Shown here in pieces: positions 1-51,281 of a stretch of 51,281 nt of DNA; position 1 is the first letter of the stretch, and each line of letters opens with the position of its first letter. The stretch comes from Parcubacteria group bacterium Athens0714_16 (GTDB lineage Bacteria; Patescibacteriota; Minisyncoccia; Phycocordibacterales; 21-14-all-36-13), in NCBI GenBank assembly GCA_007376805.1, contig VMGX01000003.1:1-51281 (forward strand), written 5' to 3'. A program made the translations under genes and the position numbers. The notes under the pieces are model-generated. The model was given only the letters and a program-made list of their open reading frames with translations, did no database searches and was not told where the DNA came from.

Positions 1-233
1 CCTTCGTCAATAACAGACCGAGAAAAGTTATTGGATACAAAATGCCAAGTATGTATAATTATAGTTCGTGTAGTGTCCTACTTGAGGGGTGTGGAGAGGA
101 AGAAAATTCTGACAAGATAATAACAAAAATTATAAATTTGTCAATGATATTAGATAATCTTGCAGTTTCGTGTTTTAAAGAGTATAAATAAATAAAAAGT
201 TCTATAACATTTACAAATAAAGGGAGAAAAGTA

Positions 234-761
234 ATGAGAAAAGACATTCTTGAACGTTTATCAGACTTTGCAAAAAAGTATTCTGACGCAAATACCGCCC
301 CGCAAGTAGAATTATTAAGGTTCTTTAAAAAAATAATTCCATCTGCAACAAAGATTGGAGTTTTACCTGACAATACAAAAATTGCTCATTTTGACAAATA
401 TACAACTTATGTTGTGTTAATTGTTAAAGAAGAAAAAAAAATCGGTACATTAAAAAATCTTACTGGAAATTGCATCTGTATGATAATAGGAGATGATGGT
501 TTAATTTCGTATGAATTACATTCTTGCTTTGGCTATTTTTTTCCATTTTGGTCATCAAAAAAAAGAATTACTTTATTTGATTTATTAAAAATTAACAATG
601 AATTAGAGTATTTTTTTAAAAACGGCCAACCAAGAAGTGAAAGCACATCTTCATATGACTTTTTTGAAACATACGTAGGAAGAAGAAAATATACACATGC
701 AATAGCTCAGGATTTGGAATTTAAAGAAGAGCTTAGCAAGACTTTTGGATTTAGATTTTAA
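234..761 (+). CDS. hypothetical protein (175 aa)
   Basis: ORF preceded by aaagggagaaaagta and followed by a perfect palindromic terminator; no family recognised. Confidence 0.7.
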   Translation: MRKDILERLSDFAKKYSDANTAPQVELLRFFKKIIPSATKIGVLPDNTKIAHFDKYTTYVVLIVKEEKKIGTLKNLTGNCICMIIGDDGLISYELHSCFGYFFPFWSSKKRITLFDLLKINNELEYFFKNGQPRSESTSSYDFFETYVGRRKYTHAIAQDLEFKEELSKTFGFRF

Positions 762-770
762 TTTCAAAAC

Positions 771-796
771 AAAAGAGCCGATTAATCGGCTCTTTT
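771..796 (+). terminator. Rho-independent terminator
   Basis: AAAAGAGCCGATTAATCGGCTCTTTT perfect palindrome followed by T-rich sequence. Confidence 0.8.
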
Positions 797-826
797 TTAT
801 TTGTTTAGTTTTTTTGATTTTGCTTG

Positions 827-862
827 TCCCGTTAAATAGGTGCTTGGCACATTTAACTGGGA
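827..862. repeat. palindromic element overlapping lysS stop codon
   Basis: TCCCGTTAAAT-a-GGTGCttgGCAC-ATTTAACtGGGA; the lysS TAA (minus strand) lies in one arm. Confidence 0.6.
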
Positions 863-2346
863 TGTTTTTCTGATTTAGTGATTTTCTGACTTTCCTCCGG
901 TTTCATCAATGGAAAAATCTGTGTCTCACGAATTGGTTTGTTCATTAAAAATGCAAAAACTCTTTCGCTCATACCAAATCCACATGTTGGTGGCATTCCA
1001 TACTCCAATGCCTCAACAAAATCTTTATCGTACATCTGCGCTTCTTCATCTCCCGCCTCTCTTAAATCGCTCTGTTTTTTAAATCTTTCTGCTTGATCTA
1101 TTGGGTCATTCAACTCTGAAAAGCCATTCCCAAGTTCACTCCCAGCGATTATAGGCTGAAATCTTTGTGTAATTCTAGGTTCTTTTTCATCCGATTTTGC
1201 AAGTGGAGAAACCTCTTTAGGAACTCCAACAACAAATCCTGGACCAATTAATTTTTTTCTACAATATTTCCATAAATTGTCTATCGCACGATTTAAATTA
1301 AATCCCTTCTTATCATAATCAATTTTTAACTCTTGCAGTTTCTTTTCTACTTCTTTAGTCGTAGTTTCTAAAACATCTATCCCTGTAAGTTTTCTAACAG
1401 TATCTCTATAATCATATCTTTCCCATTTTTTCTCCAAATCAATTTCTTGTCCTTTTATATTAAATTGTAAAGTTCCAAAAGTTTTTTCTGCTACATATTT
1501 ATAAAGTTCTTCAACAAGATCCATTCCTTTTTCATAATCAGCAAACGCCCAATAAAATTCCATCTGTGTGTAATCTTGTAAATGTTCTGCGTCCATTCCT
1601 TCATTTCTAAATTGTCTTCCTATTTCAAAGGTCTTCTCAATCCCAGAAACCATTAACCTTTTTTGCCACAATTCTCCCATTGATATTCTTAAATAAACAT
1701 CAATATCAAGTGCATTATGATGTGTTATAAAAGGTTTTGCATCTGCACCACCGGCGATTATTTCAAGAGCCGGAGTTTCAACTTCAATAAATTCTCTTTC
1801 AATCAAAAATTCTCTAATTGAATTCCAAAATATAGATTTTTTTTCAACCATTTCTCTAACATCTTTATTAAGAAAAATATCTAAATATCTTTTTCTTAAT
1901 CTTTCCTCTTCGTTTTTAAGACCAAACCAGTCTTCCGGAATTGGTCTTAAACTTTTTGTTAAAATTTTCCATTCTCTTATCAAAATACTTTTTTCGCCAC
2001 TTTTCGTTATATATGGTTCACCTTTAATTTCAATAAAATCTCCTCTATCCATCGTTTCATCAAAAAGTTTGTATAAATCATCCCCAATTTCATCCTGTTT
2101 TAAAAAACCCTGAATTTTCCCACTCCCATCAAAAATATCAAAAAAGGTGGAACCACCGTGTTTCCTCAAAGCAACGATTCTACCAGCAACAAAAATACTT
2201 TTACCTTCAAATTTATCAAACGAAGATAAAACATCTGAAATAATATCAGACCTATTTGAAACTGCTGGATAAGGATTAATGCCTTTCTCTCGCAATAATT
2301 TAAGTTTTTTTATTCTCTCATTTCTTAATTCTTCCAAAGATGCCAT
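853..2346 (-). CDS. lysS: lysyl-tRNA synthetase, class II
   Basis: 497 aa; FEIGRQFRNEGMDAEHLQDYTQMEFYWAFADYE and C-terminal GFGMSERVFAFLMNKPIRETQIFPLMKP class II motifs. Confidence 0.95.
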   Translation of the reverse strand: MASLEELRNERIKKLKLLREKGINPYPAVSNRSDIISDVLSSFDKFEGKSIFVAGRIVALRKHGGSTFFDIFDGSGKIQGFLKQDEIGDDLYKLFDETMDRGDFIEIKGEPYITKSGEKSILIREWKILTKSLRPIPEDWFGLKNEEERLRKRYLDIFLNKDVREMVEKKSIFWNSIREFLIEREFIEVETPALEIIAGGADAKPFITHHNALDIDVYLRISMGELWQKRLMVSGIEKTFEIGRQFRNEGMDAEHLQDYTQMEFYWAFADYEKGMDLVEELYKYVAEKTFGTLQFNIKGQEIDLEKKWERYDYRDTVRKLTGIDVLETTTKEVEKKLQELKIDYDKKGFNLNRAIDNLWKYCRKKLIGPGFVVGVPKEVSPLAKSDEKEPRITQRFQPIIAGSELGNGFSELNDPIDQAERFKKQSDLREAGDEEAQMYDKDFVEALEYGMPPTCGFGMSERVFAFLMNKPIRETQIFPLMKPEESQKITKSEKHPS

Positions 2347-2456
2347 AAATATAAAAAATAATTACAAAATTTCAGTTAATTTTTAGTAAAAACAAATAAA
2401 CTATACCTTTACAGTATAGCTTATTTAAAATTTTTATTCTATTTAGAAAATGTTAA

Positions 2457-2921
2457 TTATTTCAGGTCTAAAATAGTATATTCAACACTTCCCCCGGGCG
2501 TGCAACATTTAACTTTATCGCCTTTCTTTTTACCCATTAAAACTGAACCGAGTGGAGATTTGTGTGATATTCTGCTGGCGCCAAGATTTGTTTCTTCTGA
2601 ACCAACAATGTGAAATTCTTTTTCTTTTGGGTCTTTATCTTTTTTAACTACAACAACGGTATCAATTCCAACAATACCAACTTTTTTATGAGTCACAACA
2701 ATAGCTGATTTTAATATTGTATTTAATTTTGCAATTCTTTCTTCAATGATAGCCTGATTTGCTCTTGCTTCATGATATTCGGCGTTCTCTTTTAAATCAC
2801 CAAGGGCTTTTGCTTTTTCAAGATCTGAAGCAATTTCTTCTCTCTTTGTTTCGGTTAGATATTTGTATTCCTTCTTTAGTTCATCTAATTTTTCTTTTGT
2901 TAGATAGTATTTGTCTTCCAT
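2457..2921 (-). CDS. greA: transcription elongation factor GreA
   Basis: YYLTKEKLDELKKEYKYLT...GDLKENAEYHEARANQ...SPLGSVLMGKKKGDKV typical GreA. Confidence 0.95.
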   Translation of the reverse strand: MEDKYYLTKEKLDELKKEYKYLTETKREEIASDLEKAKALGDLKENAEYHEARANQAIIEERIAKLNTILKSAIVVTHKKVGIVGIDTVVVVKKDKDPKEKEFHIVGSEETNLGASRISHKSPLGSVLMGKKKGDKVKCCTPGGSVEYTILDLK

Positions 2922-2938
2922 AATTTATTTTTTAAAAA

Positions 2939-2955
2939 GACACATAATATGTGTC
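2939..2955 (-). promoter_or_regulatory. terminator-like hairpin in greA leader
   Basis: minus strand GACACATATTATGTGTC followed by TTTTT, between a predicted promoter and the greA start. Confidence 0.5.
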
Positions 2956-2987
2956 CTGCCCAGAGGTAGTTCCTTTGGGGTTTAACT

Positions 2988-3015
2988 ATCATATACGCAA
3001 CAAGATAAAAGTCAA
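2988..3015 (-). promoter_or_regulatory. predicted sigma70-type promoter of greA
   Basis: minus strand TTGACT - 16 nt - TATGAT. Confidence 0.6.
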
Positions 3016-3066
3016 GAAGAGGTGGATAACTTCTATTTCGTATACTCGGGAGTATTTTGAATAATA

Positions 3067-3095
3067 AATACCCGTCTAATGCAGACGGGTATTTT
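3067..3095 (-). terminator. Rho-independent terminator
   Basis: AATACCCGTCtaatgcaGACGGGTATTTTT. Confidence 0.7.
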
Positions 3096-3105
3096 TCTTA
3101 ATTTG

Positions 3106-3477
3106 TTAAGTTTCTTCAACTTCCGTTATTTTCAAAATAATATGTCTACCTAAATAGATATTTTTGTTTCCTTGAATATAGAAATTTTTCCTATTACTTT
3201 TTACAAACCACGACGGACCATTTTCATATCTTGTGTTATATGTTGAGTAAGAAATTATCTTATCAACCATCAATTTGGTCTCAAAGATTTGTGAGGACAC
3301 TATTGAACCTCCTTCAATACATCGTGTCACTAAAACATTTCCATACGCTGTACTTATTTTATCTCCAACTTGAACTTGAATCTGTTGAGATTCTTTTTCA
3401 CAAAACATAGTTGGGACATATGCAGCAACAAATAATATTAGGATAAATATACAGAAGATTGATTTTTTACTTTTCAC
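3106..3477 (-). CDS. hypothetical secreted protein
   Basis: 123 aa with N-terminal hydrophobic segment KKSIFCIFILILFVAAYVPTMF. Confidence 0.65.
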   Translation of the reverse strand: MKSKKSIFCIFILILFVAAYVPTMFCEKESQQIQVQVGDKISTAYGNVLVTRCIEGGSIVSSQIFETKLMVDKIISYSTYNTRYENGPSWFVKSNRKNFYIQGNKNIYLGRHIILKITEVEET

Positions 3478-3594
3478 TTAATCCTCCAAAATTATTTTTT
3501 TAGTTAATTTATTTTGTTAGAACTCAGAGTCTTAACCTATTTTACTATATGTTTAAATTATGTCAATACTTACAAAAAAATAAAATAATTATGG

Positions 3595-3624
3595 ATGAAA
3601 AATGTCATTATGGGCATTTTTCAT
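3595..3624 (-). repeat. stop-linked hairpin followed by CCATAAT
   Basis: minus strand ATGAAAAATGCCCATAATGACATTTTTCAT-CCATAATTATTTTATTTTTTT; the PBP2 TGA stop is in its left edge. Confidence 0.65.
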
Positions 3625-5312
3625 TTCGTATACTCCGGAGTATTTTGGATCATCCAGTCAAATAAACCTCTCATTACAAAAACACCCCCTATCACATTGT
3701 CCCTTGGTCCTTTTTCCATTACAACTGCAAACGCATATTTTGGATTTTTGTAAGGGAAAAAACCAACAGCCCAAGAGTTAACTGTTTTTTTTACAGTGCC
3801 TAACTCAGCAGTTCCTGTTTTTGCTGCTATATCAAAACCAACGATATTTAAACCTTTTGCCGTCCCGGTTAAAGCAGACTCTCTCATCCCCCCCTTAACC
3901 GCGTCAAAAAATTTTTGTGGGATATCAATTGGTATTTTTTTTACATTTATCTGGTCGCCAAACAAGACCGTTGGGGTAACTATTCCTCCATTGTTAGCAA
4001 TTGTCGCAACCCCTCTAACCATTTGAATCGGGGTCACTTGGAAGCCATATTGCCCTATTGCAGTGTTATACGTATCCCCCAATCTCCAAACTTCCCCATC
4101 GAAATTTTCTTTTTTCCACTCTGGGCTAGGAATTATTCCGCTCGACTCGTAAAGATTAATCCCCGTTTCTTCCCCAAGACCAAAGGCCTTCACGTAGGAG
4201 TTTATTTTTTCAATTCCCAAACCTCTCTGTGACCCAAAACCACCCCCTATTTCGTAGAAATAAACATTTGAAGAAACTGCGAGAGCTTGCTTCAAATCAA
4301 CCCAGCCGTGTGCCTTCCAGTCCTTAAAAACAGATTTTTTAGTTGAGTCGTATGGATTTTGTATTTCTATTTGACCCATGCTTAATATTTGTGTTTCTGG
4401 TTTTATAATATTTTCATTAAGAGCACCAATCGCCATAAAAGGTTTTACAATTGAACCCGGTGTATATAAACCCATATTTACTCTATCAAGAAATGGTTTG
4501 TTCGTATTAGTTACAAAACTTCTAATTTTTTCTTCTTCAATTCCGTCGGACATAATTTGAGAATCAAATTCGGGATAACTTGTAATAGCAATAATTTCTC
4601 CTGTTTTAATATCCATAATTACTCCAGCACCGCCACTAAACCCAACGCTTTGAGAAAGACTTTTTATATTTTCATATAATTTATTTTGTACCTTTGAATC
4701 TATTGATAAAACAATATCTTCCCCATCAACCGGAGGCCATATCGTACTTTCAGATTTTACATTCATTAGCGCGTCAATTTCAGATATTTTAGAACCATTC
4801 ACTCCCCCTATTTGTTCATTAAAAAACTTTTCAACACCGCTCATACCAATAACTTCTTCCTGATAATAAAAACCGCTGTTATCTTTTAAAGGATAATTTA
4901 TAAAACCAAGTAAATGAGAAAAACCGCCAAGGTTTGTATATTTTCTTAAATAAAAATCTTCTTCTTTTTCTTTTGTGTTCCAGACAAGTAATTCTTTATT
5001 CCTATCATAAACAACTCCCCTTTTTGCAAATATTATTGTTTTTTTGAGATGGTTTTGTTCACTTTCAATAAGATAACTTTCCCCTTTTTTAATTTGTAAA
5101 ATCCATATTTTAGAAACAAAAACAAAACATATTAATAACAAAACTATGCCCAAGCCCAATATGCTTTTTTTACTGATTGGTTTTTCAATACGGCCTTCAA
5201 GTTGGCTTTTGTCGAAATTGGGGAAATTGTGAGAATCGGCAAAAATTTCATCTGGGTCTATGTCGCTGTATTTAGGCCTTTTGGTCTTTCTTTTTTGGTG
5301 TAAAAAAAACAT
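3621..5312 (-). CDS. mrdA: penicillin-binding protein 2 (peptidoglycan transpeptidase)
   Basis: SIVKPF, SSN and KTGTAE active-site motifs; N-terminal TM; last gene of the mre cluster. Confidence 0.9.
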   Translation of the reverse strand: MFFLHQKRKTKRPKYSDIDPDEIFADSHNFPNFDKSQLEGRIEKPISKKSILGLGIVLLLICFVFVSKIWILQIKKGESYLIESEQNHLKKTIIFAKRGVVYDRNKELLVWNTKEKEEDFYLRKYTNLGGFSHLLGFINYPLKDNSGFYYQEEVIGMSGVEKFFNEQIGGVNGSKISEIDALMNVKSESTIWPPVDGEDIVLSIDSKVQNKLYENIKSLSQSVGFSGGAGVIMDIKTGEIIAITSYPEFDSQIMSDGIEEEKIRSFVTNTNKPFLDRVNMGLYTPGSIVKPFMAIGALNENIIKPETQILSMGQIEIQNPYDSTKKSVFKDWKAHGWVDLKQALAVSSNVYFYEIGGGFGSQRGLGIEKINSYVKAFGLGEETGINLYESSGIIPSPEWKKENFDGEVWRLGDTYNTAIGQYGFQVTPIQMVRGVATIANNGGIVTPTVLFGDQINVKKIPIDIPQKFFDAVKGGMRESALTGTAKGLNIVGFDIAAKTGTAELGTVKKTVNSWAVGFFPYKNPKYAFAVVMEKGPRDNVIGGVFVMRGLFDWMIQNTPEYTK

Positions 5313-5317
5313 AAAAA

Positions 5318-5584
5318 TTATCTAAAAAAATTAAATTTAACTATTTCTTTAATATAATATGAAAAAACAAAAACTATTGAAACAAATATTGAGACACCAA
5401 AATAGAAATTCACCGATGAAAATAAACTAAGGCTGTAGGCAGAATCTATAAAAAAAGCAAAAAACAACGCCTCATAAAAATTATTGAAAACAAATATACA
5501 AAATAATATTAAAAGTAGACTAACCCACCACGGGAAAATAAAAATACTTAAAAATAAAATTATATCCGCAAGAAATCTAATCAT
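5318..5584 (-). CDS. small membrane protein, probable MreD equivalent
   Basis: 88 aa hydrophobic protein between mreC and PBP2; positional argument. Confidence 0.5.
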   Translation of the reverse strand: MIRFLADIILFLSIFIFPWWVSLLLILFCIFVFNNFYEALFFAFFIDSAYSLSLFSSVNFYFGVSIFVSIVFVFSYYIKEIVKFNFFR

Positions 5585-5604
5585 ATTGTTTTTTATCTCA
5601 TAAA

Positions 5605-6399
5605 TTATTGCTCATTTAAAATTTGAACTTCTTTTATTTCAAATATGTTAAATAAACTTCTAAAAAAAACATTCTGAAATGCATCTGATGGTTTGGTTTC
5701 AATATATTCAACAATTCCAATTTGGCTTGAAGCATCCTCAGACAAAGATACTTTATCTCCGGTTTTTATACTAACATCTTTTGGAAGTTTTATAATAAAA
5801 TTACCTCCACCAACCCCTTCTGCAACAACTGGAGTTTTTTCGTTTAATATTACGCTTGTTTTAGAACCATTGGTTGAAAATAAAAAAACAAGAGCAGTGT
5901 GGTCAAAAACATCATAAATTTCTCCAACAACTAGACCATTAAAAAATACTTTATCTTTTTTTTCTACACCCTGATTTGCACCAACATCAATAACTAATGT
6001 GTCGTATGGGGAAGAGGGTGGCCATGAAATGACATAGCCTAAAATAATATTATTATTTCTATCTCTGTTTAATATTTCGTTTAATTTTTTATTTTCTTTT
6101 AAAATATTTCCCTGATTTAAAAGATTAATCTTCAATTCTATATTTTTTTCTCGTAAAATTTTATTTTCAGAAATAAGAGAATTTTTAGTTCTAAAAAAAT
6201 TAGTCGTATTATAAATAACATTGCGAGTACTTTTACCAAAAGACCAGAATGGAGTACCTATCCACTGTACCGTTCCAGATAATATATGTGGTGCCAAAAA
6301 ATTTAATAAAATTATTATAGTAATAAAAATAGAAACCACTATAAATGGCCTTGGCATTTTTTTTGCAGAACTTCTCCTATTTTTGAAGAGGTAATTCAT
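5605..6399 (-). CDS. mreC: rod shape-determining protein MreC
   Basis: N-terminal TM, coiled coil, VISWPPSSPYDTLVIDVGANQGVEKKDKVFFNGLVVGEI. Confidence 0.85.
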   Translation of the reverse strand: MNYLFKNRRSSAKKMPRPFIVVSIFITIIILLNFLAPHILSGTVQWIGTPFWSFGKSTRNVIYNTTNFFRTKNSLISENKILREKNIELKINLLNQGNILKENKKLNEILNRDRNNNIILGYVISWPPSSPYDTLVIDVGANQGVEKKDKVFFNGLVVGEIYDVFDHTALVFLFSTNGSKTSVILNEKTPVVAEGVGGGNFIIKLPKDVSIKTGDKVSLSEDASSQIGIVEYIETKPSDAFQNVFFRSLFNIFEIKEVQILNEQ

Positions 6400-7453
6400 C
6401 TTTATCGTGGATTAAAATACTATCAAAATCATCCAATCTTTCAAAGAGAACACCTGTTCCTCTGGCAACTGCTGTTAATGGGTCATCCGCAATAAAAATA
6501 GGTATTTTCAAATAATTACTCAACAATATATCTAAATCTTTTAATAATGCCCCGCCACCAACAAGAAAAATCCCCCTATGCATAATGTCTGAAAGAATCT
6601 CGGGCGGAGTAATTTCCAAAATATCTTTTACTGATTCTAAAAAATTACTCAATGAATGCGCCAATGCTTCTCTTATATCTGAATCGGTTATGATTACTTC
6701 TTTTGGTAAACCAGTTATCAAATCTCTTCCTTTCACAGCTTTTTCCAAACGAGAGTTTCCATTCATTACTGATCCAATACTAATTTTTAAGTTTTCAGCG
6801 GTTCTTTCACCAATAAGAATTTTGAATTCATCGCGAATATATGAAATTATATCACTATCAAAACGATCACCTGCAATTTTTATATTTTTTGAAACAACAA
6901 CCCCGTTCATAGAAAGAATAGCCATATCAGATGTCCCACCTCCAATATCTATAATCATACTTCCGAACGGGTCATGGATTGGTAGTCTTATTCCCATGGC
7001 CGAAGCCACTGGTTCTTCTACTATATATACTTCTCTGGCGCCTGCATTTTTTGTTGCGTCTTGTACTGCCCTTCTTTCAACGTTTGTTATTCCCGATGGA
7101 ACACCGACAATAACTCTAGGCCCAAGCATTTTCTTTGAAACTTTGTTTTGAGTTTTTTTTATTAAATAGGAAAGCATTTCCTCTGTGACCTCAAAATTAG
7201 AGATAACACCGTCAACGAGAGGTTTTATAGCAACAATATGGCTTGGCGTTCTCCCAAGCATTCTTTTGGCCCCATGCCCGATATCAACAATCTGACCAGT
7301 TTTTTGATTTACAGCAACAACCGAAGGTTCATTTATAATAATTCCCTTTCCTCTCAAATAAACCAAGGTATTCGTTGTCCCTAAATCAATTCCTATATCG
7401 TTTGATAAAAACGGTAGTATTTTATTTCTTATTTTTTTACCAAAAGAATACAT
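6377..7453 (-). CDS. mreB: rod shape-determining protein MreB
   Basis: IGIDLGTTNTLVYLRGKGIIINEPSVVAV, DIGGGTSDMAI, FLVGGGALLKDL; overlaps mreC. Confidence 0.95.
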   Translation of the reverse strand: MYSFGKKIRNKILPFLSNDIGIDLGTTNTLVYLRGKGIIINEPSVVAVNQKTGQIVDIGHGAKRMLGRTPSHIVAIKPLVDGVISNFEVTEEMLSYLIKKTQNKVSKKMLGPRVIVGVPSGITNVERRAVQDATKNAGAREVYIVEEPVASAMGIRLPIHDPFGSMIIDIGGGTSDMAILSMNGVVVSKNIKIAGDRFDSDIISYIRDEFKILIGERTAENLKISIGSVMNGNSRLEKAVKGRDLITGLPKEVIITDSDIREALAHSLSNFLESVKDILEITPPEILSDIMHRGIFLVGGGALLKDLDILLSNYLKIPIFIADDPLTAVARGTGVLFERLDDFDSILIHDKDELPLQK

Positions 7454-7585
7454 AATAAAAATTTCTAATTTTCAATTACTAATTTCCAATAAAAGTAACA
7501 TTTTTCATAATTTTGGTATTTCATTAGAAATTGGAAATTTGATATTAACTATTCATTCAATTTATTAATCTCGATCAAATTCTTT

Positions 7586-8833
7586 TTACTTAAATCTCTC
7601 AAACAATTCATTCTTATTTAATAAAATAAATTTATTCTCATTTCTTTTTTTGAATTCAAATTTATTTTCTTTTAATGTTTTGTCACTAACAACAATTCTA
7701 ACCGGAATTCCTATCAAATCTGAATCTGCAAATTTTTGACCAGCACTAGCTTCTCTGTCGTCATAAAGTACATCAACTTTTTTTTGTTTTAGTTCTTCGT
7801 ACAAATTATCTGCAGTTTTTTTAGTTTTCTCATCATCACCAACAACAATAAGATGAACATCAAAAGGAGTTACCGATTCGGGCCATACAATACCTTTTTC
7901 ATCACACATCACTTCAACAATAGTTCCCATTACTCTTCCTGGACCTATCCCATAACTACCCATTACAACTGGTTTTGAATTACCCTCATTATCTTTATAG
8001 AACAAACCTATGGATTCCGAAAATTTTGTCCCTAAATTAAAGATATTACCAACTTCGACTGATTTTTCTTCAGTATATAATTCACTACCACATTCAGGAC
8101 ATTTTTTTTGTTCTTCCCAAATATCCTTATTAACAGCCACCTTTTTACATCCGCCACATAAATATATCTCATCTTCTCCATTTGGTATTATTGTTTGGAA
8201 TTCGTGAGAATACTTTGAAAATGAGCCACCGGAAGCAAATGTAACATATGTTTTTTCTCCCAAACCAACTCGTTCAAAAATTTTTTTATAGGCATCTTTT
8301 GCTTTCTCATAAAAATTTTCCTGTTCTTCTTTGTCCTTACAAAATGAATAAAGGTCTTTCATCAAAAATTCTCTTCCTCTCATTAATCCACTTCTCGCGC
8401 GGACTTCGTTTCTAAACTTTGTTTGTATTTGATAAACAAAAGTTGGTAAATCTTTGTAAGAAGAAATGTGGTCTTTCATTATTCTCGTGAGTGGTTCCTC
8501 ATGTGTAAATCCTAATCCAAGCTCACTCCCACTTTTTAATTTTGTTTTGAACCAAATATCAACAACTTCATCGCTCCATCTATTTGTTTGTTCCCACAAA
8601 CTTTTATCTTGAAGCGCCGACAAAAATAATTCTTGTCCTCCGATAGCGTCCATCTCTTCACGAATAATATTATTTATTTTAGTTAAAACACGAAGCCCAA
8701 GCGGAAGAAAAGAATATACACCGGCCATCTCTTTAAATATAAAACCACCTCTCGTAAGAAGCTCCGCGTTTTTGGACATCTCATCTTTTGGTGCTTCCCT
8801 TTTTGTTTTTGTAGATAATTTTGATTGTAACAT
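7586..8833 (-). CDS. proS: prolyl-tRNA synthetase (short form)
   Basis: RGGFIFKEMAGVYSFLPLGLRVL...LGFTHEEPLT...GSYGIGPGRVMG...DDREASAGQKFADSDLIGIP; 415 aa. Confidence 0.93.
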   Translation of the reverse strand: MLQSKLSTKTKREAPKDEMSKNAELLTRGGFIFKEMAGVYSFLPLGLRVLTKINNIIREEMDAIGGQELFLSALQDKSLWEQTNRWSDEVVDIWFKTKLKSGSELGLGFTHEEPLTRIMKDHISSYKDLPTFVYQIQTKFRNEVRARSGLMRGREFLMKDLYSFCKDKEEQENFYEKAKDAYKKIFERVGLGEKTYVTFASGGSFSKYSHEFQTIIPNGEDEIYLCGGCKKVAVNKDIWEEQKKCPECGSELYTEEKSVEVGNIFNLGTKFSESIGLFYKDNEGNSKPVVMGSYGIGPGRVMGTIVEVMCDEKGIVWPESVTPFDVHLIVVGDDEKTKKTADNLYEELKQKKVDVLYDDREASAGQKFADSDLIGIPVRIVVSDKTLKENKFEFKKRNENKFILLNKNELFERFK

Positions 8834-9024
8834 TATGGCTCTATTCTACTTTAAAAATATATTGTGGTCAAAATTACTTAATCAATTTAATTGACTTGAA
8901 TATTTTAGATGTTCTGATATAATAATTGCAGAAGTTGTACATTCATATAATTGAATTTTGTTGCGACTTCTGTTTCTGTTTCTTAATTTTTAATAATTTA
9001 AATTTTAAGGAAGGAGGGTATCTT

Positions 9025-9504
9025 ATGAGAATGCGAATTCTCATGTCGGTCATAGTTTTACTCGTTTTACCTTTGTTGATGACAAATGTAAATGCGATGA
9101 GTAAAAATGTGCATCAATACCAGGCGATTTTTGAAGCTTCTAACAATTTCGGGACAGAAAGTGTTACATACAACGCTGTCCGCGGAATTGGGGCTAATGG
9201 TTATTTCTATACTGTTGAATTAATGGGTATAGAAATAGCGGGTAATTCGAAAACAGCTGACGCGGTTATTATAGAGGATGTGGAGGTTCCTCTAATTACA
9301 CAGGACTTCACAAACCTGCTTGATGAGCTACCGGTAAAAAGCAATTGTTTTATTAACTCCGATTCAAAAGAACAGTATTCACGAATAATTGCAATTGGAT
9401 TCGCTGTTCTAACGCAAAAAAATAAAAATGTAATTTCGCGCACTGAATTAAATCTACGGGGGTCATCAATAGCACCTAGAGCAGAAATAACAAACAAAAT
9501 TTAA
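9025..9504 (+). CDS. hypothetical secreted protein
   Basis: start reassigned from the track (8926) to ATG at 9025 after AAGGAGG; signal-peptide-like MRMRILMSVIVLLVLPLLMTNVNAMS. Confidence 0.65.
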   Translation: MRMRILMSVIVLLVLPLLMTNVNAMSKNVHQYQAIFEASNNFGTESVTYNAVRGIGANGYFYTVELMGIEIAGNSKTADAVIIEDVEVPLITQDFTNLLDELPVKSNCFINSDSKEQYSRIIAIGFAVLTQKNKNVISRTELNLRGSSIAPRAEITNKI

Positions 9505-9511
9505 AGCGTAT

Positions 9512-9540
9512 GCAAAACCCGTCATCGCAGACGGGTTTTT
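9512..9540 (+). terminator. Rho-independent terminator
   Basis: AAACCCGTCatcgcaGACGGGTTTTT. Confidence 0.75.
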
Positions 9541-9546
9541 ATTTTT

Positions 9547-9582
9547 TACACTAAAATGTCCTATCGGACATTTTAGTGTAAA
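9547..9582. repeat. long perfect hairpin
   Basis: TTACACTAAAATGTCCtatcGGACATTTTAGTGTAA, 16-bp stem. Confidence 0.7.
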
Positions 9583-9640
9583 AAATCATCTTAGATTTGA
9601 AATTAAACTTGAAACAATTTTTTAAAAAAATTAAAGAGGG

Positions 9641-9764
9641 ATGAAAATTGTCGTTAAGCGACAATTTTTAAAATAAGGATTAAAATCTATCATCATTCTT
9701 TAAAACCTCCCCCGGAGATTTTAAAGAACATGGATGAAAATTGTCGTTAAGCGACAATTTTCAT
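9641..9764. repeat. composite three-hairpin element, copy 1
   Basis: two ATGAAAATTGTCGttaagCGACAATTTT hairpins flanking a TTCTTTAAAACCTCCcccGGAGATTTTAAAGAA hairpin; homologous to 51166-51281. Confidence 0.7.
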
Positions 9765-10867
9765 TAAAACAGCCTTCCTATATCGTTATATGTGACTGCA
9801 ATCATAAGAGCTATCAACAAAAGAAAACCTATCATATTTATAACATTCGCAATTTTTGGTTTTATATCTGAGCCCTTTATTTTTTCAATCAATACAAATA
9901 AAATTCTACCGCCGTCCAACGCAGGAAAAGGTATTATATTTAAAATGGCTAAGTTTATTGAAATAAAAGCAACAAACATTAATAAATTTACAATTCCAAA
10001 ACTCCACGCATCTCCAACTAAACTTATTATTCCGATCGGGCCGGCAACACTTAATAAATTTGCCCTACCCATAAAAATACTGCCAATTAGTGCCACCATA
10101 TTAACAACAATTTCTTCGATTATTTTATACGTTAGTTTTAATGCTTCAAGCGGAACTTTATAAATTGGTATTTTTGCAATACCAACAACGCCCATTGAAA
10201 TCCCTATTGCTTGTTTTTCCTCTACAATTCCTTTTATTGGTTTTGCAATAATATTTTCTATATTATTATTTCTTTTATATGTAATATCTACACCAGAACT
10301 ATTACTATTGGCAATTAAATTTTCAAAAGAAGAAACTGTTATATCTTTATCGGAAAGAGTTGTTTTTTCAGTTTTTGCAGAAATAACTTCATCTCCCACC
10401 TTTAACCCGGACAACTCAGCGGGTGAATTTGGTAAAACTTCAAGAATTAAAATCTTTTGATTTTCAATAGTTCCTGCATTATCTTCAGAAACAGCCGTTG
10501 GTAAACCGCTTAATAAACTTATAGAAATTAAAATCCAAGCAAAAATTATATTGAACAGAACACCTGCAGATAAAACAATCGCTTGAACCCATTTTGGTTT
10601 ATTTACAAAACTTCTGCGACTATCTGGGCCACTAATTGAATCTTTGTCGGGTGTCTCGCCAAAAATTTTCACAAAACCACCAAACGGAATTGCATTTATA
10701 CTATAGGTAGTTTCACTCTTCTTAGATTTAAAACCAAAAATTTTTGGCGGAAAGCCAATGCCAAATTCATCAACCCTTATTCCAGATTTTTTTGCAACAA
10801 TAAAATGTCCAAACTCATGGACTAATATAAGAACTGCCAAGATTATTATAAAAATTATTACTGTCAT
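9764..10867 (-). CDS. rseP: RseP/site-2 family zinc metalloprotease
   Basis: HEFGHF zinc motif, PDZ-like middle, FPALDGGRILFVLIE second metal motif. Confidence 0.9.
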   Translation of the reverse strand: MTVIIFIIILAVLILVHEFGHFIVAKKSGIRVDEFGIGFPPKIFGFKSKKSETTYSINAIPFGGFVKIFGETPDKDSISGPDSRRSFVNKPKWVQAIVLSAGVLFNIIFAWILISISLLSGLPTAVSEDNAGTIENQKILILEVLPNSPAELSGLKVGDEVISAKTEKTTLSDKDITVSSFENLIANSNSSGVDITYKRNNNIENIIAKPIKGIVEEKQAIGISMGVVGIAKIPIYKVPLEALKLTYKIIEEIVVNMVALIGSIFMGRANLLSVAGPIGIISLVGDAWSFGIVNLLMFVAFISINLAILNIIPFPALDGGRILFVLIEKIKGSDIKPKIANVINMIGFLLLIALMIAVTYNDIGRLF

Positions 10868-10870
10868 TTA

Positions 10871-11422
10871 TTAATTTTCTATTTCGTTTTTCTTTTTTTC
10901 GTAAATTAAATCTAATTCTTTATTTGTTTCATCTATAATTTTTTGAAGTTTGTCTTTTATTGTATATTTTTCATCTTCGCCAATTTGTTTATTTTTTTCT
11001 TTTTCCTGTGTATCACTCCAAACCTTATCTCTTTCCGTTCTAACGGATATTCTTGCTTCTTCAAGTTTTGTTTTTGCCACTTTCAAAAGTGATGCCCTTG
11101 TTTCCGATGTAAGATCTGGAAATATAACCCTAATTCCTTTATCATCAACAGAAACAGAAATTCCCAGATTTGAGGAACTTATAGCATTCTCAATACTTTT
11201 TAATTGAGACCTGTCCCATGGAGTTATCCTCAGTGTTCTTGCATCTTCGTTCGTAATATTTGCGATTTGATTTATATGCATTCTGGAACCATATGAATCA
11301 ACTGTTATTGAATCAAGAATTGCAGAAGTTGCTCTTCCTGTTCTTATAGAAGAAAATTCTTTTTTAAGCCACTCCTTTATTTCTTCAATCTTCTTTTTAA
11401 AATTTTGTATGTTTGATTCCAT
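10871..11422 (-). CDS. frr: ribosome recycling factor
   Basis: EWLKKEFSSIRTGRATSAILDSITVDSYGSRMHINQIANI; start moved to ATG at 11422 (MESNIQNFKKK). Confidence 0.93.
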   Translation of the reverse strand: MESNIQNFKKKIEEIKEWLKKEFSSIRTGRATSAILDSITVDSYGSRMHINQIANITNEDARTLRITPWDRSQLKSIENAISSSNLGISVSVDDKGIRVIFPDLTSETRASLLKVAKTKLEEARISVRTERDKVWSDTQEKEKNKQIGEDEKYTIKDKLQKIIDETNKELDLIYEKKKNEIEN

Positions 11423-11595
11423 CCTGTAGTGAAATTTCAAATTGTTTTTTATTAATTTTTTTAAAACAATTCGAAACTCTATTATTAAATGATCATATAT
11501 TATGCTAAAGCCTAACACCTTTTAAAAAACAAATTAATGATTTGAAATTCTACTACGGGATTCCATAACCAATATTATAACAAATATAATAAAAT

Positions 11596-11637
11596 CATCC
11601 CAATAGTAGAGCAAAGCTCACTACGGGACAGGTAAAA
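11596..11637 (+). repeat. 42-bp repeat, copy 1
   Basis: CATCCCAATAGTAGAGCAAAGCTCACTACGGGACAGGTAAAA; inverted copy at 14005-14046 with 2 differences. Confidence 0.75.
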
Positions 11638-11656
11638 GCACCAAAATATAAAAACA

Positions 11657-11696
11657 AAAACCATTCTCTAATCCAACGGAATTAGAGAATGGTTTT
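11657..11696. repeat. CCATTCTCTAA hairpin, copy 1
   Basis: AAAACCATTCTCTAAtccaacggaaTTAGAGAATGGTTTT; near-identical inverted copy at 19944-19985. Confidence 0.75.
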
Positions 11697-11710
11697 GAAA
11701 ATAAATAAAA

Positions 11711-11733
11711 AACCCCGTAGTAAATACGGGGTA
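11711..11733 (-). terminator. Rho-independent terminator
   Basis: ACCCCGTAgtaaaTACGGGGT downstream of the minus-strand gene 11741-11980. Confidence 0.65.
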
Positions 11734-11740
11734 AACTTAA

Positions 11741-11980
11741 TCATTCTTGTTTTTTTGGAAGTTCAAATGGTAGTTCAAATTCTTCTTCCCAAACCAATTT
11801 TGGTTTTTCTACTATTGGTTTGTAATAATCATCATATCTAGTAGTTAATTTTTTAAGTTTTCTTAGTGCCTCTTCAAGTGCTTTTTCTTTGTCTTCTCTA
11901 CGATTAGTCCTTAATTGGAATTCGTAAAGACGATTATCTGCCCCAAAAGAACCGCCACAAACAATCTTTAAAAACCACAT
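11741..11980 (-). CDS. hypothetical protein (79 aa)
   Basis: TTGACA/TATAAA upstream, AGGAG ribosome-binding site, terminator downstream. Confidence 0.6.
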   Translation of the reverse strand: MWFLKIVCGGSFGADNRLYEFQLRTNRREDKEKALEEALRKLKKLTTRYDDYYKPIVEKPKLVWEEEFELPFELPKKQE

Positions 11981-12037
11981 AATAACTCCTATCTCTTGTT
12001 AAAAAACCTTTTTTCTAACTTCTTTTTATACTCTTTT

Positions 12038-12739
12038 TTACCTTTTGTCAATAGTTTCTGGAGTAATAAGCGCTATATGTTCCAAAAGTAATTTTACAGA
12101 AGGAGCTCTATCATTTAAATAATCCCTACATTTTATTATTTCTTCGAGTGTTTCTGCTTGTTCTTTTGATGAAAAATCAATTTTTTCTCTTAAAATTACT
12201 TCGAGGTTGTTTAAAAATGAAATCGCTTTTTCTTTGTCCTTATCTTCTGTTATTCCTTTTAATAATTTTAATCTTCCTGCTTTTTTTGTATTTAAAAATT
12301 TTTCTACTAATTCTAAATCGTTCGTCTCATTTTTGTCTTGATTCGTATTTTTGATTATTAACATTCTTGACTTAAGTGTCGGCAGAAAAATTTCTGATGA
12401 ATCAGCGACTATAAAAAAATGTGTTCCGGCTGTAGGTTCTTCAAAAAGCTTTAATAATGAATTTTGCGCCTCCGTGGTCATTGAATTACAACTCAAAATA
12501 AAAATCTTTTTATCACCAAAAGATTTTCTTGTTTGTATATCTTTTATTTTTCTCGCCTCATCAATACCAAAGCTTCCGTATTTTTCATTCCAAAAATCTG
12601 GGTTGCCTTGAATCTTAAAATTCAAATCAACTTCTATAAATTTACAGATTTGCCCAACAACAACATCACTATCCCCTTCTATTAAATAGGCGTGGTGCAA
12701 ACTTTTATTTTTTCTGTAAATATCTTGGATTTCTTTCAT
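12038..12739 (-). CDS. holB: DNA polymerase III delta-prime-like subunit
   Basis: HHAYLIEGD...IDEARKIKDIQTRKSFGDKKIFILSCNSMTTEAQNSLLKLFEEPTAGTHFFIV. Confidence 0.8.
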   Translation of the reverse strand: MKEIQDIYRKNKSLHHAYLIEGDSDVVVGQICKFIEVDLNFKIQGNPDFWNEKYGSFGIDEARKIKDIQTRKSFGDKKIFILSCNSMTTEAQNSLLKLFEEPTAGTHFFIVADSSEIFLPTLKSRMLIIKNTNQDKNETNDLELVEKFLNTKKAGRLKLLKGITEDKDKEKAISFLNNLEVILREKIDFSSKEQAETLEEIIKCRDYLNDRAPSVKLLLEHIALITPETIDKR

Positions 12740-12802
12740 GTGTTTATATTATAAATGAAAAATGTCCTCGTGGGCATCTAAAGAAATAAAAAAATATTAT
12801 GG

Positions 12803-12831
12803 ATGAAAAAGCTCTCCCAGAGCTTTTTCAT
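12803..12831 (-). repeat. stop-linked hairpin followed by CCATAAT
   Basis: minus strand ATGAAAAAGCTCTgggAGAGCTTTTTCAT-CCATAATATTTTTTT directly after the mreB2 TAG. Confidence 0.7.
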
Positions 12832-12833
12832 TT

Positions 12834-13847
12834 CTACCTCTTCGCAATTATACTTTTTTTATATACATCAAGATGTTCAAGTGCAATACCCGTTCCTTTT
12901 GCAACACAAAGTAATGGGTCTTCCGCCATGAATGCCTTCACACCGGTTCTTCTAAAAACCAACTCTGGGAAATTTCTCAATTGAGATGTCCCACCTGTCA
13001 TTACAATACCTTTATCAATAATATCAGACGCAAGTTCTGGAGGTGTTTCCTGCAATACAGATTTTATTGCTTTTATTATTTCATTTAACTCATTTCTCAT
13101 TGATTTAACTATTTCATTTGTTGAAATATCTAATGAGCGAGGTAGCCCAGAAACAAAATCTCTTCCTTTTATTGTCATAGTTTTGTCTTCTTCAACTGTT
13201 ATCGCAGAACCTATATTTATTTTTATTTCCTCCGCGGTTTTTTCTCCTATTGATAAATTAAAATTCTTTTTTACATAGTCCGCAATCGCTTGATCTATTC
13301 TGTTTCCCGCACATTTAACAGAAGTTGAAGCAACAATCCCACCAAGTGAAATAACCGCAACATCTGTCGTCCCACCACCTATATCAACAACCATATGACC
13401 TTCTGCTTTTTGAATTGGAATACCGGCACCTATCGCCGCAAGAATCGGTTCTTTAACAATGTATGCACTTTTTGCTCCTGCCTTCATAACCGCTTCTATA
13501 ACAGCTCTTCTTTCAGTTGAAGAAACACCGGCGGGGACAGAAACCAAAACCTCAGGTTTAAAAAATGACCACTTGCCAAGCGCCTTGCTTATATAATATT
13601 CAAGCATCGCTTCTGTAACTCTGTAATCAGCAATAACTCCGTCCTTCATCGGTTTATACGCAATAATATCGTCTGGAGTTTTTCCAACCATATTTTTTGC
13701 TTCTATTCCAACTGCTAAAATTTTGTCATCGTGAATTGAAACAGCAACAACAGATGGTTCGTTTAAAACAATTTTTTTACCAGGAACATACACGAGTGTG
13801 TTCGCAGTCCCTAAATCTATTCCTAATTTTTTTGAAAAAAAACTCAT
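12834..13847 (-). CDS. mreB: second MreB-family actin-like protein
   Basis: GIDLGTANTLVYVPGKKIVLNEPSVVAV, DIGGGTTDVAVISLGG, GIVMTGGTSQLRNFPEL. Confidence 0.93.
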   Translation of the reverse strand: MSFFSKKLGIDLGTANTLVYVPGKKIVLNEPSVVAVSIHDDKILAVGIEAKNMVGKTPDDIIAYKPMKDGVIADYRVTEAMLEYYISKALGKWSFFKPEVLVSVPAGVSSTERRAVIEAVMKAGAKSAYIVKEPILAAIGAGIPIQKAEGHMVVDIGGGTTDVAVISLGGIVASTSVKCAGNRIDQAIADYVKKNFNLSIGEKTAEEIKINIGSAITVEEDKTMTIKGRDFVSGLPRSLDISTNEIVKSMRNELNEIIKAIKSVLQETPPELASDIIDKGIVMTGGTSQLRNFPELVFRRTGVKAFMAEDPLLCVAKGTGIALEHLDVYKKSIIAKR

Positions 13848-13970
13848 CCCGTTTAGAAGCAGGAAATCTTTAGATTTCCGTAGTTAATTTTAATAAACAA
13901 TGACTTTTTGATATATAACATTCTACTACTTCCCGTGGTTATATTAACTGTGTGACTTCTAACGGGATTC
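13845..13970 (-). repeat. inverted repeat enclosing the mreB2 leader and start codon
   Basis: ATCCCGTTtAGAAG (around 13845-13858) pairs with CTTCTAACGGGAT (around 13957-13969); includes internal GGAAATCTttaGATTTCC. Confidence 0.6.
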
Positions 13971-14004
13971 ATGATTTTGTTTTTATGTTTTTGTGATTTG
14001 GAGA

Positions 14005-14046
14005 TTTTACCTGTCCCGTAGTGAGCTCTGCTCTACTACTGGGATG
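14005..14046 (-). repeat. 42-bp repeat, copy 2, overlapping murA stop
   Basis: minus strand CATCCCAGTAGTAGAGCAGAGCTCACTACGGGACAGGTAAAA. Confidence 0.75.
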
Positions 14047-15358
14047 ATTCTGTACGTTTTATATCAACCCCTATCCCCGATAATTTTCCTTCAATATTTT
14101 CATAACCCCTGTCTATATAATAAACATTATCAATTTCTGATTCTCCTTTCGCAATAATTGAAGCAATCACAAACGCAAGACCAGCACGAATATCTGGGCT
14201 CTCAAGTTTTTTACCTTTCAATTTTCTCGGCCCTTTAATTTCTATTTTATAAGGATTCCAAACTAATATCTCGGCACCCATTCTAACAAGATTTTCCGTG
14301 TAATTTAATCGTCCCTCAAATATCGTCTCAAACATAGTACTTTCTCCTTGTGCCTGAGTCAAAAAAATAGTCATCGGCGCCTGTAAATCTGTCGGAAAAC
14401 CGGGATATTCATGTGTTTTTATATTAACACCATTAAAAATCTGTTTTGAATTATTATTTTCTACAATAATTTCATTTTTAGTTGTTTTAATATTTACACC
14501 CGATTCTTTTAAAATATTTATTACTACCTCCATGTCATCTGGATTACATTTTTCAATAACCATTTTTTTTGCAGAAAGAGCGCCTAATATAAGAAAACTT
14601 CCTGTTTCAATTCTGTCAGGCATCGTAACATATTTTATTTTTTTATCTTTCAAAAGACCGCTTCCAATTATTTTGATTGTTGACGTTCCAGCTCCATTTA
14701 TTTTTGCTCCATGAGATACAAGAAAATCAGCTAAATTTTTTATCTCCGGTTCCATTGCACAATTCTTTAGCACTGTTTTTCCTTTTGCTAAAACGCCCGC
14801 CATTAAAAACGTTTCCGTGGCGGTATGACTTTGTAAATTAAAAAATATTTCAGCTCCATTTAATTTCCCATTTTTTGTGTAAATTTTATAGCCATCATTC
14901 TCATCTTTTATTTCAGCACCCATTTTTTCAAATCCATTCACAAATAAATCTATTGGTCTTTTTCCTATTACACATCCGCCTGGGTGAGGAAAATGAACTT
15001 CTCCAAACCTTGCGAGCATTGGGCCAGTTAAAAGAATAGATGCTCTCATTTTTTTTGAAATCTCTTTATTTAGTTCTTTGTTAAATTGTTTTTTTATTTT
15101 AAAAGAATATGTATTTTTATTCTTCTGTTCAACTCCAACCCCAATCTGTTCAAGTAGTTCGCCCATTCTTTTTACATCTTCTATTTCAGGAACATTTGTC
15201 GCAGTAAATCCATCTTCAAATAATATTGAAGATGCCATTATTGGTAAAACAACATTTTTTGCGCCACTAATACTTATACTTCCACTCAGTGTTTTTCTGC
15301 CAGCAAGTCCTTTTATCACAAATTTTTCCTTTTTAATAGTTTCTTCCATTACTATCAT
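14036..15358 (-). CDS. murA: UDP-N-acetylglucosamine 1-carboxyvinyltransferase
   Basis: SGAKNVVLPIMASSIL, HPGGCVIGKRPIDL, FPTDLQAPM motifs. Confidence 0.93.
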   Translation of the reverse strand: MIVMEETIKKEKFVIKGLAGRKTLSGSISISGAKNVVLPIMASSILFEDGFTATNVPEIEDVKRMGELLEQIGVGVEQKNKNTYSFKIKKQFNKELNKEISKKMRASILLTGPMLARFGEVHFPHPGGCVIGKRPIDLFVNGFEKMGAEIKDENDGYKIYTKNGKLNGAEIFFNLQSHTATETFLMAGVLAKGKTVLKNCAMEPEIKNLADFLVSHGAKINGAGTSTIKIIGSGLLKDKKIKYVTMPDRIETGSFLILGALSAKKMVIEKCNPDDMEVVINILKESGVNIKTTKNEIIVENNNSKQIFNGVNIKTHEYPGFPTDLQAPMTIFLTQAQGESTMFETIFEGRLNYTENLVRMGAEILVWNPYKIEIKGPRKLKGKKLESPDIRAGLAFVIASIIAKGESEIDNVYYIDRGYENIEGKLSGIGVDIKRTESSQ

Positions 15359-15383
15359 TCTACCTTTTTAAAACAAAAATAAA

Positions 15384-15407
15384 AACCCCGCTGTGTGCGG
15401 GGTGTTT
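15384..15407 (-). terminator. Rho-independent terminator
   Basis: AACCCCGCtgtGTGCGGGGT-type hairpin between 15415-15855 and murA. Confidence 0.6.
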
Positions 15408-15414
15408 TGAACTA

Positions 15415-15855
15415 CTATACAACTTTAAATTTTAGGAAAACATTACCTTCTCCAATAAACTCATCTATCCAATTGCAACTTGTTCTCCAGCGAGCATTTA
15501 AATCCTTACTAAAAAATAAAGTTGGAATAAATGCTCTTTGACAGGCTATTCTTAATGTCCCGGGAAACAAAATTTTATAATCCTTCAGCTCTTCAGTTAA
15601 AGAATGAGAATTTATTAGTGAGAGGGCATGATATAGTCCAAGATTAAACCCCATGTCTCTCGAATCTCTTATTAAAGAAAGGGGTTTTATTATGCCTTTT
15701 ACTAAAATTGGTTTTAAAATCAATTTTCCATTTGGGATACACCCAACATCGTTTATTGTTTTAACATCCCCTTCGTCAACATAACGTATTACATTGCCGG
15801 TTCCAGTATCTTCTATTTGAACCGTGAAGGGTTCAAATATAGTTAATGTTTCCAT
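15415..15855 (-). CDS. hypothetical protein (146 aa)
   Basis: GGAGAAAAAATGG start context, no family recognised. Confidence 0.6.
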   Translation of the reverse strand: METLTIFEPFTVQIEDTGTGNVIRYVDEGDVKTINDVGCIPNGKLILKPILVKGIIKPLSLIRDSRDMGFNLGLYHALSLINSHSLTEELKDYKILFPGTLRIACQRAFIPTLFFSKDLNARWRTSCNWIDEFIGEGNVFLKFKVV

Positions 15856-16030
15856 TTTTTCTCCTATAAATTAATTTAAAATAACTTATTTCAATCTAAA
15901 TATACATCTCTAACCAAAAAAGTAAAGAACCCTATTAAAAATTCCCAAAGGTTGAGTTTTTGTGTTATTTTTGTAAATATAATATGTAGTCGTCTTTCTT
16001 AAATTCAGAATCTCCCAAATAAAATTTTGA

Positions 16031-17983
16031 ATGAGTTTAAACAAGCAAATGTATATAATAAACGTAATCCCAATATCTAAAAGTATCCAGAAAGAAACTC
16101 TTTCTTATTTTTCAAAGAAAAAGATTCTGGCTGGTTCTGTAATAAAAATTTCATTAAGAAATAAAATCGTTCTCGGTATTGTTGTTTCTACGAAAGATAT
16201 CAGAGAAATGAAAACATCAATAAAAACAGCTGACTTTAAAATGAAAAAGATAACTGATGATTCATCATTCGAAATTTTTACACAAGAATTTATATCAGCT
16301 ACACAAAAAATATCTGATTATTATGCATCTTCCTCTGGGGTAATACTCAATTCTTTAATGCCAGCAGTTATCTTACAAAATCCAAAAGAAGTTTCAATAA
16401 AGATTAAATTTAAATGCTCTGGGGGAGCATTTAAATCCATAATCAATAAAAAAATAGCAGACATATCTGCTATACAAGATACAAACACAGAGAGAGTTTC
16501 TAGATACAAGAATATTGTCAGAGAGGAATTTGCAAAAGGACATTCTGTTTTTATGTGTGCACCAACAATAAATGATATTGAATATTTATTAAATTCAGTT
16601 GAAAAAGGTTTGGAAGAATATACATTTGTATTACATAGTTATCTAAGCAAAAAAATACTTCTTTCAACTTGGAATGATATTTGCAACAAAAAACATCCGG
16701 TCGTTATAATAGGGACTGGAAAATTTTTATCTGTTCCAAGAAATGATATAAAAACAATAATAATTGAAAAAGAAAATTCGTATTCCTACAAAATGGACAC
16801 GCGACCGTTTCTGGATATAAGAAAATTTGCAGAAGTTTTTGCAAAAGAAATAGACGCAAAAATAATTTTAGGAGATGATGTTTTGAGAACAGAAACACTT
16901 TGGAGATATAAAGAAGGAAAAATTTCTGAGGAGGGGCATGTAAAAATAAGATACGATAACAGGGCGCGTGTTGTAATTGAAAATCTTTCACAAAAAAAAG
17001 ATTTGAATGCACAAGTAAAACAAGCCGAGGAGAACAAATTTAAAATATTTGGAGAAGAATTAGATAAAATAATAAAAGGTTTATCAGAAAAAAAAGAAAA
17101 ATTATTTTTATTCACAGTAAGAAAGGGCCTACACCCAATAGTTCTATGTAGCGACTGTGGTGCGATAGTTAGGTGTGAAAATTGTAATAGCCCCGTTATT
17201 TTATATAGCCAAGGCGAAAAAAGATTTTTATCTTGCAATTTGTGTAATAAAAAAAGAGAAGTAGACAAAAAATGTAGAACCTGCAACAGCTGGCGACTTG
17301 ATGCGTTTGGTATCGGAATAGATTTGATAGAGAAAAAAATAAAAGAAGAATATAAAAATATACCCATATTCAAAATAGACAGCGATTCTGTAAAAACACA
17401 CAAAAAAGCACTGCTGGTTGTGAAGTCATTTAACGAATCAGAATATGGAATACTTCTCTCAACAGAGATGGGATTAAACTATATTAAAAAAGATATAGAA
17501 AATAGTGTCATTATTTCTATGGATTCACTTTTTTCCATCCCAAATTTTTATATGAGTGAAAAAATATTTTCTATAATAACCCAAATAAAATTATTCACAC
17601 AAAATAACCTAATAATACAAACTAGAAATTCTGATGAAAATCTTATAAAACTTGCATCGGAAGGAAATGTCGGGGAATTTTATAGAAATGAAATAGAAAA
17701 CAGAAAAAAATTCGCATATCCTCCATTTTCAAAATTTATAAAAATATCCGTATCAGAAAAAAGAGAATTTATTCAAAAATATATAGATATTATCAAGACA
17801 GAGCTCAAAGAGTATAATATAAGCGTTTATCCTTCTTATCGTTCAAGAATTAAAAATAACCAGGTAATGAATTTCTTAATATCAATTCCGGAAGAAAAAT
17901 GGGTTGATAATAATCTTTTACAAAAACTTCGATTTTTACCACAAAAATTTTCAATTGAAGTTGACCCAGAAAATCTTCTATAG
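16031..17983 (+). CDS. priA: PriA-like primosomal protein N', degenerate helicase
   Basis: zinc-finger CSDC..CENC..CNLC..CRTC; FGIGIDLIEKKIKEEYKNIPIFKIDSDSV; KKFAYPPFSKFIKI; directly upstream of def-fmt as in many bacteria. Confidence 0.8.
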   Translation: MSLNKQMYIINVIPISKSIQKETLSYFSKKKILAGSVIKISLRNKIVLGIVVSTKDIREMKTSIKTADFKMKKITDDSSFEIFTQEFISATQKISDYYASSSGVILNSLMPAVILQNPKEVSIKIKFKCSGGAFKSIINKKIADISAIQDTNTERVSRYKNIVREEFAKGHSVFMCAPTINDIEYLLNSVEKGLEEYTFVLHSYLSKKILLSTWNDICNKKHPVVIIGTGKFLSVPRNDIKTIIIEKENSYSYKMDTRPFLDIRKFAEVFAKEIDAKIILGDDVLRTETLWRYKEGKISEEGHVKIRYDNRARVVIENLSQKKDLNAQVKQAEENKFKIFGEELDKIIKGLSEKKEKLFLFTVRKGLHPIVLCSDCGAIVRCENCNSPVILYSQGEKRFLSCNLCNKKREVDKKCRTCNSWRLDAFGIGIDLIEKKIKEEYKNIPIFKIDSDSVKTHKKALLVVKSFNESEYGILLSTEMGLNYIKKDIENSVIISMDSLFSIPNFYMSEKIFSIITQIKLFTQNNLIIQTRNSDENLIKLASEGNVGEFYRNEIENRKKFAYPPFSKFIKISVSEKREFIQKYIDIIKTELKEYNISVYPSYRSRIKNNQVMNFLISIPEEKWVDNNLLQKLRFLPQKFSIEVDPENLL

Positions 17984-17993
17984 ATAAATTCAA

Positions 17994-19418
17994 ATGGCAG
18001 ACAAAAACATATTACAAAAAAATAGTAAGATTTTACGTAAAAAAACAGAAAAAATTCCTCTGGATAAAATTGGTAGCAAAAAAATAAAAGGAATTATTGA
18101 AAAAATGAAGAAAGCTGTTAACTCTCGGGATGACGGCGTCGCTATTGCTGCACCACAAATTGGAGAAGCAATAAAAATGTTCCTTATTTCTAAAAAAGCA
18201 TTCGAAATAATTTATGGAAAGGAAAATATAGAAAATACAGAAAAAATTTTTGAAGACAAAATTTTTATAAATCCAGAATTAACAAAAATATCAAAAGAGA
18301 AAGCCAACGTTGAGGAAGGATGTTTGTCGGTAAAAGAAGTATATGGGCTCGTAGAAAGATCAAAAAAAGCCACAATAAAAGCACACGATGAAAATGGAAA
18401 ATTATTTACAATGGGCGGTAGTGGTTTGATGGCACAAATTTTTCAACATGAAATGGATCATCTCGATGGGGTTCTTTTCATAGATAAAACAAAAAATACA
18501 TGGAAAACCAACCCCAAAGAAAAAATGGAGCATTTTACAAACGAAGAAAAAAATTTGAAAATTGCATTTTTTGGAACATCAAACTTTTCTGTGCTTGTGC
18601 TTGAAGAGTTAAAGAAAGAAAAAATAACTCCTTCATTAATAATTACTGTCCCCGATAAACCAAAAGGAAGGAAATTGGTTATAACTCCATCTGAAACAAA
18701 AATCTGGGCTGAAAAAAATAAAATAGAATTTATACAGCCAGAAAAATTAGACAGCGTTGTAGAAAAAAAACTTATAGACGAAGGATTTAATCTTTTTGTT
18801 GTTGCTTCCTATGGGAAAATTATTCCGAAATCAATTCTTGCTATACCAAAATTTGAGACATTAAATGTTCATCCATCTCTTTTACCAAAACTGCGTGGAG
18901 CATCGCCAATTAAATCTGCCATCCTAGAAGACGAAAAAAATATTGGTGTAACAATAATGCTTGTAGACGAAGAAATGGACCACGGACCAATCATCTCACA
19001 AAAAAAGGTGACTCCAATTGGCTGGCCAACAAAGTCGCTTGAGCTTGAAAAAATTCTCGCGGAAGAAGGCGGAAAACTTTTAGCAAAAACTATCCCTTCT
19101 TGGATTTATGACGAAATAAAACTAAAAGAACAAAATCATGAACTTGCTACTTACAGCAAAAAAATAAAAAAGGAAGATGCATTAATAAATTTTGATGATG
19201 ATCCATATTTAAATTACAGAAAAATACAGGCGTTTGATGATAACCCTCGTGCCTATTTCTTTGTGAAAAAAACAGACCCTAAAACACAGGCAAACAAAGA
19301 TATTCGTATAATAATCACAGATGCAAAATTTGAAGACGGAAAATTAAAAATTTTAAAAGTAATTCCTGAAGGAAAAAAAGAAATGTCTTACGAAGAATTT
19401 CAAAAAAACCTTCGTTGA
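17994..19418 (+). CDS. peptide deformylase / methionyl-tRNA formyltransferase fusion
   Basis: Def motifs GVAIAAPQIG, EGCLS, QHEMDH, then Fmt motifs IAFFGTSNFSVLVLEEL, NVHPSLLPKLRGASPI, GVTIMLVDEEMDHGPI in one 474-aa ORF. Confidence 0.9.
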   Translation: MADKNILQKNSKILRKKTEKIPLDKIGSKKIKGIIEKMKKAVNSRDDGVAIAAPQIGEAIKMFLISKKAFEIIYGKENIENTEKIFEDKIFINPELTKISKEKANVEEGCLSVKEVYGLVERSKKATIKAHDENGKLFTMGGSGLMAQIFQHEMDHLDGVLFIDKTKNTWKTNPKEKMEHFTNEEKNLKIAFFGTSNFSVLVLEELKKEKITPSLIITVPDKPKGRKLVITPSETKIWAEKNKIEFIQPEKLDSVVEKKLIDEGFNLFVVASYGKIIPKSILAIPKFETLNVHPSLLPKLRGASPIKSAILEDEKNIGVTIMLVDEEMDHGPIISQKKVTPIGWPTKSLELEKILAEEGGKLLAKTIPSWIYDEIKLKEQNHELATYSKKIKKEDALINFDDDPYLNYRKIQAFDDNPRAYFFVKKTDPKTQANKDIRIIITDAKFEDGKLKILKVIPEGKKEMSYEEFQKNLR

Positions 19419-19437
19419 AGTCAGACTTCAACGAAGG
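19409..19437 (+). terminator. stop-codon-containing hairpin
   Basis: CCTTCGTTGAAGTC-A-GACTTCAACGAAGG; the fmt TGA stop is inside the left arm. Confidence 0.7.
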
Positions 19438-19491
19438 GTAATTTTAAAATATTAAAAAATGGCTAATTTTAGCCATTTTTCTTTATTTTAC

Positions 19492-19521
19492 TTGACAAAA
19501 TATGCTTAAAGATGCTATAAT
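19492..19521 (+). promoter_or_regulatory. predicted promoter for gene 19572
   Basis: TTGACA - 18 nt - TATAAT with TGC before -10; downstream 5' leader similar to 33167-33205. Confidence 0.7.
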
Positions 19522-19571
19522 ATACATAGAAATTAAGAAAGTTTTTTGAAACTAATTCATCGGAGGATGAA

Positions 19572-19802
19572 GTGGACTTAATAACATTATTATCTTCAAT
19601 TGTTTATGGATTATTTGTTTTCGCGTCTTTTTTTGAAAAAGGACCAATGAAAATAATCCTGACAAACGAACAGGATGCAAAAAATTTCTTTATTCGTGTG
19701 GGCATGGGAATAATTTTTCTACCATTAATGGGTGTCATATTTAATGCACTCGGATATGCTGGAAAATTCCTACTTGCTCCGTTTAGTTTTTTGCAATTTT
19801 GA
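19572..19802 (+). CDS. small membrane protein (76 aa, GTG start)
   Basis: CGGAGG upstream, hydrophobic segments, terminator downstream. Confidence 0.65.
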   Translation: MDLITLLSSIVYGLFVFASFFEKGPMKIILTNEQDAKNFFIRVGMGIIFLPLMGVIFNALGYAGKFLLAPFSFLQF

Positions 19803-19806
19803 ATTC

Positions 19807-19837
19807 ACCGGCTATAGCTTAAAAACTATACGCCGGT
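19807..19837 (+). terminator. Rho-independent terminator
   Basis: ACCGGCTATAGcttaaaaaCTATAcGCCGGTTTTTT. Confidence 0.75.
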
Positions 19838-19851
19838 TTTTTATTTCCCAA

Positions 19852-20126
19852 ATTCAAAAGCGATGAATGAGCTTTTGAATCCATAATAATTTTTTGAGGA
19901 TCCAGCCCCTATTTTGTTTAACAAAATAGGGGCTGGATAGTAAAAAATCCATTCTCTAATTCCGTTGGGTTAGAGAATGGATTTTCTTTTTTTTAAAAAC
20001 TATTCAACTATTTCCTCCCAAGGCGGACAAGTAAGTAAATTAGAAAACAGTTTTAAAATTTATAAAATTCCTATAGATTATTTTATAGACCACCTAACTC
20101 TGCTATCGCAGAGTTAGGTGGTCTAT
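19852..20126. repeat. array of long perfect hairpins
   Basis: 19852-19880 ATTCAAAAGC..GCTTTTGAAT+CCATAAT; 19900-19938 ATCCAGCCCCTATTTTGTT-t-AACAAAATAGGGGCTGGAT; 19944-19985 AAAATCCATTCTCTAA..TTAGAGAATGGATTTT; 20085-20126 ATAGACCACCTAACTCTGC-tatc-GCAGAGTTAGGTGGTCTAT. Confidence 0.75.
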
Positions 20127-20180
20127 TTTATTTTTTTGTTTTTTCCTTTATTGCCCCAGTACCACCAACCTTTATTTGAG

Positions 20181-20570
20181 CTACGGAATAAACTTTCTTG
20201 TTTTCTTGAACCACATTCCTTTCATCATTTCCTTTATTCTCTGCCCACCTCTTCTTATCAAATGTGTTTTCTTTTCATTGTATTGGGTAACTTCTTCGAT
20301 TATTTTTTCCTGCATCTCATCAATCGCTGAATATAAATCTCCTGCCTCCGAAACAGCTCTGAAACTTTTCCCTGCTTTATGTAAATTTATTTCTGCTTTA
20401 AAAATATCTCCCTTGTTCTGTCCCCTTTTTGTCATTCCTATTTCCACATCAACAATTACACTCGTATCTTCCGGATTTAAAAATCTTTTCAATTTTGAAA
20501 GTTTTTTATCTAAATAATCCGTTATAGCAGGAGTCAAAGTTATATTTGTTGCCTTTGTGTTTATATTCAT
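20181..20570 (-). CDS. hpf: ribosome hibernation promoting factor / RaiA family
   Basis: MNINTKATNITLTPAITDYLDKKLSKLKRFLN...AEINLHKAGKSFRAVSEAGDLYSAIDEMQEKI. Confidence 0.9.
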   Translation of the reverse strand: MNINTKATNITLTPAITDYLDKKLSKLKRFLNPEDTSVIVDVEIGMTKRGQNKGDIFKAEINLHKAGKSFRAVSEAGDLYSAIDEMQEKIIEEVTQYNEKKTHLIRRGGQRIKEMMKGMWFKKTRKFIP

Positions 20571-20664
20571 ATTAATTTATTATATCACGACTTAATAAAT
20601 AAATTACAAAACGTTGTTTTTTGATTAACAACATCGCCGTCTTTTTAATTAACAACCATTCAAC

Positions 20665-20731
20665 AATTTAGCTAAATTAGGGAGTGATCTTTTTTTGTAA
20701 TTTTGTAATCGTTTAGCAATTTAGCTAAATT
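20665..20731. promoter_or_regulatory. two palindromes AATTTAGCTAAATT (candidate operators)
   Basis: 20665-20678 and 20718-20731, 53 bp apart inside a tandem ~50-bp repeat. Confidence 0.5.
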
Positions 20732-20773
20732 AGAGAATGGTCTCTTTTGTGATTTTACAATTAAAACAAAAAA

Positions 20774-21052
20774 TTAAAGTGTGGAAACAATATTAGAAAC
20801 AAAGTTTGATAGTGGTTTATTTAAAAAGTAATAGACCAGTGGTCCTCTTTGGTCTGAAGATAATACATCTGCCCTTTCCAAAAGTTTAAGATGTCTTGAA
20901 ACAGATTGTATAGATATTCTTAATTCCTCTGCTATATTACCTACTGACATTTCCCCGTTCTTTTTAATTAATGAAATAATTGCCAGTCTGCGATAATTTG
21001 CTACGGCCTTTATTGATGTTTCTACTTTTTTAAATTGTTTTGCCTCAATCAT
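20774..21052 (-). CDS. ArsR-like winged-helix transcriptional regulator
   Basis: NYRRLAIISLIKKNGEMSVGNIAEELRISIQSVSRHLKLLERADVLSSDQRGPLVYYFLN. Confidence 0.85.
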   Translation of the reverse strand: MIEAKQFKKVETSIKAVANYRRLAIISLIKKNGEMSVGNIAEELRISIQSVSRHLKLLERADVLSSDQRGPLVYYFLNKPLSNFVSNIVSTL

Positions 21053-21124
21053 ATTAAAAAATTTTATTTTATTTTTATTATTTTTACACTTATATTTTAC
21101 TTCAAAATAATTTCTTATTCAACC

Positions 21125-21136
21125 ATTTAGCTAAAT
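21125..21136. promoter_or_regulatory. palindrome ATTTAGCTAAAT upstream of the ArsR-like gene
   Basis: same core as 20665 and 20718, about 73 bp upstream of the regulator start. Confidence 0.5.
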
Positions 21137-21156
21137 AAGAGAGTGGCCTCTTCAAC

Positions 21157-21193
21157 TTTTTAATTTTAATTTTAATTTTAATTTTAATTTTTA
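21157..21193. repeat. (TTTTAA)n microsatellite
   Basis: ttttaattttaattttaattttaattttaattttt. Confidence 0.8.
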
Positions 21194-21405
21194 ATATCTA
21201 AAGTCTTATTTGGTCTTTTATGTCCTGTAATAATAATTATTTTATTTCTCGGTTTGTTTAAATATTCCGAAAGTAATTCAATCATACTATCATTCGCAAA
21301 ATTATTTTCAGCTTTTTCTTTTACCCAAATCTCAAAACGATTTTCAGATATTTTTTCTATCTTCGTCTTTTTTGAATTCGGATGAACTTTTACACGAGTT
21401 ATCAT
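21184..21405 (-). CDS. DUF167/YggU family protein
   Basis: MITRVKVHPNSKKTKIEKISENRFEIWVKEKAENNFANDSMIELLSEYLNKPRNKIIIITGHKRPNKTLDI. Confidence 0.85.
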   Translation of the reverse strand: MITRVKVHPNSKKTKIEKISENRFEIWVKEKAENNFANDSMIELLSEYLNKPRNKIIIITGHKRPNKTLDIKN

Positions 21406-21413
21406 TTTTTTTT

Positions 21414-21469
21414 ACCCTATTAAATTCTGCGAAGCAGAAATTTGTCATGAGCAAATTATTTAATAGGGT
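21414..21469. repeat. three-way-junction palindrome
   Basis: ACCCTATTAAA [TTCTGCgaaGCAGAA] [AATTTGtcatgagCAAATT] TTTAATAGGGT. Confidence 0.7.
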
Positions 21470-21701
21470 TAATTATATCACTTATAAAAAAAGACCACGA
21501 GTGTGGTCTTTGTGCCTATTCTATTTTGAGATTATTGGTCTTGCTATATCAAAAAATGATAAAACAAGTTTTTTGTATGCTCCCAACGGCATCATTGCAT
21601 ATTTCCGAAATAAATTGGGTCTTGCCAAAATATTAAAAAATTATAATTTACAATTTTGTAAATTTTGTTATTATTTGTATGTTGTTTTTTGAAAAACAAA
21701 T

Positions 21702-21742
21702 TCCGGGGTACCTGCCAAAGGCAGGCAGGGCTCACGGTAGAG
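21702..21742 (+). pseudogene. damaged copy of tRNA-Asn 5' end
   Basis: TCCGGGGTA + CCTGCCAAAGGCAGGCAGG insertion + GCTCACGGTAGAG versus TCCGGGGTAGCTCAGCGGTAGAG in the intact gene. Confidence 0.65.
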
Positions 21743-21763
21743 TTAAAATTGAAAACAAAATAT

Positions 21764-22106
21764 TCCGGGGTAGCTCAGCGGTAGAGCGGTCGCCTGTGAG
21801 ACAAAATTTTTTGGCAGGCATTACGCAGCTTTCTATTGAAAGATAGATTGAAAAACGAGGTGAATTGTCTGGAAGCCGTAACATTAAATTAACGGTAATC
21901 AGCAGCCAAGCTCTGACACAATGTCAGGGAAGGTTCAGAGACTATCCATTTTTGGAGTAGCTCTCTAATTTATTTTAGAGCGCGAAGCGCCTTGCTCCTA
22001 AGTTCATATAATTTATGAATATGGAGATGATATAGTCCATGCTTCTAGTAATAGAAGACAACATGTAAGCGATTGGTCGTAGGTTCGATCCCTACCCCCG
22101 GAGCCA
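21764..22106 (+). tRNA. tRNA-Asn(GUU), intron-containing, CCA encoded
   Basis: exons 21764-21797 and 22066-22106 join to TCCGGGG TA GCTC AGCGGTA GAGC G GTCGC CTGTTAA GCGAT TGGTC GTAGG TTCGATC CCTAC CCCCGGA G CCA, a full cloverleaf. Confidence 0.93.
21798..22065 (+). ncRNA. group I self-splicing intron in the tRNA anticodon
   Basis: P1: exon GCCTGT pairs with internal guide GCAGGC with terminal U-G; core AACGGTAATCAGCAGCCAAG, GTTCAGAGACTAT and GATATAGTCC; terminal G. Confidence 0.9.
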
Positions 22107-22189
22107 ATAAAAAATAACCCTATTTTTAGGGTTATTTTTGTTTTATTCACAGTTGCTTGATTTATAATTTTATAAATGTATAATATTTA

Positions 22190-22249
22190 TATGCCTGTGG
22201 GCGCAAGCCCCTTTTCGGCTAAGGATTTCCTAAGCTGAGGGCAGGCATA
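22190..22249 (+). ncRNA. candidate structured small RNA (three-way junction)
   Basis: TATGCCTG t GGGCgcaaGCCC ctttt CGGCTAAGGatttCCTAAGCTG aggg CAGGCATA; TTGATT-16-TATAAT upstream, ACCACCttctttGGTGGTATTTTTGTTTTT downstream. Confidence 0.45.
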
Positions 22250-22285
22250 ACAAAAACACCACCTTCTTTGGTGGTATTTTTGTTT

Positions 22286-22777
22286 TTACTCGTCCTCGAT
22301 ACCTTCCTGATAAAGTTTTTGTTTATTAATTTTTCCATGTGGCATCACACTCCAAAAATGTAGTTTTCCATCTCCTATACGACGAATAATTACTCTAAGT
22401 AAAAAACGTTTCTTTTCTCCAACAATGTCATGGAATGCCCAATATTCAACATTTTTTGTTTTTGTAAATCCATCTTTTGCTGGTTTGCCAAATTTTTCAA
22501 TTCTCATTCTGTATTCTTGAACTGTTCCAGTTTTTTTAATTATTTCCAAACCTCGTTTCAGTAGTTTTAATTTGAGTTTTTGTTCCTCAACATTTCTCGG
22601 TTGCCTATTTGGTTTATGTAATAAATGGTTAAAGCCGTCAGAGTTAAGTGTGATAAAAGAATCAAAAAATGGACATCTTATCTCTTTTTTACTTTCGTAA
22701 ATTAATCTTAATTTTTCAATAAGTTCGTGCAATTCAATATTTTCTTCGTCGTTTATATTCTGTTCCTCATTTCTCAT
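22286..22777 (-). CDS. hypothetical protein; possibly PBECR/RelE-like nuclease fold
   Basis: C-terminal EYWAFHDIVGEKKRFLLRVIIRRIGDGKLHFWSVMPHG; family assignment tentative. Confidence 0.5.
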   Translation of the reverse strand: MRNEEQNINDEENIELHELIEKLRLIYESKKEIRCPFFDSFITLNSDGFNHLLHKPNRQPRNVEEQKLKLKLLKRGLEIIKKTGTVQEYRMRIEKFGKPAKDGFTKTKNVEYWAFHDIVGEKKRFLLRVIIRRIGDGKLHFWSVMPHGKINKQKLYQEGIEDE

Positions 22778-22843
22778 AAATAAATTATATCATTTTTTAT
22801 TTTTAAAATAAAAAACACGACTCTTTGGAAGCCGTGTTGTTTA

Positions 22844-23443
22844 TCATAAAATCGATTGAACAAATTCACAAAGTTGTTTGCCAATTACTTTTTGCCAAAA
22901 CTTATCTTGTTCTTCTTGTGACATCTCGGATATGTACACTTCTGTTTCTGGGTCAATTTGTATTGATTCTAACGGGTAACCGTTCACTATATTATTACTT
23001 GGTTTTGAAACAAATATCCTTGGAGAAACAATTGTGGTCCCCTTTAGAATTTTTCCGTTGTCTGCAATACAAATTGCAAATTCCCATCTCCCGTTTATTT
23101 TCCCTCCAAGTTTATCTACCACAGAAATATAATGTTTCAGCAGTTCATCATCTGTTGGTCTATCCGTTCTACCCAAAATTCTTCTCACATTCATTTTGGG
23201 CTGTTCTTCGTCTGATAAACCATCAAGGTATAAAGCATTATCCATTGAAAGAACAATTCTATTTAGAGATTTCGAATAATGTTTTGCCTTTATTTTTGCA
23301 TTTTCTTGTGGAGTTAAACCGTTCTCTTCAACATCACAAATTTTGTATGGTAATCCTTCAACAGTAATTGGTAATTCAAAGAGTGCTCCTGCAATTTGTT
23401 TAACTTTGGCTTGGTTTTGTGTCCCTATTATTAATGTTTTCAT
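22844..23443 (-). CDS. HAM1/RdgB-like non-canonical NTP pyrophosphatase
   Basis: MKTLIIGTQNQAKVKQI N-terminal nucleotide motif; NGLTPQENAKIKAKHYSKSLNRIVLSMDNALYLDGL. Confidence 0.7.
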   Translation of the reverse strand: MKTLIIGTQNQAKVKQIAGALFELPITVEGLPYKICDVEENGLTPQENAKIKAKHYSKSLNRIVLSMDNALYLDGLSDEEQPKMNVRRILGRTDRPTDDELLKHYISVVDKLGGKINGRWEFAICIADNGKILKGTTIVSPRIFVSKPSNNIVNGYPLESIQIDPETEVYISEMSQEEQDKFWQKVIGKQLCEFVQSIL

Positions 23444-23601
23444 ATAAATACTCCTTTTCTATTTTTCTATATGATATTAAATCATTTTGAAACAATTTAA
23501 TCAAATAAAGGTTCTAACATCGTCTATTCGGCGGAGCCAATAAAAAAATACTCATATATAAAATATGAGTATTTTTTATTTTATTATTGCAACGGAAATA
23601 A

Positions 23602-24546
23602 TTAACGCACTACTGTCATAGTTTTACCAGCGAAAAAAGTACCTGTTGGGTTTGATGCGTTATTTCCAATCATTTCACCCGAAGCTGTAGCACCAAAAGA
23701 TCCGCCAAAGATACCATAGACTGTAGAACCAATAACCGCTGAAGGACTAACGTCACCATCAACTCTTAAAACCAGTGTTTGGTTGGTTATAAGCGGTATA
23801 TTGACAGAAGGAAAGTTCATGCCGGCGGTAGTAACACTTCTAGTCGTACCAAGTTGCACACCAGTAACATCGTCGTAGAGGCGTAAAGTAGAAATATTTT
23901 GATAACCGTTTGGCATTGGTAATAGTGTAACAGCGAAGGTATTTAAGGTACCGTCACAATTCGAAACTGCATTGAATTTCACCAGAGTAACTCCACTTTG
24001 ACCGGGAGTTATATTTTGCGCTGCAGGAGTTGTTGGATTAACCGAGGCTGTAAGCATACATGATTGAGTTATAGGAGTGCTTGATAAACTTGTGACTGTA
24101 AAATATTGACCAAGGCTCATCTTACCATAGGCGTTCACTACCTTAATCTGTATTTTACAAGATCCGGGTTTTATTTTAGCTAAGCTTGCCGCACAGTCTG
24201 CCTTCACTTTGTCGGAAATAAGATTAACATGAAACGTCAGTGTTTTGCCGTCAGGTGAAAGAATGGGTTGATCGAGAACTTCATTTTGTATTAAAATATA
24301 ATTGCCCGGAGCATATACCTTCCCACTTATTTGAGTGCCGGTAATCCCTTCAATTGACGTTGAAAATCCAGAACCAATTACAACAACTTCCGTTCCAGTA
24401 GCACCCTGGCTGGGCGTAATTGAATTAATTTTCACTGAGCTTTCCGCTTTTGGTATGGCACCTTGGAATAATAGTATTCCAGCAATAGCAACCACACCAC
24501 ATGTCGTGATAATTTGAACTTTTTTATTTTTTAGTTTTTCTTTCAT
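23602..24546 (-). CDS. secreted IPT/TIG-domain-like surface protein
   Basis: N-terminal TM/signal; INSITPSQGATGTEVVVIGSGFS typical TIG motif. Confidence 0.7.
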   Translation of the reverse strand: MKEKLKNKKVQIITTCGVVAIAGILLFQGAIPKAESSVKINSITPSQGATGTEVVVIGSGFSTSIEGITGTQISGKVYAPGNYILIQNEVLDQPILSPDGKTLTFHVNLISDKVKADCAASLAKIKPGSCKIQIKVVNAYGKMSLGQYFTVTSLSSTPITQSCMLTASVNPTTPAAQNITPGQSGVTLVKFNAVSNCDGTLNTFAVTLLPMPNGYQNISTLRLYDDVTGVQLGTTRSVTTAGMNFPSVNIPLITNQTLVLRVDGDVSPSAVIGSTVYGIFGGSFGATASGEMIGNNASNPTGTFFAGKTMTVVR

Positions 24547-24864
24547 ATTTTTAAATATTGATAATTAATAATGAGACCGTTAATACAAGTATTATACTAC
24601 AATTTCAATTCTAAAATGATAAGCTATCATAAAATAAGTTCTAAATGTGTCTAATGATAGGAATCAAATAAACTTTTAGTGCATCTAATATAATTTTATG
24701 GTTAATTTGGATAGAGTATAAAAATATTTAGCAATAAAAATTATTAAGATTAATTTAAATAATTTGTATAAAAAATATTAAAGCCTTATAATACATATGG
24801 GATTTGTTATTTTATTAACAAATTATTAATAGCCATTATTATTAACAATTAATTTTATATAAAT

Positions 24865-25428
24865 ATGAATAAAATTATAATATCTTTGGTTGTTGTTCTC
24901 GCTTTTTTTGTTAGTGTTAGCACGGTCTCTGCAGCTTCTCCTAAATGCGCAACAATTCAGGGTGGTACTATTACGGACAGTAAGGGGAATGTACTTCAGC
25001 CTGGTTTTGATAAGTATGGTTACAATTATCAAGCGCACATTTTTGATGGTTATGTAGGTAATTATTCTCGTCCTGCAGTACTTGTGACTTCAGGCGATAA
25101 GCTTGTTATGAAGTGGAGTGATTCTTGGATAGCTAATGTTGATTGCAATGGTGACCATAAACTAGATCGAGGATTAGTTGATGGTGTTGTAAGTGGAATA
25201 AGTAAGGGTTGGGAAACCAATCATTATGTTGGTAGTTATGTAGATGCAGATGGTAATACTCAAAATTATACCGATTTTATTAAAATCGTTTGGGTTGGTG
25301 CAGGTGGTGATCTTTGGGGTCAATATCATGTACTTCAAGAAGTTTATAATGACACAGGAAGTGGAAACTATAGATTTAAAGATGGTGCTCCAGGGTTTGG
25401 TTTAAATGACCAATGGACCACTAATTAA
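24865..25428 (+). CDS. hypothetical secreted protein
   Basis: MNKIIISLVVVLAFFVSVSTVSAASPKC signal peptide. Confidence 0.7.
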   Translation: MNKIIISLVVVLAFFVSVSTVSAASPKCATIQGGTITDSKGNVLQPGFDKYGYNYQAHIFDGYVGNYSRPAVLVTSGDKLVMKWSDSWIANVDCNGDHKLDRGLVDGVVSGISKGWETNHYVGSYVDADGNTQNYTDFIKIVWVGAGGDLWGQYHVLQEVYNDTGSGNYRFKDGAPGFGLNDQWTTN

Positions 25429-25547
25429 ATAAAGATTTTCCAAAATCCGCCCAATAGGGCGGATTTTGATTTATTAATCAGAAAAATTTCCTCCACATCC
25501 AAAATATGAAATAAAATTTTAAGTCGTGTTTTTGTTATAATAAATCT

Positions 25548-25730
25548 ATGAAAAAATCTCCCCTATATTTATATGTAATTGGAGTTATTATCACTCTCGT
25601 GATTATAAACTATGTTGCATGGTGTGCTGGAGGAGAAATAAAACTAAAAAGTTTCGAATTATTTTCTGGTGGTTTTTTGTTAGGAATGTTAGCAATGTAT
25701 ATCGCAGTGCATCTTTATCGGTGGAAATAA
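25548..25730 (+). CDS. small membrane protein (60 aa)
   Basis: two hydrophobic segments; hairpin 25749-25777 downstream. Confidence 0.55.
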   Translation: MKKSPLYLYVIGVIITLVIINYVAWCAGGEIKLKSFELFSGGFLLGMLAMYIAVHLYRWK

Positions 25731-25819
25731 AAATTTGTTTACACACTTCTTTAAAAGCTCATTTAGAGCTTTTAAAGTTATTTTGGTCTTAATGAAAATG
25801 TAGTGTATAATTATCACCT

Positions 25820-25945
25820 ATGGCAAAAAGAGAAACAGGAATAGAAAAAATGAAAAAATCGCATTCAAAGAAGACAAAAAAACGTCTTGCAACAAAGTAT
25901 GCGATGCTTGCTTCACGTAAAAAACGAGGTGGTAAAAAGAAATAA
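25820..25945 (+). CDS. 41-aa highly basic protein (below the ORF-track cutoff)
   Basis: MAKRETGIEKMKKSHSKKTKKRLATKYAMLASRKKRGGKKK*; 18 K/R versus 2 E; terminator palindrome 25985-26010. Confidence 0.6.
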   Translation: MAKRETGIEKMKKSHSKKTKKRLATKYAMLASRKKRGGKKK

Positions 25946-25984
25946 ACATATCTATTTATTTCTGACAAACTAGTAAAAAAAAAC

Positions 25985-26010
25985 AAAAATTACAGTTAAC
26001 TGTAATTTTT
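25985..26010 (+). terminator. palindromic terminator
   Basis: AAAAATTACAGTTAACTGTAATTTTT. Confidence 0.7.
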
Positions 26011-26031
26011 GTTTTTAATTATAAATATTTT

Positions 26032-26098
26032 AATGAGGCACTTGTTTTTCATAAAAAATAAGTGCCTCATTGACAAAATACTTAACTTATAATATACT
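26032..26098 (+). promoter_or_regulatory. hairpin fused to promoter of the DEAD-box gene
   Basis: AATGAGGCACTTGTTTTT/AAAAAATAAGTGCCTCATT hairpin; TTGACA 26070-26075, 17 nt, TATACT 26093-26098. Confidence 0.75.
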
Positions 26099-26197
26099 TG
26101 TTGCATAAGTTAAATCTCTGTATCCAAGTATATTCTTCTGGAATCTAAGAGATGTCCTGGTCGGCTTATCTATTATCTTAAAGACCGGAAGAAATAT

Positions 26198-27421
26198 ATG
26201 TATAGAAAAAGTAATACTCGAAGCTCACGCTTCGGACGGACACCTTCTAGTGGCCGAAGAAATAATTTTAGTAGTAGTAATAACCGAGGAAAATCTCGTG
26301 GGCGTTTTGGTAGTACAAATACAATTCACCCTTCCCTTTTTGTGTGCAAGGCAGATCCGATTATGGAATCAGCTCCATTTATTCCAATACACAAATTTGC
26401 AGATTTTAAAATTGATACAATAATAAAAAATAACATTTCAAAAAAAGGTTATATAACACCAACTCCTATTCAGGACAGCGCCATCCCTTTTGTTCTTAAT
26501 GGACGTGATGTTGTTGGTGTAGCAAATACAGGAACTGGTAAAACAGCCGCTTTTCTTGTCCCATTGCTTGATAAAATTTTAAAAAATCCACGTGAAAAAG
26601 TTTTAATAATTGTCCCAACCAGAGAATTGGCAATGCAAATAAATAAAGAAGTTGTGGAATTCAGAGGACATCTTAAAATTTTCTCTGTTTGTTGTGTTGG
26701 TGGTATTGGTATTTACAACCAAATTTCTGATTTGCGTCGCTCTAAGAATTTCGTAATCGGGACACCGGGACGCTTGAAGGACTTAGTTGAACGTAAAAAT
26801 TTACATTTATCTGAATTTAAAACACTTGTGCTTGATGAAGCAGACAGAATGATGGACATGGGTTTTATAGATGATATGAGATTTCTTATGTCGGGTATGG
26901 CGGCAAATCGTCAAACATTATTCTTCTCCGCAACTATCACAAGTGAAATTGATAAATTGATTAGAGAATTTTTAAATAATCCAGAAAAAATTTCTGTTAA
27001 AACTGGCGCAACAGCTAGAAATGTTGAACAAGATATTGTGCGTGTGCGTGTTGGCGAAAATAAAATTGATTCATTACAGTGCCTTTTGACTAAAAAAGAA
27101 TTTTCAAAAGTTCTAATATTCGGTCGCACAAAAAATGGAGTAGAAAGATTATGCCAAACATTAGTCAAGAAAGGATTTAGAGCAGAATCAATCCACGGAG
27201 ATAAAAGACAATCAAAACGCCAAAGTGCATTAAAATCGTTTCGTGATAATCATAGTCAAATACTTGTGGCCACAGATGTTGCTGCACGTGGGCTTGACAT
27301 CCCAAACGTAACACATGTTATTAATTACGACCTCCCTGCTACATATGAAGATTATGTTCACAGAATTGGGCGAACTGGTCGTGCTGACCAAGTTGGAACA
27401 GCTTTGACATTCGTGGACTAA
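26198..27421 (+). CDS. DEAD-box RNA helicase
   Basis: ANTGTGKTAAFLVP, PTRELAMQI, DEAD, SATI, HRIGRTGR; Arg/Ser/Gly-rich N-terminus. Confidence 0.95.
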   Translation: MYRKSNTRSSRFGRTPSSGRRNNFSSSNNRGKSRGRFGSTNTIHPSLFVCKADPIMESAPFIPIHKFADFKIDTIIKNNISKKGYITPTPIQDSAIPFVLNGRDVVGVANTGTGKTAAFLVPLLDKILKNPREKVLIIVPTRELAMQINKEVVEFRGHLKIFSVCCVGGIGIYNQISDLRRSKNFVIGTPGRLKDLVERKNLHLSEFKTLVLDEADRMMDMGFIDDMRFLMSGMAANRQTLFFSATITSEIDKLIREFLNNPEKISVKTGATARNVEQDIVRVRVGENKIDSLQCLLTKKEFSKVLIFGRTKNGVERLCQTLVKKGFRAESIHGDKRQSKRQSALKSFRDNHSQILVATDVAARGLDIPNVTHVINYDLPATYEDYVHRIGRTGRADQVGTALTFVD

Positions 27422-27440
27422 TTTTGAGTTAATATTTAAA

Positions 27441-27464
27441 TCGCCCCGATGATTATCGGGGCGA
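27441..27464 (+). terminator. Rho-independent terminator
   Basis: TCGCCCCGATgattATCGGGGCGACTTTTT. Confidence 0.85.
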
Positions 27465-27516
27465 CTTTTTATTTTTAGCATTTTAAATAATTTAATAATT
27501 AGTTTAAAATGAGATT

Positions 27517-27933
27517 ATGAAAAAATTTTTTTCTGACTCAATTTCTGATTTTATTTTAATTATTATTTTATTAATAATATCTTTTTTAACACGGCCATTG
27601 AATATAAAAGATGCTTTTGGGATTGGTTTGATAATTCCTTCTTTAATAATTTGGATAATTGCCAGAATTCAACTTGGAAATTCATTTTCATTATTACCAA
27701 AAACACATAATTTAATAGCAAATGGAATTTATTCAAAAATCCGCCATCCAATTTATGTTTGTTCAACCATTGCAACAATTGGTTTAGTTTTATGTTTTGA
27801 TTATTGGTGGACTTTTATAATTTTAATTTTATTTATTTTTGTCCAGTTTTATCGTGCTCACAAAGAAGATGTTTTGTTAAAGAAAAAATTTGAAAAACAG
27901 TGGGAAAATTACAAAGAAAAAACTTGGTTTTAA
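27517..27933 (+). CDS. isoprenylcysteine carboxyl methyltransferase / PEMT-like membrane methyltransferase
   Basis: ANGIYSKIRHPIYVCSTIATIG...FYRAHKEDVLLKKKFEKQWENYKEKTW. Confidence 0.8.
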   Translation: MKKFFSDSISDFILIIILLIISFLTRPLNIKDAFGIGLIIPSLIIWIIARIQLGNSFSLLPKTHNLIANGIYSKIRHPIYVCSTIATIGLVLCFDYWWTFIILILFIFVQFYRAHKEDVLLKKKFEKQWENYKEKTWF

Positions 27934-27955
27934 ATTACACTTTATATTTTTAAAA

Positions 27956-27983
27956 TTGACTTAAAAATGAAATTTTGTATGAT
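27956..27983 (+). promoter_or_regulatory. predicted promoter (leader pair A)
   Basis: TTGACT-16-TATGAT, then TACATCCTAAGCTCTTT; similar to 28326-28353. Confidence 0.6.
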
Positions 27984-28075
27984 TACATCCTAAGCTCTTT
28001 AAATGAAAAAGTAGTCCAAATTGCTTTTTCATCCATAATATTTTTGTTTTTTAAAATATAACATTTGGAGGTGGT

Positions 28076-28276
28076 ATGAACATATCTAAAGAGGGCGACA
28101 ATTTGTTAAGTACCAAACTTGCCATTATAGATACAAAAAATATTTCCGACAAAGAAGTTCAAAAAATTTTGTTTGGCGCCAAAACAAATTCCGAAGAAGA
28201 AATCGAGGATCTTTTAGAATACGTCAAAAAATGTCGTCCAAAACTTTTTAAAGATCTTTCTACTACACTTATGTAG
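28076..28276 (+). CDS. hypothetical protein (66 aa)
   Basis: GGAGGTGGTATG start context; terminator-like sequence downstream. Confidence 0.6.
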   Translation: MNISKEGDNLLSTKLAIIDTKNISDKEVQKILFGAKTNSEEEIEDLLEYVKKCRPKLFKDLSTTLM

Positions 28277-28325
28277 CCACAATCCAACGAATGGATGTGG
28301 CTTTTTTTTATCCCCTTTTGGTAAA

Positions 28326-28353
28326 TTGACATGACGGTAGAATTTTATATCAT
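28326..28353 (+). promoter_or_regulatory. predicted promoter (leader pair B)
   Basis: TTGACA-16-TATCAT, then TACACACCAAGTTCTTT. Confidence 0.65.
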
Positions 28354-28398
28354 TACACACCAAGTTCTTTGTATAAAAATTTAATATTAGGAGGTAAT

Positions 28399-28671
28399 AT
28401 GGTAGTAATCAAGGCATATCAAATGACTCGTACTTATATAAGTAAGTGCGGCGAAAAATTAGATAAGAGCGACACAACCGGAATTTTTGCTTCTGTTATG
28501 AGTGGCAGAAAACCAAAAGATGAAAAAGAATTGGTATACGTTGCTTGTGGAGAAACAGAAGATCGGGCACGTAAATCATTAGGGTTTTATCTTTACTATA
28601 TAAATTTCGGAGGAAAAATAACAGAAGAAGAAAAAGAAGAAGTTTTATTAAGAGAAAATGTGCCGGATTAA
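28399..28671 (+). CDS. hypothetical protein (90 aa)
   Basis: start reassigned to ATG at 28399 after AGGAGG. Confidence 0.6.
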   Translation: MVVIKAYQMTRTYISKCGEKLDKSDTTGIFASVMSGRKPKDEKELVYVACGETEDRARKSLGFYLYYINFGGKITEEEKEEVLLRENVPD

Positions 28672-28850
28672 AACATTATCTATTGATTTTAAGCCACTTT
28701 AATGTGGCTTTTTTTATAACAAAAAAATAATTGTGGATAAAAAAACAACTTGAGTTGCTTTTTTATTTGATATTGCACTAAAAAAAATATGCTATAATAT
28801 TTTTATTATAAGCTATCCTATTTATTATTAGCTATTTATATTTACAAAAT

Positions 28851-29063
28851 ATGAAAAAAATAATTTCAATAATTGTGGTCATTCTTGTAGTCGCAGTTTT
28901 GGTATATTTATTTATAATAAAATCACCAACTACTGAAACTACACAAGTACAAACCATTGATACAACGACATCAATCTCTGGTGCTGTTGATAAATCAAAT
29001 CCATTTGATGTAAAAGTCGATCCATACCAAGGATACAAAAATCCATTTAACCAAAATAATTAA
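28851..29063 (+). CDS. hypothetical membrane-anchored small protein
   Basis: MKKIISIIVVILVVAVLVYLFII then Thr-rich tail. Confidence 0.55.
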   Translation: MKKIISIIVVILVVAVLVYLFIIKSPTTETTQVQTIDTTTSISGAVDKSNPFDVKVDPYQGYKNPFNQNN

Positions 29064-29157
29064 TTTTAAAAAACACTTGCCCCGTTAGATGTCGTATGTG
29101 AAAAACAATCTCTATTTTATTCAACGGAGCAAAAAATTATTAACTATTAAAAATATT

Positions 29158-30411
29158 ATGAATTATATAAAAACATCTAATGGGGTGAAAAAATATTTAC
29201 CAATACTTTTTGCAATATTAGTTGCTGTTTCTGTTGTTGGGATGGCTTCATCTGTAAGTGCAGAAGCAGGAATTGCATCAACAATAACAGATTTAAAATT
29301 CCCAATCAGTGAATTAGGTGGTTGTGAAAATCCTGGGAAATGTCAGGCATACTGTGATAGTCCAGATAACATGGACGCTTGTTTGGGTTTCGCTGAAAAA
29401 AATGGGTTACTTGAAAAGAAAGATATTGAATTAGGGAGAAAGGTTGCTCAAAGGGTTAAGGAAGGAAAAACTCCTGGCCAATGTAAAACAAAAGCAGAGT
29501 GTGAATCATTTTGTACTGGAAAAACAGAAAATATAGTTGAATGTGTTGCTTTTGCTGAAGAATTAGGTGTTTTGCCACCAGAAGAATTGGCTCAAGCAAA
29601 AAAAGTTATAGAAGCATTAAAAGCTGGAGCAAAACTTCCCGGCGAATGTAAGGGCAAAGAAGAATGCGATAACTATTGTAAAGAAGATGGACACTTTGAT
29701 GAATGTATCGGCTTTGCAGAAGTTGCAGGATTTGTAAGTAAAGAAGAAGCCGAAATGGCAAGAAAAGTTGGAGGAAAAGGGCCAGGAAATTGCAAGAGCA
29801 AAGATGCGTGTGAAAATTATTGTAATGATGAAAAAAATTCCGATGAGTGTTTCAGCTTTGCAATGGACAAGGGATTAATTCCTGAAGAGCAACTAAAAGA
29901 AATGAAATCTGGAATCGAAAAAATGATGAAAGGTTTAGATATGGTTCCAGAAGACGCACGACCGGAAGTTGAAAACTGTTTGAAACAAAATATGGGTGAA
30001 GCTGGTTATTCTAAAATGATAAACTCTGGAGTTATTACAGATAAAAATGTTGGCAGTAAAATTCAAGGATGTTTTGAAAACACAATGAAAGATTATGCTA
30101 AAAAAATGCAAGAAAAATATACAGGCGAAGGTAAGGGTGGACCAGAAGGAGGAATACCTGGTGGAATTCCCGAAGAAGCAAAAGGTGAAGTAGAAAAAAT
30201 TCAAAAAGAAATGATGAACAGAAAAGAACCGCCATCTGCAGAAGAAATACAAAATATAAAAAACCAAATGATGGAAAAATACGCACCAAAAGGAATTCCT
30301 GAAGGATATGGTCCAAAAGATGCTCCGCAAGGATACGGGCCACAAGGGGGGGCACCCGAAAATTATGGTCCGAAAGATATTCCACAGGGATATGGGCCAC
30401 AAGGAAATTAA
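29158..30411 (+). CDS. secreted Cys-rich tandem-repeat protein with Gly/Pro-rich tail
   Basis: four repeats C-x5-C-x3-C-x8/9-C-x2-FA; C-terminal GYGPKDAPQGYGPQGG-type repeats; start reassigned to 29158. Confidence 0.75.
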   Translation: MNYIKTSNGVKKYLPILFAILVAVSVVGMASSVSAEAGIASTITDLKFPISELGGCENPGKCQAYCDSPDNMDACLGFAEKNGLLEKKDIELGRKVAQRVKEGKTPGQCKTKAECESFCTGKTENIVECVAFAEELGVLPPEELAQAKKVIEALKAGAKLPGECKGKEECDNYCKEDGHFDECIGFAEVAGFVSKEEAEMARKVGGKGPGNCKSKDACENYCNDEKNSDECFSFAMDKGLIPEEQLKEMKSGIEKMMKGLDMVPEDARPEVENCLKQNMGEAGYSKMINSGVITDKNVGSKIQGCFENTMKDYAKKMQEKYTGEGKGGPEGGIPGGIPEEAKGEVEKIQKEMMNRKEPPSAEEIQNIKNQMMEKYAPKGIPEGYGPKDAPQGYGPQGGAPENYGPKDIPQGYGPQGN

Positions 30412-30544
30412 TTATTAAATTTTCACAAAAATACCGTCTTTTTAAAAGACGGTATTTTTGTTTTCAACCCTATACACAGGACTATATTTATGATAATATA
30501 ATTATCTAAAAGGCCTCCTGTGAGGGGGTTTTTGATTTCCCAAA

Positions 30545-30828
30545 AAATAAGGAGCGAAGCGACTATATTTTTTGAGGACCCAGCTTCACTTTTCTAGAAA
30601 AAATAAAGTATTACAAAACTAAAAAAGAGTTATGAAATTAAAAAATAATATTTATGGTTTGTTATAAAAAAGTGGGGCTGTGGTGAAATAAGGAGCGAAG
30701 CGACTATATTTTTTGAGGACCCAGCTTCACTTTTCTAGAAAAAATAAAGTATTACAAAACTACAAAAGAGTTACAAAAAAAATTAAAGTAAGACTTACGG
30801 TTTGTTATAAAAAAGTGGGGCTGTGGTG
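30545..30828 (+). repeat. tandem duplication of a ~141-bp unit upstream of typA
   Basis: AAATAAGGAGCGAAGCGACTATATTTTTTGAGGACCCAGCTTCACTTTTCTAG... starts at 30545 and 30686, with a partial third start at 30829. Confidence 0.85.
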
Positions 30829-30889
30829 AAATAAGGAGCAAGACGAATGTATTTCTTGGAAACTGTATAAAGAAAAATAATCAAAAAAT

Positions 30890-32677
30890 ATGGAAATTAG
30901 AAACATAGCGATAATAGCACACGTTGACCATGGTAAAACAAAACTAACGGATGCAATTCTAGAACAAACTGGCGCCGCTAAAATCGGTGCAAGTATGGAT
31001 AATAATGCACTTGAAAAAGAAAGGGGTATAACAATATATTCTAAAAATGCAGCAGTAATTTATAAAGATACAAAAATAAATATTGTTGATACGCCAGGCC
31101 ACGCTGATTTCGGTTCAGAAGTAGAACGAATTCTTCGTTCAATTGATTCAGTACTTTTACTTGTTGATGCACAGGAAGGACCAATGCCACAAACTCGTTT
31201 CGTTTTAAAAAAATCTCTTGCACTTGGTCTTCGCCCTATTCTTGTTATAAATAAAATTGATAAACCTGCATCAAATCCAACTCGCACACATGATCAAGTA
31301 TTTGATTTATTCACAGATCTCGGCGCAACAGATGAACAGCTTAATTTTCCTGTCATATACACAATAGGAAGAGAAGGAATTGCAAAACTTTCAATGGAAG
31401 ATGATTCTAAAGATTTGACTCCCCTTTTAGAAATGATACTTGAGCATGTACAACCTGCTCAAAAAAATATTGATAAACCATTTTCAGCACAACCATTCAA
31501 TCTCGCCTATGATAATTATCTTGGAAGAATGGCAATCGTTCGCGTTTACACAGGTGAAATAAATATGAACGATATCGTGTTTGTTAAAAAACAATCTGGA
31601 GATATAAAAAAATATAAAGTAACAAAACTTTTTAGTTTCAGCGGTGTTGCACGAATAGAAACTCAAAAAATAGAAGCCGGTGATATCGGAATGATAGCTG
31701 GACTTACTGATGTGTATATCGGAGACACAATAACAAAAGATTCGGAAACACCGCTTCTTGAAGCAATAAATATTGACGAACCAACAATTGAATTAACATT
31801 TTTGGTTAACAATTCCCCTTTCGCAGGACGAGAAGGAACACTTGTAACAAGCAGACAAATCCGCGAGCGATTGGGAAAAGAACTTGAAGTTAATGTCGGT
31901 TTAAAAATTAATTTTGATACAAAAACATCAGAGCAGTTTGAAGTTCGTGGACGAGGCGAATTACACATTGCAATTTTAATTGAAAATATGAGACGAGAAG
32001 GTTATGAACTTCAAGTATCTCAACCACATGTAATAACAAAAGAAGTGGACGGTAAAAAATACGAACCATTCGAAGAAATAGTTATTGATGTGCCCGCAGA
32101 ATTTCAGGGAGTGGTTATCGAAAAACTTGGGAAAAGAGGTGCTATTTTAACTAAAATGGAACTACACGAAACTCGTGCGCTTCTACTTTTGGAAGGACCC
32201 ACACGTGGTTTATTTGGATATAGAAATGCATTTGTTGTTGATACTAGGGGCGAAGGAATTTTAGCAACTCGTGGTGTTGGATACAGACCATGGGCAGGAG
32301 AAATATCTCGTAGTGAAGTTGGTTCAATGATTTCTCAAGTAACTGGGAAAGTCCTTGCCTACTCGTTAGATAATTTGCAAACTCGTGGAGTACTTTACAT
32401 AAAAGAAAACACAGAAATATACGAGGGTATGGTTATTGGTAATACATCAAAGGGAGAACAAATGACTGTAAACCCAACGAAAGGAAAACAACTCACAAAC
32501 ATGAGAGCATCCGGTTCTGATGATGCCATTAAACTTGTTCCGCCCCGCCTGTTATCTATAGAAACAGGGCTAGAGGTTATGGCAAAAGATGAATATTTAG
32601 AAATTACCCCGAAAAGTGTTCGTTTGAGAAAACAATATCTAACTGAAATTGAAAGAAGTAAGGCAAAAAGGGTTTAA
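30890..32677 (+). CDS. typA: TypA/BipA translational GTPase
   Basis: [38 protein letters not shown]-terminal [19 protein letters not shown]. Confidence 0.95.
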
Positions 32678-32679
32678 CT

Positions 32680-32883
32680 TTATAAACCACCTAATGTTCC
32701 AGAAGAATAGGTACTCAAAAAAGAAGGGACCATAAAAAGAAGTGCAATTAACGGCAAAACAACCATAGCTATCGTTACCCAAAAAATCATTTGAAAATAT
32801 TTTCTAGTTTTTTCAACTGATTTATAAATTGCATCTAATTTAACATCCTGTTGTTCTAATTTTTGTTTTATTTCATCGTTCAT
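32680..32883 (-). CDS. small membrane protein (67 aa)
   Basis: MNDEIKQKLEQQDVKLDAIYKSVEKTRKYFQMIFWVTIAMVVLPLIALLFMV. Confidence 0.6.
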   Translation of the reverse strand: MNDEIKQKLEQQDVKLDAIYKSVEKTRKYFQMIFWVTIAMVVLPLIALLFMVPSFLSTYSSGTLGGL

Positions 32884-33104
32884 TATTATAAATTATAACA
32901 TAATAAAAATTAATTCACTCAATAAAATAAAAATGCTACAATTTAGTCTGTCAAACAAAATTTATACAAAATTTAAAAATCAACCTGCTCGTCGAGCTTC
33001 CAAAATGGACCCAATAAAGGCGCTGAAAGTAGAATGATAGAAAATGCAAAATGCAAATCTCAAAGTGTAAAATGACAATGTAAAGTCACAAAATTAAAAA
33101 CATC

Positions 33105-33172
33105 CAACATAGCACTTATTTTTTATAGAAAATAAGTGCTATGTTGACAAATAAATTTAGATATGCTATCAT
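33105..33172 (+). promoter_or_regulatory. hairpin fused to promoter
   Basis: CAACATAGCACTTATTTT-ttatag-AAAATAAGTGCTATGTTG hairpin; TTGACA 33144-33149, 17 nt, TATCAT 33167-33172. Confidence 0.75.
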
Positions 33173-33234
33173 ATACATAGAAATTAAAGGTAGTTTTTTG
33201 AATAAAATAATTTAAAACAATTTTTGGAGAAAAA

Positions 33235-33486
33235 ATGGAATATCTTGTGCTAACAAGCCCAAACAAAAGAAAAAAGGTGATCTCTATACAAGTTAGAGAC
33301 ATGCCCAAAGGTGCGTCTATAAAGAAATGGATTAACATTTTAAAAAAAGAATTTCCAAAGAATTTTAAAAATTTAAAGATATCCGTTGAGAACCCCATCG
33401 ATTATGCACCATCAAAAATAATAATCTATCACGGAAATCATCCATCTGGGATGCACACATACAATTGTGTTCATTGTAAATTTTAA
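33235..33486 (+). CDS. hypothetical protein (83 aa)
   Basis: TTGGAGAAAAAATGG start context, strong upstream promoter. Confidence 0.6.
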   Translation: MEYLVLTSPNKRKKVISIQVRDMPKGASIKKWINILKKEFPKNFKNLKISVENPIDYAPSKIIIYHGNHPSGMHTYNCVHCKF

Positions 33487-33615
33487 AAAAGTTGTGGAAA
33501 GAAATTCATCTCACAAACTTGATACGGCCCGTAGTTAATACGGGCTTTTTTTATTTATGCACAAAATTAGCTTTTTTTATAATAGTATGCTATAGTAATT
33601 GTGTTCAAGGTGATG

Positions 33616-33697
33616 TCTACAAATAAAAATAAGGTTGAGTTTTATTTAGTTAGATTTAGCGCTTTGAGTTTTTAACAGGTTTATTTTTATTTGTAGA
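33616..33697 (+). promoter_or_regulatory. 5' UTR inverted repeat of the cold-shock gene
   Basis: TCTACAAATAAAAATAA (33616-33632) / TTATTTTTATTTGTAGA (33681-33697), ATG at 33699. Confidence 0.7.
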
Positions 33698-33698
33698 T

Positions 33699-33899
33699 AT
33701 GCAAAAAGGAACAATAATTAGATTGACTGACAAAGGATACGGCTTTATCTCAAGAGAGGGAGAAAAGAAAGATCTTTTCTTTCACTCAAATGAACTTAGT
33801 GGTACTGAATACAGTCAACTAAGAGAAGGAGATGCTGTAGTATTTGAAGTTGCTGATGGACAAAAAGGTCCATACGCAACAAAAGTATCTTTGGCCTAA
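33699..33899 (+). CDS. cold-shock domain protein (CspA family)
   Basis: KGTIIRLTDKGYGFISREGEKKDLFFHSNEL. Confidence 0.92.
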   Translation: MQKGTIIRLTDKGYGFISREGEKKDLFFHSNELSGTEYSQLREGDAVVFEVADGQKGPYATKVSLA

Positions 33900-33944
33900 T
33901 CATCTTTTAAAAACACCCTCGCAGAAATGCGAGGGTGTTTTTGC

Positions 33945-34856
33945 TTACTTTATTATTTTTTTGTTTTGTAAATTCTTCAAAATTTCGTAAGGAATTTTCA
34001 TATTCCATTTTAATAATCCAAGGCCTCTGTCTCCGCCCGGCTTACCATCTTTGTCTGAATGAAAATCAGAACCGCCTGTTATTATTAAATTATATTTTCT
34101 AGCCATTTCAGAAAAATATTTTATATATTTTTCTGATTCTTCTTTTGTTTCTCTTCCTTGTATTGCTTCAATCCCATCAATCCCCCAATCTGCAAATTGT
34201 TTTATAATTGACTCATCACCAAACGGAACATCCCAACAAGGATGGGCTAAAACTGCAACACCCCCCCCCATCTTATGAATTAAATCTATTGCATCAAATG
34301 GTTCAATCGCATATTTTTTAGTATAAGCAGGTTTACCAATTATCATAAATTCGTGTATAAATTCTTTAACATCTGGAATTTTACCAAAAATATCAATAAA
34401 CTTTTTTTTATTTTCTATTTTTTTTATTGCAACATCTGCCACATGAGGCATCCCGATACTTCCCTTTGCTAATTCATCAACTTCTTCGTATGTAATAACA
34501 AAACCTAATTCATTTAATTTTTCTACAATTTTTTTGGCTCTATCTTCCCTGCTTCTTTGGCATTTTTCCAAAACAGATAATAATTCTTCATTTTTATAAT
34601 CAAAATAATATCCAAGTATATGAAATTCTTTATTATCTTTTTTTGACCAATAAGTAGTCAGTTCAACTGCAGGAACAACTTCAACGCCAATTTTATTGCC
34701 GGCATGAATCGCTTTTTCGATACTTCCAACAGAGTCGTGGTCCGAAATAGCTATCGCAGACAGCCCGGCTTCTTTTGCTTTTTTAACAATTTCTTCTGGT
34801 GAATAATCTCCGTCAGAGGCGGTTGTGTGAACATGTAAATCAATTAATTTTCCCAT
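33945..34856 (-). CDS. PHP-domain metal-dependent phosphoesterase
   Basis: DLHVHTTASDGDYSPEEIV, ISDHDSV, LAHPCWD, GGSDFHSDKDG. Confidence 0.9.
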   Translation of the reverse strand: MGKLIDLHVHTTASDGDYSPEEIVKKAKEAGLSAIAISDHDSVGSIEKAIHAGNKIGVEVVPAVELTTYWSKKDNKEFHILGYYFDYKNEELLSVLEKCQRSREDRAKKIVEKLNELGFVITYEEVDELAKGSIGMPHVADVAIKKIENKKKFIDIFGKIPDVKEFIHEFMIIGKPAYTKKYAIEPFDAIDLIHKMGGGVAVLAHPCWDVPFGDESIIKQFADWGIDGIEAIQGRETKEESEKYIKYFSEMARKYNLIITGGSDFHSDKDGKPGGDRGLGLLKWNMKIPYEILKNLQNKKIIK

Positions 34857-34880
34857 TTTAAAATTTTATCATAGTTTTAG

Positions 34881-35522
34881 TTATATTTTTTCCGCTTCTT
34901 TAATATCAAAATCCCCAATTTTAATTCTTCTTAAATCTGATAGAGATGCTGGGAATCCCAGTCGTCTACCAAATTCTTCTGCAATTGAACGAATGTATGT
35001 TCCGCTTGATACATTTATTTCAATTTTTATATTAAAAGAACCATTTTTATTATCAGAAATATCAATTAATTTTGTATCTAAAATTTCCATTGTTTTTGTC
35101 GGGACATCAACATCTTTTCCATTTCTAGCATATTCATATAAAGGTTTCCCTTTTATTTTAATTGCAGAATAAATTGGAACTTTTAATTCTAATTTTCCTT
35201 TCATTTCTTTTAAAACCTTTTCAATTTGTTCTTTTGTTATATTCTCAACTTTTTTCTTTTCAATAATTTTCCCTTCTCTGTCCCCCGTTGTTGTACTAAT
35301 CCCAAGTAAAATATCAGCAATATATATTTTAGAAAGTTTTAGATATTCATTTAATTTTTTAGTTCCTTCGTTTATACCAATAATCATCAAACCGGACGCC
35401 AAAGGATCAAGGGTTCCCGCGTGACCCATTTTTTTAATTCCCAGTTTTCGCCTCAAAATTCTTATTACATCAAAAGATGTGATTTCCGTAGGTTTGTCTA
35501 TTAAAATTATATTTTTATCCAT
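34881..35522 (-). CDS. truB: tRNA pseudouridine synthase B
   Basis: ILIDKPTEITSFDVIRILRRKLGIKKMGHAGTLDPLASGLMII; start moved to 35522 because the track start lies in a hairpin repeat. Confidence 0.93.
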   Translation of the reverse strand: MDKNIILIDKPTEITSFDVIRILRRKLGIKKMGHAGTLDPLASGLMIIGINEGTKKLNEYLKLSKIYIADILLGISTTTGDREGKIIEKKKVENITKEQIEKVLKEMKGKLELKVPIYSAIKIKGKPLYEYARNGKDVDVPTKTMEILDTKLIDISDNKNGSFNIKIEINVSSGTYIRSIAEEFGRRLGFPASLSDLRRIKIGDFDIKEAEKI

Positions 35523-35548
35523 ATTAAAATATATTAAAAAAATGATGG

Positions 35549-35579
35549 ATGAAAATTGTCGCTTAACGACAATTTTCAT
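35549..35579 (-). repeat. stop-linked hairpin followed by CCATCAT
   Basis: minus strand ATGAAAATTGTCGttaagCGACAATTTTCAT-CCATCATTTTTTT directly after the TAA of 35580-36368. Confidence 0.7.
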
Positions 35580-36368
35580 TTATTTTTGAGAATTATTTAT
35601 ATTATAATCCCCGACTTTAATTCTTTTAATATTTAGAGTGATTGCACCAGATTCTAGATTATTTCCAATTTCATCAACAATGCCTCTTATATATGTTCCA
35701 CTTGAACATTTGATTTTTGCTTTAAATGTTGAAAATTCTTTTTCACTATGTAAATCAAAAATTGTTTTCCATATTTTAATTGTTTCAACTTGTCTAAAAT
35801 CTCCTTTTACTAAATTTATTTTATTTAATATTTCTTTTTGAAAATTTTTAAGTTTTGTTTTTTTAAATTCTAAAATTTCTATAGAATAAATTTCTATATC
35901 CCTTTCTGGTCTTTCTTCAATATTTTCCAACTTGGAAGCTTCGCTTCCAAGTTGGGATTTTGTTATTTCAAAAAGTGGAATACCGTTTATTGTCTTTGAA
36001 GAAAATGCTGGATATTTTTGTTTTCTTTTTCCTATAAATTTTGATAATTCCATTTTTATGTCCGATTCATCTATTTCCTTATCATCGACAAATTCAGCTA
36101 ATCCAAGTATGTCATATGTATCACTTTTTACGCCCAAAAGTGCCTCAAATTCGTATTCTTTGTCCATATTCAAGTATTCCTCTCTTTTCTTATTTTCCTC
36201 TCCAACAACAACCAAAAGAACTCCTTCTGCCATTGGATCAAGGCGCCCAACATAACTCATTTTTTCTTTTATATATTCTGGTTTTTCTATTCTAAATCTG
36301 TCCAATCTTTCAAGTGGTGTTTCTCCAATTTCTTTGTATAAATTCAGTATTTTTTGCATTTGTATCAA
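35580..36368 (-). CDS. TruB-family pseudouridine synthase paralog (divergent)
   Basis: YVGRLDPMAEGVLLVVVGEENKKREEYLNMDKEYEFEALLG and SSGTYIRGIVDEIG; 262 aa. Confidence 0.8.
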   Translation of the reverse strand: MIQMQKILNLYKEIGETPLERLDRFRIEKPEYIKEKMSYVGRLDPMAEGVLLVVVGEENKKREEYLNMDKEYEFEALLGVKSDTYDILGLAEFVDDKEIDESDIKMELSKFIGKRKQKYPAFSSKTINGIPLFEITKSQLGSEASKLENIEERPERDIEIYSIEILEFKKTKLKNFQKEILNKINLVKGDFRQVETIKIWKTIFDLHSEKEFSTFKAKIKCSSGTYIRGIVDEIGNNLESGAITLNIKRIKVGDYNINNSQK

Positions 36369-36380
36369 AATATATCATTC

Positions 36381-36515
36381 ACCCTGTTAAATAAAATTTG
36401 AGGTTTTCTCAAATTTTAATTTTAAATTTTAATCATTAATATATTTGCCTTTAAATTAAGCAGTTATGTGTGATTTTATAGAGATTTTACCTCATTTAAA
36501 ATTATTTAACAGGGT
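36381..36515. repeat. large palindrome with ACCCTGTTAAAT/ATTTAACAGGGT outer arms
   Basis: outer arms about 23 bp imperfect; internal AAAATTTGAGgttttCTCAAATTTT hairpin. Confidence 0.65.
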
Positions 36516-36570
36516 AAATAACATTTGAAGAAAATATTGTATATTGGCACTATTTTGCTACTATTATTAT

Positions 36571-37890
36571 ATGGAAGATAATAATTTAGAAGAAGAATTA
36601 AATAAAATAAACAGAGAACCATATAAAGGTGTCAGGGACTTTTATCCAGAAGATATGTTTGTTCAAAACTTTATATTTGATGTAATGAGAAAAACAGTTA
36701 TAAGTTTCGGTTTTATTGAGTATAACGCATCAATTTTAGAGCCAACAAGTTTGTACAAAGCAAAGTCAGGAGAAGAACTTGTTGGGGAACAAACATATAC
36801 TTTCACTGACAGAGGTGGACGCGATGTAACTCTACGTCCAGAAATGACACCAACCGTCGCAAGAATGGTTGCAAAAAGAAAACGAGAACTCATATTCCCA
36901 CTAAGATGGTTTTCTATACCAAATATGTTCAGGTATGAAAGACCCCAAAAGGGTCGTCTACGAGAACACTGGCAGTTAAATGCTGATTTGTTTGGTATTA
37001 AATCCGTTGATGCGGATGTTGAGATTATTTCATTGGCATATACACTAATGAAAAATTTTGGTGCAAAAGATAATAATTTTGAAATAAAAGTAAACAGCAG
37101 AAAAATAATAAATTCAATTTTGAAGGACTTTCTGAAATTACAAGACGAAGAAGGAACTCGTCTGATGAAACTTGTTGATAAAAGAGAAAAGATAAAACAA
37201 GATGAATTTAATGCCGAACTTTCAATAATGCTTGGAGACAAAAGTGAAGTATTTTCAAAAATGTTAAAGACAAAAAGTTTGCTTGATTTTACATCTGTTC
37301 TCCCAAAAGAAATCTCAAACAGTGAAGGTATAAAAGATATTCAAAATCTTATAAATAAACTAAATGAAATTGGAATAAAAAATGTTGTATTTTCACCGGA
37401 CTTGGTGAGGGGTTTTGATTATTATACAGGTATAGTGTTTGAAATATATGACAAAAACCCAGAAAATAATCGCTCACTATTCGGGGGTGGCAGATATGAT
37501 GATTTATTGGATATATTTGGAGAAGAAAAAGTTCCTGCCGTTGGTTTTGGTATGGGGGATGTAACAATAAAAGATTTTTTAAACACATATGATTTAATTC
37601 CAAAATATAATTCAAGTGTAGATTTATATATTTGCACACTTTCAAACGAATATATTCCAACCGCAAATAAAATTGCTTCTGAATTGAGAAGTAAGAATAT
37701 AAATGTCGAAGTAAATTTAACCGACAAAAAAATTCCCGATCAAGTAAAAATTGCCAGCAAAAAAACAGCTTCGTTTATAATATGTATCGGTGAAAATGAA
37801 GTAAAAACAGAAAAATATAAAATTAAAAACATGGAAACTGGCGAAGAAAAAGAAACACAACTTAATGAAATCCATGATTTCATTAAGTAA
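36571..37890 (+). CDS. hisS: histidyl-tRNA synthetase
   Basis: TLRPEMTPTVARMV, MFRYERPQKGRLREHWQLNADLFG, LVRGFDYYTGIVFEIY; start moved to 36571. Confidence 0.95.
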   Translation: MEDNNLEEELNKINREPYKGVRDFYPEDMFVQNFIFDVMRKTVISFGFIEYNASILEPTSLYKAKSGEELVGEQTYTFTDRGGRDVTLRPEMTPTVARMVAKRKRELIFPLRWFSIPNMFRYERPQKGRLREHWQLNADLFGIKSVDADVEIISLAYTLMKNFGAKDNNFEIKVNSRKIINSILKDFLKLQDEEGTRLMKLVDKREKIKQDEFNAELSIMLGDKSEVFSKMLKTKSLLDFTSVLPKEISNSEGIKDIQNLINKLNEIGIKNVVFSPDLVRGFDYYTGIVFEIYDKNPENNRSLFGGGRYDDLLDIFGEEKVPAVGFGMGDVTIKDFLNTYDLIPKYNSSVDLYICTLSNEYIPTANKIASELRSKNINVEVNLTDKKIPDQVKIASKKTASFIICIGENEVKTEKYKIKNMETGEEKETQLNEIHDFIK

Positions 37891-37955
37891 TTCCTAATTT
37901 CCAATTACTAATTTCTAATGGAATATCAAAAAAGTTAAAAATAAATTATTTAAGT

Positions 37956-38474
37956 ATGCTTATAATAATATTTGGTAATATAGGTGCTGGAAAATCAACC
38001 ATTGCAAAAGCCCTTTCAAAAAAACTTGGTTTTTCTTTAATTCAATTTGACCCATTGGTCCCGTCCGTTACTGGGAAAGAAAATATGTATGATAAAAATA
38101 ATAATTTTTTACTTTCCAATAAAGATATAGAAAATGTTCATTCAAAAATGCGTGAAAATGCAAAACAAATTCTTGAAACGGACAATGGTGTAGTTGTTGA
38201 ATCCATGTATTTTAAACCTCAACGAGAAAAAATTATTAAAATGGCCGAAAAAATAAATATCAAATATAAAATTATTGAGGTCATTTGTGATGAAAAAGAA
38301 ACACAGAAACGTATCAAAAAGAGAATAACAAAAAATAATCAATCTGCGGGTATTAGATTATTTATTGAGAATAAAAATTCACTTGGAAAAGAAAAAATAA
38401 AACATTTGGTATTAGATACTACAAACAAAAATATTAAAACTTGTGTAAATTCTGTAATTAAATTTATAAATTAA
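37956..38474 (+). CDS. P-loop kinase-like protein
   Basis: IIIFGNIGAGKSTIAKALSKKLG Walker A. Confidence 0.7.
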   Translation: MLIIIFGNIGAGKSTIAKALSKKLGFSLIQFDPLVPSVTGKENMYDKNNNFLLSNKDIENVHSKMRENAKQILETDNGVVVESMYFKPQREKIIKMAEKINIKYKIIEVICDEKETQKRIKKRITKNNQSAGIRLFIENKNSLGKEKIKHLVLDTTNKNIKTCVNSVIKFIN

Positions 38475-38481
38475 TAATTTT

Positions 38482-39057
38482 ATGCGTAAAATTTTTTTTG
38501 ATATAGAAACAAAAAATACATTTGAAGATGTGGGCGAAAGAAATCCAGTACTTTTGGATTTGTCCCTTGTTGGAATATACGATTCTGAAAATGAAAAATA
38601 CGATTCTTTTTTAGAAGATGATTTAAACAGATTGTGGCCTATTTTAGAAAAAGCAGATTCCATAATTGGATTTAATTCCGACCATTTTGACATTCCCCTT
38701 TTAAATAAATATTACTCTGGTGATCTCACAAAAATAAAGAGTGTGGACATAATGAAGGATATCAAAAAATCTCTCGGAAGAAGAATCGGGTTGGATGCAG
38801 TCGCAAAAGCTACTCTTGGGATTGGAAAAACGGGACATGGGATGGACGCAATTGAATGGTGGAAAAAAGGAGAAATAGATAAAATAAGGCAATATTGTTT
38901 AGATGATGTCCGTATAACAAAAGATATCTATAATTTTGCTTTTCAAAACGGACATCTTAAATATTTCGACGGGCTTAAAATAAGAGAAATTCCTATTGAT
39001 ACGACTGAATGGGAGAAAAAAGAAGATTCTGGGATGACACAAACTTTGGGATTTTAA
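38482..39057 (+). CDS. RNase H-like 3'-5' exonuclease domain protein
   Basis: FFDIETKN, IIGFNSDHFDIPLL, RQYCLDDVRITKDIY (DEDD-type). Confidence 0.8.
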   Translation: MRKIFFDIETKNTFEDVGERNPVLLDLSLVGIYDSENEKYDSFLEDDLNRLWPILEKADSIIGFNSDHFDIPLLNKYYSGDLTKIKSVDIMKDIKKSLGRRIGLDAVAKATLGIGKTGHGMDAIEWWKKGEIDKIRQYCLDDVRITKDIYNFAFQNGHLKYFDGLKIREIPIDTTEWEKKEDSGMTQTLGF

Positions 39058-39093
39058 ATTCAAAAGCCCTGGGAGGGCTTTTGAATCCATAAT
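39058..39093 (+). repeat. stop-linked hairpin followed by CCATAAT
   Basis: ATTCAAAAGCCCTgggAGGGCTTTTGAAT-CCATAATGTTTTTG directly after TAA at 39055-39057. Confidence 0.7.
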
Positions 39094-39179
39094 GTTTTTG
39101 TTGTGTAGCCCTGGAAGAGCTTTTCAATCCACAATATTTGTCAAAATAATTCCAAGGGGAACCCTTGGAATTAAATTTA

Positions 39180-39788
39180 TTATTCAAATAAAATATTTAA
39201 AACTTCTTCTCTCCCCTTTTTTGTTTTAGCTGAAAATAAAATTATGTTTTTTATACATTTATAATCTCTCAAATCATTTTCTATTTTTTTGATATTTTTT
39301 ACAAATTCGCTCTGTGAAAGTTTATCTGATTTATTAGCAACAACTATAACATTATGATTTTCATTTTCTAAAATTTCTAACATTTCTTTATCAATTGTAG
39401 TAATTCCAATTCTTGAATCAATAATAAAAACAACATGGGAAGGTTTTACCCCCGATTCAGAAAAATACCAAATTATTCTTTTTCTTAACTTGTCTGCTAT
39501 TTTGGGAGGCATTTTTGCATAACCATAGCCCGGCAAATCAACAAAATAAACCAAATCATTTATAAGAAAAAAATTAATCTCTCTTGTTTTCCCCGGCATA
39601 GAACTGGATTTGGCCAAACTTTTTCTTTCTGCGAGCGTGTTTATCACACTTGATTTACCCACATTTGACCTACCAATAAATGCAACTTGTTTTCTTGTGT
39701 CAAATAAAATCTTATCTTCACCTATAAGACCGCGCACAAACGTAGCAGAAATCACTTTTGGGCCATTTTTTTTGTTTTTGATTACCAT
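39180..39788 (-). CDS. engB: ribosome biogenesis GTPase EngB/YsxC
   Basis: IGRSNVGKSSVINTL, DLPGYGYAKMP, VVANKSDKL; start moved to 39788. Confidence 0.92.
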   Translation of the reverse strand: MVIKNKKNGPKVISATFVRGLIGEDKILFDTRKQVAFIGRSNVGKSSVINTLAERKSLAKSSSMPGKTREINFFLINDLVYFVDLPGYGYAKMPPKIADKLRKRIIWYFSESGVKPSHVVFIIDSRIGITTIDKEMLEILENENHNVIVVANKSDKLSQSEFVKNIKKIENDLRDYKCIKNIILFSAKTKKGREEVLNILFE

Positions 39789-39838
39789 ATATGTTATATT
39801 ATATCCCAATATTAACAGAGAATAAGTAATTATAAAAT

Positions 39839-40600
39839 ATGGATCAATCAAATAAAGGAACATACCTTATAGCTGGTGCAATCGTGTTGGCAGGATTATT
39901 AATAGGTTTCGGTGTTTATTTTGGAAATGGAGACACAGCAACAAACACAGATCCAACCACTGCAACTGGTAACAAAGAAATAAAATTAAATCCAATAACA
40001 AAAGAAGATCACATTTTAGGAAATCCAAACGCTGATGTGGTTGTTGTAGAATTTTCAGATACAGAATGTCCATTTTGTAAGACATTTCACGCTTCTATGA
40101 ACAAAATAGTAACTGACTATGGGAAAAGTGGTCGTGTTGCGTGGGTTTACAGACATTTCCCACTTACAACACTTCATTCAAAAGCTATAGCAGAGGCGAA
40201 TGCAACTGAATGTGCTTATAGTTTGGGTGGAAACACTGCATTTTGGAGTTATATAAACAAAGTTTATGAAGTAACACCATCAAACGATGGCTTGGATCCA
40301 ACAAAACTTTCTGAAATTGCAGTTGAAATTGGTTTAGACAAAAAAGCTTTTGAAGAATGTCAGACGGCTCAAAAATTTGTAGAGAAAGTTAAAACAAATT
40401 TTGATGACGCGGTTGCTTCGGGGGGGAATGGAACTCCACATAATATTTTAGTAACAAAAAATGGAGAGAAGTTTACCGTAGACGGAGCTTTGCCAATTGA
40501 AATGATGAAAGCAGTGATTGATACTGTACTAAAAGGAATCGACGAAAAACAAAGTTTTGAAACAACAAGTAATGCTATAAAATTGATAATTGGGAGGTAA
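39839..40600 (+). CDS. DsbA-like thioredoxin-fold protein, membrane anchored
   Basis: N-terminal TM; VVEFSDTECPFCKTFHASM. Confidence 0.9.
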   Translation: MDQSNKGTYLIAGAIVLAGLLIGFGVYFGNGDTATNTDPTTATGNKEIKLNPITKEDHILGNPNADVVVVEFSDTECPFCKTFHASMNKIVTDYGKSGRVAWVYRHFPLTTLHSKAIAEANATECAYSLGGNTAFWSYINKVYEVTPSNDGLDPTKLSEIAVEIGLDKKAFEECQTAQKFVEKVKTNFDDAVASGGNGTPHNILVTKNGEKFTVDGALPIEMMKAVIDTVLKGIDEKQSFETTSNAIKLIIGR

Positions 40601-40629
40601 CTTTAAAACCTCTAAATGAGGTTTTAAAG
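40601..40629 (+). terminator. post-stop hairpin
   Basis: CTTTAAAACCTCtaaatGAGGTTTTAAAG immediately after TAA. Confidence 0.7.
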
Positions 40630-40636
40630 AGTAAAT

Positions 40637-40661
40637 AAAAAAGCCCGTTAAGGGCTTTTTT
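40637..40661. terminator. bidirectional terminator
   Basis: AAAAAAGCCCgttaaGGGCTTTTTT between convergent genes. Confidence 0.8.
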
Positions 40662-40672
40662 ATTTAGTGATT

Positions 40673-42043
40673 TCAGTAATTTTTTAATCTCTCTGCTTTT
40701 TCGTGTTGTCTTATTTTTTCGTGTGCCTTTGCTTCAATTTGTCTGATTCTTTCGCGAGTAACACCAAACTCCTTCCCCACTTCTTCAAGTGTGTGATTTA
40801 TTCCATCTTTAAGTCCACATCTCATTTCAAGAATTTTTTGCTCCTTCGGTGTCAAATCATTTAGAATTTCTTTTACTTGGTCAGATAAAATTCTTCTTGA
40901 TGCCTCCTTGTCCGGTGAATCAATTTTATCATCTGGAATAAAATCTCCGAGAGTTGATCTACTGTCATCATCACCAGCCGGTGTTTCCAATGACACAGTA
41001 CTTTGATTTATTTTTTCTATGTTATGAATTTTATCAACATCAATACCCATTTCTATTGCAATTTCTTCTGGCATTGGATCTCTGCCCAAACTTTGAGTTA
41101 ATTGTCTTACAAATCTTTTATATTTTGCTATGGTTTCAACCATGTGCACCGGAATACGAATTGTTCTTGATTGGTCTGCTATTGCTCTTGTGATTGCCTG
41201 TCTTATCCACCAAGTTGCATATGTTGAAAACTTAAATCCTCTTGTTCTATCAAATTTATCAACAGCCTTAAATAAACCGAGGTTCCCCTCTTGAATTAAA
41301 TCCAATAAAGAAAGTGTTGAACTTTTGGAAGCATATTTTTTTGCTATGGAAACAACCAATCTAAGATTTGCTCTAGCGAGTATATTTTTTGCTTCTTCGT
41401 CGCCACCCTCTATTCTTTTTGCAAGATCTTTCTCCTTTTCCGCGTTTATTAATTCATATTTACCAATTTCTTTTAGATACATTTGAATTGAATCATAATT
41501 TGATTCACTGGCAAAAATATCTTTTTCTATTGAACCTTCTATATCGAGCATTCCCCCGCCTTCCAAAATATCAACATTAGCATCAGAAAAAACATCATAC
41601 AATTCCTCCAATAAAAGAATGTCTCTTTCTATTCTAGGGAATTCTTTCAAAATTTCTCCGTATGTCACAAATCCCCTTTCTTTCCCCGTCTTCACAAGTT
41701 TTTCCATTTTCAAAACATTTTTTTGTTCTTCTTTTTTCAAATGTCCACTTATTTTCTTTTCCATCAAAGTCATCTTGGTTTTTTTAACTACTTTCAGTGG
41801 AGCCTTTTTGACACTTGGTTTTTTAATTTTTTTACTTTTTGAAACACGACTAATAGAAGATTGTTTTTTGACAATTTTTCCTGCCCTGTTAAATAATTTC
41901 GTCTTTGACGAAATTCCCGTTTTGCGGGGTTTAACAGGGTTCACCCTATTAGATTGCTTCGCACCGACTTTGTCGGATTTAACAGGGTAAATTTTTTTTG
42001 TTGGTTTAGTTTTATTCATTTTTTTTATTGAAATACGACCCAT
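40673..42043 (-). CDS. rpoD: RNA polymerase primary sigma factor
   Basis: [58 protein letters not shown]; Lys-rich N-terminal extension. Confidence 0.95.
41884..41939. repeat. three-way-junction palindrome inside rpoD, copy A
   Basis: CCCTGTTAAAT [AATTTCGTCtttGACGAAATT] [CCCGttttgCGGG] GTTTAACAGGG. Confidence 0.75.
41943..41988. repeat. three-way-junction palindrome inside rpoD, copy B
   Basis: ACCCTATTAGAT [TGCttcGCA] [CCGACtttGTCGG] ATTTAACAGGGT. Confidence 0.7.
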
Positions 42044-42050
42044 GATTAAT

Positions 42051-43802
42051 TTATATTTTTATTGATTTTTTTAATTTTAATAATTCCTCTTTTTTACCTT
42101 GAATTTCTTTTGATAAAACACTACAAACATCCAAAAGTTTTTCTATTTTTTCCTCATCATTTTCTTTCTCCGCCTTCTTCATTTCATTTACGGTTATTTT
42201 CAATTTTTCTTTCAAAAACTCTTCTGTAAGATTTAATAATAATTCTTCTATTTCATATGATGCATCCTCTATTTCTAAATAATTCATCTCCATATCAAAC
42301 ATTAAATCATAGTCATTTTTCTCCTCCTTCAAAAAATCTTCCCCAACAATTTCTTCAAATTTTTTGATAATTTCCTCTAAATTAACACTTGGTTCATTTA
42401 ATGATTTTTGCCACAAAATTAAACCTTTTATTTTTCTTTTTATAATATCAATTCTAGATAATTTTTCTGTCTCTCCGACTGTTTTTTTGTCTAAAATCTT
42501 TTCATTTTTTTTGACAAAGTTCTCTGAGCTATCCTTTATATCATTTTTGATTTTTATCAATTCTTCCTTTAATGAATCTTCTGGAATACCTGTCTTTGAA
42601 GAAATTGAATAAATAAAATGTGCTTGGTCTATTTTATTATCAATTTTTGCTACCATTGGAAGAATTTTTTCTCTGATTTCTTTCCAAAACTTTCTTTCTG
42701 GGAAATTCTTTTTTTCAATAAAGTTAATGAAAAAATCTATTGCGTGTTGTGATTGTTTTATTATTTTGTGCCAATCATCTTTATTTTTAAGTATTATTTC
42801 TGCTGGGTCTTTTGATGTTTCTAGTTCTGCAATTTTTACATCCATGCCGGCAACTATCGCAAGTTCCGAACCTTTTTTTGCTGAAACAAGTCCCGCATTA
42901 TCTGAGTCCAGTGCTATAACTAAATTACTTGTAAGTTTTTTTATCAAATTTAAATGATATCCGGTGAGTGCTGTTCCTGACAAAGCAACTGTATTTGAAA
43001 ATCCTGATTGGTGACTCAAAATAAGATCCATTTGTCCTTCTACCAAAATACAGAAATTATTTTTTCTCATACTGTGTTTTGCTTTGTTATATCCGTAAAG
43101 TATTTGTGATTTGTTATACAATTCTGTTTCCGGAGAATTAATATATTTAGGAGTTTTTTCGTTTTCTCCACTCAATATTCTTCCAGAAAAAGCAACAACT
43201 CTATCCGCGGAATCAAAAATAGGAAACATTATTCTATTTCTAAAATAATCATAAAATCCTTTTTCTGTTTTTCTTACAAGCCCAACATCAAACATCATTT
43301 TTTCACTGAAACCTTCTTTTTTTAGATGTTCATATAATTTTTCCCAACCACTTAAAGCAAACCCTATTCTAAAGTTTTTAATTGTATCTTCAGATACACC
43401 CCTTCCATTCAGATAATTTAATGACTCTTGATTTTGTTTTATGTTATTTTCAAAAAACCGTGTAGCTTCTTCAAGAATCGTAAACATTTGAGTTATTTCA
43501 TCTCTGTTTTCTTTGCTTTGTTGTTTCAAAACAACACCGGCTCTGGTAGCTAGCAATTTTAAAGCACCAGAAAAATCTAAGCCCTCAAATTCTTGAACAA
43601 ATGTAAAAATATCTCCCTTAACACCGCACCCAAAACAGTGATACATATTTCTCCCTGGCGACACAAAAAAAGAAGGAGTTTTTTCGTTGTGAAAAGGACA
43701 ATTTGCTTTTAAATTACTCCCCGCTTTTTGGAGTTTCACATATGAACCCACAACATCAACTATATTGAGACGTTCTTTTATTTTTTCTATATCAGAAGAC
43801 AT
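42051..43802 (-). CDS. dnaG: DNA primase
   Basis: [35 protein letters not shown] zinc finger; [20 protein letters not shown]. Confidence 0.95.
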
Positions 43803-43962
43803 AATAATAAATTAAAAATGTAAATCTCAAAATGTAAAGTGACAATGTAAAATGCTAAAATCTCAAAACAAATTTTCTGAAAGAAAATTTGTAATAAATC
43901 GCTTATTTGCCTTTGGCAAATCCCACAATTTTCCATTTTGAACTTTCAACTTTGCATTATTT

Positions 43963-46900
43963 TTATTCCTCTTCTTCGTTTCTAAATTCAGAAATATATT
44001 TTTGCATAGCATCTGACTTAGGACTACCTTTAAATCCTGTACCAGCTGGTATCAATCTACCAATTATCACATTTTCTTTAAGGCCAAGTAATTTATCTTC
44101 TGTGCCACGAACAGCCGAGTTAATAAGAATTCTTGTTGTGTGTTGGAATGATGCTGCTGACAAAAATCCGCCACGACTTAGAGCAACTTCTGTTATTCCC
44201 ATGATTAATGGAACTGCTTTTGCTTCTAATAGTCCGCCCTCTCTTGCAATATTATTTCTTTCATTTAATTCTGCAACACTAACAATATCACCATTTGAAA
44301 AATCAGTATCACCGTTGGTTTTTATTTTTACCCTTGAAAACATTTGTCTTATTATTACCTCAATATGTTTTCTCGATATTGATGCTCCCTGTAATTCATA
44401 TATCTTCCCAATTTCGTGAATTATGTAATCTTGTGTTAGTTCTCTTCCACCATATTTAAACATTTCTTTCAAGTCTGCAGATCCATCTGTAAGTGGTTGT
44501 CCTTTTATCACAACATCACCTTTTTTAACTAATGATGTTCTCATAAAGTTAACAACATATTCAATAATATCTTTCGTTCCTTTTTTATCTTCAACATCTG
44601 GGAAAACTTTTATTATCTTTCCTTTATCAGTGTCAACAACTTCCATAACTTCCCCACCTGTTTTACTTACAACGGCAGGGTTTTTTGGTATTCTACGTTC
44701 AAATACTTCTTCAACTCTTGGGAGGCCGGCCGTTATGTCACCACCAACAGAAGCTGTTCCTCCTGTGTGGAATGTTCTCATTGTAAGCTGTGTTCCTGGT
44801 TCGCCAATGGCCTGCGCGGCAATTGTTCCAACTGTTTCTCCAAGATCAATAAGCTTGTTGGTACCCAAATCAATACCGTAACATTTTCTACAAATACCTC
44901 TGAGTGTTTTACAGCCAAGTGGAGATCTTACATGAACTTCGCTTACTCCATTGTTTTCTACAACAACTGCATCTTCCACAGAAAGTAAGTGGCCTGTTTT
45001 AAATAGCACATTTCCTTTTCCATTTATTATGTCCTTTGAAACATATCTTCCTGCTATATTTTTTGATATGTGAACTTTAATCCCAGACAAACTTTCACCT
45101 CCTTTTATTAATATTGATTCTTTTGTCCCACAATCGTCTTCGGTAATAACAACATCTTGAGAAACATCAAATAATTTTCTAGTCAGATATCCTGCTTTTG
45201 CTGTGTTCAAAGCTGTATCCGTAAGACCTTTTCTTGAACCGTGTGTAGTGATGAAATATTCAATCGGTGTGTGCCCCTCCTTACTTGATGTGGTTATTGG
45301 GAAATCTATTGTTTCTCCTTTACTGTTATAAATCAGACCCTTCATTCCTGCCATAGCAGTAATCTGACTCAAAGAACCTCTTGCACCAGATTTCCACATG
45401 TCATAGACAGGACCTGTTTTATCCAAACTTTGTGAAATTATTTTTTCAACATCATTTTTTGCTTCATGCCATATTTCAATATTTTTTCTATATCTTTCAT
45501 CGTCTGACAAAAGTCCGTCATTGAAGTTTGATAAAACAACATCTGCTTTATTTTTAGCTTCATCAATTATTGCCTTTTTTTCTTCTGGAACTTTTATATC
45601 ATCAATGCCCCAAGTAATACCTGCTTGAGTCGCATATTTAAATCCTAGAGTTTTAATTCTGTCTAAAATTGAAGGTATTTTATCCATTTCATATCTATCC
45701 ATCAAATCGTCTATGAGTTTGTGCATCAGTCCTATGTTTACTTCTTCATTAACAAAAGAATAATCACTTGGTAATACACTGTTGAAAATTAATCTACCAA
45801 CAGAAGTTTCAAAAATTTTTCCTTCGAATTTTTCATATTTTTTATTTACCGTAGGTAAGATTTTTATTTTTGCTCTAAAATCAACAACGTCGTAATCATA
45901 TCCAGAAATAGCTTCATTTGGACTAGAGAAAATTTTTCCTTCCCCCTTCTTACCATCCATAAGTTTTGTCATCCAGAAACATCCTAAAATAATATCCAAC
46001 ATTTTTGCACTAACAACAGGTCTTCCGTTCCCTGGCTTTAACAAGTTTTTGTTTGAAGCCATAAATGTTTTTGCTTCAAATTGTGCTTCTTTTGATAACG
46101 GGATGTGGACAGCCATTTGGTCACCGTCGAAGTCAGCATTGAATGCCGTACAAACCAATGGGTGAACTTGAATAGCATTTCCTTCTATAAGAATTGGTCT
46201 AAATGCTTGTATACCTAACCTGTGTAATGTTGGTGCTCGGTTTAGAAGAACATATTTGTCTGCGATTATTTCTTCTAGAATTGCCCATACCTCAGGAATA
46301 CCATCGTCTATTAATTTATTTGCGCCCCTTATATTGTATGACAATTCATTTTCAAGCAATTTTGATATAACAAAAGGTCTGAAAAGTTCTAGTGCCATAT
46401 GTTTAGGAATACCACATTGATCCAAATTTAATTTTGGTCCAACAACGATAACGCTTCTTCCTGAGTAATCAACTCTTTTTCCCAAAAGATTTTGTCTAAA
46501 TAAACCTTGTTTACTTTTTAAGTTATCCGAAAGTGATTTCAATGGTCTTCTTTGTGATTGACTTGTGGCCATGTAGGAATTTTCTCTTTTTCTAATAGAG
46601 TTATCCAACAAAGCATCTACTGCTTCTTGTAAAATTCTTTTTTCATTTCTTAGAATTACAGCCGGTGCACTTATTTCTTGTAATTTTTTTAATCTATTAT
46701 TTCTATTTATAACTCTGCGATATAAATCATTAACATCAGATGTAGCATGTCTGCCTCCGTCCAATGCAACCATCGGTCTAAGTGCTGGTGGAAGAATAGG
46801 AATTCTTTTTAGAAACATCCATTCTGGTCTTGTTCTTGATTTTATTAAAGATTTTATCAAACTTAATCTTTTTATTATTTTTTCTCTTTCAAGTGCACCA

Positions 46901-47637
46901 ACTTTTTCAACTTGTTCTTCAAGTTTCTTTTGTAAATCATTTAAATTTAATTCTTTAAATACATCATATATAACTTCTGCGCCCGTGCCGGCCTCAAAAA
47001 GTGAGCCATATTTTAGTGAGAATTTATTGTATTCCGTATCATCAAGTATTTTTCCTTTTTGTATATTTTCAATTTCTCTTTTTGTAAGTATATATATATC
47101 TTTTAAACTATCTTTTGATTTTTGATCTTTTAGTGATTTTGTTTTCGATTTATATTCTGAATCCAAATCTCTTAAAATTTGCATTCTTTCTTCATCATTT
47201 ACAGATGTAATCATATAACCAGCAAAATAAATTACTTTTTCAAGATCAAATGCACTTACATCAAGAATAGTAGCCATTCGTGATGGAACGCCCTTCAAAA
47301 ACCAAATGTGAGAAACTGGTGTAGCAAGTTCTATGTGCCCCATTCTTTCTCTTCTTACAACAGATCTTGTTATCTCAACTCCACATTTTTCACAAACAAT
47401 ACCTTTATATCTTATACCTCTATATTTACCACAATAACATTCATAATCCTTTTCTGGACCGAATATTTTTTCATCAAACAAACCATTTTTTTCACTCCTT
47501 TGTGTTCTGTAGTTTATTGTTTCTGGTTTTGTAACTTCTCCAAATGACCAATCTAACATTCTTTCGGGAGACGCAAGTTTTATTCCAACTGTATCAAAAT
47601 CTGATACATTTATTGTTTTTTTGTTGTTGTTTATCAT
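43963..47637 (-). CDS. rpoC: RNA polymerase beta' subunit
   Basis: FNADFDGDQMAVHIPLS, CxCx zinc site YECYCGKYRGIRYKGIVCEKCGVEIT. Confidence 0.98.
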   Translation of the reverse strand: MINNNKKTINVSDFDTVGIKLASPERMLDWSFGEVTKPETINYRTQRSEKNGLFDEKIFGPEKDYECYCGKYRGIRYKGIVCEKCGVEITRSVVRRERMGHIELATPVSHIWFLKGVPSRMATILDVSAFDLEKVIYFAGYMITSVNDEERMQILRDLDSEYKSKTKSLKDQKSKDSLKDIYILTKREIENIQKGKILDDTEYNKFSLKYGSLFEAGTGAEVIYDVFKELNLNDLQKKLEEQVEKVGALEREKIIKRLSLIKSLIKSRTRPEWMFLKRIPILPPALRPMVALDGGRHATSDVNDLYRRVINRNNRLKKLQEISAPAVILRNEKRILQEAVDALLDNSIRKRENSYMATSQSQRRPLKSLSDNLKSKQGLFRQNLLGKRVDYSGRSVIVVGPKLNLDQCGIPKHMALELFRPFVISKLLENELSYNIRGANKLIDDGIPEVWAILEEIIADKYVLLNRAPTLHRLGIQAFRPILIEGNAIQVHPLVCTAFNADFDGDQMAVHIPLSKEAQFEAKTFMASNKNLLKPGNGRPVVSAKMLDIILGCFWMTKLMDGKKGEGKIFSSPNEAISGYDYDVVDFRAKIKILPTVNKKYEKFEGKIFETSVGRLIFNSVLPSDYSFVNEEVNIGLMHKLIDDLMDRYEMDKIPSILDRIKTLGFKYATQAGITWGIDDIKVPEEKKAIIDEAKNKADVVLSNFNDGLLSDDERYRKNIEIWHEAKNDVEKIISQSLDKTGPVYDMWKSGARGSLSQITAMAGMKGLIYNSKGETIDFPITTSSKEGHTPIEYFITTHGSRKGLTDTALNTAKAGYLTRKLFDVSQDVVITEDDCGTKESILIKGGESLSGIKVHISKNIAGRYVSKDIINGKGNVLFKTGHLLSVEDAVVVENNGVSEVHVRSPLGCKTLRGICRKCYGIDLGTNKLIDLGETVGTIAAQAIGEPGTQLTMRTFHTGGTASVGGDITAGLPRVEEVFERRIPKNPAVVSKTGGEVMEVVDTDKGKIIKVFPDVEDKKGTKDIIEYVVNFMRTSLVKKGDVVIKGQPLTDGSADLKEMFKYGGRELTQDYIIHEIGKIYELQGASISRKHIEVIIRQMFSRVKIKTNGDTDFSNGDIVSVAELNERNNIAREGGLLEAKAVPLIMGITEVALSRGGFLSAASFQHTTRILINSAVRGTEDKLLGLKENVIIGRLIPAGTGFKGSPKSDAMQKYISEFRNEEEE

Positions 47638-47673
47638 ATATTTTAAAATTTTAATTATAAGTTCAAAAAAACA

Positions 47674-50600
47674 TTAAAAGTTTTTTGATTTTGGTGGTTT
47701 AGAAACGCCCTTCAACTCAATATCTAGAGCAAGCGCTCTAAGATTATTTAGAAGAACATTAAAAGACGCTGGAATATTCATGTGTCTAATATCCCGACCT
47801 TTTATAATTGCATCGAATGCGCTTGAACGACCCATTATGTCGTCAGATTTAATTGTAAGTACTTCTCTGAGAGTATAAGCGGCACCATAACCAAGTAATG
47901 CCCATACTTCCATCTCTCCAAATCTTTGTCCTCCGTTTTGTGCTTTTCCTCCTAATGGTTGTTGATTTATTAAAGAATAAGGACCAATAGAACGCATGTG
48001 TATTTTGTCTTCAACCATGTGGTGCAATTTCATAACATACATGTAACCAATGGCTATATCTTGGTCAAATTTAACACCAGTTCTACCATCATATAATTTT
48101 ACTTTTCCATTTCTAGGATATCCTGCTTTTTCTAACTCATCTTTTATTTCATCATCTGTTGCTCCTGCAAATGGTGGAATAATTGCCTGATAATCCAAAG
48201 TTTTTGCTGCCAATCCTAAGTGTAATTCCAATATCTGTCCGAGGTTCATACGAGACGGAACACCCAATGGTGTAAGAATCATATCCACAGGAGTCCCATC
48301 TTCTGTGTATGGCATATCTTCTTCTGGCAATACTGTTGAAATAACACCCTTGTTTCCGTGTCTACCAGCCAACTTGTCTCCAACCGAAACATTTCTTAGT
48401 TGTGCTACTTCTATATAAATTTTTTTTATTATTCCTGACTCCAATGTATCACCGTTTTCTCTAGAAAATACTTTTACACCGATAACTCTTCCTCTCTTAC
48501 CGTTTTCTACTCTCAATGATGTGTCTTTAACATCCCTCGCCTTCTCACCAAATATTGATCTTAATAATCTTTCTTCTGGTGTAAGCTGTGTTTCGCCTTT
48601 TGGTGTAATTTTACCAACAAGAATATCCCCAGGGCGAACTTCTGCTCCAATTCTTACAATCCCATCTTCATCAAGATTTTTTAATTTAAATTCACTAACA
48701 TTTGGAATATCGTGAGTGGTTATTTCTGGGCCTAATTTTGTTTCTCTAACATTCACAGAAAACTCTTCAATGTGAATGCTCGTAAACTTACTATCTTTCA
48801 CAAGTTTTTCTGAAATAATTATTGCGTCTTCATAGTTTGCTCCAAACCATGTCATGAAAGCAACTTTTATATTTTGTCCCAATGCCAGCTGTCCATTTTC
48901 ACTAGTTGATGTATCTGCGAGAACACTATTTTTCTTTACTTTGTCATCCACACTAACACTTGGTCTTTGGTGGAAAACTGTAAATCCGTTAGTTCTTGAA
49001 AAATTAACAAGTTTGTAAGTTTTTTTCTTTCCTTCATTATTTTTTACTACAATATTTTTTGCATCTGCAGAAACTACAACACCCTCTTCTTCTGCAAGAA
49101 TCAATCTGCCCGTATCCTTTGCTGCTTTTTCTTCCATACCAGTCGCAACAACTGGTGCCTCAGGAATAATACAAGGGGTTGCTTGTTTTTGCATGTTGGA
49201 ACCCATCAGTGCTCTGTTTGCATCGTCATGTTCAAGAAAAGGAATAAGTGATGTTGCAACAGAAAATGCTTGTCTTGTGCAGACATCTATAAAATCAACT
49301 TTGTCTCTTTTAACAGAATCGGGTTTTCCATTAAATCTTACTTCTACTTCTTCGGGAATAATTGTCCCATCTTCTGAATATGGAATAGCAGCATGAGCAA
49401 TATAATGCCCGTCTTCTTCAAAGGCATTCATGTACGAAATTTCATCCGTAATTTTTCCGTTAACAACTTTTGCATATGGAGTTTCAATCATTCCAAAATC
49501 ATTAACTTTAGCAAATATAGCCAATCTAAGTATCAAGCCGATGTTAGGTCCTTCTGGTGTATGAATTGGACACAATCTTCCATAGTGTGATGGATGAACG
49601 TCACGAACTTCAAATCCAGCTCTTTCTCTTGTTAGACCTCCGGGACCAAGTGCTGAAAGTGTTCTTAGGTGTTCCATTTCTGTAAGAATATTTTCCTGTT
49701 GCATGAACTGAGAAAGCTGGTTCGTTGCAAAAAATTCTTTCAATCTTGCCTGAAGTGGTCTTGGACTTATGAAATTTGTAGGCAAGGTTGCATCGGTGTC
49801 TATTGTAGACATCTTGTCTTGTATATTTCTCTTCATCTGGGTTAAACCAACTCTCAACTTTTGTTGAAGTATTTCTCCTATAAACCTAACCCTTCTTGAA
49901 CCGAGGTGGTCAATATCATCTGGCATTGCATTTGGAGTTTCGTTTAATTTAACTATGTGAGATACGATTGTAGCAATATCATCCAATGTGATTGTTCTTA
50001 CAGCTATAGATTTTTTACCAACATCTTTCCCAAAGCGTTGATTGAAACGAAATCTACCAACTTCTGATATGTCATATCTTGTTTCGTTGAATATTCCATC
50101 AACATATTCTTTAGCGTTGTTTATAGAAACAATATCTCCTTCTCTTATTTTTTTGTAAACTTCAATATAAGAATCATCCACTGTTTTTGATGTATCTTTC
50201 GTTAGTGAAATCTCAATGTGTTTTAATGCTAATTCGTCTTTTTTAAATAAATCTTTTATTTGCTCATCTGAGCTGGCTCCCAAAACACGAAGAAGTGATG
50301 TTATTGGAAATTTTCTTTTTCTATCGATACGAACATAAATTACTCCTGTATTATCACTTTCTATTTCAACCCATACTCCTCGTGATGGAATAATTTTTGA
50401 ACCAAAATATTGTCTTCCTCTTAATATTTGAGACGTAAAAAGAATCCCGAAGGATCTTATAAGTTGTGGAACAATTACTCTCTCAACACCATTAATAATA
50501 AATGTTCCGTGGCTTGTCATCATAGGAAAATCTGCCAAGAATATTTCTTGTTCCTTTGAACTGTTGAATGTTTTGTTAGCTAATTTTACTTTTACACTTA

Positions 50601-50847
50601 GGGGTGCATCAAATGTTAATTTTTGTGTTTTTGCGTAATATTCATCATACTTTGGTTCACCAAGTTCAAAGCCAATAAACTCTAATTCAAATTTTTTACC
50701 CGAATAATCTTTAATTGGCGAAAATTCCTTAAATAATTCACTTAATCCACTCTTAATAACCCAGTTAAATGATTTTAGCTGGCTCTCTACAAGATTGGGT
50801 AGTGTTGTTAATGATTTTTTGTACCTGGAGAAGTATTTTTTATGCAT
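47674..50847 (-). CDS. rpoB: RNA polymerase beta subunit
   Basis: GPGGLTRERAGFEVRDVHPSHYGRLCPIHTPEGPNIGLI, GDKLAGRHGNKGVIS; start moved to 50847. Confidence 0.98.
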   Translation of the reverse strand: MHKKYFSRYKKSLTTLPNLVESQLKSFNWVIKSGLSELFKEFSPIKDYSGKKFELEFIGFELGEPKYDEYYAKTQKLTFDAPLSVKVKLANKTFNSSKEQEIFLADFPMMTSHGTFIINGVERVIVPQLIRSFGILFTSQILRGRQYFGSKIIPSRGVWVEIESDNTGVIYVRIDRKRKFPITSLLRVLGASSDEQIKDLFKKDELALKHIEISLTKDTSKTVDDSYIEVYKKIREGDIVSINNAKEYVDGIFNETRYDISEVGRFRFNQRFGKDVGKKSIAVRTITLDDIATIVSHIVKLNETPNAMPDDIDHLGSRRVRFIGEILQQKLRVGLTQMKRNIQDKMSTIDTDATLPTNFISPRPLQARLKEFFATNQLSQFMQQENILTEMEHLRTLSALGPGGLTRERAGFEVRDVHPSHYGRLCPIHTPEGPNIGLILRLAIFAKVNDFGMIETPYAKVVNGKITDEISYMNAFEEDGHYIAHAAIPYSEDGTIIPEEVEVRFNGKPDSVKRDKVDFIDVCTRQAFSVATSLIPFLEHDDANRALMGSNMQKQATPCIIPEAPVVATGMEEKAAKDTGRLILAEEEGVVVSADAKNIVVKNNEGKKKTYKLVNFSRTNGFTVFHQRPSVSVDDKVKKNSVLADTSTSENGQLALGQNIKVAFMTWFGANYEDAIIISEKLVKDSKFTSIHIEEFSVNVRETKLGPEITTHDIPNVSEFKLKNLDEDGIVRIGAEVRPGDILVGKITPKGETQLTPEERLLRSIFGEKARDVKDTSLRVENGKRGRVIGVKVFSRENGDTLESGIIKKIYIEVAQLRNVSVGDKLAGRHGNKGVISTVLPEEDMPYTEDGTPVDMILTPLGVPSRMNLGQILELHLGLAAKTLDYQAIIPPFAGATDDEIKDELEKAGYPRNGKVKLYDGRTGVKFDQDIAIGYMYVMKLHHMVEDKIHMRSIGPYSLINQQPLGGKAQNGGQRFGEMEVWALLGYGAAYTLREVLTIKSDDIMGRSSAFDAIIKGRDIRHMNIPASFNVLLNNLRALALDIELKGVSKPPKSKNF

Positions 50848-51007
50848 AGAAAATTTAATAAGACACCACAACACAACTGGTTGTGCCCAATAATTCTTAG
50901 ATTTTTAGGACTATTTTTATTATATTATTAAAAAGTTAGCCCACAATAATACAAAATATAAAAACGGAATTTCTCCAGAAACTCAATCATTCAAAATATA
51001 ACTCAAA

Positions 51008-51036
51008 AGTATATACAACCCCCCTTTCATTGTCAA
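51008..51036 (-). promoter_or_regulatory. predicted rpoBC promoter
   Basis: minus strand TTGACA - 17 nt - TATACT. Confidence 0.75.
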
Positions 51037-51056
51037 GAGTATTTATAGGTGCTTGT

Positions 51057-51097
51057 GGATAAGTGGAAAAGTCCTAAATGGACTTTTCCACTTATCC
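51057..51097. terminator. long perfect hairpin upstream of the rpoB promoter
   Basis: GGATAAGTGGAAAAGTCCtaaatGGACTTTTCCACTTATCC, 18-bp stem. Confidence 0.7.
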
Positions 51098-51165
51098 TTT
51101 ATTTTAGTAACTCGGTTACCAGAATAATTACTCGGTGGCTCCGCCACTAAATTGAGAAAAAATTA

Positions 51166-51281
51166 ATGAAAATTGTCGCTTAACGACAATTTTAAAAATA
51201 AGGATTAGAATCTAACACACTTTTTTAAAACCCCATTCAGGGATTTTAAAAAATAGGGATGAAAATTGTCGCTTGACGACA
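51166..51281. repeat. composite three-hairpin element, copy 2 (truncated by window end)
   Basis: ATGAAAATTGTCGCTTAACGACAATTTTAAAAATAAGGATTAGAATCTA...TTTTTTAAAACCCCattcaGGGATTTTAAAAAA...GATGAAAATTGTCGCTTGACGACA. Confidence 0.7.

Follow-up and report, generated by a model that had tools for sequence, protein, structure and literature searches.

The csp locus

The window, i.e., the complete stretch of 51,281 nucleotides that was analyzed, contains on its forward strand a gene for a small cold-shock protein (csp). It is preceded by a predicted promoter and followed by a terminator-like hairpin, owing to which the csp mRNA is probably monocistronic:

33588-33596, forward strand: predicted extended −10 element (TGC TATAGT), recognized from the sequence; transcription start expected near 33603
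33699-33899, forward strand: csp, encoding a single-domain cold-shock domain protein of 66 amino acids (Pfam CSD, E = 4.7e-19)
33909-33942, forward strand: intrinsic terminator-like hairpin (15-bp perfect stem, 4-nt loop, T run)

The gene is the sole csp copy detected in the 632-kb genome. Its nearest named relatives belong to Lloyd-, Wolfe-, and Harrisonbacteria; the genome is placed in Parcubacteria and is the sole member of its family among the genomes compared. When viral contigs were searched for csp relatives, only distant homologues were retrieved. Two further elements of the window are recorded here as separate observations. A perfect 18-bp hairpin with a 6-nt loop (ACATAGCACTTATTTT...) is located at 33105-33146, upstream of a short open reading frame (33235-33486) that lacks a Pfam match and, unlike csp, possesses a good Shine-Dalgarno sequence. 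In addition, this Parcubacteria genome carries a match to the group I catalytic intron (RF00028, 73 bits) at 21801-22058 on the forward strand.

Besides the extended −10 element, a second candidate, a perfect TATAAT, is located at 33578-33583. Judged from the sequence, transcription driven by either element would begin upstream of the left arm of the stem described below. In relatives, promoters resembling TTGACA-N17-TATAAT stop 6 to 8 nt before the (A)AUCAAAU of the leader; consequently, the leader should start at AUCAAAU, and the left arm should be transcribed. The first-pass annotation of this DNA had named a start downstream of the left arm as the arrangement that would argue against its proposed stem; the predicted promoter puts the start upstream.

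A long stem abuts the csp start codon

That annotation had described a perfect 17-bp stem with a 48-nt loop abutting the csp start codon, and this inverted repeat was indeed present, with a single base (33698) between its right arm and the ATG at 33699. The stem, termed P1, forms the OFF fold of the leader:

33616-33632, forward strand: left arm of P1, TCTACAAATAAAAATAA; 17-bp perfect pairing with 33681-33697, P1 covarying in relatives
33681-33697, forward strand: right arm of P1, TTATTTTTATTTGTAGA; ends 1 nt before the ATG, with perfect pairing and covariation in relatives

In the minimum-energy fold, an additional AUG:UAU pairing (33613-33615 with 33698-33700) lengthens the helix to 20 bp, which thereby extends two nucleotides into the start codon. 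In 40 dinucleotide shuffles of the entire window, a perfect inverted repeat of at least 17 bp with a loop of at most 100 nt arose a single time; the remaining long repeats of the real window mostly have loops of 3 to 10 nt and appear to be simple or terminator-like hairpins. The 161-nt region folded better than all of 200 shuffled sequences (z = −3.9), and neither arm has a second occurrence in the 632-kb genome.

The lack of an evident Shine-Dalgarno sequence ahead of csp, reported in the same annotation, was seen here as well and extends to the relatives: none of 126 homologous csp leaders has such a sequence between positions −16 and −4, compared with a background of 6.5% of positions. Within the window, few genes possess one (3 of 36, by first ATG). 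Since the csp leaders are without a Shine-Dalgarno sequence, initiation should depend on an open structure, and it is the start region that P1 closes. As described in the following, P1 is very likely one half of a larger conserved RNA leader with two mutually exclusive folds.

A competing fold of the same leader

The first-pass annotation had also suggested that the 48-nt loop could refold. Broadly, this proved correct: the loop harbors another conserved partner for the left arm. The elements of the corresponding ON fold are as follows:

33605-33612, forward strand: 5′ strand of P4, UCAAGGUG; start of the ON fold, paired to 33660-33667 and corresponding to the conserved UCAAAUC in relatives
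33615-33628, forward strand: 5′ strand of P3, overlapping the left arm of P1; from growing-transcript folding and covariance-model alignment
33634-33640, forward strand: GUUGAGU, counterpart of the conserved GUCGRGU (P3 loop of the ON fold) present in most csp leaders examined
33640-33655, forward strand: 3′ strand of P3, UUUUAUUUAGUUAGA; rival partner of the left arm within the 48-nt loop, from growing-transcript folding and covariance-model alignment
33660-33667, forward strand: 3′ strand of P4, CGCUUUGA; counterpart of the conserved AUUUGA located approximately 25 to 32 nt before the ATG in most long leaders

Specifically, the ON fold begins at the predicted transcription start with the 5′-terminal helix P4 (UCAAAU:AUUUGA), which encloses P3 with its GUCGR loop; in the covariance-model alignment of the window leader, all 17 pairs of this fold are standard. 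The left strand (CUGUAAGAGAAAC in relatives, UCUACAAAUAAAAAUAA in the window) has two partners, either the P3 strand following GUCGR or the strand preceding the AUG. As P1 re-uses the left strand of P3, the two helices exclude each other. When folding of the growing window transcript was computed, P4/P3 persisted until approximately nt 88, after which P1 formed. Computation and covariation, on which this result rests, yield two mutually exclusive folds, one of which closes the initiation region.

Leaders of related csp genes

Leaders of approximately 126 csp genes were collected from genomes of the same order. They have in common a 5′ (A)AUCAAAUC, a GUCGRGUUU motif, and UAUUUGA approximately 30 nt before the ATG, and often carry CUGUAAGAGAAAC ... 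GUUUCUCUUACAG, the second strand ending directly before the ATG. P4 occurs in the variants CAAAAC:GUUUUG, CCAAAU:AUUUGG, AUCAAACGA:UUGUUUGAU, and ACAAA:UUUGU, and examples of P1 pairs are CUGUAAGAGAA:UUCUCUUACAG, CUGUAAGUAGAAAU:AUUUCUACUUACA, CUACAAAUA:UAUUUGUAG, CUAGAGAUAGA:UUUAUCUAUAG, and GAACUGGGUCGGGU:ACUCGAUUUAGUUC.

Several leaders depart from this scheme. Insertions between P4 and the right arm of P1 leave both folds intact in L143, L148, and L120; in L143 and L148, P1 is retained despite an insertion of approximately 40 nt, which contains an AT-rich hairpin. Another insertion, with inverted repeats of its own, splits the P3 region of L033/L130 (G152:C1). In L187 (G114:C4), a perfect P1 of 13 to 14 bp stops 18 nt before the AUG, which is at odds with simple blocking of the start codon. 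A short type of leader (L009, L016, L021, L022, L032, L146, L155, and others) retains no more than a small 5′ hairpin with a GUCGA loop (GAAAC-nn-AAGUCGA-GUUUC) plus an A-rich segment ahead of the ATG, without P1; consequently, P1 is not required by every csp gene. The GUCGA loop motif of these leaders may be a protein site. Four genomes (G014, G057, G152, and G170) contain at least two csp copies each with differently diverged leaders, which makes P1 variants comparable within one cell.

Covariation of both folds

The pairing of P1 was kept in relatives with compensatory changes; its loss was the other outcome that the first-pass annotation had regarded as speaking against the stem. Among 25 distinct leaders, the duplex energy of cognate P1 strands was −13.5, versus −10.0 for permuted strands (z = −5.9), and none of 5,000 permutations was as good. 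By family, cognate strands were favored in 12 to 13 of 18 families (13 of 18 at the wide setting; permutation p = 0.001 to 0.004), i.e., P1 was clear in a part of the families tested. An unanchored test was performed at fixed coordinates, each of 54 families being represented by a single leader (window excluded, no motif anchoring). It gave z = −5.0 to −5.2 for P1 (p < 0.0005), −2.5 (strict) and −3.5 (wide) for P4, and −2.1 for P3, whereas non-overlapping control zones in the loop and upstream were null or weak, near zero. Crossed controls, in which the left strand of P4 was combined with the right strand of P1 and vice versa, reached z = −1.1 and −1.4; two zone pairs intended as controls came out positive, both overlapping P1/P4. 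In the motif-anchored test, the local P3 strand alone gave a weak signal (z = −1.5 and −1.1).

For the ON fold, the alignment of 41 leaders (A4), which was fitted to the structure and thereby limits how its covariation is to be read, contained 28 cells changed on both sides, compared with 7.2 after shuffling (0 of 500 shuffles as good) and 16 in the best slid register; double changes occurred at 11 pairs, versus 4.3 in shuffles. A home-made phylogeny-aware test per pair, which has low power and a broad null, identified no individually significant pair of this fold. Covariation within the 15-sequence seed alone did not exceed that of shuffles, the seed being too conserved. MAFFT combined with RNAalifold produced no consensus for 33 mixed leaders, owing to misaligned registers and to competition between the two folds. 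Taken together, we are confident that csp is preceded by a conserved leader with two competing folds, which occurs in many families of uncultured Parcubacteria.

Distribution and specificity of the leader

Two covariance models were built with the window left out, R1 from 15 leaders and R2 from 41 leaders. At E values of 0.001 or better, R1 gave 29 matches in 297 genomes, each directly upstream of csp as judged by comparing coordinates with the csp table. In the window, R1 ranked the leader second with a weak match (E = 0.43), behind an antisense match in engB, and the best match of R2 was the leader at 33603-33669 (E = 0.0067, 17 of 17 pairs standard). The second match of the models in the window (39549-39615) lies antisense within an engB-like GTPase gene and was taken as chance.

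Applied to 397 genomes of the order with E = 0.05 as the cut-off, R2 yielded 55 matches, distributed over 50 genomes. Nine new or doubtful matches were inspected, seven of which have csp 22 to 35 nt downstream; the other two are cut off at a contig end (G269) or not near csp (G182, E = 0.042). Apart from the weak match in G182, that in G269, and one antisense duplicate, all matches in the 397 genomes are located directly upstream of csp. In a sample of the phylum, all four matches precede csp, two of them in genomes outside the order. Under strict genome-wide filters, the window's own leader was not called, and many diverged members have consequently surely been missed.

No Rfam match relevant to the leader was found in the window at the gathering threshold. 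At relaxed thresholds, too, none of the Rfam models, that of the cspA thermoregulator (RF01766) included, gave a relevant match to the leader (E values up to 5) or to 15 relatives (E values up to 1), and the literature collection consulted yielded no paper on a csp leader in Parcubacteria.

A bistable switch as the proposed mechanism

On the basis of these results, we propose that the csp mRNA begins with a leader of approximately 95 nt that would adopt either of two mutually exclusive folds. In the ON state, P4 would enclose P3 and leave the strand preceding the AUG free; in the OFF state, the left strand of P3 would pair with this pre-AUG strand (P1, 17 to 20 bp) and the start region would be closed. 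Since the ON fold is complete before the right arm of P1 is transcribed, each new transcript should pass through ON. Refolding to OFF would then have to overcome a large computed barrier, usually greater in the cold. Fresh or cold transcripts would be translated, and warm or ageing transcripts would be shut off. Csp or ribosomes might shift the ON/OFF balance, giving rise to autoregulation.

At 37°C, the computed ON-to-OFF barriers mostly amounted to 10 to 20 kcal/mol, with usually greater values at 10°C, in a heuristic search from which absolute times mean little; the search was not monotonic for some leaders (L161) and showed no long-range refolding for L025. Given that the ON fold forms first and that the large barrier usually rises further at low temperature, control may be kinetic: cold would extend the ON state, and Csp would either assist or counteract this effect. 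In the window, P1 lies 4 to 11 kcal/mol below the alternative fold at all temperatures computed; hence melting would not be the control, and actual switching would require either kinetics or a factor. From these models, exchange between the two folds probably controls translation, as a bistable switch that would work like the E. coli cspA leader while being unrelated to it. That cold, Csp, or both might act as the trigger via the kinetic route is put forward more tentatively.

Alternative explanations

In one alternative, Csp autoregulation would be the main signal: Csp as an RNA chaperone would bind U-rich or loop parts of the leader and shift P1 versus P4/P3, temperature acting only via the Csp level. 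The GUCGR loop is kept even in short leaders without P1, and CspA of E. coli acts on the mRNA that encodes it (PMC9947658). The occurrence of the leader almost exclusively upstream of csp points in the same direction but is also compatible with a purely cis-acting switch, and binding of Csp is putative here; we consider this version rather unlikely.

A similarly low probability is assigned to the view that the P4/P3 stem-loop is the functional element, either as a 5′-end stem protecting the mRNA or as a protein site, P1 being a lineage-specific means of lowering translation and not half of a switch. P4/P3-like elements and the GUCGR motif are more widespread than P1, which is missing in several families, and P4 is located at the predicted 5′ end. 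However, the strongest covariation signal is that of P1. Moreover, P1 re-uses the P3 strand in diverged leaders, that of the window among them, which would be a costly constraint if exchange between the folds were of no importance.

The first-pass annotation had considered an AU-rich stem to be suited to temperature-dependent access or to autoregulation by the cold-shock protein. The structured csp leader and the blocked start codon stood up to analysis; access through melting of an AU-rich helix did not. An equilibrium RNA thermometer, in which P1 melts on warming or access otherwise changes with temperature at equilibrium, agrees with an AU-rich stem that closes the start region. However, the computed accessibility of positions −15 to −1 stays at approximately 0 from 5 to 50°C and reaches 0.05 at 70°C. 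P1 stems are more GC-rich in relatives, and melting induced by warming would raise a cold-shock protein in heat too. A thermometer is thus very improbable; any control by temperature would have to be exerted via a protein or the kinetics of folding.

Attenuation of the erm type, in which translation of a leader peptide (33613-33675, MSTNKNKVEFYLVRFSALSF) would open the stem, would profit from an ATG that is preceded by GGTG and starts exactly at the left arm; however, an ATG is missing at this position in most of the relatives that share the RNA folds, a conserved upstream open reading frame was not found, and the similar frame of one relative (L006) derives from the shared GUUGAGUUUUAU motif, which makes this explanation scarcely credible. 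That the perfect repeat, with its defined end beside the gene, is a mobile-element remnant or a chance inverted repeat is a negligible prospect given arms that are unique in the genome, no target-site duplication seen, and conserved position plus covariation in relatives.

Significance and comparison with known systems

To our knowledge, gene regulation in Parcubacteria is almost unexplored. These organisms possess small genomes, and their genes, at least those of this window, seldom rely on Shine-Dalgarno sequences. A csp leader with two conserved states, if true, would represent RNA-only control of a key chaperone in these organisms by an element that is small and portable. It is conceivable, though we say so with reserve, that the leader represents a new, largely csp-specific family of cis-regulatory RNAs in Parcubacteria. 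Its members would be ligand-free kinetic switches, born in the translatable P4/P3 state and later closing into P1 by strand exchange, with cold and/or Csp determining how fast this occurs.

The leader of E. coli cspA comprises approximately 160 nt, compared with approximately 95 nt for that of the window. The E. coli leader (RF01766) is located 5′ of a cold-shock-domain gene and adopts either a fold that exposes the initiation region or one that closes it (PMC9947658), as is predicted for the window leader; in E. coli, the cold form is translatable and the 37°C form is closed and persistent (PMC9947658). Unlike the E. coli leader, that of the window has no Rfam match, lacks a Shine-Dalgarno sequence, and features one left strand with two near-repeat partners. 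It is functionally of the cspA kind, but not a member of RF01766 by sequence and structure. The absence of detectable homology to E. coli cspA would point to more than one origin of bistable csp leaders.

RNA thermoswitches of cspB and cspC in Staphylococcus aureus are the subject of a 2021 study by Catalan-Moreno et al. (cited in PMC8307031). These csp mRNAs reportedly have alternative conformations that respond to ambient temperature. S. aureus belongs to a distant phylum and is likened to the window by description. In Bacillus subtilis, elements in the 5′ untranslated regions of cspB and cspC control a csp gene, as proposed for the window leader, and point mutations in that of cspC raise expression (PMC8307031); these regions are defined by short conserved cold-shock boxes and are likened to the window leader by description only. 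In strand-exchange translational riboswitches, too, two partners compete for one strand, and one of the two pairings leaves the start region free. Unlike in these riboswitches, no ligand is indicated for the window-type element, which is found nearly exclusively upstream of csp.
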